This document shows, piece after piece, positions 1 to 64,000 of a stretch of DNA of 64,000 nucleotides; the first letter of the stretch is position 1, and every line of letters starts with the position of its first letter. A program made the position numbers and the translations under genes. Source of the stretch: Myxococcales bacterium (GTDB lineage Bacteria; Myxococcota_A; Polyangia; Polyangiales; Polyangiaceae); NCBI GenBank assembly GCA_947473045.1, contig CANJCO010000001.1, positions 124,001-188,000 on the forward strand, read 5' to 3'. The notes below the pieces were generated by a model. It was given only the letters and a program-made list of their open reading frames with translations, made no database searches and was not told the DNA's origin.

Positions 1-363
1 ATGGGCGGTTCATGCAGCTCGAACTCCGATTGCGGCGGCGCGTCGTGCCGCAGCGGCAAATGCGCGAACGCGCCCGACGGCACGTGCAGCAGCAACTCCG
101 ACTGCGGCGCGGGTTCTTGCCGCAGCGGCAAATGCGCGGCCGGCGGGGGCGGGTGCAGCAGCAACTCCGATTGCGGGCCGGGCGTCAGCTGCCGCAGCGG
201 CGTGTGCGCCACGGCGCAGGGCGGCACGTGCAGCTCGAACTCCGACTGCGGCGGTGCGTCGTGCCGAAGCGGCAAGTGCGCCAACTCGCCCGACGGCACG
301 TGCAGCTCGAACTCCGACTGCGGCAAGGGCTCGTGCCGCAGCGGCAAGTGCGCGATGAACTGA
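1..363 (+). CDS. Cys-rich repeat protein, C-terminal part (5' end outside window)
   Basis: The frame is already open at base 1 and stops with TGA at 361-363, so this is probably the C-terminal end of a longer protein; the ATG at base 1 looks coincidental. What is visible is five repeats of about 24 residues with core CSSNSDCGxxSCRSGKCA, spacing C-x5-C-x4-C-x4-C, joined by short Gly/Ala/Asp linkers. Four Cys per unit suggests two disulfides in an exported protein. Such repeats are common in myxobacterial surface proteins. The DNA of the units is also near-identical, pointing to recent tandem duplication. No catalytic motif or C-terminal anchor is seen; function unknown. Confidence 0.7.
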   Translation: MGGSCSSNSDCGGASCRSGKCANAPDGTCSSNSDCGAGSCRSGKCAAGGGGCSSNSDCGPGVSCRSGVCATAQGGTCSSNSDCGGASCRSGKCANSPDGTCSSNSDCGKGSCRSGKCAMN

Positions 364-415
364 GCCGCCCCTGCGATCGCCCGGGAGGGCCGCCGGTCTG
401 CGAACGCCGCGGCGG

Positions 416-2335
<1,920 letters not shown>

Positions 2336-2385
2336 CGGTTTGGGCGCGCACTGCTACCACGTCCCGCACCCGCCGCGGATTCGCG

Positions 2386-3600
2386 GTGATTTCGCGCGCT
2401 CGGTCGACTATTGCTGCTGCCGTGGGATCTGGCCTTCTCTGGCTGCTTGACGCGGACGTGTTCGCGCCCGCGGCATGCGGAAGGCTCGACGTGCTCGTGG
2501 GCGGCGGCAAGGTGCTGGCGATGCTGCCAGCGTCGGGGGAGCGGCCTGCGCTGCCGGGCTGCACGACGTTTGATTTGCACGGATCGCGGCTGATTCCAGG
2601 GCTGATCGACGCGCACGTGCACCTCACCGGCGGCGGCGGCGAGTCGGGCCCGGCTTCGCGCGTTCCGGCGGTCGCGCTCTCGGCGCTCACCCGCGGCGGC
2701 GTCACGAGCTGCGTCGGGGTGCTTGGCACCGACGGCACCACCCGCGATGTGCCGTCGCTCGTCGCGTGCGCGCTGGGCCTGCGCGAGCAGGGGCTGTCGG
2801 CGTGGTGCTGGACGGGCGGCTATCAGGTGCCGCCCCGCACCCTCACCGGATCCGTGCGGTCCGACATCGTCTTCGTCGACCCGATTGTGGGAGCGGGCGA
2901 AATCGCCATCAGCGATCACCGGTCTTCGCAGCCCACCTTCGACGAGATCGCGCGCCTCGCCGCCGACTGTCATGTGGCGGGCATGATGAGCGGCAAGGCC
3001 GGCGTGCTGCACTTGCACCTCGGCGACGGCGCGCGCGGGCTCGACCTCGTGCGGCGCTGCCTCGACGAAACCGAGCTCCCTGCGCGCGTATTTCACCCGA
3101 CGCACGTCAACCGCAACACGCGGCTGTTTGCCGAGGCGCTGCTCCTGGCGGCTCGCGGGATCACCCTCGACGTGACTGCCTTTCCGGTCGAAGACGGCGA
3201 GGACGCCTACAGCGCCGCCGACGCCATCGAGCGCTTTTTCGCGAGCGGCGCACCCCGCGAGCGCCTCACCTGCAGCTCGGACGGGGGCGGGTGCCTGCCG
3301 ACGTTCGACGCGAGCGGTCGCGTGGTCACCATGGACGTGGGCCAGCCCGCAGCGCTGGCCGACACCCTGCGCGTGCTGCTCGGGCGCGGCGCCGCGCTGG
3401 CCGAGGTGCTGCCGGTGTTCACGTCGAACGTCGCCGAGCTGCTTCGCCTGAAAAACAAGGGGCGAATTGCCGTTGGCGCAGACGCCGACTTCGTGGTGCT
3501 CGGCAGCGACCATGAGGTGCGCGACGTGATCGCCGGCGGCAGGTTTATGGTTCGTGGGGGAGAGGTGAGCGTGAGAGGAATGTTCGAGGCAGCCCAATGA
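2386..3600 (+). CDS. iadA: isoaspartyl dipeptidase (beta-aspartyl dipeptidase), peptidase family M38
   Basis: Amidohydrolase that splits isoaspartyl dipeptides; beta-Asp-Arg released from cyanophycin is the expected substrate here. Family landmarks are in order: metal-binding DAHVHLTGGGGESGP near residue 76, GVLGTDG, TGGYQVP, AISDHRSSQP, SGKAGVLHLHLGD, HPTHVNRNTRLF and CSSDGGG. These match E. coli IadA closely from memory. The GTG at 2386 gives 404 aa; an in-frame GTG at 2422 would give 392 aa, nearer the E. coli length, and neither has a clear ribosome site. Its stop overlaps the cyanophycinase start (ATGA at 3597-3600), so the two are probably translationally coupled. This neighbourhood strongly supports a role in cyanophycin breakdown. 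Confidence 0.92.
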   Translation: MISRARSTIAAAVGSGLLWLLDADVFAPAACGRLDVLVGGGKVLAMLPASGERPALPGCTTFDLHGSRLIPGLIDAHVHLTGGGGESGPASRVPAVALSALTRGGVTSCVGVLGTDGTTRDVPSLVACALGLREQGLSAWCWTGGYQVPPRTLTGSVRSDIVFVDPIVGAGEIAISDHRSSQPTFDEIARLAADCHVAGMMSGKAGVLHLHLGDGARGLDLVRRCLDETELPARVFHPTHVNRNTRLFAEALLLAARGITLDVTAFPVEDGEDAYSAADAIERFFASGAPRERLTCSSDGGGCLPTFDASGRVVTMDVGQPAALADTLRVLLGRGAALAEVLPVFTSNVAELLRLKNKGRIAVGADADFVVLGSDHEVRDVIAGGRFMVRGGEVSVRGMFEAAQ

Positions 3601-4424
3601 GTCCGGCAAAAGTTGAGAGCGAAAAGACGCGCGGCTTCATCGTGCCCATCGGCGGCGCGGAAGACAAAGAAGGCACCGCTGCCATTTTGCGCAAGTTCAT
3701 CGAGGTGTCGGGGGGCAAGTCCGCCCGCATCGTGATTATCCCCACGGCGTCGAGCCTCGAGGACACCGGAAGGCGCTACGAGAAGCTCTTCCGAAAGCTC
3801 GGCGCCGACGAAGCCAAGTCGCTGCCCATCAGCACGCGCGACGACGCGGGCAAGGCCGAGTGGGTCGACTACATCGAGCGGGCCGGGGGCATCTTCATCA
3901 CCGGCGGCAATCAGCTGCGTTTGACGACCATCATCGGCGGAACCGCCATCGCCAAGGCGATTCGTCGCGCCAACGCGCGGGGCGTGACCGTCGGCGGCAC
4001 CAGCGCGGGCGCGGCCATTTTGAGCGAGCACATGATCGCCTACGGCGCCGAGGGACACACGCCCCACGCCGGCGACGTGACGCTCGTGCCCGGCTTCGGT
4101 CTGACCAACCGCATCATGATCGACCAGCATTTCAGGCAGCGCGACCGCCTGGGTCGCCTGCTCACTGCGCTGGCGTACAACCCGTTCGCCGTCGGCGTCG
4201 GCCTCGACGAAGACACTGCCGCGTTCATCGACCACAAAAAGGTGCTCCACGTCGTCGGCGCGGGCGCCATCACCGTAGTCGACGCCGGCGAGCTGTCGCA
4301 CTCGTCGATCGCCGACACCAAGGTCGGCAAGGCCGTGTCGATGACCAACGTCCGCCTGCACGTGCTCATCGACGGTGGCACGTTCGATCTCGAAACCCGC
4401 AAAGCCTCGCCCGGCGAAGGCTGA
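3597..4424 (+). CDS. cphB: cyanophycinase (peptidase S51)
   Basis: Serine hydrolase that cuts cyanophycin, multi-L-arginyl-poly-L-aspartate, into beta-Asp-Arg dipeptides. The 275-aa length is typical. Visible motifs are PIGGAEDK near the N terminus, FITGGNQLRL around residue 105, the nucleophile elbow GGTSAGAA with Ser near residue 136, and DQHFRQRDRLGRL around residue 180, all standard for the family. There is no signal peptide, so it is intracellular. It starts inside the stop of the iadA-like gene (ATGA overlap) and is followed 43 bp later by cphA, so degradation and synthesis genes share one operon. Confidence 0.95.
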   Translation: MSPAKVESEKTRGFIVPIGGAEDKEGTAAILRKFIEVSGGKSARIVIIPTASSLEDTGRRYEKLFRKLGADEAKSLPISTRDDAGKAEWVDYIERAGGIFITGGNQLRLTTIIGGTAIAKAIRRANARGVTVGGTSAGAAILSEHMIAYGAEGHTPHAGDVTLVPGFGLTNRIMIDQHFRQRDRLGRLLTALAYNPFAVGVGLDEDTAAFIDHKKVLHVVGAGAITVVDAGELSHSSIADTKVGKAVSMTNVRLHVLIDGGTFDLETRKASPGEG

Positions 4425-4467
4425 CGACGTTCTTCCTTTCACGCAGCTGCCAGCAAAGGGTCACGCC

Positions 4468-7281
4468 ATGGAACTCACCGAACGACGCGTTTATCGCGGT
4501 CCCAGCCTCTACGCGCACTTTCCCGTGATGCGGCTCACGGTCGACCTCGGCGCGCTCGAGGCCTGGCCGAGCGCGAAAATACCCGGCTTCGTCGACGGCC
4601 TCCTCGCGGCGATGCCCAGCTTGCAGCAGCACACGTGCTCGTTCGATCACGCGGGCGGGTTCGTGCGGCGGCTCACCGAAGACGGCGGCACGTGGCTGGG
4701 TCATGTGCTCGAGCACGTGGCCATCGAGCTGCAAGTGCTCACGGGCGCGAGCGTCTCTTTCGGCAAGACGCGCGGCGCAGGCGCCACCGGCGTCTACCAT
4801 GTGGTCTACGAGTTCGAGGAGGACCGCGTCGGCGAGGCCGCGGGCAACCTCGCGATGTCGCTGCTGCACAGCCTGCTGCCCGCTGATTTGCAGCCCGCCG
4901 TGACCACCGAGCCTGAGACGCCGTTCAACTTTCAAGCCGAGCTGGTCGAGCTGATCGCCTTCGCGCAGCGGCGCCAGCTGGGCCCGTCGACCGGATCGCT
5001 CGTGCGCGCAGCCGAAGCGCGCGACATCCCGTGGATGCGCCTCAACGACTTCAGCCTCGTGCAGTTCGGACAGGGCAAATACCAAAAGCGCATTCAAGCG
5101 ACGGTCACCTCTGAAACGCGCCACATCGCAGTCGAAATCGCCTCGGACAAAGAAGAGACGAACCGAATCCTCGGCGAGCTTGGGCTGCCCGTTCCGCGCC
5201 AGCGCCTCGTGCGCACCCCCGAGGCCGCCGCCGCCGCCGCCTCGCGTCTTGGCTACCCGGTCGTGGTCAAGCCGCTCGACGCCAACCACGGCCGCGGGGT
5301 GTCGCTCGATCTCAAGAACGCCGACGAAGTTCGCGCCGCGTTCGAAAAGGCGCGGGAGCACTCGCGCAGCGTCATCGTCGAGAACTTCCTCACCGGCTTC
5401 GATCACCGCATGCTCGTGATTGGCGGCGAGCTTGTGGCCGTGGCCAAGCGGGTTCCGGGCCACGTGGTGGGCGACGGCGCGCACACGATCGGCGAGCTCG
5501 TCGAGATCGTAAACCGCGATCCGCGCCGCGGGATCGGCCACGAAAAGGTGCTCACGCGCATCGAGCTCGACGCGCAGGCCGATCGCCTGATGGCCAGCAA
5601 GGGCGCCACGAAAGACACCGTCTTGCCCGCCGGCGAAGTGTTCTTTCTTCGCGGCACCGGCAACCTCTCCACTGGCGGCACCGCGATCGATCTCACCGAT
5701 GTGGTGCACCCCGACAACCGCGAAATGGCGGTGCGCGCGGCCAAGGCCATCGGCCTCGACGTGTGCGGCGTCGACTTCATCACGGCCGACGTGAGCGAGA
5801 GCTACCGCGACGTGGGCGGCGGCATCTGCGAGGTCAACGCGGCCCCGGGCTTCCGCATGCACGTCGCTCCGACCGAGGGAAAGCCCCGCGACGTCGCCGG
5901 GCCCGTCATCGACATGCTCTTCCCCAAAGGCTCGGCGTCGCGCATTCCGATCGCCGCCGTCACGGGCACCAACGGCAAGACGACGACCGCGCGCATGCTC
6001 GCGCACATTCAGAAGATGAACGGCCACACAGTCGGGCTCACAACGACCGACGGCGTGTACATCGATGGCGAACGCACCGTCGCAGGCGACATGACGGGTC
6101 CGAAATCAGCCCAAATGGTGCTCGGCGATCCTTCCGTCGATCTCGCCGTGCTCGAGACGGCGCGCGGTGGCCTGCTGCGCGCCGGAATGGGCTACCGCAG
6201 CTGCAACGTGGGGGCCGTGCTCAACGTCGCCGCCGATCACCTCGGCATGGGCGGCGTCGACACCATCGAGCAGCTCGCCGAAGTGAAGCGCATCGTCGTC
6301 GAGGTCGCGCGCGACTGCGCCGTGCTCAACGCCGATGATCTCCAGTGTCTCAAAATGGCCGATCACACCAAGGCGTCGCGCATCGCCTACGTGACCATGA
6401 ACCCGCGCCACGAGCTGGTGAAGAAGCACCTGCGGGCGGGGGGCCTCGCGGCAGTGCTCGAAGAGGGCATCAACGGTCACATGATCACCCTCTACGACAA
6501 GGGCACGCACTTGCCGCTGCTCTGGACGCACCTCATCCCCGCGACGCTCGAGGGCAAGGCGATGCACAACGTGCAAAACGCCATGTTCGCCGCCGTGATG
6601 GCCTACGCGATGGGCGTGAAGGTCGAGAACATCCGCCAGGGGCTGCGCACGTTCGACACTTCGTATTTTCAAGTTCCCGGTCGCACCAACGTCTTCGACG
6701 GACTGCCCTTCAAGGTCATCCTCGACTACGGCCACAACCCCGCCGCTGTGCAGGCCATGACCGATCTCGCCACGCGCCTCGAGTGCACCGGGCTGCGCGT
6801 GTGCGTGCTGTCGGCGCCCGGCGATCGCCGCGACGAGGACATCCGCGCGATGGCTCGCATCGTCGGCAAGGCGTTCGATCGCATCATTTTGCGCCGCGAT
6901 GACGATCTGCGCGGGCGCGGCCCCGAAGAAATTCCCCGCATGATGGAGGCCGAGCTGCGTGCCAGCGGCTACCCGATGCAGCACGTGCAGGTCATTGCCG
7001 ACGAGCACGCGGCCATCGCTGCCGCGCTCGAGGCAGGCGCGCGCGGCGACCTGCTGCTCGTCTTCGCCGACATGATCTCGCGCAGCTGGAAGCAGGTCAT
7101 CTATTTCAAGCCGACCGAGGCTCCGCCGAAATCGAAGAGCACGCCCCCGCCGGGCGACGCCGACGCGCCGGCGCTCACCCTCGGAACGCCGACCACCGAA
7201 GGCGGTGATCTCGCGCTCGGAGCGGCCGTCGTGATCGAAGACGAACGCGGGGTTCGCCTCGCCCGCGAACAGGACGACTGA
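4468..7281 (+). CDS. cphA: cyanophycin synthetase
   Basis: ATP-dependent ligase that elongates cyanophycin by adding Asp to the backbone and Arg to its side chain. It has 937 aa. There is an N-terminal domain (residues 1 to ~160), an ATP-grasp domain (~220-480, with VVVKPLDANHGRGV near 265 and GGGICEVNAAPGF near 450) and a Mur-ligase-like domain (~490-870) with P-loop GTNGKTTTARM near residue 500 and DYGHNPAA near 755. The last ~60 residues are a Pro/Ala/Asp-rich tail not typical of the core enzyme. The start is ATG 4468, preceded by AAAGGG at 4455-4460; the frame stays open further upstream, but that segment overlaps cphB. The gene sits between cphB and a Mur-ligase-only paralogue. Confidence 0.95.
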   Translation: MELTERRVYRGPSLYAHFPVMRLTVDLGALEAWPSAKIPGFVDGLLAAMPSLQQHTCSFDHAGGFVRRLTEDGGTWLGHVLEHVAIELQVLTGASVSFGKTRGAGATGVYHVVYEFEEDRVGEAAGNLAMSLLHSLLPADLQPAVTTEPETPFNFQAELVELIAFAQRRQLGPSTGSLVRAAEARDIPWMRLNDFSLVQFGQGKYQKRIQATVTSETRHIAVEIASDKEETNRILGELGLPVPRQRLVRTPEAAAAAASRLGYPVVVKPLDANHGRGVSLDLKNADEVRAAFEKAREHSRSVIVENFLTGFDHRMLVIGGELVAVAKRVPGHVVGDGAHTIGELVEIVNRDPRRGIGHEKVLTRIELDAQADRLMASKGATKDTVLPAGEVFFLRGTGNLSTGGTAIDLTDVVHPDNREMAVRAAKAIGLDVCGVDFITADVSESYRDVGGGICEVNAAPGFRMHVAPTEGKPRDVAGPVIDMLFPKGSASRIPIAAVTGTNGKTTTARMLAHIQKMNGHTVGLTTTDGVYIDGERTVAGDMTGPKSAQMVLGDPSVDLAVLETARGGLLRAGMGYRSCNVGAVLNVAADHLGMGGVDTIEQLAEVKRIVVEVARDCAVLNADDLQCLKMADHTKASRIAYVTMNPRHELVKKHLRAGGLAAVLEEGINGHMITLYDKGTHLPLLWTHLIPATLEGKAMHNVQNAMFAAVMAYAMGVKVENIRQGLRTFDTSYFQVPGRTNVFDGLPFKVILDYGHNPAAVQAMTDLATRLECTGLRVCVLSAPGDRRDEDIRAMARIVGKAFDRIILRRDDDLRGRGPEEIPRMMEAELRASGYPMQHVQVIADEHAAIAAALEAGARGDLLLVFADMISRSWKQVIYFKPTEAPPKSKSTPPPGDADAPALTLGTPTTEGGDLALGAAVVIEDERGVRLAREQDD

Positions 7282-7297
7282 ACAGGAATCCGACCGC

Positions 7298-9049
7298 TTG
7301 ATCCTCGTTGATGCCCGTCGCCTCACTGGTCCCAGCCACCTTTCGCGCGCCCCGATCGTAATCGCCGAGGTCACGCTCGAACCGGGCGAGGCGATCGCCG
7401 ACGCGCGCGCGGCGTACGCGGCGGAGCTGTCGCGCATGCGGCTCGCGCTCGGGTTGCCCGGCGGCGTGGCGCTGCTCACCCGGCCGCACGTCGGCGGCGC
7501 GGTGTTTGGCTACGAGGCGCCCGTCGACGTGATGCTCGCGTGCGCCGAGATGAGCGAGTGGGCCGGCATGTCGGCCGCCGAGCGGATGGCAGGGCGTCCG
7601 GCGCTCGATCTGGAGCCGAAGCGCGCCGAGATCGCCCTCATGCTGGACGAGCAGCGCAGCCCGCGACTTGTCGCGCTCGTGGCTGAAGCGGGGGTCCGCG
7701 GCGTGGCTGTTTTGTGGGACGACGAGCTCGTGACCTTCGGCATGGGGCGCGGTTCGGTCACGTTTCCCATCACGCCCCGCGCCGGGCTCCCGGAGGCCCG
7801 CGCGGTGCCGTGGAGTTCGCTCGCGCGCGTGCCGATCGCCCTGATTACAGGCACCAACGGCAAGACGACGACCTCGCGTCTGCTCGCGAAGATCGCAGCC
7901 GCGGCCGGTCTGCGCGCGGGAGTCGCGTCGACGGGCGGCATGATGCTCGCGGGCGAGACCCTCGCCGAGGGCGACTGGACGGGACCGGCTGCGGCGCGCA
8001 CCATTTTGCGTCGCGACGACGTAGACCTCGCGGTGCTCGAGACGGCGCGCGGTGGCATTTTGCGGCGCGGGCTGGCCGTCGACACGTGCGACGTGGCGGT
8101 GATCACCAACGTGCGCGACGACCACCTGGGCCTCTACGGCATCGACGACCTCTCCGCGATGACCGCCGTCAAAGGTCTCGTGGCCCAGGTCGTGCGTCCG
8201 GGCGGAGCGGCGGTGCTGGCGGCGAGCGATGTGCGGCTCGTGGCCCTCGCGCAGACGCTCGCGTGCGAAGTGATCTTCTTCGCCGATCTCGACGCGCCGC
8301 CGGCCGAAGGCGATCCTGCGACGAAGGTGCTCTCGGAGGCGCGCGCGCGCGGCGCCCGGAGCGTGCTCGCCCGTGATGGCGACATCGTCGTTCGCTCAGG
8401 CGAAGCCGAGGCCGTGCTCATGCGCGTCGACGAGGCCCCCATCACCTTCGGCGGCGCAGCCCGCTACAACGTGCAGAACGTCCTCGCCGCGATCGGCGCG
8501 GCGCTGTCGCTGGGGCTCCCCGAGGCGGCGATCGCGGCTGCCGTCCGCGCCTTCAGCCAGCACGACAACCCCGGTCGCGGTCAGCTCTCCGAGCACGGCG
8601 GCGTGCGCGTGCTCCGCGATTTCGGCCACAACGCCGACGGCGTGCGCGCCGTGATGCAGCTCGTTTCAAGGCTTCGCGAGCCGCCTCACCCGCGCGGACG
8701 GCTCACTGTCGTGACCGGAAGTCCGGGCGACCGCACCGACCGCGAGCTCGCTTGCGTGGCTGCGGCGATCTGCGAGGCGGCTCCCGATCGCGTGCTGGTG
8801 CGCGAGCTCGAACACTACCTTCGCGGGCGCTCGCTGGGCGAAGTGCCCGCCGTGCTGCGGCGTGAGCTGCTGGCTTGCGGGCTTGACGCGTCGGCGTTCG
8901 GCGTGACCGCGTCGGAGGTCTCGGCGCTTCGAGAGGCGCTCGCAGACGGCGCGCCAGGCGACTTCGTGGCCGTGCTGGTGCACGTCGAAGAGGACGAAAC
9001 CGCCGCATTTCTGGCCGCCTACGTGCCGCCTGCCCGTCCAGACGCCTGA
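7298..9049 (+). CDS. Mur-ligase family protein resembling the C-terminal domain of cyanophycin synthetase
   Basis: A 583-aa protein whose residues ~180-570 are a Mur-ligase module similar to that of the preceding cphA: TGTNGKTTTSRLL near 185, DWTGPAAARTILRRDDVDLAVLETARGGILRRG, ITNVRDDHLG and ARYNVQNVLAA. The first ~180 residues are not ATP-grasp; I do not recognise them. It therefore cannot carry the Arg/Asp chemistry of the ATP-grasp site alone and may assist CphA, prime synthesis or act on another substrate. TTG start at 7298, with AGGA at 7284-7287, only 16 bp after cphA. The stop codon lies inside the first, degenerate copy of the 22-bp repeat array. Confidence 0.85.
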   Translation: MILVDARRLTGPSHLSRAPIVIAEVTLEPGEAIADARAAYAAELSRMRLALGLPGGVALLTRPHVGGAVFGYEAPVDVMLACAEMSEWAGMSAAERMAGRPALDLEPKRAEIALMLDEQRSPRLVALVAEAGVRGVAVLWDDELVTFGMGRGSVTFPITPRAGLPEARAVPWSSLARVPIALITGTNGKTTTSRLLAKIAAAAGLRAGVASTGGMMLAGETLAEGDWTGPAAARTILRRDDVDLAVLETARGGILRRGLAVDTCDVAVITNVRDDHLGLYGIDDLSAMTAVKGLVAQVVRPGGAAVLAASDVRLVALAQTLACEVIFFADLDAPPAEGDPATKVLSEARARGARSVLARDGDIVVRSGEAEAVLMRVDEAPITFGGAARYNVQNVLAAIGAALSLGLPEAAIAAAVRAFSQHDNPGRGQLSEHGGVRVLRDFGHNADGVRAVMQLVSRLREPPHPRGRLTVVTGSPGDRTDRELACVAAAICEAAPDRVLVRELEHYLRGRSLGEVPAVLRRELLACGLDASAFGVTASEVSALREALADGAPGDFVAVLVHVEEDETAAFLAAYVPPARPDA

Positions 9050-9118
9050 ACACGTATGTTCACACGCCTGAACACGTATGTTCACACGCCTGAACACGTA
9101 TGTTCACACGCCTGAACA
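9035..9118 (+). repeat. 22-bp palindromic tandem repeat array, locus 1 (3 full copies plus 1 degenerate)
   Basis: Three exact copies of TGTTCACACGCCTGAACA start at 9057, 9079 and 9101, exactly 22 bp apart, joined by the 4-bp linker CGTA. Each copy is TGTTCA-N6-TGAACA, an inverted repeat. A fourth, degenerate copy (cgtccagacgcctgaaca) at 9035-9052 forms the last codons and stop of the upstream gene. The same core recurs eight times at 30106-30277. The array ends 80 bp before the likely start of the methyltransferase-NUDIX gene. Because 22 is not a multiple of three, it is not a coding repeat. Confidence 0.97.
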
Positions 9119-9197
9119 CGCTCGCGCGGGCGCCGGCGCGACGATCGGCGGGCGCGCCCCAACAAAACCCGCCGTCGGGGGCCGCATTCGGGGCAAC

Positions 9198-10394
9198 ATG
9201 CCGGCCATGGCAGGCATCGACGGCGCGCTGTGGCGCCTCAAGCAGTTCGTGCTCTTCGACGCAGGCGCGCTCCCGTATGCCGCGCTCACTTCGCAGTCCA
9301 CGTGGCGCGAGCACGGCGCCGGGTTGGCGGAGGCGGCGGGCGTGGCTGCCGGCGACCACGTGCTCGATCTCGGCTGCGGTCCCGGCGAGAGCGCCTTTGG
9401 CATGGCGGAGCGGGTGCCCGGCCTGCGGGTCACCGGAGTCGACTTCAGCCTGGCGATGGTCGCGATCGCGCAGCGGCGTCAGCGCCGAGCGGAGCGCGCG
9501 CAGCACGTCGCCTTTGCCCACGGTGACGCGATGCGCCTCCCGTTCGCCGACGGCACCTTCGACGCCGTCACGGGGCACAGCTTTTTGTACCTCGTGCCCG
9601 ACGCGGCCCGCGTCGCGGCCGAAGTGAAGCGTGTGCTCAAGCCGGGGGGCCGCTGCGTATTCCTCGAGCCCGCGCTCACGAGCGACTCGCGGCTGCTGCC
9701 GCCCGACGTACGCGCGCAGGCGCTGCGTGAGCCCAGGTTCGTGGCGAGCATGGCGCTCTGGCGCATCGTCTCGCGCAGGCGGCCGCGCTTCGACGCGGGC
9801 CGCTTCGCCGCGGTGTTCGCCGGCGCCGGCCTCGAGTTCCGGTCGGCCCGCGAGACGTTGCACGGCCTCGGCGTCATCGGCGTCGGCGCGCGTCCGCCGA
9901 TGCGCTCCCTCGCGGACGTCGACTGGTCCGCGTGGCGCGCGAAAGACCACGCCACGCTGCTCTTCGTCGTGCGCGAGGGGGAAGGCCGCGTGCTGCTCAT
10001 TCGCAAAAAGCGAGGCCTCGGCGCCGGCAAAATCAACGCTCCGGGAGGCCGCATCGAGCCGGGCGAGTCGCCGATGGCCGGCGCGATTCGCGAGTGTCAG
10101 GAGGAGCTGCACATCACGCCCACCGGCGTCACCGACAGCGGCGAGCTGAGCTTCCAGTTCGCCGACGGCTACGCCCTGCACGCGCGTGTATTTCGCGCGT
10201 CGGGCTTCGAGGGAGTGCCCACAGAGACTGACGAGGCCATCCCGATTTGGGCGCCCGCAAGCGATCTCCCATTTTCAGAAATGTGGACCGACGACGCGCT
10301 GTGGATCCCCCACATGCTCGCGCGCCGCCGGTTTTCGGGTCGCTTCGTGTTCGACGGCGACGCCATGCGCGATCACGCGCTGACGATCGGCTGA
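9198..10394 (+). CDS. fusion of SAM-dependent methyltransferase and MTH1-like NUDIX hydrolase
   Basis: Two-domain protein of 398 aa. Residues ~1-240 are a class I methyltransferase: motif I VLDLGCGPGESAFGM near 55, acidic GVDFS, then FDAVTGHSFLYLVPD and LKPGGRCVFLEP. Residues ~255-398 are a NUDIX hydrolase with the full box beginning GGRIEPGESP and continuing to REcQEEL. KINAPGGRIEPGESP and the FxFADGYALHARVF stretch resemble 8-oxo-dGTP diphosphatases of the MTH1/NUDT1 type. ATG 9198 is chosen because the longer in-frame start (ATG 9078) would translate the repeat array; ATG 9207 is also possible. The pairing of these domains is unusual, and the methyl acceptor is unknown. Confidence 0.88.
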   Translation: MPAMAGIDGALWRLKQFVLFDAGALPYAALTSQSTWREHGAGLAEAAGVAAGDHVLDLGCGPGESAFGMAERVPGLRVTGVDFSLAMVAIAQRRQRRAERAQHVAFAHGDAMRLPFADGTFDAVTGHSFLYLVPDAARVAAEVKRVLKPGGRCVFLEPALTSDSRLLPPDVRAQALREPRFVASMALWRIVSRRRPRFDAGRFAAVFAGAGLEFRSARETLHGLGVIGVGARPPMRSLADVDWSAWRAKDHATLLFVVREGEGRVLLIRKKRGLGAGKINAPGGRIEPGESPMAGAIRECQEELHITPTGVTDSGELSFQFADGYALHARVFRASGFEGVPTETDEAIPIWAPASDLPFSEMWTDDALWIPHMLARRRFSGRFVFDGDAMRDHALTIG

Positions 10395-10410
10395 CCCCCG
10401 CCGCGCGCGG

Positions 10411-12474
10411 CTACTGCGCAAACGCGCCCGCGACCCTGCGCAGCAGCTGCGACACGACGGGGCGGTAGCCGAACTCGGGGCTGCTCTCGTCGAGCGACTT
10501 CGGGCAGATCGAGGCGACGATGCCCTGATCTCCGAGACCCTGGGCCACGCGCAGCTCGCGAATGGTGGGGTAGGCCTTGCCGCGAACTTGCAGTGAGTTG
10601 CCGCTCTCGCCGGGCGCGCAGAGCGGAGGCCCGTCGGGGTCGGTCGCGGGGCCGACGCAGTCGCACGCGGGGTTGGTCGCGAAATCGGAGCACTCCTTCG
10701 AGGTCGGCAGCGCGAAGGTGCATGCATACTGCAAGTCGAGCCCGAGCGCGCTCTTGGTCGTATTCCACTCGCGACCGTTGGCCGGATCGGCGGTGATGCC
10801 CGCGGTGGGAGGCTGAAGCCCGCCTGAGAGGTAGGGAATGCTTGCGGCGTTTTGCTGCAGGCGCGGCAGCACGCTCTCGATCATGTGCGGATCGATGCCG
10901 GTGAGGTTGTAGTGGTCGGGATCGGCGCCCACGAGCTTGCGCCAGTCCTCGGCGGCGAGGGTCGGCTTGAAATTGCCGAGCCCGTCGGCGAGCAGCTGCC
11001 ACGGCAGGCCACCGATGAGCGCGAAGTACACGAGATCGGGGGTGCGCGGACCAACGGGCAGGTTGCACAGCTCACCGTTCGGATTGGTGGGGAGACTCGC
11101 CGCGAAGATCGGATTGGTGCAGTTCGGCGTCCCCTTGTAGTTCCCCGCGCCGCCGGGGTGCTCGCCCTCGCGGTTGGGAACCCGCGGCGCCTTCAGGCCG
11201 CTCACGTAGCGCGCGATCGGAAATTGCGGATCGATGCCGTAGCGCCGCTTCATGTCGCTCGTGTAGCGAATGTTCAGGCCGTCCTGCTGGGCCGTGTAGT
11301 AGCCCGCGCAGCCCGCGCCGCAGCTCGTGGCGCAGCTCGGATCGCTCGCGATCGGCGTGCCGTTCGGCAAGTTGCCGGCGAAGCCGCACGACGAGCAGTT
11401 GGGCGAGTTCGGGCCCGTGGTGGCCGGCTGGGTGGGGTCGACCGCCTTGGCGCACTCGGAGGTGCCGCGGGGCATGAGCCCCGTCGGCGAGCCTGCAAAT
11501 TGCGCTGCGCGCGTGAGCCACGCCCGTCCGCCGAGCGCCAGCGGATCGCTCCAGCTGTCTTCTTCGTCGGTGATCTGCACGATCACGAGCAGCGAGTCGG
11601 GCCTGAGAAAATCGTGGCGCTGCTTGAGCAGCGTGGCGTCAACGCTGACCAGCTGGGCCCTTTGGGGCCCGCCGTTGGGATCGTTGACGAGCTGCAGGTG
11701 GTCGTACGGATCGGGCTGTACGAGAAAGCGGTACCAGCTCTCAAGCTGCGCCTCGAGCCCGCACCCGAACTCCTGCACGCCGAGCACCAGCGCTGAAAAG
11801 TCGGTCGCCAGCGCCGCTGAGGTCGGCTCGGGCGTCACGTTCGGAAGCGGCTTGGTGGCGTTGGCTGCGACTGCGGGCAGCCAGGCGAGAAAGTTGCCTC
11901 CGAGGCCGTCGGTCGGGTTCGCCGCCGTGACGGCGTCTTCGAGCCCCGTGTTGTTCGCCGCTAGCGGCTTGGTGCGGTTGAGCAGGTGTCCGCGGTCGTC
12001 ATTGTGCGAATTGAACTTGTTGAATCGCGGCTCGAGCGCCGTGGGCGAACAAATAGCCGCGCCGCCGGACTGCTCCGCGCCGCCGCCGCCGAGCGACGAC
12101 GAGACAATTCCGATGTGCAGATCGCTGACCGCCGGGATCTCGCGCCGGGTGCCTGCGGGGCACGAGCCGTCGGCCTGGGGCGGCTGCGGCGCGCCGTTTC
12201 CGGCGGGAACGCAATACGGAGTCAAGAAGCGACCGATCAAGTCGGGCACGGCCTTGGCGACGAGCGCCTGCTTGTCGCCCATTGACCGCGAGTTGTCGAT
12301 CGCGAACAGCAGATCGACCTTGGTGACCAAAATGTGGGGCTGAGCCGTGTCGCCCGCCGGCGCGTCTTGTGGGCCTGCGTCGATCGCTGCGAAGAGCGGA
12401 TCATAGGCGGTGCCCCCGCAGGCAGCACAGAGCGTGAGAGCAGCGAGGCCGATGGCGGATCTGAAGTGCTTCAT
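10411..12474 (-). CDS. VWA-like lipoprotein
   Basis: Predicted secreted lipoprotein of 687 aa. The N terminus is a short signal peptide with lipobox-type LCAAC, followed by a linker. Residues ~45-75 read KVDLLFAIDNSRSMGDKQALV, a von Willebrand A-type strand with MIDAS DxSxS (DNSRS). A second acidic stretch, VIVQITDEEDSWSDP near residue 300, fits the later VWA core. Many Cys follow (CSSCGF, CATSCGAGC), suggesting disulfides outside the cytoplasm. The frame extends upstream, but MKHFRS at 12474 gives a proper signal peptide. It is divergent from the large metalloprotease, with a 160-bp shared upstream region. The ligand is unknown. Confidence 0.75.
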   Translation of the reverse strand: MKHFRSAIGLAALTLCAACGGTAYDPLFAAIDAGPQDAPAGDTAQPHILVTKVDLLFAIDNSRSMGDKQALVAKAVPDLIGRFLTPYCVPAGNGAPQPPQADGSCPAGTRREIPAVSDLHIGIVSSSLGGGGAEQSGGAAICSPTALEPRFNKFNSHNDDRGHLLNRTKPLAANNTGLEDAVTAANPTDGLGGNFLAWLPAVAANATKPLPNVTPEPTSAALATDFSALVLGVQEFGCGLEAQLESWYRFLVQPDPYDHLQLVNDPNGGPQRAQLVSVDATLLKQRHDFLRPDSLLVIVQITDEEDSWSDPLALGGRAWLTRAAQFAGSPTGLMPRGTSECAKAVDPTQPATTGPNSPNCSSCGFAGNLPNGTPIASDPSCATSCGAGCAGYYTAQQDGLNIRYTSDMKRRYGIDPQFPIARYVSGLKAPRVPNREGEHPGGAGNYKGTPNCTNPIFAASLPTNPNGELCNLPVGPRTPDLVYFALIGGLPWQLLADGLGNFKPTLAAEDWRKLVGADPDHYNLTGIDPHMIESVLPRLQQNAASIPYLSGGLQPPTAGITADPANGREWNTTKSALGLDLQYACTFALPTSKECSDFATNPACDCVGPATDPDGPPLCAPGESGNSLQVRGKAYPTIRELRVAQGLGDQGIVASICPKSLDESSPEFGYRPVVSQLLRRVAGAFAQ

Positions 12475-12536
12475 TCGTTGGGTCCTTGCAAGCGCGCACG
12501 AAAAGGCCAGAAAACCGGCCCGCCGGCGTCTGCCGA

Positions 12537-12565
12537 TTGAACTACGGTTCCCTGCACAATACAAA
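12537..12565 (+). promoter_or_regulatory. possible sigma-70-like promoter for the metalloprotease gene
   Basis: TTGAAC at 12537-12542 and TACAAA at 12560-12565 are separated by 17 bp; each matches the consensus at four of six positions. The site lies 70 bp upstream of the ATG at 12635, inside the divergent intergenic region. This is weak pattern evidence only, in a GC-rich genome whose promoters may not follow the E. coli consensus. Confidence 0.25.
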
Positions 12566-12634
12566 TGAGGGCGAAGCGCAGGTCGTGGTATTTTCGCGCG
12601 TTTGTCAGTCAGGCCCACGCGGGAGCACAGAGCC

Positions 12635-15600
12635 ATGCCGTCGTTTTCCTTCATCCGTAACGCGTCACTCGCGTCGCTCGTCGCGGCTGCCTGCCTGAGC
12701 GGCGCCTGCCAGGAGCGCGATCCGATCAACCACGTGCAGGCCGGCGGGCTGCCCAAGTCGTTCTTCGTGGGCGATTCGCTCCAGGACGCGTCGGACGACC
12801 CTGAGTTTTACATGCGCACCACGGTCGTCGATGTCGCGGCGGGCGCGGGCGCCGAGACGCTCTTCACGAGCTCCGACGCGCAGACGCTGGTTCGCGTGCG
12901 CTGGGAGGTGACCGAGACCGAGCTGCTCGCGCGCCTGACCTACGAGCTTGTCGGTGACACCGATCACAAGGGGGCGCGTCGCGCACCCGACGGGCAGGTC
13001 GTCGCGGCCTACGCCATTCAGAAGCACTTCGATGTGCGCCGCGAATACAACCCGCAGACGGGCGAAGAGCTCAACGTCGTCGGCGAAAACGACACCGATC
13101 GCCCCTGGTATCAGCGCGCCTCGATGCGCGTCGACTGGTCGAAGAACCTCATCACCGACGCGTATCAGCTCGACACGCTCTCGCAGGTAGGCATCTCCGA
13201 CGGCGTGAAATTCGACCCGATCGCCTACTACGTCAGCGACCCCAGCAGCCCCGACGCGCCCGTGTTCGACGTCGCCGGGGGCTACTTCGATGTCACCAAC
13301 AAAGCCTACGCCTCGCCCCAGATCATTCACGATCCCGACTGGGGCGACATGCTCGCGTGCGAGCTGATCGGCGCCTATCCGCGCACCAGCTGCAACCCGA
13401 GCGAGCTCACCTTGCGCCAGTCGTTCATGCGGGTGGTCGACCATGACTACGAGCCGCTCGACTACGACGGATCGCGCATGGAGCTGTTCGGGTTCTTCTC
13501 CGACGATCGCTACGGCTACGACCGCAAGTACGGGCTCGTCGACGACAAGCAGCATCGCTTCGCGGCGAGGTGGAACATCTACGAGCGCTCGCACGCAACG
13601 CCCATGGTGGCCTGCGCGACCTCGGTCACCACGCCCATCGGCAAGAGCCCGCACCGCGACGACGACAAAGACGGCACCGAGGACGAGTGCGCGAGCGTCG
13701 GGCGCGGATCGAAGTGCGACGAGTTCCGCGGCGAGTGCACCCTTCCGACCCGCGACCGCGTGGTCAAGACGACCGCCTGGTACGTCAACGCGGGCTTCCC
13801 CGAGGAGCTCTTCGCCGGAACCTCGAAGGCGCTCGACGGCTGGAGCGAGGCGATCCGCGTCGCGGTGGTCGCCGGTCGCCTCGCCGAGTGCAGGCGCACG
13901 AAAGGTGCCGATTGCGAGACCCAAATGGGCTGGCCCGCGCCGTGGTCCGATGACTTCTCTCCGCCGCTCGGATCCGCGTCGCCGAGCCAGGTTCCGAAGG
14001 TGTTCGTGCTCTGCCACAACCCGGTCGACCGCACGAACGACGACGCGGCGTGCGTGGCGTCGGGCTCGCCGCGGCTTGGCGATCTGCGCTTCAACTTCTT
14101 GAACTACATCGACTCGCCGCAGGTCAGCTCGCCGTGGGGCATCGAGATGGACGCCGAAGACCCGCTGACGGGCGAGAAGGTCTCGGCGAGCGTCAACCAG
14201 TGGGGCGCCGTGCTCGATCGCGCGGCCGCGACGCTGGTCGACCTGCTCGGGCTCATCAACGGCGAGCTCGATCCCACGAAGTTCATCGCGGGCCAAAACG
14301 TGACGGACTGGATCAACGCCAATCGCCCCAGCGCGCCCACCGAGCAGGGAAAGCCCATGAGCGCAGACGAGGCCGACTCGCGCATGAAGGCGTTCGACCC
14401 GCAGGTTCTCGCGCCTTACGCGCTCGGCACCAAGCCGAAGGTCACGTCGGCCGCACCCGCGCTGCGACGCAAGCAGCGCCTCGCGCAGCTCGTGGACGCC
14501 GGTCGCATGGGACCCGGAAACAACGTGCTCGCCGCGCGCCTCGGGCTGCTCAAGGGCACCCAAATCGAGGCGGCGATGGTGACCCCGTCGGTCGCGCAGG
14601 CCGCCGGCATCGACCCAACTTCCAAGTTTTCGGCGCAGGCCATCAAGAAGGCTTCGCCCTTTGGCCGCAACAACCCGAGCGTCCGTCGCGACGCCGCGCG
14701 CGCGGCCCGCAATCATCAGGCGCAGCGTCACGCCTGCAAGCTCGAAGCGGCAGAGCCGGACAACCTGCTCGGCCTCGCGAAGTTCGCGGCGAAGCTGTTT
14801 CCTGCGGTGGATCCGAAAGATGCCGCAGCCGTCATCGCGCGCCGCGAGAAGGTCTACCAGTGGGCGCGGGAGCAGTACTCCAACGGCGTTTACGCGCACG
14901 AGATGGGGCACTCGATGGGCCTCCGTCACAACTTCGCCGGGTCGTTCGACTCGCTGAATTACCGTAACGAGTACTGGCAGCTACGCACCAAAAACGGCAC
15001 CGTCGCCGCGGCCTGCGCCTTCGGCACGACCGACGGCTCGGCGTGCGTCGGTCCCCGCTACAAAGACCCGATTACCGCCGAGGAAATCGACGGCAACATC
15101 GGCCGGTTCGCGACCACCAGCGTCATGGACTACCCGGGAGACCAGAATCACGATCAGCTCCTGCAGGGCCGCTACGACCGCGCCGCGATGCGCTTTGGTT
15201 ACGGAGGCGTGGTCGACGTCTGGTCGCAGCCCGGGCTCAGCGTCAAGGCGGGCAGTCCGCGCATCAAGGCGGCCTACGAGCTCACCGCGTTCGCCGCGAG
15301 TCCGAGCCTGTTTGGCGTCATCGACTTTCCGCCGGTCAACGTCGCCGACCCGTACATTCATATGCACTACAGCCAATATCAAAAAGAGTTTGGCATGCTC
15401 GGCGACTGCAAAGCCGACAGCTCCGCCGACGCCGTCCTCGGCCAGAAGTGCAAAGGCGCGGTCATGGACGTCGTCGACTACCGCGACATGTCCGACTTCG
15501 CCGCCGATCCCGCCCTGGCCGGCTACACCTTCGGGGTCAACGCCCACGCCGTCGACGCGCAGGGGCGCGTGCGTCGAGGCTACATGTTTTCATCCGATGA

Positions 15601-16948
15601 GTTCGCCGACACCGGAAATGTCCCGTCGTTCCTCTACGACGCCGGCGCCGACCCCTACGAGCAGATCCGCTTCCTCGAAGGCGTCTACGAAAATCGCTAT
15701 ATCCTCGATTCGTTCAGGCGCAATCGCGCGGACTTCAACTCCGACTCGGTGACCGAGCGCACGCAGGCGCACTACCTCGACACCATTCAGTCGATCGCCA
15801 AGACGTTCGCCTTCGGAGCGGTGCTCGACGGTGATCCCACGACGCCGTCGCAGGATTTTCTGGCGGACGGAAACTACGGACCGCTGGCCATGGGCTCGAC
15901 CGAAGCGCTCGACATGTTCGCGCGCATTGTCACCCGCCCCGAGCCCGGGGTTTACTGCGACGGCACCAGCGCCGACTGCGCCGGCATTCAGCCCGAGGGC
16001 CTCGACTTGCCGCTGTTCATCGCCGATCCCGTGCCGCTGCCGGGTAGCGTCTATGACTTCCGCCTCGCGCTCGGGCAGGGCAGGTATGTGCACAACGACT
16101 TCGACTACACCAAGGGCTACTGGTGGTCGGACTACCAGACGCAAGTCGGCACTTATTATGACAAGATCTGGGCGACTTATTACCTGTCCGAGGCGTTTGA
16201 CAGCTTCGTGTCGAGCAGCAAAGAAGACTTCACCGACGGGCGCTACAAAAACGTCAATTTCGCCACGATTTATCCCGAGCAGATCCGGCGACTGTTCTCG
16301 AACCTGCTGACGGGAGACGCCATTTCGTTCGCTCCGTGGGTTGACGTGAAGTCGCAGCCGAAGAGCACCCCCGACGGCGTGGTCGCGTACCCGTTCTGGC
16401 ACGACAAAACGACCAACGGATCGCGCGTGCCGACATCGAAGATCCTCGACCCCAATTTCGGATTCAACGAGCAGCTGTACGCGATGGTGTGGGGCGCGAT
16501 GTACTTCCCGTCGAACTGGTCGAATTCGTGGATCGACGACGCGCGAATCACGGCCCTGGCGAGCGATCAGATCACCTGGCCTGCGAACGAGACCTACGCG
16601 TTTTACGACCCGCGCACCGGCATCACTTACCGGGCGCACGCCGCCGGCACCGAGAAAGTTTTCGGTGTGGTGCACCAGAAGGGCGTCGCGGCGCGCATGC
16701 TCGAGTGGGCGAACAACCTGGTGTTCCTGTCGTATGTCGCGGTGACCGACGTCAACGGTAACGCCGTGCCCAACGCCGACGGAACGCCCAAGCTCGTTCT
16801 CGACAACAAGGGCCACCCGCAGCTCGACCCGCAATATGCGAGCACCGCCGCCGCGCTGGTGAAGTACGTCGACAACATCGACATTCTTCGGCAGCTCACG
16901 TCGACGTTCAGCCGGCCACTCGACGACGGCAGCCTGCCTCACCCCTGA
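12635..16948 (+). CDS. giant lipoprotein with metzincin-type zinc protease site
   Basis: A 1437-aa predicted lipoprotein (signal peptide MPSFSFIRNASLASL..., lipobox LSGAC). The catalytic zinc motif HEMGHSMGLRH begins at residue 755 and fits HExxHxxGxxH of metzincins; the following NFAGSFDSLNYR is typical of zinc-dependent proteases in which His-Asn-Phe-Ala follows the site. A conserved SVMDYPG lies ~75 residues later, consistent with a Met-turn. Flanking regions are rich in Asp/Tyr and have no recognised domain. ATG 12635 has GGGAG about 10 bp upstream; a GTG at 12602 is in frame but would mask the signal peptide. It converges with the next gene, leaving 15 bp. A surface or secreted protease is inferred. 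Confidence 0.83.
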   Translation: MPSFSFIRNASLASLVAAACLSGACQERDPINHVQAGGLPKSFFVGDSLQDASDDPEFYMRTTVVDVAAGAGAETLFTSSDAQTLVRVRWEVTETELLARLTYELVGDTDHKGARRAPDGQVVAAYAIQKHFDVRREYNPQTGEELNVVGENDTDRPWYQRASMRVDWSKNLITDAYQLDTLSQVGISDGVKFDPIAYYVSDPSSPDAPVFDVAGGYFDVTNKAYASPQIIHDPDWGDMLACELIGAYPRTSCNPSELTLRQSFMRVVDHDYEPLDYDGSRMELFGFFSDDRYGYDRKYGLVDDKQHRFAARWNIYERSHATPMVACATSVTTPIGKSPHRDDDKDGTEDECASVGRGSKCDEFRGECTLPTRDRVVKTTAWYVNAGFPEELFAGTSKALDGWSEAIRVAVVAGRLAECRRTKGADCETQMGWPAPWSDDFSPPLGSASPSQVPKVFVLCHNPVDRTNDDAACVASGSPRLGDLRFNFLNYIDSPQVSSPWGIEMDAEDPLTGEKVSASVNQWGAVLDRAAATLVDLLGLINGELDPTKFIAGQNVTDWINANRPSAPTEQGKPMSADEADSRMKAFDPQVLAPYALGTKPKVTSAAPALRRKQRLAQLVDAGRMGPGNNVLAARLGLLKGTQIEAAMVTPSVAQAAGIDPTSKFSAQAIKKASPFGRNNPSVRRDAARAARNHQAQRHACKLEAAEPDNLLGLAKFAAKLFPAVDPKDAAAVIARREKVYQWAREQYSNGVYAHEMGHSMGLRHNFAGSFDSLNYRNEYWQLRTKNGTVAAACAFGTTDGSACVGPRYKDPITAEEIDGNIGRFATTSVMDYPGDQNHDQLLQGRYDRAAMRFGYGGVVDVWSQPGLSVKAGSPRIKAAYELTAFAASPSLFGVIDFPPVNVADPYIHMHYSQYQKEFGMLGDCKADSSADAVLGQKCKGAVMDVVDYRDMSDFAADPALAGYTFGVNAHAVDAQGRVRRGYMFSSDEFADTGNVPSFLYDAGADPYEQIRFLEGVYENRYILDSFRRNRADFNSDSVTERTQAHYLDTIQSIAKTFAFGAVLDGDPTTPSQDFLADGNYGPLAMGSTEALDMFARIVTRPEPGVYCDGTSADCAGIQPEGLDLPLFIADPVPLPGSVYDFRLALGQGRYVHNDFDYTKGYWWSDYQTQVGTYYDKIWATYYLSEAFDSFVSSSKEDFTDGRYKNVNFATIYPEQIRRLFSNLLTGDAISFAPWVDVKSQPKSTPDGVVAYPFWHDKTTNGSRVPTSKILDPNFGFNEQLYAMVWGAMYFPSNWSNSWIDDARITALASDQITWPANETYAFYDPRTGITYRAHAAGTEKVFGVVHQKGVAARMLEWANNLVFLSYVAVTDVNGNAVPNADGTPKLVLDNKGHPQLDPQYASTAAALVKYVDNIDILRQLTSTFSRPLDDGSLPHP

Positions 16949-16963
16949 GGCTTCGCGAGGGGG

Positions 16964-17770
16964 CTAGCGTCGGCGCGGCGCGGGGCGACGGGCCTTCGGC
17001 CTGGCCCCCGTCGCGGGCTTTTCGCCGGCGCGCGGAGATGCCGGCCCGGGACGTCGCGGCTTCGACGTTCCGGGGCCCTGCTCGGCGCGCGGCGCGGGAC
17101 GAACGCGTGCAAGATACACGTGATGGGTTCGTGAGCCGCGACCGACCCGCTGGAGCTCGAAGGTGAACCCGGCGGTCTTCAGGCCGCGCTCGAAGCCGGC
17201 CGAGGGCCCTTCGCACCACACGGCGAAGATGCCGCCGGTCGACAGCGCAGCCTTGGTCTTCTGCAGCGCGCTGAGCCCGTAGATGGTGTCGCCCGGACGC
17301 ACGTTCGACTGGGGACCTTCGTACATGTCGAGCAGAATGGCGTCGAAGCGCGGGCCGGTCGGGTCTCTGCCCGTGGAGGCGATCAGCTTCGCCACGTCGA
17401 CGAGCTTCATGGTGACGCGCGGATCGCGCACGGCGAACTTCGACAGCGGCCCGAGCAGGCCCTCGCACCACTCGGCCACCACTGTGTTGAGCTCGGCGAC
17501 GACCACCGCGGCGTCGGCCGGGAGCGCGTCGAGGGCGCCCCGGAGCGTGTACCCCATGCCCAGACCGCTCACGAGCACGCGCGGTCGCTTCTTGTCGCCC
17601 ATCGCGTCGCACGCCAGCTTCGCGAGCGCGTCTTCGGAGCGGTGGGCCGCGCTGCTCATCAGCACGCGCCCGCCGATGGTGATCAGGTAGTCCTTCTCGC
17701 CGCGGCGGAGCAAATCAAGTGTTCCCTCGGCGGTCGGTGCAGTGGCGAGGGTCTTCCAAGGCTGGGTCAT
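16964..17770 (-). CDS. spermidine-synthase-like methyltransferase-fold protein
   Basis: A 268-aa protein with a spermidine/spermine-synthase fold: VLVSGLGMGYTLRGAL near residue 65, acidic VVVAELNTVVAEWC, and FDAILLDMYEGP near residue 135, where synthases usually carry the gatekeeper Asp. The last ~50 residues are a Pro/Arg/Ala-rich basic tail, probably disordered. The family includes true polyamine synthases and many methyltransferase-like homologues, so the substrate is uncertain. The start is ATG 17770 (MTQPWKTLATAP), because upstream codons read as low-complexity Arg. cysS lies 37 bp upstream on the same strand. A polyamine role would fit the agmatinase/PuuA-like pair 18 kb away, but that is speculation. 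Confidence 0.78.
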   Translation of the reverse strand: MTQPWKTLATAPTAEGTLDLLRRGEKDYLITIGGRVLMSSAAHRSEDALAKLACDAMGDKKRPRVLVSGLGMGYTLRGALDALPADAAVVVAELNTVVAEWCEGLLGPLSKFAVRDPRVTMKLVDVAKLIASTGRDPTGPRFDAILLDMYEGPQSNVRPGDTIYGLSALQKTKAALSTGGIFAVWCEGPSAGFERGLKTAGFTFELQRVGRGSRTHHVYLARVRPAPRAEQGPGTSKPRRPGPASPRAGEKPATGARPKARRPAPRRR

Positions 17771-17807
17771 GGGCGCGGTATACTCGGCATGGTCGGCGGG
17801 CGGCGGT

Positions 17808-19355
<1,548 letters not shown>

Positions 19356-19380
19356 GGGGCTGGCACGGTAACACGACCTG

Positions 19381-19412
19381 CGGCCGCCCGGGCGCGATCC
19401 GGCGGGCGGCCG
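19381..19412. promoter_or_regulatory. 10-bp perfect-stem hairpin upstream of cysS
   Basis: CGGCCGCCCG (19381-19390) pairs perfectly with CGGGCGGCCG (19403-19412) around a 12-nt loop. On the minus strand it sits 26 bp ahead of the cysS start codon, in its probable leader or promoter region. No poly-T tract follows, so an intrinsic terminator is unlikely. The role is unknown, and part of the symmetry may reflect high GC. Confidence 0.5.
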
Positions 19413-19441
19413 GCTCCTCCCCGCGACCTCGAGCACGCCGT

Positions 19442-19565
19442 TGAACGGCGGCCTGCCAGCCGTTCAGCTCGGGGAGGCATGCACCTCCCCGCCCCGAAAA
19501 ACGCGGTTTTTCGCGGGTCGCAACCACGCGATTCGCTTTGCGAATCACTGGCAGGGTGTTGTTCG
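19442..19565 (+). repeat. four-hairpin dispersed element, copy A
   Basis: Intergenic ~125-bp element with four successive inverted repeats: TGAACGGC/GCCGTTCA (19442-19466), CGGGGAGG/CCTCCCCG (19470-19491), CGAAAAAC/GTTTTTCG with a 3-nt loop (19495-19513) and GATTCGC/GCGAATC with loop TTT (19530-19546). An inverted homologous copy lies at 39655-39783. The ~45-nt stretch from ggcctgccagccg through ccccgccccg differs at only two positions between copies. The remaining DNA up to the start at 19693 shows only an AAGGA ribosome site near 19677. Confidence 0.9.
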
Positions 19566-19692
19566 GGCACCCGGCTGGCGCACGCCCTCGCGACTTCGTG
19601 CTATGGACCCCGCGGCTGCCCCGCTGGGGGCGCCCGCGCACGAGATTTTCGCCGAATCATCGGCAACGTTCGCCCGAAGGAACCCGCCCTCT

Positions 19693-22600
19693 ATGCAACC
19701 TCGCACCACGGCTACCCGAATTTTATCGGCAGCTGCGCTCATCGCGCTGCCCGTCTTTGCTGCATGCACCACCCAGACCGAGAGCGTTGAGCAGTCTTCG
19801 GCGGCGCTATTTACCAACGGCGACTTCGAGACCGGCACCACCGGACTGGTTCCTCCGTCGCCCTGGGCGCTGACGACCTACCTCAATCCGGGGGTCACCG
19901 TTCAGACCCCGCAGACGCGCGCGGGACTCAACCTCGGCGCAGGCGGCGTCGCGCTCACCACCACGATCGCGGCTTCGAACGCAGCGCAGGCCGACCTTGG
20001 CAACCTCGCTTCGCTCCGCGTGTGCCGGTACGGCGCCAAATGCGCGCAAATCGACTATCACAGCTCCAACGCGTACGGCGGCGGCGCCAACGCCCAGTCG
20101 GTAAACTCCCTCACGCAGACGATGACCGTCACCAATGGTGACGTCGATCCGAACGACAACATCGTTCACGTGCGCTTCGCCGTGGCCCCGGTGCTCGAAA
20201 ACCCCGCGCACGCGGCAGCCCAGCAGCCCTACTACTTCGTGCAGCTGACCAACGTCACCACGAACACGATCCTCTACACCGACTTCAACCTGAGCGCCCA
20301 GCTCGGCGTTCCGTGGAAGTGCGTCAACTGCGGCACCGCCAACGAGATCGACTACACCGACTGGCAGCTCGTCGACATCGCGCCGGGCAACACGAAAATC
20401 AAGGTGACCGACCAGCTCAAGGTCGAGCTGATCGCGTCGGGCTGCTCGCTCGGGGGTCACTTTGGCGAGCTGTACGTCGACGGCGTGGGCGCCAGCGTGC
20501 CCGGCCTGTTCGTGAGCGGAACCGCGCCGGCCCAGGCGAACGCGGGCAGCAACCTCACCTACAGCTTGACCTACAAGAACGGCGGCCAGAACGCGGCCTC
20601 CAGCGTCGTCACCGACTTCACCACGCCCCCGGGCACCACGTTCCAGTCGCTGGTGGCGCCGAACGGCGCGAACTGCACCGCGCCGGGCGTCGGCACCACG
20701 GGCACCGTGGTGTGCACCTTCGCCGGCAACATCGCGGCGGGCGCCTCGGGCACCTATTCGGTCACCGTACAGATCAACAACAACGCGGTCGGCTCGATCG
20801 TCCAGGGCAACTACGACATCAAGTCGGCTCAGGAATCGGCGCTGCTCGGCTCGCACATCACCACGCTCATCGGCTGCGCGCTCGACGTCGACTGCCTCGC
20901 CGGCAACTGGTGCAACATCAGCCAGAAGGCGTGCACGCCCACGCTGTCGAACGGCGTCGCGGTTCCCTCCGATCTGTCGCACGTCAGCCCCGTCATCAAC
21001 GGCGTCTGCAACGTCAACGCGGGCAAGCTCGTTTGCACGAGCACCGTCTGCGATACGGTCGACAACAAGTGCGGCTTCGCCAACGGTGACGGCCCGTGCA
21101 CGGTGCAAAACGGCGGCACCGTGTGTCGCTCGGGATCGTGCAGCGTCTCCGGGGTGTGCAAGGCCAGCGGAGCCTGCCTCGTCGACGCCGACTGCTCGGG
21201 CAACAACTGGTGCAACATCAGCACCAAGACGTGCACTCCCCAGCTCGCCAACGGCGTCGTGGTGCCCAGCGATCCTGCGCACGTTACGCCGATTCTCAAC
21301 AGCAAGTGCACGCAGCCGGCGGCCACGCTCGTGTGCACCAGCGCGGTGTGCGACACGGTCGACGACAAGTGCGGATACACCAACGGCGTCGGCCCGTGCA
21401 GCAGCCAAAATGGCGGCGTTGTCTGTCGCTCGGCGGTGTGCGATCCCGACCTCAAGTGTGGCTTCGCCAACGGCGACGGACCGTGCACCAACGCGAACGC
21501 GGGCACAGTGTGCCGCTCGGGCGCGTGCAGCGTGAACAGCACTTGCCGACCGCAGAACGGTTGCAACGTCGACGGAGATTGCTCCGCGGGCAACTGGTGC
21601 AACATGGTCACCAACCAGTGCACGCCGCAGCTCGCGAACGGCGTTCTAATCGCGAGCGATCCCGCTCACGTGATGCCCGTGCTCAACGCGAAGTGCACCC
21701 AGGCTGCGGCCACGCTCGTGTGCGTCAGCTCGGTGTGCGACACGGTCGACGACAAGTGCGGCTATGTCGACGGCAGCGGCCCCTGCACCGTGCAGAACGG
21801 CGGAACGGTTTGCCGCTCGGCCGCGTGCAGCCAAAACGGGCTGTGCATGCCGGCGATGGGCTGCAACGTCGACGCCGACTGCGGCATGGGCACCTGGTGC
21901 AACGAGACGATGCACATGTGCATGCCGACGCTCGCCAACGGCGTCGTCGTCCCGACCGACGCACCGCACATGAACCCGGTGCTCAACGCGAAATGCACGC
22001 AGGCAGCGGCGACGCTCGTTTGCACCAGCGCCGTGTGCGACACCGTCGACGACAAGTGCGGCTTCACCAACGGCGTCGGCCCGTGCGACGCGATGAGCGG
22101 CGCCAAGGTGTGCCGCTCGCTCGTGTGCGATCCCGACAAGCTCTGCGGCTTCGCCAACGGCACGGGCCCGTGCACCTCGGCCAACGCCGGCACGGTTTGC
22201 CGCTCCTCGCATTGCGCGAGCGGCGGTCCGAACGTCGGCAAATGCGAGGCGTGTGACACCGACGTCGACTGCTCGGGCGCCACGCCGGCGTGCGATGCCA
22301 AGACGAACGTCTGCGGTCAGTGCTCCGCCACCAACGCCACCGCCTGCACCGGCTCGACCCCGCTCTGTGACACCACGAGCGACAAGTGCGTGCCCTGCGA
22401 CGGCGACGCGAACGACGCAGCCGCCAACCACGCGTGCCCGTCGACCTCGCCGCTCTGCCTCTCCACCGGCGACTGCGGCAAATGCACCAAAAACGCCGAC
22501 TGCGCCAATCACGCGGGCGGCGCGATCTGCGACGTGCCCACGGGCGCGTGCACGCAGAAGTGCACCTCCGACAGCGACTGCGACACTGCGAAGCAGTGGT

Positions 22601-22929
22601 GCAACGCTGAGCCGAAGAGCACCGGCGCCTGCGTAGCGAAGCTGCCCAACGGCACCCACCTGCCGTCGTCGCCGAGCGACGTCTCCACCTGCACCGACAC
22701 GGTCGCCGCGCGCGTGTGCGCGACCGGCGCGTGTGATCCGAAGGCCGACACCTGCGGCGCCGCCGAGCCTGGCGCTCCCGGCACGCCGGGGTCGACCGAC
22801 GTGACCCTCTCGGGTGGCGGTTGCGGCTGCTATGTCGGCCCCACGACCAGCACGTCAGGCACCACGCTGCTGAGCCTCTCGGGGCTCGCCATCGCTGGCG
22901 CCGCGGTCCGTCGTCGTCGCCGTCGCTGA
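19693..22929 (+). CDS. large Cys-rich surface lipoprotein with MYXO-CTERM-like tail
   Basis: A 1078-aa exported protein. The N terminus has a signal peptide and lipobox VFAAC. Residues ~30-270 are Asn/Thr-rich beta-type sequence, followed by a DUF11/CARDB-like segment (FVSGTAPAQANAGSNLTYSL...) around 275-360. From ~390 onward there are tandem Cys-rich modules (CLAGNWCNIS, CTSAVCDTVDDKCG, NGVGPC, VCRSxxC). The C terminus GGGCGCYVG, a hydrophobic helix and RRRRRR resemble the MYXO-CTERM sorting signal. Having both a lipobox and this tail is notable. ATG 19693 is chosen because it gives a signal peptide and follows AAGGA; earlier frame lies in the hairpin element. A hairpin terminator follows at 22989. 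Confidence 0.85.
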   Translation: MQPRTTATRILSAAALIALPVFAACTTQTESVEQSSAALFTNGDFETGTTGLVPPSPWALTTYLNPGVTVQTPQTRAGLNLGAGGVALTTTIAASNAAQADLGNLASLRVCRYGAKCAQIDYHSSNAYGGGANAQSVNSLTQTMTVTNGDVDPNDNIVHVRFAVAPVLENPAHAAAQQPYYFVQLTNVTTNTILYTDFNLSAQLGVPWKCVNCGTANEIDYTDWQLVDIAPGNTKIKVTDQLKVELIASGCSLGGHFGELYVDGVGASVPGLFVSGTAPAQANAGSNLTYSLTYKNGGQNAASSVVTDFTTPPGTTFQSLVAPNGANCTAPGVGTTGTVVCTFAGNIAAGASGTYSVTVQINNNAVGSIVQGNYDIKSAQESALLGSHITTLIGCALDVDCLAGNWCNISQKACTPTLSNGVAVPSDLSHVSPVINGVCNVNAGKLVCTSTVCDTVDNKCGFANGDGPCTVQNGGTVCRSGSCSVSGVCKASGACLVDADCSGNNWCNISTKTCTPQLANGVVVPSDPAHVTPILNSKCTQPAATLVCTSAVCDTVDDKCGYTNGVGPCSSQNGGVVCRSAVCDPDLKCGFANGDGPCTNANAGTVCRSGACSVNSTCRPQNGCNVDGDCSAGNWCNMVTNQCTPQLANGVLIASDPAHVMPVLNAKCTQAAATLVCVSSVCDTVDDKCGYVDGSGPCTVQNGGTVCRSAACSQNGLCMPAMGCNVDADCGMGTWCNETMHMCMPTLANGVVVPTDAPHMNPVLNAKCTQAAATLVCTSAVCDTVDDKCGFTNGVGPCDAMSGAKVCRSLVCDPDKLCGFANGTGPCTSANAGTVCRSSHCASGGPNVGKCEACDTDVDCSGATPACDAKTNVCGQCSATNATACTGSTPLCDTTSDKCVPCDGDANDAAANHACPSTSPLCLSTGDCGKCTKNADCANHAGGAICDVPTGACTQKCTSDSDCDTAKQWCNAEPKSTGACVAKLPNGTHLPSSPSDVSTCTDTVAARVCATGACDPKADTCGAAEPGAPGTPGSTDVTLSGGGCGCYVGPTTSTSGTTLLSLSGLAIAGAAVRRRRRR

Positions 22930-22988
22930 AAAGCGACCCGAGCCGAGAGGCCCGGTCATCGGCAGCGAACGCTGCTGAGGCGCAAGGA

Positions 22989-23011
22989 GCCCGCCCCGAT
23001 AACGGGCGGGC
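22989..23011. terminator. bidirectional hairpin between convergent genes
   Basis: GCCCGCCC (22989-22996) and GGGCGGGC (23004-23011) form an 8-bp all-GC stem with a 7-nt loop, between the Cys-rich gene (ends 22929) and the convergent dioxygenase gene (ends 23053). Only a short mixed T tract (cttcgcgcttt) follows, so termination strength is uncertain. Confidence 0.6.
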
Positions 23012-23052
23012 TTCGCGCTTTGTGGCGGGGCGGACGCGGCGCGGGCGGCGCC

Positions 23053-23973
23053 TCAGGCCTTGATGGCGGCCAGTCGCTCTTCGAGGTAATCGCCGGCTGA
23101 AATCGGCGGCAACGGTGGCCCCTGCCAACCCTCGGGCGCGGGCATCGGCTCGAGCATCACCTCAGGCCGCGGATGCGTAAAAAATGGAATGGAATAGCGC
23201 GACTGATTCGGTCCGACCGGGTTGGCCACGCGGTGGGTCGTCGAGCGGATGCGGCCGTGGGTCGCCCGCTGCAGCATGTCGCCGGCGTTGATAACGAGCT
23301 GCCCCGAGAGCGAGCGCACGGGCATCCACGCGCCGTCTGCGCCGCGCAGCTCGAGCCCGCCGGTCGTTCCCTCGGCGAGCAGGGTGATGAGGTTGATGTC
23401 TTCGTGCGCAGCCGCGCGCACCGCGGAGGGCTCGGCGTCGCCGGGCACGGGAGGGTAGTGAATCAGTCGAAGCACGCTGTCGCCGCCGTGGGTCATGCTG
23501 GCGAAGTGCTCGCCGGGCAGCGCGAGGTACCGCGCCACGGCGCGCAAGAGCACCCGCGCCGCGGCCTCGAAGTCGCGATGGAGCGCAGTGAGCTCGCTCC
23601 GCAGGTGCGGCAGCGCCCCGGGCCAGACGTTGGCCATCATGCGCGCGTCGGGCGTCTCGCTTCCGATGTGCCAAAACTCCTTCAAATCAGCCGCGCGCGC
23701 GCCGACAGCGCGTTCACCACGCATCGGCACGTAGCCGCGGTTGCCCAGGCTTCCGGGCACCACGTAGCTGCGCTTGACCGCCTCGGGCAGCGAAAAAAGC
23801 GCCTCGCACAGCTCGAACGCGCGAGCGATGCGCGCCGCGCCGATCGGGTGATTGGCCACAACGCCGAAGCCAAAGTCGCGCAGGCCGTCACCGAAGGCCA
23901 TGGCGAACGCGTCCTGATCGCGGGCGTCGCCGCGCGCGAAGGCCTCGAAGTCGACGACGGGCAGCTCGTTCAT
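23053..23973 (-). CDS. 2-oxoglutarate/Fe(II)-dependent oxygenase, isopenicillin-N-synthase-like
   Basis: A 306-aa cytoplasmic enzyme of the non-haem iron dioxygenase superfamily. The N-terminal DIOX_N segment reads LPVVDFEAF and FGFGVVANHPI. The double-stranded beta-helix core carries the iron ligands HED in AAHEDINLITLL (near residue 190) and a distal His in STTHRV, with RYSIPFF supplying the Arg that binds 2-oxoglutarate. This arrangement matches the isopenicillin N synthase/gibberellin oxidase family. The substrate cannot be inferred; neighbours are unrelated. ATG at 23971-23973. It converges on the Cys-rich gene, with the GC hairpin between them. Confidence 0.88.
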   Translation of the reverse strand: MNELPVVDFEAFARGDARDQDAFAMAFGDGLRDFGFGVVANHPIGAARIARAFELCEALFSLPEAVKRSYVVPGSLGNRGYVPMRGERAVGARAADLKEFWHIGSETPDARMMANVWPGALPHLRSELTALHRDFEAAARVLLRAVARYLALPGEHFASMTHGGDSVLRLIHYPPVPGDAEPSAVRAAAHEDINLITLLAEGTTGGLELRGADGAWMPVRSLSGQLVINAGDMLQRATHGRIRSTTHRVANPVGPNQSRYSIPFFTHPRPEVMLEPMPAPEGWQGPPLPPISAGDYLEERLAAIKA

Positions 23974-24124
23974 CGGGGCGGCATCCTAGCTCATCGCGAG
24001 GCGTTTTTTGGCCCGATCGGGCCCGAGAGGCGTCGCCGGCTCGCGTTTGGAATCGACTCGCGCGGCTGCAGCGTCTAGGAACGCTTGCGGGCTGCGCACC
24101 CGCGCGGGCCCAAAGGGAGAGACC

Positions 24125-26092
24125 ATGATCGTGGGTGTCATCGGCTCCGGCGCAATCGGCCCGGACCTCGCGTACGGCTTTCTTACGGCGCTCGCGCGCG
24201 AGCCCGGCTCCAAAGTTTATCTGGTCGACATCCGGCAGGAGGCGCTCGATGCGGGCGTCGCGCGGATCGCCGGCTACGTGAACAAGGGCGTTTCGCGCGG
24301 CAAGATCGACCCGAAGGCGGCGAAGGCCATCACCGACGCGCTGGTGCCGACCCAGAGCCTCGCCGACCTCGCGGCTTGCGACTACGTGCTCGAGGCGGCG
24401 AGCGAAGACCTCGCGGTGAAGCGCAAAATCCTGGCGCAGCTCGAGGCCGTGGTTCGCGCCGATTGTCTTATTGGCTTCGCCACGAGCGGTCTGCCGCGTC
24501 GCGAAATCGCCGCGGGGGCCGCGCACGCCGAGCGCTGCTTCGTGAATCACCCGTTTTTTCCTGCGTGGCGCGCGCTCCCCATCGAAGTCGTCGGCAGCGG
24601 AGACGCAGCGCTCGACCGGCGCATGATCGCGACGATCGAGAAGCTCGGCAAGGTGCCGGTCGTGACCGCCGACGTCGAGTGTTTCGCGGCCGACGACATC
24701 TTTTGCAATTACATCTCCGAGGCCGCGCGCATCGCCGAAGAGGGGCTCGCGACGCCAGCGCAGGTCGACGCGATCGTGCACGCGGCCATCGGCGGCGGTG
24801 GTCCGTTCAACGTGATGGACCTCACCAAGGGCAACCTGCTCACCGACAAATGCCAGCGCCTCATGCAGCACGCGGCCACGGGATCCGACTGGTTTGCGCC
24901 GCCTGCCATTCTTAAAGTTCAGGGCGACCGCCTGTGGCACGATCGCAAAAATCCGGGCGATCCGAAGCACGACGAGGCGCTGGCGAAAGCGGTGCTCGAT
25001 CGCATTGTCGCCGTGCTGCTCGCGCGCACCTATTTCGTGGTCGAGCAGGGCATCTGCTCGCCGATCGGCACCAACTGGCTGACGCGCATGGCGCTTGGAT
25101 TCAGCAGGGGTCTGCTCGAGGTCGGCGAAGCGCTCGGCGCCGCGCGGGTGCGCGAGCTGATCGAGGCGTACGCGGCGAGCCGCCCGGGCTTTGTGGTGCC
25201 GAGGCTGGTGACCGCCGGCACGCTCCCGGCCTTCCGGTGCAACGTGGAGGTCGAACGCGACGGCGACATCGGCGTCGTCCGGGTGTTCCGTCCAGAAGTC
25301 AAAAACGCGCTCAGCAAGCGCACGCTCGCCGAGATCGACGCCGCCATCGGCGAGCTGGGTGCCGATGCCTCGGTCCGCGGCATCGTCGTTACGAGCAGCG
25401 ACGGCGCGCTCGCGGGGGCCGACATCGGCGAGCTCGCTGCGCTCGGGACGCCTGCTGAGTGCGAGCGGACGTGCCTTGATTCGCACCCTGTTTTCGAGCG
25501 CATTTCGTCGTCGAACAAGCCGATCGTCGCCGCCGTCGACGGCCCCGTCATGGGCGGAGGCGCCGAGCTCAGCATGGCCTGTCACGCCCGCGTGGTTGGC
25601 AGGTCGCTCGCGCTCGCGCAGCCCGAAGTGAACCTCGGGATCATCCCCGGTTACGGCGGCACGCAGCGCCTGCCCCGTCTGGTGGGCGTGCCGCGCGCTG
25701 CGGAAATGATCCGCACCGGCCGCGTCATCGGCGCGAAAGACGCCTGCGCGTGGGGTTGGGCCTACGGCGAGCCGGCGGCGGATCCGCTCGCAGCCGCCAA
25801 GTCGCTGCTGCGCCGCGCGATCGGCGGCGAGGTCGCCCTCAAGGCCGTCGATCCCGCCCCGATGCCCGCGTTCGGTGCGCTGGCCAAAATCGACATCGGG
25901 CACCGATCGCTGTCGATCGACGCGATCGTCGTCGACGTGCTGCGCCGCGGTCTCGCGCTGCCGCTGGCCGAGGGCCTCGCGATCGAGGCGCAGGGGTTCG
26001 CGCGCTGCAAGACGACGGTCGACATGGACATCGGCATGAAGAACTTCGTCCAGAACGGGCCGCGCGTCCCCGCGGCGTTCCTCCACGAGTGA
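24125..26092 (+). CDS. bifunctional 3-hydroxyacyl-CoA dehydrogenase / enoyl-CoA hydratase, dehydrogenase domain first
   Basis: A 655-aa fusion for fatty-acid beta-oxidation. Residues 1 to ~380 are the dehydrogenase: NAD-binding GVIGSGAIGPDLA at the N terminus, DYVLEAASEDLAVK, FVNHPFFPAWRALPIEVV. Residues ~390-655 are a crotonase: KPIVAAVDGPVMGGGAELSM and LGIIPGYGGTQRLPRLVG, where oxyanion glycines and a catalytic Glu are expected. This order is the reverse of E. coli FadB/FadJ, where the hydratase comes first. GGGAGAG precedes ATG 24125; the open frame further upstream lacks such support. The thiolase follows 20 bp later, an operon for the last three steps of the cycle. Confidence 0.92.
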   Translation: MIVGVIGSGAIGPDLAYGFLTALAREPGSKVYLVDIRQEALDAGVARIAGYVNKGVSRGKIDPKAAKAITDALVPTQSLADLAACDYVLEAASEDLAVKRKILAQLEAVVRADCLIGFATSGLPRREIAAGAAHAERCFVNHPFFPAWRALPIEVVGSGDAALDRRMIATIEKLGKVPVVTADVECFAADDIFCNYISEAARIAEEGLATPAQVDAIVHAAIGGGGPFNVMDLTKGNLLTDKCQRLMQHAATGSDWFAPPAILKVQGDRLWHDRKNPGDPKHDEALAKAVLDRIVAVLLARTYFVVEQGICSPIGTNWLTRMALGFSRGLLEVGEALGAARVRELIEAYAASRPGFVVPRLVTAGTLPAFRCNVEVERDGDIGVVRVFRPEVKNALSKRTLAEIDAAIGELGADASVRGIVVTSSDGALAGADIGELAALGTPAECERTCLDSHPVFERISSSNKPIVAAVDGPVMGGGAELSMACHARVVGRSLALAQPEVNLGIIPGYGGTQRLPRLVGVPRAAEMIRTGRVIGAKDACAWGWAYGEPAADPLAAAKSLLRRAIGGEVALKAVDPAPMPAFGALAKIDIGHRSLSIDAIVVDVLRRGLALPLAEGLAIEAQGFARCKTTVDMDIGMKNFVQNGPRVPAAFLHE

Positions 26093-26112
26093 CCTGAGCG
26101 GAGCCAAGCACC

Positions 26113-27387
26113 ATGTCCACCATCGGATCCATCGTCATCGTCGAGGGCGCGCGTCGCACACCGCGCGTCGACATTCTCGAAAACAACAAAGACGCAGGGC
26201 TTTTTGCCCGATTTTCGACCACACAGCTGGGCGGCTTCGCCATCGGGGCCACCCTGTCCAGCACGCGCATCGATCAGGCCCTCGTGGGCCACGTGGTGAT
26301 GGGCATGGCGCAACACAGCCATCGCGACAGCATCTACGGAGCCAAGGGCATGGCGTGGCGCGGGGGACTCGATGCCTCTGTGCCGGCGCTCACCGTCGCG
26401 CGCATTTGCGGCAGCGGCGCAGAGGCGATCGCGGTCGGCGCCGAGATGATTCTCGCGGGCGTTCGCCACGACACCGACCGGCCGTTCGTTGTCGTGGGCG
26501 GCGCCGAGTCGATGCAGTACCCGTTTTCGCTCTACGGCGTGCGCGGCAAGAAGATCGGCGAGGCCGTGCAGAAATACGGGCCGATCGACGCAAAGGCGCT
26601 GCCGCCCGGCACGCACTTGCAGGACATGCTCCTGATGAGCCTCTACGATCCGTCGGCGAAGCTCGCGATGGCCAACACCGCTGAAGAGCTCGCGCGCCGC
26701 TACGGCATCACGCGCGAAGAGGCCGACGCGTTCGGTTACCGCTCGCACCTGCGCGCGAAGGCTGCGCGCGACGCGGGGCTCTTTGACGAAGAGACGGTGC
26801 CGGTCGAAGTCGACACCGGCGACCGAACGCTCACCGTGCGCCACGACACGCACATTCTCGACGACGCCTCGATGTCCAAAATGGGCAGGTTGCCCGCGGC
26901 GTTCGAGCAGGGCGGTATCGTCACGGCCGGCAACGCGAGCGCGGTCGTCGACGGCGCCGGCGCGATGGTGATCGGCAAGGAGAGCGACTGCGTGAAGCAC
27001 GGCGGCAGGCCCCTCGCGCGCATCGCAGGCATGGGCGTGGCCGCGTGCGATCCGCGCATCATGGGCTGGGGTCCCGTGCCCGCGACTGAGCGCGCGCTCA
27101 AGAGCGCGGGAATCTCGGGCAAGGACATCGACCAGGTCGAGCTGAACGAGGCCTTCGCGCCGCAGGCGATCGCCTGCATTCGCGACTTCGAAAAGATGGG
27201 CATCGATCCCGGGAAGGTGAATCCGCTGGGCGGAGCGATCGCGCTCGGTCACCCGCTCGGCGCGACCGGGGCCATCCTCAGCATCACGTGCGCCCACGCG
27301 CTGCGTCGCTCGGGCAAGCGCTACGGCCTCGTCACGATGTGCATCGGTGGCGGGCAGGGCATCTCGCTCGTGCTCGAGGCGATGTAG
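26113..27387 (+). CDS. acetyl-CoA acyltransferase (thiolase)
   Basis: Thiolytic cleavage of 3-ketoacyl-CoA, or the reverse condensation; 424 aa. The nucleophilic Cys is in VARICGSGAEA near residue 99, the catalytic His in GGAIALGHPLGATG near 380, and the second Cys in MCIGGGQG near 413. VELNEAFAPQA is also typical. ATG 26113 follows GGAGC. It lies 20 bp downstream of the dehydrogenase/hydratase fusion, so the two should act in one pathway, like FadA with FadB. Chain-length preference cannot be read from the sequence. Confidence 0.94.
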   Translation: MSTIGSIVIVEGARRTPRVDILENNKDAGLFARFSTTQLGGFAIGATLSSTRIDQALVGHVVMGMAQHSHRDSIYGAKGMAWRGGLDASVPALTVARICGSGAEAIAVGAEMILAGVRHDTDRPFVVVGGAESMQYPFSLYGVRGKKIGEAVQKYGPIDAKALPPGTHLQDMLLMSLYDPSAKLAMANTAEELARRYGITREEADAFGYRSHLRAKAARDAGLFDEETVPVEVDTGDRTLTVRHDTHILDDASMSKMGRLPAAFEQGGIVTAGNASAVVDGAGAMVIGKESDCVKHGGRPLARIAGMGVAACDPRIMGWGPVPATERALKSAGISGKDIDQVELNEAFAPQAIACIRDFEKMGIDPGKVNPLGGAIALGHPLGATGAILSITCAHALRRSGKRYGLVTMCIGGGQGISLVLEAM

Positions 27388-27423
27388 CGCGTCGCCCGGG
27401 TCGCCTGATCGACGAGCACCCTG

Positions 27424-28266
27424 CTAGCGCGACTCGGGCAACGGCTGGGCGCCCACGAGCTCGGCGCTTCGCAGGTAAAACGCGCGCGCGAGGTCAGGGG
27501 CAGTGGCCGCGGGGCTCGCCGGGGCGGGCTTTGCGCGAACGAAATACTGACCGCGCACGTTCTTCACCGAAGGGTCGAGCGCCAGAAATACGCTCGTGCG
27601 CGCGCCGTCTGCGAGCGAGTCGTTTCCCTGCATGCCGAAGCCCTCGAGCAGCACCTTGGTCGAGACCACGCCCGGGTGCAGTGCGTTGACGGTGACGCGC
27701 GATTCGGCGCCGAGGCGGCGCGAAAGCTCGACGGTAAACAGCACGTTCGCCTGCTTCGAGCTCGCGTAGGCGCCGTAGCCCGAAAACGGCGCCTTCGAGG
27801 TGTCGAGGTCCGCGAGCGTAATGGCGCCGCGCGTGTGCGCGACCGAGCTGACGTTCACGATCCTCCCTGAATCAGCCTCGCGCAGCGCATCGAGCAGCAG
27901 GTGCGTCAGCAGAAACGGCGCGAGGTGGTTGACCGCGAACGTCGACTCGACGCCGCCATCGGTGCGCGAGAGCGTCTTGCTGAAGATGCCGGCGTTGTTG
28001 ACGAGCACGTCGAGCGGCTCGCCCCGCGCGATGAACGCCGCCGCCATCGCGCGCACCTGCGACAGGCTCGCCAGATCGGCGATCAGCGCCGGCTCGGCGG
28101 GTCGGCCTGTCTCGCGCGCGATCGCAGCTCTGACCGCCTCGGTCTTGCCTTCGCTTCGGCCGTGCACGATGACGCGCGCGCCGCGTCGCGCGAGCTCGAG
28201 GGCAGTCTCCTGGCCGATGCCATCGGTCGCGCCGGTGACGATGATGAGAGGTGCCGCGCCGCTCAT
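27424..28266 (-). CDS. short-chain dehydrogenase/reductase, retinol-dehydrogenase-like
   Basis: A 280-aa NAD(P)-dependent oxidoreductase. The cofactor motif TGATDGIG is near residue 11, NNAG near 95, the catalytic Ser in NVSSVAH, and YASSK carries the Tyr/Lys pair near 170. The following LHPGVVSTK fits the RDH/WWOX-like subgroup. The last ~40 residues are a Pro/Ala extension. Its ATG overlaps the stop of the upstream DUF885 gene (ATGA, 28263-28266), so the pair is translationally coupled. It converges on the thiolase gene with ~36 bp between. Substrate unknown. Confidence 0.88.
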   Translation of the reverse strand: MSGAAPLIIVTGATDGIGQETALELARRGARVIVHGRSEGKTEAVRAAIARETGRPAEPALIADLASLSQVRAMAAAFIARGEPLDVLVNNAGIFSKTLSRTDGGVESTFAVNHLAPFLLTHLLLDALREADSGRIVNVSSVAHTRGAITLADLDTSKAPFSGYGAYASSKQANVLFTVELSRRLGAESRVTVNALHPGVVSTKVLLEGFGMQGNDSLADGARTSVFLALDPSVKNVRGQYFVRAKPAPASPAATAPDLARAFYLRSAELVGAQPLPESR

Positions 28267-29927
28267 GCCATCACCAGCTCTCGCAGCAAGTCGAGGCTCA
28301 CGTTGCCGCAGGCCAGCACCCGGGTGTGAAACTCCTTGAGCGAGCCCCGGCCGGCGGCGAGAAACTCCTCGCGAAGCGCGAGCATGGCGCGCTGGCCGAC
28401 CTTGTACGAAATCGCCTGCGCGGGCCAGCCGAGGTAGCGCGTGATCTCGCTCTCGGCGTGCGCGCGTTCCATGCCGCCGTACGCCTCCATCAGCTCGACG
28501 GCGCGCTCGAAGGTCCACGGTTGCCCCGCGTGCATCGGCGCGTCGGCTGCGATGGGCAGCCCCACGTGCGAGCCGATGTCGATCACCACGCGGCAGGCGC
28601 GCATCATCTGGTTGGCGAGCATTCCGAGCTCGTATTCGGGCTTGTCGTAGTAGCCGAGCTCGCGCATCAGCTGCTCGACGTACAGCGCCCAACCTTCGGC
28701 AAAGCCCGAATAGCAGTAGGCGAGGCGGTGCAGGCGCGACAGGTTCTCCGACAGCCACACTTGCAGGCCGCACTGCAAGTGGTGACCCGGAAAGCCTTCG
28801 TGGTACGCGGTGCTCACTTCGTCCCAGTAGGCGAACGGTCCGTCTCCGCCGAGCGCGTACCAGACTGTGCCCGGGCGCGAAAAGTCTTCGGTAGGCGCCA
28901 CATAGTACGCGCCGAGCGCGCCGCCCGGCGGTGCTGCCTTGACGTCGAGCCTGCGAATCGCGTCGGGAATGTCGAAGTGCGTACCGTCGAGATCGGCGAG
29001 CGCCCGGGCCTGCCGCTCGCTCATCGCCGCGAGGAACGTCTCGCGATCAGGCGCTGCGCGAGAAGCATCGGTGCGCAGCAGCGACATCACCTCGGTGAGC
29101 GACTTGTCGGGATCGATGGCCTTGGCGAGCGCGACCATCTCTGCGCGAATGCGGCGCACTTCGGACCAGCCCCACGCATACGTCTCCTCGGGGTTCGGCG
29201 TCGTGCCGAGGAACTTGCGCATCTCCCGCAAGTAGCGCTCGCGCCCGACGCCGTCGTGCTCCTTCGCGTTCGGCAGGTAGCTGCGTTCGAGCCAGTCGCC
29301 GAGCGCTGCATAGGCCTCGCACGCGCGCGGCGCCGCGGCCGCGATGCGCGCGGTCAGCCCGGCGGTGGCGACGCCCGAGCCTTCGAGTCGCGCGGGCAGT
29401 GCGCGAAAAAACGACGTCTCGCCAGCGTGCGTACGCGCCTGCACAACGGCCGCCCGAACTTGCCGCGCGGCGACGAGGTGTCCCGCCGCGAGCCCTTCGG
29501 CCAGCGTGCTCCTGTAGCCTTCGAGCGCGTCGCCGATCGCCTCGAGGCGCGACGCCACGTTGCCCCAGCCGGCCTCGGTCGAAGTGTCCATCACGTCGAA
29601 CGCCATGCGCACGTTCTGAAACGTCGAGGCGATGTTGTTCAAGTCAGTGTGGTGATCGAAGTGCTCGATCGCGGTGAGCTCGTTGCCGAGCCAGTCGAGG
29701 GTCACCTTCGCCGCGAGGTCGGCCCACGGATCGCTCTGCTTCGGCAGGCTCTGCACGCGCTGCTGCCATTGTCGCAGCATGGCCTCAGCCTTCGCCACGC
29801 CCGCGGGGGAGAAATCGTCCCACAGGTGGTCGTGCCCGGGCACGCCCATGTTGGTCGCCTGAACCGGCCGCAGGGCCGCGAGGGCATCGACGAGATCAGC
29901 GCTGAGAGAAAAAGGCGTCGGCGTCAT
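28263..29927 (-). CDS. DUF885 family protein, putative zinc peptidase
   Basis: A 554-aa protein of the DUF885 family. The signature YHEGFPGHH near residue 375 supplies an HExxxH-type metal site, and SGFAEGWALYVEQLM ~35 residues later supplies a downstream Glu, as in M32-like gluzincins. No signal peptide is visible: the N terminus MTPTPFSLSADLVDAL looks cytoplasmic. The family is often called a carboxypeptidase-like or dipeptidyl protein, but activity is mostly untested. It is coupled to the SDR by an ATGA overlap. The upstream region contains ~178 bp of plain sequence and then the eight-copy 22-bp array, the most obvious candidate for its regulation. Confidence 0.85.
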   Translation of the reverse strand: MTPTPFSLSADLVDALAALRPVQATNMGVPGHDHLWDDFSPAGVAKAEAMLRQWQQRVQSLPKQSDPWADLAAKVTLDWLGNELTAIEHFDHHTDLNNIASTFQNVRMAFDVMDTSTEAGWGNVASRLEAIGDALEGYRSTLAEGLAAGHLVAARQVRAAVVQARTHAGETSFFRALPARLEGSGVATAGLTARIAAAAPRACEAYAALGDWLERSYLPNAKEHDGVGRERYLREMRKFLGTTPNPEETYAWGWSEVRRIRAEMVALAKAIDPDKSLTEVMSLLRTDASRAAPDRETFLAAMSERQARALADLDGTHFDIPDAIRRLDVKAAPPGGALGAYYVAPTEDFSRPGTVWYALGGDGPFAYWDEVSTAYHEGFPGHHLQCGLQVWLSENLSRLHRLAYCYSGFAEGWALYVEQLMRELGYYDKPEYELGMLANQMMRACRVVIDIGSHVGLPIAADAPMHAGQPWTFERAVELMEAYGGMERAHAESEITRYLGWPAQAISYKVGQRAMLALREEFLAAGRGSLKEFHTRVLACGNVSLDLLRELVMA

Positions 29928-30105
29928 GTGGACGGCGAGAGCATCACCGCCGGCGCGTGTTCGTCAAGCGCGCTCGTCGCCTCTTGCGCCGGGGCTGGCG
30001 CCGTGGCCTGCGTGGAAGGCGGGCCCAGGAACAGAGCGCTCTGAAGATCGCGCGCATTTTTTGGCGCTTTCGCTGTTCTCCCGGGCGCGCAGGCGTCGAC
30101 CTCGG
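29928..30105. other. intergenic stretch without recognised features
   Basis: Between the DUF885 start and the 22-bp repeat array I see no convincing open frame, RNA gene, hairpin or promoter match. It belongs to a 363-bp gene-free interval; the rest is the repeat array. Confidence 0.6.
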
Positions 30106-30277
30106 TGTTCACACGCCTGAACACGGGTGTTCACACGCCTGAACATGGGTGTTCACACGCCTGAACATGGGTGTTCACACGCCTGAACACGGGTGTTCAC
30201 ACGCCTGAACATGGGTGTTCACACGCCTGAACACGGGTGTTCACACGCCTGAACACGGGTGTTCACACGCCTGAACA
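30106..30277 (+). repeat. 22-bp palindromic tandem repeat array, locus 2 (8 copies)
   Basis: Eight exact copies of TGTTCACACGCCTGAACA start at 30106, 30128, 30150, 30172, 30194, 30216, 30238 and 30260, with strict 22-bp periodicity. The 4-bp linkers are CGGG, TGGG, TGGG, CGGG, TGGG, CGGG, CGGG, so only one linker base varies. With the CGGG linker a second, overlapping palindrome appears (TGAACAC-GG-GTGTTCA). The core is identical to locus 1 at 9035-9118. The array lies between the DUF885 start and the end of the small lipoprotein gene, both on the minus strand. Confidence 0.98.
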
Positions 30278-30290
30278 CGGCCCGCGTCGC

Positions 30291-30665
30291 TCAGTCACCG
30301 GCGGCGGCGTCGGCCGGGGCGCTTTGCCCGCCGTCGGGAAGACAGATGTCGGAGCGTGACAGCGCCGCTTTTACGGCGGCGCAGCGCGGATCGCGCTCGG
30401 ACGTGTCGAGGCTCGTGGGCGCCGGGCCGCAAGTGGTGGCGCCGTAGGCCGTGGCCGCGCCGCCATCGGTCAACGACGCCTGCACGAGGCATCGCGGGGC
30501 GCAGCCGAGGCCCGGATCGGCGCCCGCGATGACATCGACCGCCGCCACGTCGCCGAGGCAGCCGCGCGCGTCGTCGAAGGCCCGCGCCCGGTAGAGGTAG
30601 GCGCCAGTGTCGTTGCACGCGAGCGCGACGGCCGCGACGCCCGCGACCGCCGCGGCGCGCGTCAC
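30291..30665 (-). CDS. small lipoprotein coupled to aspS
   Basis: A 124-aa predicted lipoprotein: MTRAAAVAGVAAVALAC gives a short signal peptide with lipobox ALAC and then NDTGAYLYRARAFDDARGC. Further Cys (CAPRC, TTCG, RCAAV, DICLPDG) suggest disulfides outside the cytoplasm. The C terminus is Ala/Asp-rich. It is chosen because the GTG at 30663-30665 overlaps the aspS stop (GTGA), indicating translational coupling, and because it alone yields a proper lipobox. It ends 13 bp from the repeat array. No family is recognised. Confidence 0.7.
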   Translation of the reverse strand: MTRAAAVAGVAAVALACNDTGAYLYRARAFDDARGCLGDVAAVDVIAGADPGLGCAPRCLVQASLTDGGAATAYGATTCGPAPTSLDTSERDPRCAAVKAALSRSDICLPDGGQSAPADAAAGD

Positions 30666-32545
30666 GATTGAGGCTCGACCGTGCGGATCTTCAGCTCTGC
30701 GAGCTGCTCGGGCGACACCCTGTTGGGCGCGTCGGTCATGAGATCGGTGCCCTTCTGCGTCTTGGGGTAGGGGATGACGTCGCGGAGGCTCTCGGCGCCC
30801 GACAGCAGCATCGCGAGGCGATCCATGCCGACGGCGATTCCGCCGTGCGGAGGCGCGCCGAAACGCAGCGCGTCGAGCAGAAAGCCGAACTTCGCGCGGG
30901 CCTCTTCGTCCTCGATGCCGAGCGCGCGAAATACGCGGGCCTGCACTGCCGGATCGTGGAGGCGAATCGATCCGCCGCCGATCTCGAAGCCGTTGAGCAC
31001 CAGATCGTAGCGGTGGCAGAGCACCTTGCCGGGATCGGTCTCGAGCATGTCGACGCAGGCGTCGTGCGGCCGTGTAAACGCGTGGTGGGCGGCGGCCCAG
31101 GTTTTTTTGTCGTCGTCGTACTCGAACAGCGGCGGGTTCACGACCCACAGGAACTCGAACTTGCCGCCGTGTCCGCTCGCGGGGATGAGCCCGAGCTTCT
31201 TGCCGAGGTGCACGCGCAGGTTCGCCATCACCGTCTGCACGGTGCTCTCCTTGCCGAACTGGAAGAAGAGCAAATCGCCCTCTTCCGCGCCGGTTTGCGC
31301 GTTGATGGCCGTGCGCAGCGCGGGGGTGATCGTCTTGCCCAGCGGCGACTGCGCCCAGTTGCCGTCGGCGTCGATCTTCGCGCGTGCGAGCCCTTTGGAC
31401 CCCATGCCTTTGACGAAGTCCTCGAGCTTGTCGAGCTCGGCGCGCGAGAGCTTGGCCGCGAGGCCCGCGGGGATGCGCATCGCCTTGACGATCTCGGCGG
31501 GCAGATCGCGACGGTAGCGGCCGGAGGTGAACTGATCGGCCACCTCTTTCCAGAACGGGATCGCGCCGCCTTCGTGGTCGATCACGAGGCCGGTGATGTC
31601 GGTGTGCGGCAGCCCGAAGCGAAGGTCGGGCTTGTCGTTGCCGTAGTGCCCCATCGAGTCTTCGAAGGGCATCTCGGGGAAGCGGCCGCTCGGATACTGC
31701 TCGCGCAGGTCGATGCCGAGCACTTCTTTCCAGATGCCGAAGACGAGCCCCTCCATCGTTCGAAAGATGTCGTCCTGCGAGACGAAGCTCATCTCGACGT
31801 CGATCTGCGTGAACTCAGGCTGGCGATCGAGGCGAAGGTCCTCGTCGCGGAAGCATTTCACGATCTGAAAATAGCGGTCGAATCCGGCGACCATGTACAG
31901 CTGCTTGAACAGCTGCGGGCTCTCGGCGAGCGCGAAAAATTTCCCCTGGTGCATGCGGCTCGGCACGAGGAAGTTCCGCGCGCCGCCCGGGGTGTATTTC
32001 ACCATGACCGGCGTCTCGAGCTCCAAAAAGCCGAGGCCGTCGAAGTACCGGCGCACGACCTGGTTGATGCGGTGACGCACGCGCAGGGTGCGCTGCAGCG
32101 GCGCGCGGCGAAGGTCGAGGAAGCGGTACTGAAGTCGCTTTTCTTCGGACGTTTCGATCGCGTCCTGGATCTCGAACGGCGGGGTGTCGGCCTTGTTGAA
32201 GACCGTCAGCTCGACGACGTGAACTTCGATTTCGCCGGTGTCGAGCCGGGGGTTGTTGTTGGTGCCGCGCGAGACGACGAAGCCCCGCACGCCGATGACC
32301 CACTCGCCGCGGAGCGCCTGAGCGCTGCGGTACGCGGCCGCGGGCGCGTCGCCGTGGCCCTTGAGGTCGGGATCGAACACGAGCTGCGTGATGCCTTCGC
32401 GGTCGCGGAGATCGACGAAGACGCAGCCGCCGTGGTCGCGGTAGCTGCCGACCCAGCCGAACAGGACGACCTCCTGGCCGGCGTCGGCCGCGCGAAGGGC
32501 GCAGCAGTGGTGGGTGCGTTTGAGCTCATCGATGAAGCGGGCCAC
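30662..32545 (-). CDS. aspS: aspartyl-tRNA synthetase
   Basis: Class II synthetase charging tRNA-Asp, 627 aa. The N-terminal OB-fold anticodon-binding domain reads VVLFGWVGSYRDHGGCVFVDLRDREG. Motif 2 is in YFQIVKCFRDEDLRLDRQPEFTQID, and the bacterial-type GAD insertion follows. Motif 3 is GIAVGMDRLAMLLSG near the C terminus, with RDVIPYPKTQKG. The start is GTG (cac at 32543-32545), preceded by GAGGAG; upstream frame is Arg/Ala low complexity. It is slightly longer than the ~590 aa of E. coli AspRS. Whether it also charges tRNA-Asn cannot be judged here. A small lipoprotein gene overlaps its stop. Confidence 0.96.
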   Translation of the reverse strand: MARFIDELKRTHHCCALRAADAGQEVVLFGWVGSYRDHGGCVFVDLRDREGITQLVFDPDLKGHGDAPAAAYRSAQALRGEWVIGVRGFVVSRGTNNNPRLDTGEIEVHVVELTVFNKADTPPFEIQDAIETSEEKRLQYRFLDLRRAPLQRTLRVRHRINQVVRRYFDGLGFLELETPVMVKYTPGGARNFLVPSRMHQGKFFALAESPQLFKQLYMVAGFDRYFQIVKCFRDEDLRLDRQPEFTQIDVEMSFVSQDDIFRTMEGLVFGIWKEVLGIDLREQYPSGRFPEMPFEDSMGHYGNDKPDLRFGLPHTDITGLVIDHEGGAIPFWKEVADQFTSGRYRRDLPAEIVKAMRIPAGLAAKLSRAELDKLEDFVKGMGSKGLARAKIDADGNWAQSPLGKTITPALRTAINAQTGAEEGDLLFFQFGKESTVQTVMANLRVHLGKKLGLIPASGHGGKFEFLWVVNPPLFEYDDDKKTWAAAHHAFTRPHDACVDMLETDPGKVLCHRYDLVLNGFEIGGGSIRLHDPAVQARVFRALGIEDEEARAKFGFLLDALRFGAPPHGGIAVGMDRLAMLLSGAESLRDVIPYPKTQKGTDLMTDAPNRVSPEQLAELKIRTVEPQS

Positions 32546-32661
32546 GGCGTTCTCCTCGTAAATACCAGGGCCGCGACCATAGCCCGAAACGCCGACTGGA
32601 CAAAAAGGCGGCAGCCCGCGGAACTTGCCCCGGGCCGGCGCCGTCGTGTAGGCGCGATCCG

Positions 32662-34425
32662 GTGGAAAAACCGGCAACCAGCGGGGCGCGAGCCCGGCCC
32701 TCGGCGAGGGTCTGGGCAACGGCGCTGGCAGCGCTGGTGCCCGCGGGCGTGGCTGCGACGCACTTGCCGATCGTCGCGGACGCCGCGCACGACACGGCGA
32801 CGGTGCGGGTGCTGGGGCTCGCCCCGGCCGGCGTGCTGCGGGCGCTCGACGCGGTGGTCGCCGCGGCGATCGTGCCCATACCGATGGGAACGCGGGCGTG
32901 GCGGGCCAGCTTCGCCTCGACGCTTTGCCTCGCGCTCGCGGCGGCTTTGATGTTCTCGGTCGCCGAGCGAAGGTCGCGACTCGGTGCCACGGCTGCGCGC
33001 GCCCCGGGCGTGTTCGCCGCGCTCGTCGTCGCGTGCTTCGGAGCGCTCGCGCCCGCGCTGCAGCTCGAGGCGACCTCTCCCGGGGGCGCCACGCTCGGCC
33101 TGCTGCTTGCCTTGCTGCCCCGCGCCCTCGCGATGCGCGGCGCTTCGCTCGCGCGCGTGGCGCTGTGCCTCGGGCTCGCGTTCGCCTACGAGCCGCTCGT
33201 TGGGCTCCTTGCGCTCGCTGCGTCGGGCGCCGCCCTGCATGCGCGTCGGGCGACGTTGCCGCGCTCATTCGCAGGGCTTGTCCCGCTCGCAGCCGCATTT
33301 TTAGCTGGATTCGCGCCCCTGCTCGGCGCCCTCGCCCTCACGCATCCGGCGCGGGGAGCCGTGTTCGTCGACGTGCTCGGGGAGCACTGGGGCCCCTCGC
33401 ACGCGCCGCTTGCGTTCGCGGTCGAGCAGCTCGGCGTCGTCGGGCTCGGGCTCGCGATCGGCGGGCTCGGCGTCGCGCTGGCGAGCCCTGCGCTGCGGAC
33501 GGCCGGGGCGTCGTCGCTGGTCGTCGTCGCGATCTGCGCCGCGGCTATTTTCAAGGGGTCTGCGCTCGGACCGGACCGCTACGGTGCCCCCGCGCTCATG
33601 GCGGTGACCGAGTGCGCGCTGCTGGTCGCGACTGCGATCGGGTCGGCGGTCGCGTTCGTGCGCGAGACGAAGGTGGCCTATGCGCAGGCGAGCGGCTCGC
33701 TGCTCATGCTCATGCTCGCGGCGATGCCGGCGCGTCAGGCCGACGACGCGCTCGTGCGCTTCGCCACGAAACAGGGCGCTCCTGAGCGCGCGTTCGCGGC
33801 GCTTGCGTGGGAGCACCTGCCGCTGGGCGCGCTCGTGCTCGTGGCCGGCGATGAGCTCGCGCTGCGGGTCGCCTCGGCGCGCGCGCAAGGCGACGTTCGG
33901 GGCGATGTTCTGTTCGTCACGATGCGCGACAGGGCCGTGCTCTCGCTGCTCGCGCGGGAGCCCCGGCTTGCTCCGTTGCTGCGCGATCAGTCGCTCTACG
34001 GGGCGCCGGAGGAGTGGTCGCTCTCCGCGCTCGCGGCGGCGCGTCCGCTGGCGCTTTCGTTCGACGCTGCGTGGCCGCGTCCGCTCTCACGCCATCTGGT
34101 GCCTGCGGGAATTTTCGATCGGTTTTATGCCGAACCGCGAGGTCTCTCCGACCGCGGGGCCGCGCTGGACGCCCAGCACGACGACCGCGCAGCGCTCGTC
34201 CGTGCGCTCACCCGCGCCGCCGCTCCGGAGGTCGCGCGGGCAGTGGCGGCTGGCTATCGCGCACGGCTGATCGGCGCCGCAGCCTCGGGCGACCGCGACA
34301 TCGCGGGCCGCGTGCTCGAAGACCTCCGCCACGTGGCTCCCGCCGATCCGGTGGCCTTCGACGTCGCGCGCAGGCTCGTGGGCGTGCGCGGGGCGATCGA
34401 CGTCTCAGACCTCAAAGGGCGCTGA
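32662..34425 (+). CDS. multi-pass membrane protein of unknown function
   Basis: A 587-aa protein with roughly eight to ten hydrophobic segments in residues ~15-370 (for example VWATALAALVPAGVAATHL and ALCLGLAFAYEPLVGLLAL) and a soluble C-terminal ~200 residues with Arg-rich helices. The layout resembles DUF2723-type or other GT-C-like membrane proteins, but the catalytic acidic motif of that fold is not evident to me. GTG start at 32662. It is divergent from aspS with ~116 bp between. No neighbour gives a functional clue. Confidence 0.65.
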   Translation: MEKPATSGARARPSARVWATALAALVPAGVAATHLPIVADAAHDTATVRVLGLAPAGVLRALDAVVAAAIVPIPMGTRAWRASFASTLCLALAAALMFSVAERRSRLGATAARAPGVFAALVVACFGALAPALQLEATSPGGATLGLLLALLPRALAMRGASLARVALCLGLAFAYEPLVGLLALAASGAALHARRATLPRSFAGLVPLAAAFLAGFAPLLGALALTHPARGAVFVDVLGEHWGPSHAPLAFAVEQLGVVGLGLAIGGLGVALASPALRTAGASSLVVVAICAAAIFKGSALGPDRYGAPALMAVTECALLVATAIGSAVAFVRETKVAYAQASGSLLMLMLAAMPARQADDALVRFATKQGAPERAFAALAWEHLPLGALVLVAGDELALRVASARAQGDVRGDVLFVTMRDRAVLSLLAREPRLAPLLRDQSLYGAPEEWSLSALAAARPLALSFDAAWPRPLSRHLVPAGIFDRFYAEPRGLSDRGAALDAQHDDRAALVRALTRAAAPEVARAVAAGYRARLIGAAASGDRDIAGRVLEDLRHVAPADPVAFDVARRLVGVRGAIDVSDLKGR

Positions 34426-34485
34426 AACAAGGTCGATTTGCAGCGTGCTCCGCGCGCGGACCCGGCCGCCCGGGCGCCTTTGCCC

Positions 34486-34893
34486 CTACGATTCGGCCTT
34501 GAACCCGAACGCCCCATCGTGGACGTACACAAGCTTGCAGTCGTCGAGGTACCTGGCGTCGTGGATGCGCCCTGACTTGACGTAGCCCGTGTCGCCGCGC
34601 GCGAGCACGACCGGGGCGCCGTCGGGCACGAGCGCGTCGCCGCTGCGCGTAAAGAACTGAATCTCCATGCGACCTTCGACGACCACTGTCATGTCGTCGC
34701 CGGGATGGGAGTGCGGCGGCTCGCTCGTTCCGGCCTTCCACTGCTCGAGCATGACCTCGACGCCTTCGGGATTCGCGGGGACGGTGGTGCGCAGCGTGAA
34801 GCCCTCGGGGGCGCCCGCCATCGGCACATGGTTGGACCACACGCGGCTGGTGGCGGAGGTCACGTCGAGGCTGCTGTCGTGCTGGTTGGACAT
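34486..34893 (-). CDS. cupin-domain protein
   Basis: A 135-aa single-domain cupin. Motif 1 is seen as EPPHSHPGDDMTVVVEGRMEIQF (two His and an acidic residue for a metal), and motif 2 region is GYVKSGRIHDARYLD with a further His. There is no signal peptide. ATG at 34891-34893; the frame extends far upstream but through a region without coding character. Small cupins of this kind may be metal-dependent enzymes or ligand sensors; the substrate is unknown. It converges with the membrane protein gene upstream of it on the map. Confidence 0.85.
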   Translation of the reverse strand: MSNQHDSSLDVTSATSRVWSNHVPMAGAPEGFTLRTTVPANPEGVEVMLEQWKAGTSEPPHSHPGDDMTVVVEGRMEIQFFTRSGDALVPDGAPVVLARGDTGYVKSGRIHDARYLDDCKLVYVHDGAFGFKAES

Positions 34894-35127
34894 GGTTGGC
34901 CTGCAAGGGGTGGGAGGCGATGGGACCGCATCCGATGCGGCAATTTCGTGGCGACGAGCACGTATGAGAGCACGCCCCGGCCCGCCTGTTACAGCGCTAT
35001 CCCGAAAACGGCGCAGGGCGGCAGCGCGTAAAGCACCGTAAAGCGCGGCATGTTCGCAGGGCGACCCGCGTCTATCTCCACGAGGCCAACAGCGGCCTCG
35101 AACCGACCGAAAAAAGAGGAAATCATC

Positions 35128-35544
35128 ATGCGTAGCGCAATCGTTGCCACTGTCCTCGCTCTTGCCACCCTTGCTGCGGTGCCCGCGCTCGCGGCGCCTG
35201 CGATGCCGGACGCACCGAACCGTGCGCACCGGGCCGAAGGGGAAGGCGAGAGGCGGCACTTCCCGCTGCCGGCGGCTGAGTTCCAGGCGAAGGTCAATGC
35301 GCGTCAGGCACGGGCCCGCGCACACATGGAAGCGCGCGCCGCCAAGCTCGCCGCGGACGAAGCGAAGGAGCTTCGTGCGAAGTTCGAGGCGCGGATCGGG
35401 AAGGTGAACGCTGAGGTCGCAAAGGCGGTCGCCGACGGCACCGTGACCAAAGAAGAGGCGAAGGCCGTTCGCGACGCGAGCCCGCACCATCGCCACGGCG
35501 GCCACGGCCATCACGGCGACCGCCAGGCCCCCCCGGCCCGCTGA
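35128..35544 (+). CDS. small exported charged protein with His-rich tail
   Basis: A 138-aa protein with a clear signal peptide (MRSAIVATVLALATLAAVPALA, cleavage after ALA). The mature part is almost all helix-forming and highly charged (QAKVNARQARARAHMEARAAKLAADEAKEL), and it ends in a His/Gly cluster, HHRHGGHGHHGD, which could bind metal. The shape recalls periplasmic Spy/CpxP-like or metal-chaperone proteins, but the LTxxQ motifs are not seen. AGAGGAA precedes ATG 35128. The 234 bp upstream hold only a GTAAAGC direct repeat (~35018-35036). A hairpin terminator follows. Confidence 0.75.
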   Translation: MRSAIVATVLALATLAAVPALAAPAMPDAPNRAHRAEGEGERRHFPLPAAEFQAKVNARQARARAHMEARAAKLAADEAKELRAKFEARIGKVNAEVAKAVADGTVTKEEAKAVRDASPHHRHGGHGHHGDRQAPPAR

Positions 35545-35576
35545 GCCCCGCGGCGTCGCTTCACTGAAACGGCGGG

Positions 35577-35605
35577 AGGCGTCCGTGCACAATGCACGGG
35601 CGCCT
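35577..35605. terminator. 13-bp hairpin terminator between convergent genes
   Basis: AGGCGTCCGTGCA (35577-35589) pairs with TGCACGGGCGCCT (35593-35605), one pair being T-G, around loop CAA. It sits between the His-rich exported protein (ends 35544) and the agmatinase-family gene (ends 35620 on the minus strand), so it can serve both. The following T tract is short. Confidence 0.75.
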
Positions 35606-35619
35606 CTTCGCGTGGCCTG

Positions 35620-36675
35620 CTAACCGACTGGAAGCACCGGCGCCTTCGAGAGCCCCTGCGAGATGAGCGTCCAGCCGATGAGCTTGTAGAGCAGTCGCGC
35701 GCCGACGTTTCCGTCCCACTCGTCGCCTTCTTCTCCGGGGGCGACCTCGTTCAAGTCGAAGCCCACGATGCGGCGCCCGCTCTGCGCGATCATCCCGACG
35801 AGCGCGCTCGCTTCGAGCAGCGACAAGCCTCCGGGCACGGGCGTTCCGGTGTTGGGGCACAGGGCGGGGTCGAGCCCGTCGATGTCGAACGAGACGTAGA
35901 CGTCACGCGGGAGCTTGCCGACGGCCTGCGCGAACACGTCGAGCAAGCGTCCCTGCATGCGGGCGCGCGCGACCTGCACGTCGAAGAGCGTGGTGATGCG
36001 ACCCTGGCTCTGCCCGATGCGCGTGATTTCCTCCTCGCAGAAATCGCGAATGCCGACCTGCAGGAGCTTCGAGACGCCTGGAATCAGCCGCGTGACGTTC
36101 TCCATGATCGAAGCGTGCGAGTGCTCGAACCCCTCGTAGGCGTGACGAAGGTCGGCGTGGGCGTCGACGTGCAAAATGCCCAGCCCGGGGAAGGTCTCGG
36201 CGTAGGCGCGGATGGCGCCAAAGGGCGTCGCGTGATCGCCGCCGATCAGCCCGACGATCTTGCCCTGACCGAGCAGCCGCTTCGTGTCGAGGTAGACTAC
36301 GTCGTTGATGCGCGCCGAGATGGCGTTGACCTGGGCGAGCGCAGACTCGAGCTCGGCGTCGCCCGCGATGTTGCCGCCGGCCTCGATGATGCCCTCCGCC
36401 AGCAGGCGCGCTTCGTTGTTCCAGGCGCGAATATCGGCGCTCTCCGGCAGCATGGCGATGCCGGCCTCGAACGGCTTGCCGGTCTCGGCGTCGAACAGGT
36501 CGACCTGCCTGGAGGCCTCGAGGATCGCCCCGGGGCCGTCTGCGGCGCCGCTGCCGTACGACGTGGTGGCGTCCCACGGAACGGGCAGCAGCACGACGCG
36601 CGCCTCGTCGGGCGCAAACGGCAGCCCGAAGATGCCTGAATCGGCGGCGGCGGCGGCGTTCGGATCAAAGCTCAT
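35620..36675 (-). CDS. ureohydrolase, probably agmatinase
   Basis: Manganese enzyme of the arginase/agmatinase family, 351 aa. Metal ligands are visible in GLIGGDHATPFGA, HVDAHADLRHAYEG and VSFDIDGLDPALCP; the C-terminal GFDLNEVAPG is also standard. Agmatinase would hydrolyse agmatine to putrescine and urea; arginase or guanidinobutyrase cannot be excluded. It is divergent from a PuuA-like glutamine synthetase (47 bp between starts), which supports a polyamine route. ATG at 36673-36675. Arginine released from cyanophycin could feed this step after decarboxylation, an inference only. Confidence 0.87.
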   Translation of the reverse strand: MSFDPNAAAAADSGIFGLPFAPDEARVVLLPVPWDATTSYGSGAADGPGAILEASRQVDLFDAETGKPFEAGIAMLPESADIRAWNNEARLLAEGIIEAGGNIAGDAELESALAQVNAISARINDVVYLDTKRLLGQGKIVGLIGGDHATPFGAIRAYAETFPGLGILHVDAHADLRHAYEGFEHSHASIMENVTRLIPGVSKLLQVGIRDFCEEEITRIGQSQGRITTLFDVQVARARMQGRLLDVFAQAVGKLPRDVYVSFDIDGLDPALCPNTGTPVPGGLSLLEASALVGMIAQSGRRIVGFDLNEVAPGEEGDEWDGNVGARLLYKLIGWTLISQGLSKAPVLPVG

Positions 36676-36722
36676 GCGAGGCCTCGTAGCATGACGTAGC
36701 GTGCGATAGACGAGGGAGCGAC

Positions 36723-38078
36723 ATGGACATCAAGCAGCTCAGGGAAGTGTTCTCGAAGCATGGCATCGAGAAGGTAAAAGTTGGCGGCTTCGACGTCGAC
36801 GGCGTGCTGCGCGGCAAGTACGTATCGCTCGAGAAGTTCTGGAGCGCCGTCGACACGGGGTTCGGCTTCTGCGACGTGATTTTCGGCTGGGACATCACCG
36901 ACGCGCTCTACGACAACGCCCGCGTCACCGGGTGGCACACGGGCTACCCCGACGCCCACGCGCGCATCGACCTGTCGACCTACCGGCGCATCCCGTGGGA
37001 GCCCAAAACAGCGGCCTTTTTAGTCGATTTTGTGCGCCCCGACGGCTCGCCCCATCCGGCGTGTCCGCGCTCGCTGCTCCGGCAGGTGACCAGTCGCGCG
37101 CGCGCCGCGGGATTTACGGCCTCGTTCGCGGCGGAGTTCGAGTTCTTCGTCTTCAAGGAGACGCCCGAGACGATGCGCGCGAAGGGCTACAAAAACCTCA
37201 CGCCGCTGTCTGCGGGCATGTTCGGCTACTCGTGGCTGCGCGAGGGGCAAAACTCCGACTTTTGCCACGCGATCTTAGACCAGATGGCGGCCTTCGACAT
37301 CGAGCTCGAGGCGCTGCACACCGAGACCGGGCCCGGCGTTTACGAGGTCGCGATTCGCTACGACGACGCGCTTCGCATGGCCGACAAAGCGGCCCTCTTC
37401 AAGACGGCGATGAAGCAACTCGCCACGCGCATGGGTCTGTCGGTGACGTTCATGGCCAAGCACAGCGCGAGCCTCGCAGGCTCCAGCGGTCACCTGCACC
37501 AGTCGCTGTGGACGACCGATCGCCCGCGAAACTTGTTCTTCGACGAGTATGGTCAGCACCGAATGAGCGACATCGCCCGGCGCTATCTGGGCGGCCAGCT
37601 CGCGCTCATGCCCGGGCTCACCGCCCTGTATGCGCCTACCGTCAACAGCTACAAGCGCTACGTGCCGGGCGTGTGGGCCCCGCTCAACGCGACGTGGGGC
37701 GTCGACAATCGCACTTGCGCCATTCGCGCCATCTCGGGCGACTCGAAATCGACGCGGTTCGAGTATCGGCAGACAGCGGCCGACATGAACCCGCATATCG
37801 CGATCGCCACCGCGCTCGGCGCCGGCCTTTGGGGAATCGCCCACGACGCGGTTGCGCCGGCGGAGTCGAAGGGCGACGCGTCCCGCGACGCAATTGGCGG
37901 CGCGCTGCCGCGCACGTTGCGAGAGGCGATCACGCGGCTGGAGGGGTGCCCGGAGGCGCGTGAGATTCTCACGCCCGAGTTCGTGGATCACTACCTGCGC
38001 ACGCGCGACTGGGAGGCCCGGCAGTACGAGCGCGCGGTCACCGACTGGGAGCTCGAGCGCTATTTCGAGTCGATCTGA
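36723..38078 (+). CDS. glutamine synthetase family protein, PuuA-like
   Basis: A 451-aa member of the glutamine synthetase superfamily. Catalytic-domain landmarks are FAAEFEFFVF near residue 138, ETGPGVYEVAIRYDDAL near 200, FMAKHSASLAGSSGHLHQSLW near 240, and NSYKRYVPGVWAPLNATWGVDNRT around 305-330. The family includes true glutamine synthetases and gamma-glutamylpolyamine ligases; lack of an adenylylation-type Tyr loop and the adjacent agmatinase favour polyamine glutamylation. GAGGGAG precedes ATG 36723. It converges with the kinase gene, leaving 9 bp. Confidence 0.88.
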   Translation: MDIKQLREVFSKHGIEKVKVGGFDVDGVLRGKYVSLEKFWSAVDTGFGFCDVIFGWDITDALYDNARVTGWHTGYPDAHARIDLSTYRRIPWEPKTAAFLVDFVRPDGSPHPACPRSLLRQVTSRARAAGFTASFAAEFEFFVFKETPETMRAKGYKNLTPLSAGMFGYSWLREGQNSDFCHAILDQMAAFDIELEALHTETGPGVYEVAIRYDDALRMADKAALFKTAMKQLATRMGLSVTFMAKHSASLAGSSGHLHQSLWTTDRPRNLFFDEYGQHRMSDIARRYLGGQLALMPGLTALYAPTVNSYKRYVPGVWAPLNATWGVDNRTCAIRAISGDSKSTRFEYRQTAADMNPHIAIATALGAGLWGIAHDAVAPAESKGDASRDAIGGALPRTLREAITRLEGCPEAREILTPEFVDHYLRTRDWEARQYERAVTDWELERYFESI

Positions 38079-38087
38079 TACGCGGCG

Positions 38088-39566
38088 CTAAAAGCCGCCC
38101 CGAGCGAGCTCGAGGGCGGCGAAGAACGCGGCGGAAGCCAGCACGGACATGAACATCGCGACGACGGTGCCGCCCCCGTGCGGCGCCGTCCAGGTGCGGT
38201 ACGCCCCGCGCATGAACGTGGCGCCGAGGGCGAACCCCACGGCCGCGAGGCCCCACTGCGTTGCCTTCGTGACGTCGGACGACGCCTGCTCGCCGATGAT
38301 CTGATACACGCGAAAGCCCTCGGGGCTGCGCGCGTAGACCGTGAGCGCGGCGAGAGCCAGCACCGTGATTCCGCAGACGGCCGCGAGCGCGACGACCGAG
38401 CCCTCGTTTTGCGGCTCGCCCATAGGCTCGTGGTGCCCATGATACGACGCGCTGACCGGTTTGGGCATCGCCCGGGTCGCGCCCGGGTCGAGCATGAGCC
38501 CGGACATCATCCCGCTCTGGGGCACAGCGTCGGCGAGCACCATGAGGTCGGGCATCGGCGCGATCGCCGCCGGCGGGCGCATCGACGGCGGAGGCGCCGA
38601 GCGCGACGACACGGGCGGCTCGGCGCCAAGCTGAGGTACGAGCAGCTCGGGCACCGAATCGAACACCGGCAGCAGCTCCGCGTCGGGCGGGAGGGGAACG
38701 CCGAGCATCACCAGCCGCAGGTCGTGTGCGACCTCGGCGGCGCTCCCGTAGCGCTCGTCGGGATCGCGCCGCAGGCACCGATCGACGATGCGCGAGAGGT
38801 CATCGGGCGCAGACAGCACGACGTCACGCAGCAGCGGCGCGTCCGTCGTCGCGACCGCGACGAAAATCGCGGGAGGATCATCGCCCTCGAACGGCAGCCG
38901 GCCGCTCGCCATCTCGAAGAGCATGACGCCGATCGACCACACGTCGGCGCGCGCGTCGATGTCGCGGGCACCGCGGATCTGCTCGGGCGGCATGTACGCC
39001 GGGGTTCCCATCGCAGCGCCGACCGCGGTCATGCGTACGTCTTTCGAGGCGATGTGCGAAATGCCGAAGTCGAGGAGCTTGGGAACGCGCAGATCGCCCT
39101 GCCGCGCGAGAAATACGTTCTCGGGCTTGATGTCGCGGTGAAGCACGCCCTTCGCGTGCGCCTCGGCGACTGCGTCGATCACTGGACACAGAAGCGGGGC
39201 AAGCTCGCCGAGTGCGATTCGGCCGCCGCTGCGACCGGCATACGTGGCGAGGTCCTCGCCGATGAGCAGCTCCTGCACAATGAAGGGCGTCCCGTCGTCG
39301 TCCTGCCCGATGTCGAGCACATCGACCACGTTCGGGTGGCGCACGAGATTGGCGGCGCGCGCTTCGCGAAGGAATCGCTCTACGACCTCGGCGTTTTGCG
39401 CGTATTCGACGCGGAGCATCTTGATGGCGACGTCGCGTCCGATGAGCTCGTTGGTCGCACGGTAGACGTGCCCCATCCCGCCGCTGCCCAGCAGCTGCTC
39501 CAGACGGTACCTCGATGCGAGGAGCTGGCCGATGCGGTCGTCTTCGCCCAATTGACCTTCGAGCAT
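38088..39566 (-). CDS. membrane Ser/Thr protein kinase
   Basis: A 492-aa Pkn-type kinase. The kinase domain spans ~18-285: Gly loop LGSGGMGHVYRA, Lys in VAIKMLR, HRDIKPENVF, DFGISHIAS, GTPAYMPPEQ and DVWSIGVMLFE. A Pro/Ser/Met-rich linker follows. The C terminus carries hydrophobic segments (VVALAAVCGITVLALAALTVYA; QWGLAAVGFALGATFM; VVAMFMSVLASAAFFAAL), so the kinase probably faces the cytoplasm from the inner membrane. The start is ATG 39566 (MLEGQLGEDDRIG); longer frame runs into the hairpin element. The signal sensed and targets are unknown. Confidence 0.92.
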   Translation of the reverse strand: MLEGQLGEDDRIGQLLASRYRLEQLLGSGGMGHVYRATNELIGRDVAIKMLRVEYAQNAEVVERFLREARAANLVRHPNVVDVLDIGQDDDGTPFIVQELLIGEDLATYAGRSGGRIALGELAPLLCPVIDAVAEAHAKGVLHRDIKPENVFLARQGDLRVPKLLDFGISHIASKDVRMTAVGAAMGTPAYMPPEQIRGARDIDARADVWSIGVMLFEMASGRLPFEGDDPPAIFVAVATTDAPLLRDVVLSAPDDLSRIVDRCLRRDPDERYGSAAEVAHDLRLVMLGVPLPPDAELLPVFDSVPELLVPQLGAEPPVSSRSAPPPSMRPPAAIAPMPDLMVLADAVPQSGMMSGLMLDPGATRAMPKPVSASYHGHHEPMGEPQNEGSVVALAAVCGITVLALAALTVYARSPEGFRVYQIIGEQASSDVTKATQWGLAAVGFALGATFMRGAYRTWTAPHGGGTVVAMFMSVLASAAFFAALELARGGF

Positions 39567-39654
39567 AGCGCGCCGGCGCGCCGCGCGGGCACAACATATC
39601 GCGCGACCAGAACGCGCGGACTCAGCCGTGCCGCGCGGGCGCCAGGAGGGCGAC

Positions 39655-39783
39655 TGGAAAAACGCCCTGCTGGAGCCTGGCGAAGCCAATCGCGTGGGGT
39701 GGCGACGACGAAAAACAGCGTTCTTCGGGGCGGGGCGGGGCGGTGCATGCCTCCCCGAGATGAACGGCTGGCAGGCCGTTTTT
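39655..39783 (-). repeat. four-hairpin dispersed element, copy B (inverted)
   Basis: Reverse-complement homologue of the element at 19442-19565. Its hairpins are AACGGC/GCCGTT (39763-39780), CGGGGCGG/CCTCCCCG around TGCATG with one mismatch, CGAAAAAC/GTTCTTCG with loop AGC (39709-39727, one mismatch) and TGGC-GAA-GCCA (39678-39688). The last stem differs in sequence from copy A yet still pairs. It fills the gap between the iron alcohol dehydrogenase stop (39796) and the kinase start (39566); 39567-39654 shows nothing else. Confidence 0.88.
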
Positions 39784-39795
39784 CGAGCGTCCTGG

Positions 39796-40929
39796 TTAGA
39801 GCGACGCTTCGTAGAGCGCTGCCAGATCGGCCTGCGTGCAGGCGCGCGGGTTCGAACGGTGGCACGCATCTTCGAGGGCCTTCGCCGACAATTTGGCTAC
39901 GTCGCCCCGCGTGACGCCTTCGGCGCCGAGGCCTGCGGGCAGGCCGAGGTGCGCCCGCAAGTCGCGCAGCGCTTGCTCGCAGCTCGGCGCTGAGGGGTCG
40001 AACAGCGCTTTGACGCGCTCGAGCTTGTCGTGGGCGACGGCCTCGTTGAACGCGACGACCGCAGGCAGGCACAGCGCGTTTGCGAGCCCGTGGTGCATTC
40101 CCTTTTCGCTCGACAACGGGTGGGCCAGCGAGTGGCACGCGCCGAGGCCCTTCTGAAAGCTCACGGCGCCCATCATCGCGGCCTTCATCATGCCGCCTCG
40201 GGCTTCGAGATCCCCGCCGTGATGCGTGGCGCGCGCGAGGTGCTTCGCGCACAGCTCGAGGCCCATCAGCGCAATACCGTCGGCCATCGGGTGATCGCCG
40301 AGCGAGACGTACGCCTCGAGGCAGTGGGTGAGCGCGTCGAAGCCGGTCGCAGCCGTGATGCGGGGCGGCATCGAGACCGTTAGCGTGGGGTCGAGCAGGG
40401 CGACCTTCGCGAGCAGGTAAGGGCTGAAAATGACGGTCTTGCGCCCGTTGGCGCGGAGGGTGACGACGCCCGAGCGGCCCACTTCGCTGCCTGTTCCGGC
40501 GGTGGTTGGAATGGTGATGATCGGCGGCACGTCGCTCGTGATGAACGCGTCGCCGCCGGTGGCGTCGTCGTAGTCGACGAGGGGCCGATCGTGGGTGGTC
40601 TTGAGCGCGATGAGCTTGGCGGCATCGAGCGGGGAGCCGCCGCCGACCGCCACGCAGAAGTCGGCGCCAGCGCCGCGGTAGGCCTCCACGCCCGCGGTGA
40701 TGTTGTCCTCGATCGGGTTCGGATCGACCCCGTCGAACACGGTGAAAGCGACGCCCGCGGCCGAGAGCGTCGAGGTGACTCTCTCGACGAGGCCCGCCTT
40801 GACAACGCCCGCGTCGCACACCACGAGGGCGTGCCGCTTGCCGAGACGAGCTGCGTGCGCGCCGAGCGAACCGAGAGCGCCTGCGCCGAATACGATGGTG
40901 GTGGGAAACGACCAGGAAACGGTGGACAT
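39796..40929 (-). CDS. iron-containing alcohol dehydrogenase
   Basis: Group III (Fe-dependent) alcohol dehydrogenase, 377 aa. NAD-binding GGGSPLDAAKLIAL lies near residue 95, with IPTTAGTGSEVG near 140. Metal ligands are DALTHCLEAYVS, HSLAHPLS and KGMHHGLANA. The start is ATG 40929 (MSTVSWSFPTTIVFG); the longer frame adds a Gly/Pro segment overlapping the promoter region of the divergent regulator. Only 74 bp separate it from the NtrC-type activator, so that regulator is a candidate controller. The true substrate (alcohol, diol or maleylacetate-like) is not readable. Confidence 0.92.
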   Translation of the reverse strand: MSTVSWSFPTTIVFGAGALGSLGAHAARLGKRHALVVCDAGVVKAGLVERVTSTLSAAGVAFTVFDGVDPNPIEDNITAGVEAYRGAGADFCVAVGGGSPLDAAKLIALKTTHDRPLVDYDDATGGDAFITSDVPPIITIPTTAGTGSEVGRSGVVTLRANGRKTVIFSPYLLAKVALLDPTLTVSMPPRITAATGFDALTHCLEAYVSLGDHPMADGIALMGLELCAKHLARATHHGGDLEARGGMMKAAMMGAVSFQKGLGACHSLAHPLSSEKGMHHGLANALCLPAVVAFNEAVAHDKLERVKALFDPSAPSCEQALRDLRAHLGLPAGLGAEGVTRGDVAKLSAKALEDACHRSNPRACTQADLAALYEASL

Positions 40930-41003
40930 GACGCAGATGATATCACGGGGGCCGGGCGCGCTGCCCGACGCGCCGCCAAAAAAAGCTGGTAGCATCGCGG
41001 CAA

Positions 41004-42431
<1,428 letters not shown>

Positions 42432-43604
42432 TTGCGCAGGGCTCGCGCTGCCGCAGCTGCGTGCTGGCTGCAGGTCGCTCTGTCGGCTTGCGGCGGGTGC
42501 GGTCGGCATGAACAGGTCGCGGACGCCTCGCCGCCGAAGCCCTCGGCGCCGAGCGTGATCGCGGCTGCGCCCGACTCCGGGGCCGTTGAGCTGCCGCGCA
42601 TGCTGTGGGTGCCAGCGGGCGTGCTCCTCGCGGGAACCCCCGCCTCGCATGTGCCGCGCATCGCCGACGAGGAGCTGGCAGGCGAGCCGATCCGTCTCGG
42701 TGCATTCTACATCGATATGTTCGCGTATCCGAACGAGCCGGGCGCGATTCCGACCACGAGCGTGTCGCGCGACGAGGCCGCGCAGCTGTGCGCGGCGAAG
42801 GACAAACGGCTGTGCAGTGAGCTTGAGTGGGAGCGCGCGTGCAAAGGCGAACAGAACACCACCTACGAGTACGGCGACACTTACCGTGCGGCCGCGTGCG
42901 GCACGGGCGTGGGCATCGAGGAGGCCGCGCGGCGACCGAGCGGCGAGCGTCCGCAGTGCAAGAGCTCCTTCGGCGCGCTCGAGCTTCACGGCGGCGTGTG
43001 GGAGTGGACGAGCTCGGCGTGGGGACGCGGCGGTCGGACGAATCTCGGGGTGCTTCGTGGCGGCAACGCTCAGGCGGGTGAGCTGGTCGGCCGGTGCGCC
43101 AACGCCCTCGGCAGGGCCGTCACGCAAAAGAGCGCAACGATGGGCTTTCGCTGCTGCAAGGGAGACACCAACGAGGCGATCGTCAGTCTCGCCCTGAAGC
43201 AGGGGCGGGCGCTCGAGTCGCAGAGTCACGTCGATTCCGGGCGACTTCTGGCCGTGGCGCAGCGCGCGGCGGACTCCGCGATGGCGACCGCGAAGATCTT
43301 TCGTCCGACCAGCGTATGGACATGGCGCCCGGTGCCCAACGACGAGCTCACCGTCGCGAGCGGGTGCGCCGGCTATCTGCATGGTCGCCCCGAGGGCTGC
43401 GTCATCATCGTGTTTCGCGATTCGCGTCCCGACGACGCCCCGCTGGCCGCGCTCAACGTGGATGTCGGCGTAGGCGAAGTCGCTTCGGCCGGTGACGCCC
43501 GGCACTTGCGGTTCCGCGCGCTTGATCTCGGCGGGGCCCTGTATACGCGCGCGATTACGTACGTCTATGGCCGCGTCGACATCTCGGACGTCAAGGTTCG
43601 CTGA
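42432..43604 (+). CDS. lipoprotein with formylglycine-generating-enzyme-like (SUMF1) domain
   Basis: A 390-aa predicted lipoprotein: signal region with lipobox ALSACGGCG. Residues ~55-250 are an FGE/sulfatase-modifying-factor fold (MLWVPAGVLLAGT, YIDMFAYPNEPG, LCSELEWERACKG, ELHGGVWEWTSSAWGRGG, VLRGGNAQ, MGFRCCKG). The true FGE active-site Cys pair is not evident; most bacterial family members are not FGE but binding or regulatory proteins. The last ~130 residues are a separate unrecognised domain. TTG 42432 begins immediately after the regulator stop. It abuts the convergent GH113-like gene with no spacer. Confidence 0.8.
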   Translation: MRRARAAAAACWLQVALSACGGCGRHEQVADASPPKPSAPSVIAAAPDSGAVELPRMLWVPAGVLLAGTPASHVPRIADEELAGEPIRLGAFYIDMFAYPNEPGAIPTTSVSRDEAAQLCAAKDKRLCSELEWERACKGEQNTTYEYGDTYRAAACGTGVGIEEAARRPSGERPQCKSSFGALELHGGVWEWTSSAWGRGGRTNLGVLRGGNAQAGELVGRCANALGRAVTQKSATMGFRCCKGDTNEAIVSLALKQGRALESQSHVDSGRLLAVAQRAADSAMATAKIFRPTSVWTWRPVPNDELTVASGCAGYLHGRPEGCVIIVFRDSRPDDAPLAALNVDVGVGEVASAGDARHLRFRALDLGGALYTRAITYVYGRVDISDVKVR

Positions 43605-44729
43605 TCAGCGCAAGCCGGGTCGCCGGCGCTCGCCGTCGCCCGCCCACGCCGCCGAGAACGCATCGCGAACGACGTGCTCGGCGAGCTTGCCGCGCGGAGA
43701 AAAGCCCCACTCGGCTTCCTGCGAGACGTCGTCGGGATCGGCATAGACGCGCCACACGAACAATCCGGCGAACGAAGGCTCCTCGAGAAGCGGCCGAATC
43801 AGCGCGTGATACGCCAGCGCCTGCGCCTCTTCGTCGACGCGCACATGGACCATCGAATCGGGCCACTCCCAGGGCCGCACCGCGGGATCGGGCCGTGTGG
43901 TGTAGCCGATCTCGGTCATCAGCACCGGCTTCTGCCACGTCGCCGCGAGCCTCGCGACCTTCGCCCGCACGCGCTCTCCGCCTGCGAGCAGCTCACCGAG
44001 GGCCGCCCCGTCGCGCTCGGCGAGCGGGAAGAACGCGTTGATTCCGATCACGTCGACGGCGCCCAGGATGATCGTGTCTTCGACGTCGTCCCAGTTGGCC
44101 GAGTAAGTCAGCGGTCCGTGAAAGATCGCCCGGAGGTCGGCGATGAGGGCTCCGAACGACGGCGCCCGTCCGGTTGTCACCCAGCTGCGCAACTCGACCC
44201 CGACGCTGAGCAGGTCGACGTGCTCCTGTTCGGCCACGCGGGCCCACGTCTTGACGAAGGCGCCGTAGCTCGCGGCCCACCGCGCCCAGCCGGCGTCGCT
44301 CCTGGGGTCGATCTCGGCGCGCCACCCGCCCGACTCGACCCACAGGTGCGGCACGAGCATCACGCGAAGGCCGTGGGCATGCGCCTGACGAATCGCGGCG
44401 CGGATGTCAGCCTCGTTCTTTGCGAACGGCGCCTCGAAGGTCAGATCGACGCCCTGCCCGCTGAGGTCGGCGACGCGCCCGAACGGCGTGAGCGCGACCC
44501 AGTTGGCGCCCCAGTCGTTGCATTCTGCAAGTGTTCGTTCGTACGCTGCGGAGCCGTACCCGCGCCCCGGGTGATATCCGTTTTCGATCGGGCCGACGGT
44601 GATCCCGCGGATGCCGTCGCGTCCCGAGTCGCGCCACGCGAAGGGTGAGGCAGGCAGTGATCCGGCGGCGCCAAGCTGGCCCGCGATCGCCACGATCGAC
44701 GCAAAAAACAGGGACGCCGCGGGCTTCAT
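43605..44729 (-). CDS. exported glycoside hydrolase, GH113-like TIM barrel
   Basis: A 374-aa protein with a signal peptide (MKPAASLFFASIVAIAGQLGAAG). The barrel starts GITVGPIENGYHPGRGYGSAAYERTLAECNDWGANWVALTPFG, as in GH113/endo-mannanase-like hydrolases. Candidate catalytic Glu residues are in LLSVGVELRSWV (near 205) and VLMTEIGYTT (near 295). The end is rich in Trp/Asp (WRVYADPDDVSQEAEWGFSP). ATG 44729 overlaps the HAD gene stop (ATGA). It is the last gene of the minus-strand operon. The substrate may be mannan or another beta-glycan; the family assignment is by pattern only. Confidence 0.8.
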   Translation of the reverse strand: MKPAASLFFASIVAIAGQLGAAGSLPASPFAWRDSGRDGIRGITVGPIENGYHPGRGYGSAAYERTLAECNDWGANWVALTPFGRVADLSGQGVDLTFEAPFAKNEADIRAAIRQAHAHGLRVMLVPHLWVESGGWRAEIDPRSDAGWARWAASYGAFVKTWARVAEQEHVDLLSVGVELRSWVTTGRAPSFGALIADLRAIFHGPLTYSANWDDVEDTIILGAVDVIGINAFFPLAERDGAALGELLAGGERVRAKVARLAATWQKPVLMTEIGYTTRPDPAVRPWEWPDSMVHVRVDEEAQALAYHALIRPLLEEPSFAGLFVWRVYADPDDVSQEAEWGFSPRGKLAEHVVRDAFSAAWAGDGERRRPGLR

Positions 44730-45394
44730 AGGTCGCCGTCGAGCAGCGCGTCGGTCAGCTCGGGGAGCGAATCGGCGACGGCGTGCGCCCCCGCGAGCTC
44801 GAGCTCGGCGCGCGAATACGAGTGCGTGACGGCGACGCATCGAAGTCCGGCCGCGCGCGCCGCGACCACCCCGGCGATGGAGTCCTCAATGGCGACGGCT
44901 GGCACGGAGCCGGGCAGCTTGCCCGCGCCGATTCGGTAGCCCTCAGGATCGGGTTTGCACGCGCGCGTGTCCTCGGCGCTGACGATGAACGCGATCGCGT
45001 GGGCAACGCCCATGATGGCTAGACAGTGCTCGATCTCGTGGCGCAGCGCGCCTGACACGATGCCTACCGCGCCGAGCTTCGTACGCCGCCGGATCAGCTC
45101 GGCCGCGCCTTCGAACACGCGGAGCTCCGTCGCGATGCGGCGCATGTAGACGGGCTTTTTCTCGTCGATCAGCGCGCGCACGATCGCGTCGTCGGATGCC
45201 GCGCCGCCGTCGCGCAGGATCGCGCGGAATGCACCCGCGTCGTCGAAGCCCAGGTAGCGCTCGGCGTAGTCGCGCTCGCTGAGCGGAATGCCGCGGCGCG
45301 CGAGCACCTCCGCGAAGGCCCCAAAGTGAATGTGCTCATCGTCGACGAGCACACCGTTGAAATCGAACAGCGTGGAGCGCACAGGTCGCACCAT
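44726..45394 (-). CDS. HAD-superfamily phosphatase, beta-phosphoglucomutase-like
   Basis: A 222-aa HAD hydrolase. Motif I DFNGVLVDDE at the N terminus has Asn in place of the second Asp, which weakens some mutase roles but is tolerated in the superfamily. Later motifs are GIVSGALRHEIEHC (motif II Ser), KPDPEGY (motif III Lys) and AIEDSIAGVVAARAAGL (motif IV). This fits sugar-phosphate phosphatases or phosphoglucomutases. The start is ATG 45394 (MVRPVRSTLFDF). Its stop overlaps the GH113-like start. The combination suggests carbohydrate processing, but the substrate is not shown. Confidence 0.85.
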   Translation of the reverse strand: MVRPVRSTLFDFNGVLVDDEHIHFGAFAEVLARRGIPLSERDYAERYLGFDDAGAFRAILRDGGAASDDAIVRALIDEKKPVYMRRIATELRVFEGAAELIRRRTKLGAVGIVSGALRHEIEHCLAIMGVAHAIAFIVSAEDTRACKPDPEGYRIGAGKLPGSVPAVAIEDSIAGVVAARAAGLRCVAVTHSYSRAELELAGAHAVADSLPELTDALLDGDL

Positions 45395-45396
45395 AG

Positions 45397-46530
45397 TCAA
45401 AACTCGAACGCGGCGCCCGCGGTCATGGTCGCGCGCAGCCACGCGCCCGAAGCGTCGATCGGGGCGCGCCTCGCACCGACGAATGCCGGCTGCGCGTCGA
45501 GCGCGATCGGCCGGAGCACCAGCCGCAGGCGGGGCACCACGGCGTAGCTGACCGCGAGCGCGAGGTGCGCCGCGGGCGCGATGCCGGTCGCCGCGTTGCA
45601 AACAGGCATGAATGCGTCGCCGCCGACGTCGCTGGTCGTGAGTCCCGCGAGGCCGAAGCCCACGTCGACGAAGGCGCGGAGCTCATCGGAAATGGCGACC
45701 CCTCCGGTGGCGACCGCGTGTCCGGCCACCGTCGCGCCGCTGTAGTCGCGGGGCAGCTTGCACGAAAGGGCGCCCGTGATGTTGCTCACGCCGGCTGATG
45801 TGCTCCATGTGTCGCCGGAAATGGCGAGGCGCGCGCCCACGGCGAAACGCAGACGGCCGCGGTCGACGAGCGGGACACTGGCCGCGATGAATCCTGCCGG
45901 GCTCGCGCCTCCTGTTGCGTCCCCGTACGCCGTGATGGCGATGCCCAGGCCTGCCTCGATCGCCACGCGCGACCCGCCGCGCGCGGGCGTGGTCCGGGTG
46001 AAGTCTCCGTGCACGATGAGGGCGCGACCGGCCGCGGCGGTTGTGGTCGACGCGATGGGCTCGGATCCGTCGCGCTCGAGGACGATGGCGTGGGCGCCTG
46101 CATGCACCGGCAGCGTCATCGGCGCTGTTCCGGCGGTCTTTCCGTCGATGGATACGCGCGCGCCCGGCGGCGACGAGGTGATCGTCAGCGGCGACGGGCG
46201 GGCCAGGATCGCCTCGCGCGTGCGCTGTGCCTCGTCGCGGTCTTCGGGGGTTAGATCCGCCTTGCCGAGGTAGTCGCCGAGAGCGCGCGCGGCGGCCTCG
46301 GGCTCGTCGCGTTTCAAGTGGCAGCGCGCGATGTTCCACAGCTCGACCGAGGGACCGCCGCGCGCAAATGCCGCAGAAAAATAGTCGATCGCGTCCTGAT
46401 AGCGCGCGTCCTGATACGCGCGCACGCCCTCCTGATCGAGGGCGCGCGCCTGCGCCGTCTCAGCGTCGCCGGCGCGGGCGCGGGCTGCGTAGCTGAGCGC
46501 GAGGCTCGCGATGAGCAGACGGGGGTGCAT
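45397..46530 (-). CDS. exported TPR-PEGA protein with barrel-like C terminus
   Basis: A 377-aa protein with a signal peptide (MHPRLLIASLALSYAARARA). Residues ~25-105 look like a TPR-type helical region (AYQDARYQDAIDYFSAAFA, ELWNIARCHLKRDEPEAAARAL). Residues ~120-160 are a PEGA domain: LTITSSPPGARVSIDGKTAG...LPVHAGAHAIVLERDG. The rest is glycine-rich beta sequence ending in Phe (TAGAAFEF), suggesting an outer-membrane barrel. Such proteins are common in Myxococcota. ATG 46530 is chosen over a long Arg-rich extension. It is 2 bp from the HAD gene downstream. Confidence 0.82.
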   Translation of the reverse strand: MHPRLLIASLALSYAARARAGDAETAQARALDQEGVRAYQDARYQDAIDYFSAAFARGGPSVELWNIARCHLKRDEPEAAARALGDYLGKADLTPEDRDEAQRTREAILARPSPLTITSSPPGARVSIDGKTAGTAPMTLPVHAGAHAIVLERDGSEPIASTTTAAAGRALIVHGDFTRTTPARGGSRVAIEAGLGIAITAYGDATGGASPAGFIAASVPLVDRGRLRFAVGARLAISGDTWSTSAGVSNITGALSCKLPRDYSGATVAGHAVATGGVAISDELRAFVDVGFGLAGLTTSDVGGDAFMPVCNAATGIAPAAHLALAVSYAVVPRLRLVLRPIALDAQPAFVGARRAPIDASGAWLRATMTAGAAFEF

Positions 46531-46565
46531 GACTGCGCCGCTGACGATACGCCACCACCTGGCGG

Positions 46566-47756
46566 TTAGGCCGAAGTGAGAATGATCCGCGTAATCTCGG
46601 GCGGGGCGCCGACGCGCACCGGCGGGCCGACGACGCCGAAGCCGCGGTTGACGTAGAGCTGCGTCGCGCCCACCTGATACCGGCCCGCGACGTAGCGCAT
46701 GAGAAAATCCGCCGGACGAAAGCCCGGGTTTACCTGACCGCCATGCGTGTGGCCGCTGAGCTGCAGCCCCACGCGTCCGGCCCACGCGTCGACCGATGCC
46801 GGCTGGTGAGAAAGCAGCACGCGCGCGCGATCGTCCGGCACCATCGACAGGGCGCGATCGAGGCGCGGGCCATCGGCGCCGTAGCGAGAGGCCCAGAGGT
46901 CGTCGACGCCGAGCAGCGCGAAGCCGCCGCCATCGGCGGGTCGGACGATGCGCCCCTCGTTGCGAAGCAGCGTGACTCCGGCGGATTTCAGCCCTCGCGC
47001 GACGGCGTCGGCGCCTGCGTAATAGTCATGATTGCCCAGGATCGCGAAGGCTCCGTCGCGGGGCGCGAACTTCGCGAGCGCGGCTGCCATCATGGGCACG
47101 TAGGCTGGGTCGAAATCGATCAGATCGCCGGTGACCACCAACAGGTCGGCGCGGCACCCCGTGATGCGTGACAGCCCGCGCTCGAGCTCGCCCTGCTGCA
47201 CGAAATTGCCGACATGCAGGTCGGACACCTGCGCGATCGCGTAGCCCTCGAGCGCCCTGGGGAGGCCCGGCAACCGGATGACGACCTCTTCGACAACGTA
47301 GTCGAACCGTCCGCGCAGCGCGCCGTAGCCAAGCACGCTGCTGGTCGATCCCAGCACGAGCGATCCGCCGATGCCCTCGAACACCTGCCGTCGCCCGAGC
47401 GGGATCGAAAGCGCGTCGCCGGCGACGGCCGCTGCCAACGGCGACGCAGGCGGGCCCGGGCGCGCAGCTACGCGGCTTGCGAGTCGCACGAACGCGATCG
47501 GCAGCGCCGAGATCAGCACGATCATCGTCTCGGTCATCGCGATCGCGTAGACGCCGCTCAGCCAGGAAGACTGGGCGACATGCGTGGCGAGGCGCGAAAC
47601 CACCGGCAGCACCGACGCCACGACGAGCGCGGCCTTGATCGCGCGACCGGCCCTCGGACTCAGCGAAAAGGCTGATTTCAGCCAGATCCACACTTGCAGA
47701 TGGGCGACGCCCGCGGTGGCCAGCGCCGCAATCGTGATCGCGAAGGCCCGCATCAT
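46566..47756 (-). CDS. membrane metallophosphoesterase, YkuE/YaeI-like
   Basis: A 396-aa protein with three or four N-terminal membrane segments (residues ~5-105) followed by a calcineurin-type phosphoesterase domain. Metal motifs are AQVSDLHVGNF, VTGDLIDFDP, ILGNHDYYAG and LSGHTHGGQVN; the last ~20 residues include RGFGVVGPPVRVG. Homologues remove phosphates from lipids, including UDP-diacylglucosamine or phosphatidyl lipids. ATG at 47756 overlaps the prmC stop; ATG 47753 is also possible. It is in the pmm-prmC-mpe operon order on the minus strand. Confidence 0.9.
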   Translation of the reverse strand: MMRAFAITIAALATAGVAHLQVWIWLKSAFSLSPRAGRAIKAALVVASVLPVVSRLATHVAQSSWLSGVYAIAMTETMIVLISALPIAFVRLASRVAARPGPPASPLAAAVAGDALSIPLGRRQVFEGIGGSLVLGSTSSVLGYGALRGRFDYVVEEVVIRLPGLPRALEGYAIAQVSDLHVGNFVQQGELERGLSRITGCRADLLVVTGDLIDFDPAYVPMMAAALAKFAPRDGAFAILGNHDYYAGADAVARGLKSAGVTLLRNEGRIVRPADGGGFALLGVDDLWASRYGADGPRLDRALSMVPDDRARVLLSHQPASVDAWAGRVGLQLSGHTHGGQVNPGFRPADFLMRYVAGRYQVGATQLYVNRGFGVVGPPVRVGAPPEITRIILTSA

Positions 47757-48625
47757 CGCGGCGCGATCCCGTGCACGACCCGCTCGATGCGCGCGTAGTC
47801 GCGGGCGCGGGCTACGTCGACGAAGCCGTGTTGCCCGAACAGCTGCGCGACCTCGTCCGCCTGCCCGGCGCCGATTTCCATCGCGAGCGTTCCCCCCGGG
47901 GCGAGGCGTCGCGCGGCGCCCTCGAGGATGCGCCGCACGAGCACGAGGCCGTCGGTGCCGCCGTCGAGCGCGAGCCTCGGCTCATGCAGCGCGACATCGG
48001 GCGCCAGCGTCGCGATCTCCGCCGACGGGATGTACGGCGGATTGGCCGTGATGACGTCGAACTCACCCTCGATGCCCTCGAAGAGGTCGGCCTGCCCGAA
48101 CGCGACGTTGTAAGCGCCGAGCCGTAGCGCATTTTCGCGCGCGACGGCGAGGGCGTCCGCGCTGGTGTCCGTCGCGATCACGCGCGCCGTGGGCCGCTCG
48201 CGGCCGAGCGTGATCGCCACGCAGCCCGATCCGGTGCACAGGTCGAGCGCCCGCATGGAGAGCGAAATATGGGCGGTGCGCGCGAGGGCGACTTCGACGA
48301 GCGCCTCGGTGTCGGGTCGCGGCACCAGCACGCGCGCATCCACGCGGAAATTGCGCCCGAAAAACTCGCGTTCCCCGCGCAGGTAGGCGACGGGTTCGCG
48401 GTTTCGTCGACGCCGGACCATCTCGCGAAAGCGCGCCAGCTCGGGCGCCGCCAGCGGCTTCTGCATGTCGATGAACAGCTGCGTTCGCGAGGTGGCCAAA
48501 CAGTGGGCGAGGAGCACTTCGGCGTCGAGTCTCGGGCTCTCGATGCCGCGGGCGCGGAAGTCGTCGGCCGCCCATTTTACGACGGCGCCGATCGTCCACG
48601 GCTCGGTACGCTCAGGCTGGCTCAA
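47753..48625 (-). CDS. prmC: peptide chain release factor glutamine N5-methyltransferase
   Basis: A 290-aa class I methyltransferase that modifies the Gln of the GGQ motif in release factors. Seen are the N-terminal helical domain with RRRNREPVAYLRGEREFFG, motif I ALDLCTGSGCVAITL, and the catalytic NPPY in ITANPPYIPSAEI near residue 185. The start is TTG 48625 (MSQPERTEPW), overlapping the pmm stop as TTGA; other starts upstream read Arg-rich. The stop overlaps the metallophosphoesterase ATG. Translational coupling with both neighbours is likely. Confidence 0.92.
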   Translation of the reverse strand: MSQPERTEPWTIGAVVKWAADDFRARGIESPRLDAEVLLAHCLATSRTQLFIDMQKPLAAPELARFREMVRRRRNREPVAYLRGEREFFGRNFRVDARVLVPRPDTEALVEVALARTAHISLSMRALDLCTGSGCVAITLGRERPTARVIATDTSADALAVARENALRLGAYNVAFGQADLFEGIEGEFDVITANPPYIPSAEIATLAPDVALHEPRLALDGGTDGLVLVRRILEGAARRLAPGGTLAMEIGAGQADEVAQLFGQHGFVDVARARDYARIERVVHGIAPR

Positions 48626-50016
48626 CGCATGCCTTCGGCCGAGCGTCGCACGTCGGCCACGGCCGCTTCGAGCTCGGCCCGGATCGCTTCGAGCTCGCCC
48701 AGGGTGCCTGCTTCGACGCGCATCACGAGCACGGGGCCCGTGTTTGACGCGCGCACGAGGCCCCACGCAGGCGCGTCGCTGAGGCTTCGAAACGCGATGC
48801 GGGCGCCGTCGATGGCGGTGACTTCGTGACCCTTCGCGACGTAACGCTCGGTGATCGCGCGCACGACCTCGAATTTGATCGCGTCGGGGCACGGGACGCG
48901 CAGCTCCGGCGTGGTGTGCGTCAGCGGGACGTCGGCGAGCAGCTCGCCCAGCGTCTTTCCCGAGGCCGAAAGAATCTCAAGCAGCCGTAGCGAGGCGTAG
49001 AGCGCGTCGTCGTAGCCGAAATAGCGGTCGGCAAAGAACATGTGCCCGCTCATCTCGCCGGCGAGCAGCGCCTGCTCTTCTTTCATTTTGGTTTTGATGA
49101 GCGAGTGGCCGGTCTTCCACATGATGGCGCGGCCGCCGTGCCTGGCGATGTCGTCGTAGAGCGTCTGCGAGCACTTCACTTCTCCCAGAATTGCGGCTCC
49201 CGGCCGGGTGGCGAGGAGCGCGCGCGAAAACAGGATCATCAACTTGTCGCCCCACACCACGTCGCCGCTCGCGTCGACTGCGCCCAGCCGGTCGGCGTCA
49301 CCGTCGTAGGCCAGCCCCACGCGCGCGCCCGTGGCCTTCACGCGCGCGATGAGCGCCTCGAGGTTCTTCGGAACCGTCGGGTCGGGGTGGTGGTTCGGGA
49401 AGCGCCCGTCCATTTCACAGTAGAGCGGGTCGGGCGAAAAACCGGCCGCTCGGAGCGCGCGCAGGCCGAGCGGGCCGCCGGCGCCGTTGCCCGCATCGAG
49501 CACGCAGGGCACGGGGGTCGTGGGGCGCGCGATGTCGCGCGTGAGCGCCGAAATGTATGCGCTCTGCAAGTCGACCGACTCCCCGCTGCCGAACGCTGCG
49601 GGCCGCGGCAGGTCGTCACCCTCCAGGCGCGCCCGGAGGCGTTGAATGTCCTGGCCGTAAAAGCTGGCCTTGCCGCGCATGATCTTGAAGCCGTTGTCTT
49701 CGCCCGGATTGTGGCTTCCGGTGATCATGATGCCGCCGTCGAGCGACAGGTGATGAACCGAGAAATACAGCTGCGGCGTGGGGCCCACGCCGATGTCGAT
49801 GACGTGCGCTCCGCCCGCCATCAGGCCCTCGACGAGCGCCGCGTGGAGCCGGTCGCTCGACAGCCGGCAGTCGCGCGAAACGGCGATGCGCTTGCCCGCG
49901 CCCCCGAGCTCGCTCGCGAGGCCGAGCCCCAGCGCGTGCGCCAGCTCGCTCGATAGGTCGCGGTCGGCTACGCCGCGAATGTCGTACTCACGGAACACGT
50001 GGGCGGGCACCTGCAT
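48622..50016 (-). CDS. phosphomannomutase/phosphoglucomutase
   Basis: A 464-aa alpha-D-phosphohexomutase. Active-site Ser is in IMITGSHNPGEDNGFK near residue 100, the metal loop is LAYDGDADRLGAVD near 240, sugar-binding GEMSGHMFF near 325, and phosphate-binding VRASNTGP near 420. This is the AlgC/ManB-like group that interconverts hexose-1- and hexose-6-phosphates for surface polysaccharide synthesis. ATG at 50016 with HVFREYDIRG, the usual N-terminal signature. It is the first gene of the minus-strand operon running to 43605. Confidence 0.93.
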   Translation of the reverse strand: MQVPAHVFREYDIRGVADRDLSSELAHALGLGLASELGGAGKRIAVSRDCRLSSDRLHAALVEGLMAGGAHVIDIGVGPTPQLYFSVHHLSLDGGIMITGSHNPGEDNGFKIMRGKASFYGQDIQRLRARLEGDDLPRPAAFGSGESVDLQSAYISALTRDIARPTTPVPCVLDAGNGAGGPLGLRALRAAGFSPDPLYCEMDGRFPNHHPDPTVPKNLEALIARVKATGARVGLAYDGDADRLGAVDASGDVVWGDKLMILFSRALLATRPGAAILGEVKCSQTLYDDIARHGGRAIMWKTGHSLIKTKMKEEQALLAGEMSGHMFFADRYFGYDDALYASLRLLEILSASGKTLGELLADVPLTHTTPELRVPCPDAIKFEVVRAITERYVAKGHEVTAIDGARIAFRSLSDAPAWGLVRASNTGPVLVMRVEAGTLGELEAIRAELEAAVADVRRSAEGMR

Positions 50017-50072
50017 AGGGCCCGGTCTAGCAGGGACCGCGCCCTTCGGAAATCGCGCGGGGCTTGCGCGGC

Positions 50073-51617
50073 TCAGCCGCCGTACGACTCATCCTGCTCG
50101 ATGCGCGACAGCACCCAGTCGAACTCGCCGGTCGTGACCTTCACGCGGCAATAGTTGCAGTTTCCGGTCATCGAGACGGCGAGCGGTGCGCCGCAGTTCG
50201 GGCAGGCGGCTGCCGTCGTAGTGGGTTTGTTGGCGCGCTCTGACCCTCGGATGAGCGTCCAGTATTCGCTGTAGGGACGCTCTTTGGTGCGGCTGCCGCC
50301 GAGCATGCGCCCGTCGTCGGTGACGGTGTAATCGAGGCCTGTCGCCCACACCCGTACGGTGATGGCATCGAAGTATTTGTCGCTGATGACGCTCGCGAGC
50401 TCGATGCGCACGACGCGCGCGTTTTCGGTCACGTTGCGCGCGCGCTGCTGGATGTACAGGTCGATCCAGTACATTTGCGACTGAAACAAATTGTCGCTCA
50501 CGAACGGCCGGGCGCGCAGCCACTCGCGGCTCGACCATGCGACCTGAAGGCTCTGGAAGATCAACCCGATGCGGCCCTGAAACTGGTTCCAGTCGAAGCT
50601 CGGATCGCGGGCGCGCAGCTGGTCGACGCGCGCGGGCGCCTGCGGGTCGGCCACCGTGCGCAGGTTGTTGCCCTGCTCGGCGACATCGCCGCCGAGGAGC
50701 GGGCCGCGCGGCTCGGTGTGCGAACGCCGAAACTGGGTGACGAACCAGTCGAAGCGACCGCCGCCAACGCTCTTTTTGCAGTAGCTGCACTGGTCGCCGC
50801 GCACGTTTTCGAGGGGCGCGCCGCAGTTGGGGCAATCGAGCGTGCGGGCGCGCGCGGGGGGGCGTGACCTGGCGCCCGCAGCGCGCACGAGCGTCATGCG
50901 CTCCACCACGTACAGACGTCGCTCGCCGCTCTGGGTGACCTCGCCGTAGTTCGCCTCGAACTCGATCTCGACGGTCGTGGCCTGGCCCGTGCTGCCGCCC
51001 GTCAGCCAGACGCAGCGCATCGCGCCGATGACGATGCCCCGCACTTCGCGCAGCGCGGCGTTTTGGCCGAGGGCGCCGAGCGCTCCAGGGGCGACATACG
51101 GCGACAACCGCGCGGAGGCGGCCTGCGCGCGCGACCGGTGAAGCTCGCCGTAGAGCGTGTAGACAAAGTCTTCGAACAGCACGACCGAGAAGTCGGGATC
51201 GGCCGCGCGCAGCTGATCGAGCATGCTGCGGGTCACGGCGAAGCTCTGCTCGCGCGCCGCCGGCATCGCTCGCCGCTCGTCGGCGTTGCCGCTGTCGTTG
51301 GCGGTTGACCAATCGGATCCGGAGCCGCTCATGCGCGTCTTGATCACGTAGAACGCGACCACGATGATGAGCAGCGGAATGCCGATGACGGGGTGTTCGA
51401 TGCAGAGCAAAATCAGGTAAAATAGTCCGGCGCCGCCGTCGCCTCCGCCGCCGCTGCTGTGCGATCCCCCGCCACTGCTGCTGTGCGAGCTGCCGCCCGA
51501 ATACGAATGTCCGCCGCCCGGTCGCGCGGCCGCGACGATGCTGATCAGCAAGATCGAAAGCGAAACGCCTGCGGCGATGAGCGTGGCGCGAGGGGGAAGC
51601 CGCGGCGATCGCATCAC
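50073..51617 (-). CDS. membrane protein with duplicated Tim44-like domain and two zinc ribbons
   Basis: A 514-aa protein. The N terminus has a signal or membrane segment, a Gly/Ser/His-rich linker and a second membrane helix (HPVIGIPLLIIVVAFYVI). Two copies of a Tim44-like domain follow (~125-255 and ~330-470), each followed by a zinc ribbon: CPNCGAPLENVRGDQCSYC and CPNCGAPLAVSMTGNCNYC. Each unit ends in the same FDW-type strand (GRFDWFVTQF, GEFDWVLSRI), showing internal duplication. Bacterial Tim44-like proteins are membrane-associated and of unclear role. The start is GTG 51617 overlapping the TPM gene stop, or ATG 51614. Confidence 0.82.
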   Translation of the reverse strand: MMRSPRLPPRATLIAAGVSLSILLISIVAAARPGGGHSYSGGSSHSSSGGGSHSSGGGGDGGAGLFYLILLCIEHPVIGIPLLIIVVAFYVIKTRMSGSGSDWSTANDSGNADERRAMPAAREQSFAVTRSMLDQLRAADPDFSVVLFEDFVYTLYGELHRSRAQAASARLSPYVAPGALGALGQNAALREVRGIVIGAMRCVWLTGGSTGQATTVEIEFEANYGEVTQSGERRLYVVERMTLVRAAGARSRPPARARTLDCPNCGAPLENVRGDQCSYCKKSVGGGRFDWFVTQFRRSHTEPRGPLLGGDVAEQGNNLRTVADPQAPARVDQLRARDPSFDWNQFQGRIGLIFQSLQVAWSSREWLRARPFVSDNLFQSQMYWIDLYIQQRARNVTENARVVRIELASVISDKYFDAITVRVWATGLDYTVTDDGRMLGGSRTKERPYSEYWTLIRGSERANKPTTTAAACPNCGAPLAVSMTGNCNYCRVKVTTGEFDWVLSRIEQDESYGG

Positions 51618-52222
51618 TGCATCTCGTCGGGGAGCTCGTTTTCGTCGCTCTCACCGCGCGGCATCGTCGCGGCGAGCACGGGCGCCATGCCCTCGACTTC
51701 GGCGATGAAGCCAGAAAAGTCGCGCGCCTTGAGCCGCGCTGAAAGTCGCGCTTCGATTTGCGCGAGCGTGGCCGCGTTTACGGCGACGTCGGGCAGCAGG
51801 CGCGCGCGGCCTTCAAAAAGCGAGGCAAATACCAAGATGCCCTGGCGTCGCTGCGTCCTGGAAATGCCGAGGTCGTAGAAGGCCGACTTTGCGGCTGCGT
51901 CGACGCTCCTGGACAGCACGCTGGCGCGGGTGAGCATGCGACGGAGCGGGCCGACCGCCGCGCCGAGTCCGTAGCCGAAGGCGACCGCGAGCGCGACGTC
52001 GACAGGCATGGTCTCGGCGGCGAACGTCTGCGGTGAATAGATGAGCGCGGCGAGCGCGGCGAGGCCGCTGGCCGCCCCGAGCGCGAGCGAGGTCGCGGAG
52101 TACCGGCCGCAAGCGCGACGCACGGCGATGACGATCTCGGCGGAGGTCGCGGCCTCGACGGTGCGCGTCGCCTCAGCCGCGCGCGCCTTCGCGCTCGGGT
52201 CGAAGAAGTCTCTTTCCGGCAT
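51614..52222 (-). CDS. TPM-domain-like membrane protein
   Basis: A 202-aa protein with start MPERDFFDPSAK, two central hydrophobic segments (YSATSLALGAASGLAALAALIY; VDVALAVAFGYGLGAAVG) and flanking helical segments. The N-terminal AEIVIAVRRACGRY and GILVFASLFEGRARLLPDVAV stretches resemble a TPM/YgcG-type (Psb32-like) domain; the match is partial. It overlaps and precedes the Tim44-like gene in one operon, and bacterial Tim44-like and TPM-domain genes are often adjacent. Function unknown. The longer frame upstream is rejected as non-coding-like. Confidence 0.65.
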   Translation of the reverse strand: MPERDFFDPSAKARAAEATRTVEAATSAEIVIAVRRACGRYSATSLALGAASGLAALAALIYSPQTFAAETMPVDVALAVAFGYGLGAAVGPLRRMLTRASVLSRSVDAAAKSAFYDLGISRTQRRQGILVFASLFEGRARLLPDVAVNAATLAQIEARLSARLKARDFSGFIAEVEGMAPVLAATMPRGESDENELPDEMQ

Positions 52223-52234
52223 CGGTGGGCTCCT

Positions 52235-52882
52235 GTGACAATACACGGAACAAGTGCCGCGCGCGAAGGTCCGCGCTATCATCGCTCAGCCTTGGACGCT
52301 CTCCCTGCAGAACCGATTGCCGCGCATTATGCGCCGGCCACAGCGACTGCGGCGGGGGGCTCGCGCGAGCGCGCGCTGTGCGAGTCGGCGAGCCACGCCG
52401 ACTACCTCTACGTGCTGCCGCTGCTCGCCCTCGAGGTCGGCGCGGTCGCGCTCGACGGCGCGCTCAAATACGATGACCGCCCCGGCGTGCGACTGCTCGG
52501 CCCGTCCGCGGTCGGCCTCGCGTGGGGAGGTTTCGTTGGCGGCGGCTACCTCGCGCTGCCCAAGTGTGAGCTTGGCTTTGTCGCGCAACCGGCCATCGAA
52601 GGCGACGTGCGCTCGGTCTGGCCGCTTGCGCTGTCGCTCGCGCTGCTCGCCGGGGTGACGGCGCCGGTGCTCGTGGGCATCGAGACGGGCGCCTTGCCCT
52701 CCGACTGGACGACCGCCGAGCGCGCGTCCCGCCTCGCGCTCGCGGGCGTGACCGGCTTCGCTGGCGCGCTCGTTCCGTACTTGATTCCGCCGCGCACTTT
52801 TCGCGCCGCGCGCCAGCTCGAGTCGCTCCGAATCAACGCCACCGCACGAGGCGTATCGCTCGGCGTCACCGTTTCTTTTTAG
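52235..52882 (+). CDS. predicted membrane protein of unknown function
   Basis: A 215-aa protein with four likely hydrophobic segments (YLYVLPLLALEVGAVALDG; LLGPSAVGLAWGGFVGGGYLAL; SVWPLALSLALLAGVTAPVLVG; LALAGVTGFAGALVPYLI) and a beta-like end, GVSLGVTVSF. The start is uncertain: GTG 52235 lies 12 bp from the divergent TPM gene start, while TTG 52292 would trim 19 residues. No family is recognised. It converges with the kelch gene across the hairpins at 52882-52938. Confidence 0.6.
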   Translation: MTIHGTSAAREGPRYHRSALDALPAEPIAAHYAPATATAAGGSRERALCESASHADYLYVLPLLALEVGAVALDGALKYDDRPGVRLLGPSAVGLAWGGFVGGGYLALPKCELGFVAQPAIEGDVRSVWPLALSLALLAGVTAPVLVGIETGALPSDWTTAERASRLALAGVTGFAGALVPYLIPPRTFRAARQLESLRINATARGVSLGVTVSF

Positions 52883-52938
52883 CCCAAAAAACGGGCACAA
52901 AAAGCGAAGCGCCCAGTCTCCTTGCGGAAGCTGGGCGC
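52882..52938. terminator. two hairpins between convergent genes
   Basis: GCCC-AAAAAAC-GGGC (52882-52896) is followed by GCGCCCAG (52909-52916) pairing with CTGGGCGC (52931-52938) around a 14-nt loop. They lie between a plus-strand membrane protein ending at 52882 and the kelch gene ending at 52958 on the minus strand. They probably terminate both. Confidence 0.65.
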
Positions 52939-52957
52939 CTCGGGCGACGGCTGCGCT

Positions 52958-55900
52958 TCAGGCCGCGCGCTTGCGCCGGCGGGTCACGACCCACAGGGCG
53001 AACGCGATGCTCATCGACGAGCCGGAGACGCCTCCGCCGCTCGTGGAGCACGCGCCCACGTTCGTCTCGGGCACGGGATCCGGCTCGACCGGTCCTGCGT
53101 CGTCGCCCGCGGCCGCGTCGGGCTTGCCGGCGTCGGGCTTGCCGGAGTCGGCGCCGGCGTCGGCACCCGCGTCGGGGGGCGGCGCGCCGCAGCTGCCGCC
53201 AGTGCATACGCCGCCGTCAGTGCCGCAGGTCGTGCCGTCGGCAACGGGGGGATTGACGGGGCACGGAGCCGTGTTGCCGTCGCACAGCGCGTTGTCGTCG
53301 CAGTCGGCCTTCGAAGGGTTGCACACCGTGCCCGCGGGCAGCAGCTTCTTGACCGGGCAGGCGATGGTTGTTCCATCGCAGAGCGCGTCGAGCTCGCAGC
53401 CACCCGACGAAGCGTTGCACATCGTACCGAGCGCAACCGGTGCCTTCGCGGGGCACACTCCCGACGTTCCGTCGCACTTCGCGTCGCTCTCGCACGCTGC
53501 GCTCGACTGGGCGCAGACCGTGCCTGCTGCGGTGACGACCTTTGACGGGCACGCGGCGACCTTGCCGTCGCACTTTGCGTCAGCCTCGCACGTTCCGCTC
53601 GCGGCGTTGCAGACAGTGCCCTGCGCGACGAGCGCCTTCGCGGGGCAGGCAACGGTGACCCCGTCGCATTTCGCGTCGCTTTCGCAGATCCCTGACGAAG
53701 GGTTGCAGACGGTGCCTTGCGCGACGAGCGCCTTCGCGGGGCAGGCAACGGTGACTCCGTCGCATTTCGCGTCGCTCTCGCAGATTCCTGACGAAGGGTT
53801 GCAGACAGTGCCTTGCGCGACTTTGGCCTTTGCGGGGCAAGTCACGGTGACTCCGTCGCACTTCGCGTCGCTCTCGCAGATGCCTGACGAAGCGTTGCAG
53901 ACGGTGCCTTGCGCGACTTTGGCTTTTGCGGGGCAAGTCACGGTGACTCCGTCGCATTTCGCGTCGCTCTCGCAGACGCCGGACGAGGCGTTGCAGACGG
54001 TGCCCTGCGCGACGAGCGCTTTTGCGGGGCATGCGGGGTTGACGCCGTCGCATTTCGCGTCGCTCTCGCAGATGCCGGACGAAGCGTTGCAGACGGTGCC
54101 CTGCGCGACCTTGGGTGTGGCGGGGCAGACATTGGTCGAGCCATCGCAGGTGGCGTTGTTCTCGCAGATGCCGGACGAGGCCTTGCAAATGGTGCCCTGC
54201 GCCTTGACCGGGTTGGTGGGGCAGGCGCCGGAGTTGCCGGTGCACTTCGCGTCGTTTTCGCACGCTGTGCCCGACGCCTTGCACGTCACCGTGGCCGCGA
54301 TGAAGCCGCAGGTGCCGTTTTGGGCTCCGCCCGCTGCCACGCTGCAGGCTTGGCAGTCGGTGGCCACGCCGCCGCCGCACGCGGTGTTGCAGCAGAAGCC
54401 GTCGGCGCAAAACCCGCTGGAGCAGTCGCTCGCTTTGGTGCAGACCGAGCCGATTTGCGCAAAATCGTACAGCGCGCAGCTCGTAAGCACTTTGCCCGGC
54501 GCTCCGCCTCCGGTGACAAGCACCTTGTTCGATGTGAGCGAATTGGCCGTCGGATTTACACGAATGCCGCCCGGAACGGCCCCTCCGTTCGACCAGGTGT
54601 CGGTGGCCGGATCGTAGATGTCAGCGTTGTTGGTGCCCGCGTTGGTGAGGCTGTTCACGCCGCCGACCACGAGGGCCAGACCGCCCGACATGGTGACCAT
54701 CGCGGCGCTGTCGCGCGGCGCGGTCATGGGTCCGGTGGTGAGCTTCCAGCTGTTGTTGGCCCGGTCGTAGACCTCCGACGCGCCATAGTTGGCGTTGGTG
54801 TCGGAGAGGCCGCCGGCCACGAGCAGCTTGTTGTTGAGCAGCAGCGAGGCCGTGTGACTCGAGTGGGCGCGCAGCGCGGAGGCGCCCGCCGACCAGGAGT
54901 TGTTGTTTGCGTTGTAGATGTCGACGGTGCTGACGTTGTTCGACGCGAGATCGGTGCCGCCGACGGCCACCAGCTCGCCCGTGGCGACGATGTTGATGGT
55001 GTGGGTCGATCGTGCGAGGGAGAGCGAGCCGGCCGCGGACCACGTCCCCGCGGCTGGATCGAAGATTTCGGCGCTCGCGATGGGATTGAACGCTCCGTCG
55101 AGGCCTCCAGCCGCCACCACTTTCCCGCTCTGAAGGACTTCTGCAGCGTGCAGCACGCGCGCGGCTGCCATTGAACCGGTGAAGGTCCACTTTCCGGAGC
55201 CTGAGTCCCATACTTCGGCGTGATTGAAGACGTTGTTGCCGTCGTATCCGCCGACGAGCAGCAGCTGCGTGGTCGACAGGCCCTTCACGACGTGAAGCGT
55301 TGCCGCCGCGACCCCCTCTTTGAGCGATCCTGTGGCAGCCCAGGTGTTCGTGTTGGGGTTGTAGACTTCGACCGACGACAGTCCGACGTTGTTGAAGTCG
55401 AGGCCGCCAACGGCGAGGGCTGTGCCGTCGACGTAGACGGCGGTCGACTGGTAGGTGCGCCCCGTGGCCATGCTGCCCGCGGTCGTCCAGCTCGGGTCGA
55501 GCAGCGCGGGGTAGGCGAGCGCGCCGCGCTGCCATGAAACGCGCACGGTGCAAGTGCGTGCGCCCGGCGAAACCGGCGCGTGGTTCCACGGAGGCGCCGC
55601 GTTTGTATCGACTGCGCAGTCGGCCACGGCGAGCGTTGCGGGCGTGCGCCGGCCGTCGCTGCCGACAACGTAGGGCGGCGCGACGTGCAGGCGCGGAGCC
55701 CCGTTGGCGTCGACGAACTCGAGCGTGTTGGCCACGAGGCGCAGCCCCGCTACGCCCGCGCTGAGCTGCACGGAGTAGCGAACTTCGCCGGTGTCGCTGC
55801 CAGCGGAAAGCGTGACGAAATCTTCAGAGCCGTCGGGACGCGGTCGGTGCACGACGTCGCCGCCCTGCCATGCGCCGCGGTAGACGACGTAGCCTTCGGA

Positions 55901-56398
55901 GGTCTCTGCGGCGGCCGCTTTGGCGCCTACGAGGGCCACGCGCGCGCCGAGGCCGGACTGCTGATCCGAGAGGTCGACGGCGCCGGTCGATTGCAGCGCA
56001 TAGGTGACCACCGCGGGGGCGGCGACCGCGCCGCGCACGTCCGCGTCGAACTGCGGCTCAATGCGCTCACGCACGTCGAGTTTGCTCGCGAGCCGATCGC
56101 CGATCACGGGCGCTGCGGAGGCGCGAGCGTTTCGAAGCTGCGGAAGCTTGATCGCGGCCGGAGTCACGCTAAAATGAGCCCGCAATTTCGCCACCGTGCC
56201 CTGAGCGTCGGCTGCTGCCGATGGCGTCAGCGGGGCGGCCGGCGCGTCGTCGATGTGGGTAGCCGCAACGCCGGGCCTCGGCGCATCGGCCGAAGTTGAG
56301 CAGCTGGCGGCGAGTGCGAGGAGCAGGGGGGTCGCGAAGGCTGCGCGCGTGAGGCGAAGCGAGGCAGGCGCAACAATGACGGGAAGGCGATCGGTCAT
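52958..56398 (-). CDS. kelch-repeat and Dickkopf-like Cys-repeat surface protein with MYXO-CTERM-like tail
   Basis: A 1146-aa exported protein. The N terminus has a hydrophobic signal with lipobox-like LLLALAASC. Residues ~60-290 are an unrecognised beta domain. About seven kelch blades follow (ALAVGGLDFNN, LLLVGGYDGNN, VVAAGGLDGAF, LVAVGGTDLAS, LLVAGGLSDTN, ALVVGGVNSLT, VLVTGGGAPG). Then come ~12 Cys-rich 32-residue units, mostly AQGTVCNxSSGICESDAKCDG..., resembling Dickkopf N-terminal repeats; several are near-identical in DNA with a 96-bp period. The C terminus is Asp/Ala/Gly-rich then GACSTSGGG, a helix and RRRKRAA, a MYXO-CTERM-like sorting tail. ATG 56398 gives the signal. Confidence 0.85.
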   Translation of the reverse strand: MTDRLPVIVAPASLRLTRAAFATPLLLALAASCSTSADAPRPGVAATHIDDAPAAPLTPSAAADAQGTVAKLRAHFSVTPAAIKLPQLRNARASAAPVIGDRLASKLDVRERIEPQFDADVRGAVAAPAVVTYALQSTGAVDLSDQQSGLGARVALVGAKAAAAETSEGYVVYRGAWQGGDVVHRPRPDGSEDFVTLSAGSDTGEVRYSVQLSAGVAGLRLVANTLEFVDANGAPRLHVAPPYVVGSDGRRTPATLAVADCAVDTNAAPPWNHAPVSPGARTCTVRVSWQRGALAYPALLDPSWTTAGSMATGRTYQSTAVYVDGTALAVGGLDFNNVGLSSVEVYNPNTNTWAATGSLKEGVAAATLHVVKGLSTTQLLLVGGYDGNNVFNHAEVWDSGSGKWTFTGSMAAARVLHAAEVLQSGKVVAAGGLDGAFNPIASAEIFDPAAGTWSAAGSLSLARSTHTINIVATGELVAVGGTDLASNNVSTVDIYNANNNSWSAGASALRAHSSHTASLLLNNKLLVAGGLSDTNANYGASEVYDRANNSWKLTTGPMTAPRDSAAMVTMSGGLALVVGGVNSLTNAGTNNADIYDPATDTWSNGGAVPGGIRVNPTANSLTSNKVLVTGGGAPGKVLTSCALYDFAQIGSVCTKASDCSSGFCADGFCCNTACGGGVATDCQACSVAAGGAQNGTCGFIAATVTCKASGTACENDAKCTGNSGACPTNPVKAQGTICKASSGICENNATCDGSTNVCPATPKVAQGTVCNASSGICESDAKCDGVNPACPAKALVAQGTVCNASSGVCESDAKCDGVTVTCPAKAKVAQGTVCNASSGICESDAKCDGVTVTCPAKAKVAQGTVCNPSSGICESDAKCDGVTVACPAKALVAQGTVCNPSSGICESDAKCDGVTVACPAKALVAQGTVCNAASGTCEADAKCDGKVAACPSKVVTAAGTVCAQSSAACESDAKCDGTSGVCPAKAPVALGTMCNASSGGCELDALCDGTTIACPVKKLLPAGTVCNPSKADCDDNALCDGNTAPCPVNPPVADGTTCGTDGGVCTGGSCGAPPPDAGADAGADSGKPDAGKPDAAAGDDAGPVEPDPVPETNVGACSTSGGGVSGSSMSIAFALWVVTRRRKRAA
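53220..54300 (-). repeat. 96-bp tandem DNA repeats encoding Dickkopf-like units
   Basis: Within the kelch gene the Cys-rich units recur every 96 bp. The phrase agcgccttcg, for example, occurs at 53631 and again at 53727, and neighbouring copies differ by only a few bases. Two units (AKVAQGTVCNASSGICESDAKC and NPSSGICESDAKC types) are practically duplicates. This points to recent expansion by slippage or recombination. Confidence 0.85.
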
Positions 56399-56509
56399 GA
56401 CAGAGTTTGCTCCAGGCGCGGCAGACGCGCGAACACTCAAAAACGCTCCATGAGTTTAGTCCGGAACCGGGAAGCGTGCCCCGCTTTCATCGGGTAGGAG
56501 GCTGTGGGC

Positions 56510-58765
56510 TCAAAGCACTTTCAAGTATCTGAGCAGCACACGCTTGTCGCCCCATCCGGGAAAGTTCGCGACGACCTTCGGATCGCTCGACATCTCGACG
56601 GCGGTCACGCGCCCCTCGCCGAAGACTTCGTGCATCACGCGGCTTCCGCGCTGCACACCGGTCTCCGATGGGTCTGCGTCGTCGAAGAACTCGCGATCCA
56701 CGAAGCGATCGCCGGGGTTGTGTCTCGGCGGTGGGGCGGCCTGAGGGTGGCGCCAAGGGGCGGCGGCGCTGGTGCGCTCGAACGAAGACGATGCGGCCCC
56801 GCGGTCGACGAACCGGGGCTCTGCGGCGCGCGCCCCCTCGGTGACCGAGTGGCGGCGCACCTCCTTCGCCATGTCGTCGATGAAGCGGCTCGGTCGCCCG
56901 AAGCGCGTGCTGCCGAACACCTGCCGCTGGCTCGTGTGCGTGATGAACAGGCGCCTGCGCGCGCGCGTGACGGCGACGTAGGCGAGGCGGCGCTCCTCTT
57001 CGACGTCGTGATCGCGGCTCGGATCGAGGCTGCGGTAGGGGAACATGTCCTCCTCCATGCCGGTGATCAGCACAGTGTCGAACTCGAGCCCCTTGGCGGC
57101 GTGTACCGTCATCAGGGTTACCTTGCCCTCGTCCTCGACATCGTCTGTGTCGCTTTGCAGCGACACGCGCTCAAGGAACGTCGCCAGCGTCGGCGGCTCG
57201 GCGGACTCGGCGGACTCGAACTCGCGCGCAGAGCCGACGAGCTCGCGCAGGTTCTCGAGGCGGCTCTCGGCCTCGACGCCGTCGTCGCGCTGAAGGGCCT
57301 CGACGTACCCAACCCGCGCCAGCACATGCTCGAGCGCGTCACTCGGCGCCATCGCGCGCGTCTGGTCGGTGAGGCCGTCCATCATCGAGACGAACGCCGC
57401 GAGCTTCTTTCTTGCAGCGGCAGCGACGTGGGCGGTCGCACGCGGATCGCGCAGCGCTTCTGCGATCGACACGCCTTCGGCGTTGGCGAACGCGACGATG
57501 CGATCGAGGGTTGTCTGACCGATCCCGCGGGCGGGCACGTTGATGATGCGCAGCAAGTCGACGTCACTGCGCGGATTGATGAGCGCCCGGGCGTACGCGA
57601 GCGCGTCCTTGACCTCGGCGCGCTCGAAAAACCGCTGGCCCCCGACCACCTGGTAGGCGACGCGCTCGGCGCGCATCGCCTCTTCGAGCACGCGCGATTG
57701 CGCGTTGACGCGGTAGAATATCGCCAGCTCGCGCAAATCGCGCCCGGCGGCCTGCGCTTCGCGAACGACACGAACCGCGAACGCCGCCTCGTCGCGCTCG
57801 TTCTGCACGGCCACCACGTCGACGGGCTCGCCGGTCTCGTTGGCCGTCCACAGTTGCTTGGGTACGCGCCCCTTCGAAGGCTCGATGACCCCGAGCGCGG
57901 CCTGCACGATGGCCCCGGACGAACGGTAGTTCTGTTCGAGCTTCACCATCTTCGCGCCGGGAAAGTCTTCGGTGAAGCTGCGAATGTTCCGAATGTCAGC
58001 GCCGCGCCACCGGTAGATCGACTGGTCGTCGTCGCCGACGACGCACAGGTTCTGTCCGCTCTCGGAGAGCTGGCGCAAGAGCTTGTATTGTGCAGCGTTT
58101 GTGTCCTGAAATTCGTCGACGAGCACGTGCTCGAATCTGCGCGCGAGGCTCATCGCGTCGGGCGACTGACCGTCGAGCAGGGCGACCGTCTTGACGATGA
58201 GATCGTCGAAATCGACGGCGCCGGCAGCGAGCAGGCGCTCTTCGTAGCGCGCGTAGATGCGCTGGGCGACGCCGTCGTCATACGAGCCGCGCGTCATGTC
58301 GGCAGGGCCGCGAAGCTCCTGCTTCTCCTTGCCGATGCGCGCGAGCATGGCGCGCGCCGGGTAGCGCTTGTCGTCGAGATCGAGCTCCTTGAGGATTCGC
58401 CCCACGAGCGTTCGCTGGTCCTGGGTGTCGTAGATGACGAAGCTGGGCGGAATGCCCACGCTGGTGCCCCAGCGCCGCAGAATGCGCGCGCACGTCGCGT
58501 GGAAGGTCCCCACCCAGATCTCGCGGCCAAGCTCGGGGCCGACGAGCTTCCCGACGCGCGCGCGCATCTCGCCGGCGGCCTTGTTGGTGAACGTGACCGC
58601 AAGAATGCGGTAGGGGGCGACGCGCTCGTTCGCGATGAGATTCGCGATGCGGTAGGTGATGACGCGCGTCTTGCCGCTGCCTGCGCCCGCGAACACGACG
58701 AGCGGGCCGCGTGCGTGCGCCACCGCCGCTGCCTGAGGCTCGTTGAGCAGCGCGCTGTCGCTCAT
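56510..58765 (-). CDS. ATP-dependent DNA helicase, UvrD/PcrA family
   Basis: A 751-aa superfamily 1 3'-5' helicase for repair and replication-fork processing. Walker A is FAGAGSGKTRVITYR, then FTNKAAGEM, GTFHATCARILRRW, Walker B VLVDEFQDTN, DDDQSIYRWRGAD, EQNYRSS, VHAAKGLEFDTV and VAVTRARRRL. The C-terminal Tudor-like part reads VMHEVFGEGRVTAVE...VNFPGWGDKRVLLRY in pattern, as in PcrA. ATG 58765 overlaps the stop of the upstream kinase gene (ATGA), an odd pairing. It is ~111 bp upstream of the kelch gene on the same strand. Confidence 0.95.
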   Translation of the reverse strand: MSDSALLNEPQAAAVAHARGPLVVFAGAGSGKTRVITYRIANLIANERVAPYRILAVTFTNKAAGEMRARVGKLVGPELGREIWVGTFHATCARILRRWGTSVGIPPSFVIYDTQDQRTLVGRILKELDLDDKRYPARAMLARIGKEKQELRGPADMTRGSYDDGVAQRIYARYEERLLAAGAVDFDDLIVKTVALLDGQSPDAMSLARRFEHVLVDEFQDTNAAQYKLLRQLSESGQNLCVVGDDDQSIYRWRGADIRNIRSFTEDFPGAKMVKLEQNYRSSGAIVQAALGVIEPSKGRVPKQLWTANETGEPVDVVAVQNERDEAAFAVRVVREAQAAGRDLRELAIFYRVNAQSRVLEEAMRAERVAYQVVGGQRFFERAEVKDALAYARALINPRSDVDLLRIINVPARGIGQTTLDRIVAFANAEGVSIAEALRDPRATAHVAAAARKKLAAFVSMMDGLTDQTRAMAPSDALEHVLARVGYVEALQRDDGVEAESRLENLRELVGSAREFESAESAEPPTLATFLERVSLQSDTDDVEDEGKVTLMTVHAAKGLEFDTVLITGMEEDMFPYRSLDPSRDHDVEEERRLAYVAVTRARRRLFITHTSQRQVFGSTRFGRPSRFIDDMAKEVRRHSVTEGARAAEPRFVDRGAASSSFERTSAAAPWRHPQAAPPPRHNPGDRFVDREFFDDADPSETGVQRGSRVMHEVFGEGRVTAVEMSSDPKVVANFPGWGDKRVLLRYLKVL

Positions 58766-60609
58766 AACGGAAACTCGACCTCAAAGTCGCGCGCGAAGCT
58801 TGCCTCTCCGGCCACCACGCGGCCGGCTCGCTCGGCGAGTCCCTCGAGCGTTCCCACCATGATGTTGCGCAGCGCGAGGCTCGCAGCGTCGAACCCCTCG
58901 ACCCGTACGAGGCACTTGCGGGGCGTCTCGATCACGCTCACGACGCCGAAATCGAACAGCTTGGTCCACACCGACTGCGCGCGTCGCAGGGAGGCGGCTC
59001 CGTCGACGGCGCGCCCGGCAGGCCTGAAAATCGGGCCAAAATCGCGCATGAAGTTGTTGCGGGCGAGCGCGCGCCACGCGCTGGCGTCACCGCCGTTCGC
59101 GACGAGGGTCGCGGCTTCGATGAGCGTGTCGACCGCCTCAAGATCGTACCATACGAGCGCGTTGAAGGCGTTCGAACGCGCGCTGTCGGCCAGGTCTGCT
59201 GGCAGCAGGTCGAGAACGGCGGCCAGCTTGCCGTCGCCGTGGGCGCGCGCCACCCAGAGCGACACCGCGCGCGGGAGCGTACCGCGAACGTGATACCGCC
59301 CGCGGAGGCTCGACGGCAGCGGCCGGGGGATCCACCGCCCGGCCGCCGCGCGCTGCGGCGAGGGCGCCGCGCTTCCCGGGGCCCTGGCCTCGGCGGAGGG
59401 CCCTGTCGTGGCGGTCGATGGATGCGGTGCCGGGCGCTGCTGCAGCAGCAACAGTCGCTGCGCGTCGCCGTACTGTCCCGTGATTTCCACCGGCGACACC
59501 CGGCGTAGCCACGGCGCCGGTGCGTCGCTCTGCTGAGCTGATTGCTGGGTCGGCGTGAGCGGGCCCATGCCCTCCAGCATCGACGGCACGGACGCGCGCG
59601 TTGCCGCGGGATCGCGGGCGCCGGCCGCAGCGACAGGGAACCGCGCCTCCTGCAACGCGACGGCGACAGCGTCAAGCGCCGCCGGCCCCCGCGCTGCGTC
59701 CCGGTCGAGCACCCGCTTGAGCAGCGCGCCGAGCGCTTCTCTTCGGGAGGCCGCTTGCGGTGTCGCGGGCGCCAGGGCGTCGATGAAGTCTGCCGCGCTC
59801 GGGAAGCGCTGCCCGCGGTCCTTGGCAAAAGCCGTGTCGAGCGCGGCCTGCAGCACCGGTGAGACGTCGACCTGCGCCGAAGCGAGCGTCGGCGCTGCCG
59901 CGTGGACGACCTTGTACGCAGTCGCGATCGCCGAAGGGGCCTCGAACGGCCGCTTGCCGGTGAGCAGCTCGAAAAGCACCGTTCCCATCGCGAAAATGTC
60001 ACTGCGACCGTCGACGCCGCACTCGCCCGCGGCCTGCTCGGGCGAGAGGTAGTCGGGGGTGCCGAAAATGACCCCCGCAGAGGTGCACGCCTCGACTCCG
60101 GAGCTCGTGCTCGCGACCTTCGCGATGCCAAAATCGAGCAGCTTCACCCGAACTTCGCCGCCGATCTCGGCGATGAAAATGTTCTGCGGTTTGAGGTCGC
60201 GGTGGACGATCCCCTGGCGATGTGCGGCGTCGAGCGCGCTCAGGGTTGGGATCACCACAGCGAGCGCCGTCGCGGCATCGAGCCGCTGTTCGGTCGCGAG
60301 GACATGCGACAGGTTGCAGCCCTCGAGGCACTCCATCGCGAGGTACGGCCCGAGCGAAGAAAATCCGGCGTCGATGACGTCGACGATGTTGGGATGGCGA
60401 ATGCGGTTGGCCGCTTGGGCCTCGAGAAAAAAGCGCCGCGTCAGGTCTTCGTTGGCGGCAAATTCCGGTCGCAGCAATTTGAGCGCGACGATGCGCCCCG
60501 CGAGGCGATTTTCGGCCCGGTACACGTCGCCCATGCCCCCGCCGCCCAGCAGCTCGAGGAGTCTGTATTTGTCGGCGATCGTCGCGCCGGCGGGAAGATG
60601 GCGGGTCAT
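58762..60609 (-). CDS. Ser/Thr protein kinase with C-terminal DUF2378-like domain
   Basis: A 615-aa Pkn-type kinase. The kinase domain (~10-290) shows LGGGGMGDVYRAE, VALKLLRPEF, HRDLKPQNIFI, DFGIAKVAST and GTPDYLSPEQAAGE. A Pro/Ala-rich linker (~290-420) has no membrane segment. Residues ~435-615 (RGRYHVRGTLPRAVSLWV...MRDFGPIFRPAG...GTLEGLAERAGRVV) resemble the myxobacterial paralogous DUF2378/TIGR02265 domain; this is a pattern impression. It is translationally coupled to the helicase gene. No hydrophobic anchor is seen, so it is probably cytosolic. Confidence 0.88.
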   Translation of the reverse strand: MTRHLPAGATIADKYRLLELLGGGGMGDVYRAENRLAGRIVALKLLRPEFAANEDLTRRFFLEAQAANRIRHPNIVDVIDAGFSSLGPYLAMECLEGCNLSHVLATEQRLDAATALAVVIPTLSALDAAHRQGIVHRDLKPQNIFIAEIGGEVRVKLLDFGIAKVASTSSGVEACTSAGVIFGTPDYLSPEQAAGECGVDGRSDIFAMGTVLFELLTGKRPFEAPSAIATAYKVVHAAAPTLASAQVDVSPVLQAALDTAFAKDRGQRFPSAADFIDALAPATPQAASRREALGALLKRVLDRDAARGPAALDAVAVALQEARFPVAAAGARDPAATRASVPSMLEGMGPLTPTQQSAQQSDAPAPWLRRVSPVEITGQYGDAQRLLLLQQRPAPHPSTATTGPSAEARAPGSAAPSPQRAAAGRWIPRPLPSSLRGRYHVRGTLPRAVSLWVARAHGDGKLAAVLDLLPADLADSARSNAFNALVWYDLEAVDTLIEAATLVANGGDASAWRALARNNFMRDFGPIFRPAGRAVDGAASLRRAQSVWTKLFDFGVVSVIETPRKCLVRVEGFDAASLALRNIMVGTLEGLAERAGRVVAGEASFARDFEVEFPL

Positions 60610-60645
60610 GCTTGGAGTGGGGATGCAGCGGCCGCCGCCCCAGAG

Positions 60646-62352
60646 TCAGTGTCGCTCATAAACCGTGACGATGGGAACGCCGTCGTGGGTTAGCACGAAG
60701 GCCGGCTCGTCGGTCTCGAAGGCCACCCATGACTGGTAGTCTTCTTCCTGCATGTGTAGCTCGATGTGCACGAGGCCGAAATCAGCCTCGCTCGGGGTGC
60801 CCACGGGCCGCAAGTCGCGCCGCAGGCGGTTTTCGTCAGTCATGCGCGCCCAGGAGTCCCACGCGGTGTCGTGCAGGAACACCGACGCGCCCCGCGGGGC
60901 GTGCGCGGCCAGCCACGGGCCGACGCTTTGGGTCGTAAACCCCCAAAATTGCCGGTTGAGTCCGAGATCGGCCCCGCCCGCCGTACCGCCGGCGAAGGGA
61001 ACATAGGCGGAGAGTCCGAACGGGTGCGAGTGAACCGTCACTGCGAGCGGAGCAGCAAGCACCGCCGTGAGCAGCGCAACGTGGGCTGCCTGCCTGCGCC
61101 GACCGCTCTGGTGCTCGACCGCCCGGCTGAGCGCGGTCGCGACCGCGTCGAAGCCTCGTCCGGCGAAGATCGCGAGGATCGGATAAGCCGTCATCCAGTG
61201 CTTCGTGCCGCCGAAGATGGGAGTCTTCGTGACCAGCACGAACACGGCGATGGGCGCCGAAAGCCCCAAAAACAGCAGCAAGTCGGTGTGGTGCGGATCG
61301 CGCGTTTCGGCCTCTGCGCGACTGCGCCCGAGCGCTTTGAGGGTGCGCTCGCCGAGGGCTGTGAGGCGCCCCACCGCGCCCACCCCGAACAGCGCGAGCG
61401 TCACGCTCGGCACCGTCGCGGCGATCATCACCGGCGCGTAGGAGCGCGGCGAAGGGGGGCCGAAGTAGTTCCGGTGAAGGTACTCAATGTTGTAGTATAC
61501 ATGGTTTACGTGGAAGGCCACGTACTCCTGCACGCGCGGCAGGGTGTCGTTCCACAGCCACGGCCACAGGCCGACGAACACCAGCGGCCCGATCGTCGCC
61601 ATCGCCACGAGGCTGGCCGGAAGCGGAATTACCCCGCGCTTGAGCAGGCGCCGCGTACTCGTCCACCCCGCGATGATCGCGTGAGGCAAAAATACGGCCG
61701 GCAGGATCCACGCGTTGTGCTTCGTCTCGAGCGTGAGGCCATAGACCACCCCCGCGAGCAGGGCCCAGCCGAGGCTGCCCTGCTGCCGCGCGCGCCAGTA
61801 GACGTAAATGCAGGCGAGCCACATGGTCATGATGGGGGCGTCGAAGCACGCAAGGTGCGCGTGAAAAAACACGTGCGGCGTGAAGCCGAGCAGCAGCGCC
61901 CCGATGAGCCCCGCCCGCCGCGAGTAGGCGCGCGCGCCGAACAGGTAGGTCAGGTACAGCGACGCGCTCGACATGACCATCGCCGGAAACCGAAACGCTG
62001 TGCTCGCGTCCCGAAACACGGCATGCTTTTGGTGCAGCTCGAGCCACGAGATCGCGAACAGGCTCTTCAGCAGCGACGGATGCTCGTGGTTTTCGTGCCA
62101 GATGCTGTCGATCGCGGGCTGCAGCACCGCGTCGGCTGGGCGCTTGAAGAGCAGCTCGAACCAGCGCGCGTACTCGGTGCCCGCTCGGAAGTAGAAGCCC
62201 TCATCGCGCGGAAATCCGAGGTCGCGCGCTGTGGCGAGCAGCCACGCAACGTAGCCGACGAGCAGCATGGCGCCCACGAGGTGATCGCGCGCTCCGACGG
62301 GGCCGGAGGGCAGCATCGCGCGTACTTTTGTCATGATGCTTCGGTCGCTCAT
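60646..62352 (-). CDS. Pmt/GT39-type membrane glycosyltransferase
   Basis: A 568-aa multi-pass GT-C glycosyltransferase with ~10-12 hydrophobic segments. The first extracytoplasmic loop has the acidic pair in GFPRDEGFYFRAG, the likely catalytic base, and HENHEHPSLLKSL follows; FFHAHLACFDAPIMTMW is typical of PMT/ArnT-like enzymes. The soluble end reads HIELHMQEEDYQSWVAFETDEPAFVLTHDG. It transfers a sugar from a polyprenyl carrier to protein or lipid. ATG 62352 overlaps the stop of the partner gene upstream (ATGA). The kinase gene follows 36 bp away. Confidence 0.88.
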   Translation of the reverse strand: MSDRSIMTKVRAMLPSGPVGARDHLVGAMLLVGYVAWLLATARDLGFPRDEGFYFRAGTEYARWFELLFKRPADAVLQPAIDSIWHENHEHPSLLKSLFAISWLELHQKHAVFRDASTAFRFPAMVMSSASLYLTYLFGARAYSRRAGLIGALLLGFTPHVFFHAHLACFDAPIMTMWLACIYVYWRARQQGSLGWALLAGVVYGLTLETKHNAWILPAVFLPHAIIAGWTSTRRLLKRGVIPLPASLVAMATIGPLVFVGLWPWLWNDTLPRVQEYVAFHVNHVYYNIEYLHRNYFGPPSPRSYAPVMIAATVPSVTLALFGVGAVGRLTALGERTLKALGRSRAEAETRDPHHTDLLLFLGLSAPIAVFVLVTKTPIFGGTKHWMTAYPILAIFAGRGFDAVATALSRAVEHQSGRRRQAAHVALLTAVLAAPLAVTVHSHPFGLSAYVPFAGGTAGGADLGLNRQFWGFTTQSVGPWLAAHAPRGASVFLHDTAWDSWARMTDENRLRRDLRPVGTPSEADFGLVHIELHMQEEDYQSWVAFETDEPAFVLTHDGVPIVTVYERH

Positions 62353-63380
62353 CGGGTGTCGGCCTCGAAGCAGTACTGACGCGCGCTCGCGCTCTCGGAC
62401 GAAATCTCGACGGTGAGCTCGCCGGTCTGCCCGTCGAGGTCGGCTGTGTCGGCCTCGAAGCCCTTCCAGCCGTCACCGTCGCGGTGCACGTAGCGCCCGA
62501 GCACCCGCTCGCCCACTTTGAAGACGATCGTCACCGGCGTGCCCGTCCGATCACGCTCGGCGTGCACCGAGATGGCGTGATGGCCGTGGAGGGCGCGGCC
62601 GAATTTTACCTCGTCGAACACCACGCGAACGGCGGCGTTGCCTCCCGGCGGCGGCGCGAAAAAGCACTGGTGCGGCACGTAATCGAGGTCGGGCAAAATC
62701 GTCAGCGCCACGAAGCTGCCCCCCGCGCACATGAAGCGATCGGCGGCCACGCCCGGCCCGAACCCGATGTTGCCGGTCTGCGAGCTGCCGCGCTGGCGCG
62801 CACACGCCGAAGCCCCCGCGCCGCCCTCTGTGCGAAATACACGCATCTTGCCGCTGGCCATGTGACGCACGAGGTCGTCCTTGAGCGCTACCGGCGCGGG
62901 ATTGGCGAGCGTCGTCAGCTCGAAGGGACCCACCTTGCGGCGCTCCAGGGCCGCCCATCCCGCCAGATCGGTCGCGTGCTTGCCCCGCATCGAGACTTCG
63001 ATGGCGCGGGGGAAGCGGGAGGCGTCGGGGCGCGCCTCGCGTTCGATCGACAGCAGCTCGCGCCCCAGCTTCTGCCTCGCGAGCGGGTCGACCCAGTCGG
63101 GCGCGACCACGATGAGATCGCCCGGCCTTGACAGCGCCGTCAGCTCGCCCCGCAGCCGCGTCCAGTCCGCGTCGCTCGGCGCGCTCCGGGTTTGTACGAG
63201 GTGGAGCGCCAGCTCGACGAGTCCGAGCGCGGGCACCAGGGCGAACGCCCACTTCGCCGCCGCCCACCGGCCTGCGCGCGGCGCTGCGGAGGTCGTCACG
63301 GCGGCGATCGCGTCCGGCGCGCCAGCGTCCACCGGGACATTTTCGGAGCCGGCGTCTGTTTGCTCGGGGGCGTCGTTCAA
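62349..63380 (-). CDS. single-pass membrane protein, partner of the Pmt-type glycosyltransferase
   Basis: A 343-aa protein with an Asp/Ala-rich N terminus, one hydrophobic segment (WAFALVPALGLVELALHL near residue 45) and an extracytoplasmic C-terminal domain. The domain contains SRPGDLIVVAPDWVDPLAR, TLANPAPVALKDD and VRVVFDEVKFG, and ends VEISSESASARQYCFEA. It looks like soluble-loop sequence found attached to GT-C enzymes, and two Cys are near the end (SACARQ, CFFAP). It overlaps the glycosyltransferase by ATGA, so the two are co-translated. No catalytic motif is recognised. Confidence 0.7.
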   Translation of the reverse strand: MNDAPEQTDAGSENVPVDAGAPDAIAAVTTSAAPRAGRWAAAKWAFALVPALGLVELALHLVQTRSAPSDADWTRLRGELTALSRPGDLIVVAPDWVDPLARQKLGRELLSIEREARPDASRFPRAIEVSMRGKHATDLAGWAALERRKVGPFELTTLANPAPVALKDDLVRHMASGKMRVFRTEGGAGASACARQRGSSQTGNIGFGPGVAADRFMCAGGSFVALTILPDLDYVPHQCFFAPPPGGNAAVRVVFDEVKFGRALHGHHAISVHAERDRTGTPVTIVFKVGERVLGRYVHRDGDGWKGFEADTADLDGQTGELTVEISSESASARQYCFEADTR

Positions 63381-63440
63381 AGCCGCGGCAGCTTACATCG
63401 AACGCGCGGCATCCCCCACCCAGAACGCACTTCGTGTAAC

Positions 63441-64000
63441 GTGCGCGCCGTGCGCCGACCGCCGTGGCTGACCCTCGCCAACCTGTTTTATCTGGGTGTG
63501 GCCGTGCTTGCGTCCGCGCCCGCCTGGATCGTCAAGTACCCGCCGCTGCAGGACATGCCGTTTCACGCGGCCACGATCCGCGTGATTCACTCGTTTGGCG
63601 ACGCCACGTTCGGGTTCTCGCGGTTCTTCGATCTCAGCCTTTTTTCGACCCAGTACGTTCTTTACTACCTGCTCGGCAGCGGGCTTTCCTACGTAGTGGG
63701 CGTCAAGCTCGCCAACGTGCTGCTGATGAGCGCCTACCTCGGGGGCACCCCGCTGGCCATCCGCCAGCTGCTGCGCGCGATGGGCAAGGACGAGCGGCTG
63801 AGCATCCTCGTGGTTCCTGTGCTCGTGAACGTGATGTTCACGTTCGGGCTGATGCCGTTCGTGCTCGGCATCCCGTTTATTTTCCTCGGGCTCGCGGCGG
63901 CGCTCCGGCACTTCGAGCGACCGACGCGCCGAACGGCGATCGTGCTCGGGCTGCTGGCGCTCGCGCTGTTTTTCTCCCATGTTTTTGCCTTCTTCATGTT
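63441..64000 (+). CDS. multi-pass membrane protein, 5' part (3' end outside window)
   Basis: An open frame from GTG 63441 runs to the window edge without a stop (~186 codons). Its translation begins MRAVRRPPWLTLANLFYLGV and contains several hydrophobic stretches (VAVLASAPAWIV; VLYYLLGSGLSYVVGV; ILVVPVLVNVMFTFGLMPFVL; AIVLGLLALALFFSHVFAFFMF). PPLQDMPFHAA follows the first helix, in the position where GT-C enzymes carry acidic residues, but homology is unclear. A second GTG at 63450 is a possible start. It is divergent from the glycosyltransferase partner, with 60 bp between. Confidence 0.7.
   Translation, partial: MRAVRRPPWLTLANLFYLGVAVLASAPAWIVKYPPLQDMPFHAATIRVIHSFGDATFGFSRFFDLSLFSTQYVLYYLLGSGLSYVVGVKLANVLLMSAYLGGTPLAIRQLLRAMGKDERLSILVVPVLVNVMFTFGLMPFVLGIPFIFLGLAAALRHFERPTRRTAIVLGLLALALFFSHVFAFFM

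Follow-up and report, generated by a model that had tools for sequence, protein, structure and literature searches.

The window analysed here, a stretch of 64,000 nucleotides from the genome of a Myxococcales bacterium (G000), contains a tandem palindrome array at positions 30106–30277 (+ strand), in which eight identical 18-bp cores, TGTTCACACGCCTGAACA, start at 30106, 30128 and so on to 30260 with a period of 22 bp. The linkers between them read CGGG or TGGG, and both the eight exact copies at 22-bp spacing and the confinement of change to a C/T difference in the 4-bp linker are as described in the original prediction. TGA occurs within the array in every reading frame of both strands. On one side it is flanked by a small lipoprotein-like ORF (30291–30665, − strand; no family match, start uncertain, lipobox-like N-terminus read by eye), which follows an upstream ORF containing the aspartate–tRNA ligase gene aspS (30662–33298, − strand; NF001750, E 4.5e-229). 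On the other side lie a DUF885 gene (28263–29927, − strand; PF05960, E 2.6e-134), co-directional with the small ORF, and, downstream of it, an SDR-family oxidoreductase gene (27424–28236, − strand). The array had been placed upstream of a DUF885-SDR operon, which is literally true, as the DUF885 start codon at 29927 is 178 nt away, but misleading, because only 13 nt separate the array from the stop codon of the preceding small ORF (30291–30293).

The original prediction missed a second array built on the same core, at 9035–9118 (+ strand), where four units, the first of them degenerate (9035–9052), are joined by the linker CGTA. The upstream gene, which has a Mur-ligase domain (7298–9049, + strand), ends with its stop codon inside this first unit, and the listed start of the downstream methyltransferase-domain ORF (9078–10394, + strand) also falls inside the array, the true start being probably near 9200. 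Palindromes of the form TGTTCA-N6-TGAACA with up to two mismatches occur 15 times in the window against 0.64 expected from dinucleotide shuffling, and none of 100 shuffles reached 15. The window also holds long tandem repeats at 53384–54202 and 20882–21433, with periods of 96 bp and 300 bp, which are divisible by three and look like those of repeat-protein genes.

The arrays belong to a family dispersed through the genome. Genome-wide searches combined with inspection of the assembly (5.15 Mb in 138 contigs, estimated to be 99.98% complete) revealed at least 16 arrays comprising 76 units, at least 14 of the arrays lying outside the window, each with three to eight units and unique flanks. The arrays are far beyond chance, and the core is not a common random k-mer. 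In addition, there are two solitary core copies that are apparently intergenic (C45, C14). The core also matches twice within long ORFs (C4, C67); these two matches encode similar peptides and are probably a coincidence. Within an 864-kb sample of the genome, the two arrays of the window are the only tandem arrays with about three or more copies and a period of 12–40 that is not a multiple of three. Four of the 16 arrays, including both in the window, lie within 48 kb of one another on contig C1 (106.5–154.3 kb), for which about 0.8 arrays would be expected.

The unit in all arrays is TGTTCA-CACGCC-TGAACA, and it is exact in 49 of the 76. Edge units diverge more, and some come nearer to the perfect palindrome (C)GTTCAGACGTCTGAAC(G); on contig C47 an array even displays a gradient from CGTTCAGACGTCTGAACA to the canonical unit. 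Core and linker behave very differently: arrays differ from one another by 0.05 per base in the core and by 0.51 in the linker, while the linker difference within an array is only 0.10 per base (permutation p 5e-4). Because the linkers are nearly uniform inside arrays and different between them, while the cores stay constant, the linker is not the part that is conserved or that spreads. Its freedom is nonetheless limited, since the majority linker conforms to Y-S-B-R in all 16 arrays, so that the outer linker bases extend the palindrome as Y/R. A target-site duplication is rejected, since the sequences on the two sides of the arrays do not both agree with the 4-bp linker. To judge from this pattern, each array seems to have expanded independently from a constrained core, which lends support to the original suggestion of amplification as a unit. 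We envisage that seeding placed an 18-bp palindrome of constrained sequence behind many genes, and that each core, together with its own 4-bp linker, may then have multiplied locally head to tail by slippage or unequal recombination. The family would combine one constrained core, linkers that differ by locus as a record of separate expansions, and a placement linked to stop codons.

The arrays might instead be selfish or neutral repeats without present function, relics of a lost mobilising enzyme that have been kept in harmless gaps behind genes. The very patchy distribution, the minisatellite-like decay of the outer units, and the lack of a Y1/RAYT transposase in a genome of such completeness all agree with this. 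However, conservation of the core extends to its individual letters, the linkers have diverged tenfold more, and the majority linker of every array has the Y-S-B-R form. We consider this explanation unlikely.

The positions of the arrays relative to genes were derived from ORFs, codon-position GC, and family matches. A stop codon lies within 22 nt in 12 of the 16 arrays, compared with 9.7% for random intergenic placement (p ~1e-9), and several arrays have stop codons on both sides, at distances of 4/6, 13/13, and 7/8 nt. Among the 15 arrays for which both neighbours are known, seven lie in convergent gaps, seven in tandem gaps, and a single one (L055) in a divergent gap, whereas random placement in the intergenic gaps of a genome sample gives 17% convergent, 45% tandem, and 38% divergent. 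Convergent gaps are thus enriched (p 0.008) and divergent gaps depleted (p 0.009); the gene calls come from a simple script, which makes all of these p-values approximate, but the effect is large nonetheless. In tandem gaps, the arrays sit close to the upstream stop codon and not to the downstream start codon. By our own count, the orientation of the CACGCC strand relative to the nearest gene end follows only a weak, non-significant tendency.

This distribution bears directly on the original proposal that the array is an operator for a regulator of the DUF885-SDR operon. Although the palindromic arms, the 22-bp spacing, and the location 178 nt before the start of DUF885 would all suit an operator, at least 16 arrays are found beside unrelated genes (DUF885, ftsH, acyl-CoA ligase, ribonucleotide reductase, and others), and nearly all of them are behind genes. 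Arrays lying mainly between convergent genes had been named in advance as speaking against the proposal, and this is largely what is seen, with the tandem arrays placed behind the upstream gene. An operator function at this locus is accordingly very improbable.

We regard the arrays as REP/BIME-like dispersed extragenic palindromes, forming a genome-specific family, that serve as two-way gene-end elements, a reading to which we give an even chance. In transcripts arriving from either side, the stop codon would be followed within a few nucleotides by clustered hairpins or a single long rod, structures that would favour transcript termination or shield the 3' end, as reported for REP/BIME. We take this to be the likeliest working mode. 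The predicted RNA folding energies of the arrays range from −27 to −109 kcal/mol, with values of −79.5 kcal/mol (+ strand) and −109.1 kcal/mol (− strand) for the array at 30106–30277; the GGCGTG strand folds better than the CACGCC strand because its centres can pair mutually through G-U pairs. The hairpin-RNA role that had originally been suggested may still apply. A single hairpin is weak, however (about −4 kcal/mol predicted), and a role as hairpin alone would not need the invariant centre CACGCC. These last two points also count against the gene-end reading, as do the one divergent array and the scarcity of U tracts of the kind that intrinsic terminators possess: the longest T run within 40 nt behind the arrays is 1–5, mostly 1–3. 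Moreover, a selfish repeat surviving where it is least harmful would likewise sit behind genes. A search of seven array-bearing loci against Rfam at the gathering score yielded nothing but a tRNA at one of them (L047), 4.4 kb away from its array, and the array at 30106–30277 gave only sub-threshold chance matches. With TGA in three frames of each strand and hairpins in the transcripts from both sides, the arrays lend themselves to a direct test of a gene-end function.

The family is species-restricted. The tandem pattern was found in none of 144 other relatives, including one genome of the same genus (in 880 small pieces), and a pattern scan across GTDB yielded other palindromes and no relative of the array core. 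Searches for a phage or plasmid origin of the arrays gave no match. Among the palindromes in other bacteria, eight loci carry TGTTCA-N6-TGAACA-type palindromes with a 22-bp period 13–64 bp upstream of a related protein of about 400 residues in Bacteroidales, Fibrobacter, Nitrospirales, and Verrucomicrobiaceae (at one locus, L083, the palindrome overlaps the ORF start as listed). Both members of this protein family that were tested proved to be AAA_14 + DUF4143 ATPases, and the palindromes look like a cross-phylum operator of that family. In Amycolatopsis, three loci have two-copy GTTCAGC-GCTGAAC palindromes with a 22-bp period just behind a stop codon, which look like doubled terminators.

The perfect 16-mer GTTCAGACGTCTGAAC is, however, repeated in two genomes from other families of the order, against a chance expectation of about 0.002 per genome: it occurs five times in G095, and in G131 seven times exactly and once with one change. 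The eight near-identical copies in G131 are solitary, and several lie just behind genes or in convergent gaps. G095 has palindrome arrays with a spacing of 19 or 22 bp and with symmetric changes in the arms (GTTCAG, GTACAG, GTCCAC, GTCCCG), and these arrays are located about 20–130 bp 5' of four paralogues of an uncharacterised family of about 220 residues, which looks autoregulated, with diverging operator specificity. Homologues of this family are present in G131 (E 1e-19) and G000 (E 2e-18). Six viral matches to the 16-mer may be due to chance.

These observations raise the possibility that a dedicated dimeric protein, whether nucleoid-organising, Noc-like, or a global regulator, binds the palindrome, the arrays then being clusters of its binding sites in gene-end gaps. 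The letter-by-letter conservation of the core across arrays exceeds what a hairpin requires, the 16-mer recurs in G095 and G131, the G095 arrays precede the four paralogues that have homologues in G131 and G000, and one G131 palindrome lies a few nucleotides behind a gene with a ParB-type HTH. Yet the homologues in G000 and G131 have no palindrome beside them, another genome with a homologue (G001) has only one palindrome, which is chance-like, and no convincing gene family, but only a few generic matches, is shared by the neighbourhoods of the palindromes in the three genomes G000, G095, and G131. The site is also not parS. The G095 palindromes and the homologues in the other two genomes keep DNA binding alive as an explanation without establishing it, and we consider it a minor but serious possibility. 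A more specific version, in which a putative trans-acting factor, sporadic in the order, recognises GTTCA-N6-TGAAC in operator arrays before a regulator family in G095 and in gene-end arrays in G000, is speculative and rather improbable. If correct, it would amount to a chromosome-wide system of gene-end insulation or organisation independent of a REP transposase.

Several other identities do not fit. The arms TGTTC...GAACA and the letters CACG recall chromosomal parS (TGTTCCACGTGGAACA), but the arrays have two extra central bases, tandem organisation, and gene-end positions. The units do not agree with the parS/Noc site TGTTNCACGTGNAACA, and the single canonical parS of G000, TGTTTCACGTGAAACA, near a bioF-like ORF, and its single HTH_ParB gene are both away from the arrays. 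In G131 as in G000, a canonical parS lies within or close to a bioF-like ORF; that of G000 is on contig C1, at 71 kb. The LexA box is GAAC-N4-GTTC, and the array core has an N6 spacing. As for sequencing artefacts, the window unit has only 6 nt in common with the TruSeq adapter; the G095 palindrome shares 13 nt with it, but the G095 arrays hold many other variants and lie beside different genes.

The exact array sequences were not found in the literature, and two further kinds of element are among their closest counterparts. Hairpin clusters that follow stop codons and mostly lack a U tract have been reported as terminators (PMC8355165). The arrays resemble these in having hairpins a few nucleotides apart, within 80 nt of the stop codon and without a U tract, but those clusters have no single conserved repeat, whereas here the same sequence is found at all places. 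The second kind, and the one to which we compare the arrays, is REP/BIME. Published REPs in convergent gaps lie less than 20 bp from both 3' ends, and those in unidirectional gaps lie near the upstream 3' end (PMC3733652). The arrays, too, follow 3' ends at short distance, mostly in convergent or unidirectional gaps and rarely in divergent ones. They also consist of short, imperfect, extragenic palindromes in many copies, although the 76 units in 16 intergenic arrays fall below the copy number of REPs, which is usually above 100 (PMC2817692). In both cases, the elements are restricted to a species and form clusters with non-homologous spacers at each locus (PMC3733652, PMC2817692). The arrays differ in their 18-bp unit, their exact 22-bp spacing, and their roughly 80 units instead of hundreds, and also in that CACGCC keeps one orientation throughout each array, unlike the alternating BIMEs. 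They lack a GTAG or CGTC end tag, opening and closing with a whole core arm (except one that is cut by a contig end), with CGYC inside the core; a CGTC-REP with the linker as hairpin loop does not fit these edges. Mobilisation by RAYT, the transposase cognate to GTAG-type REPs, is likewise rejected, as G000 has no match to PF01797 (Y1 transposase), which is matched in 5 of 14 control genomes. Position, dispersal, locus-specific spacers, and species restriction thus agree with REP/BIME, while tag, orientation, and transposase do not, so that the arrays would be REP/BIME-like in their working rather than members of a described REP family, and would be a clear natural example of extragenic palindromes spreading and multiplying with no REP transposase involved.
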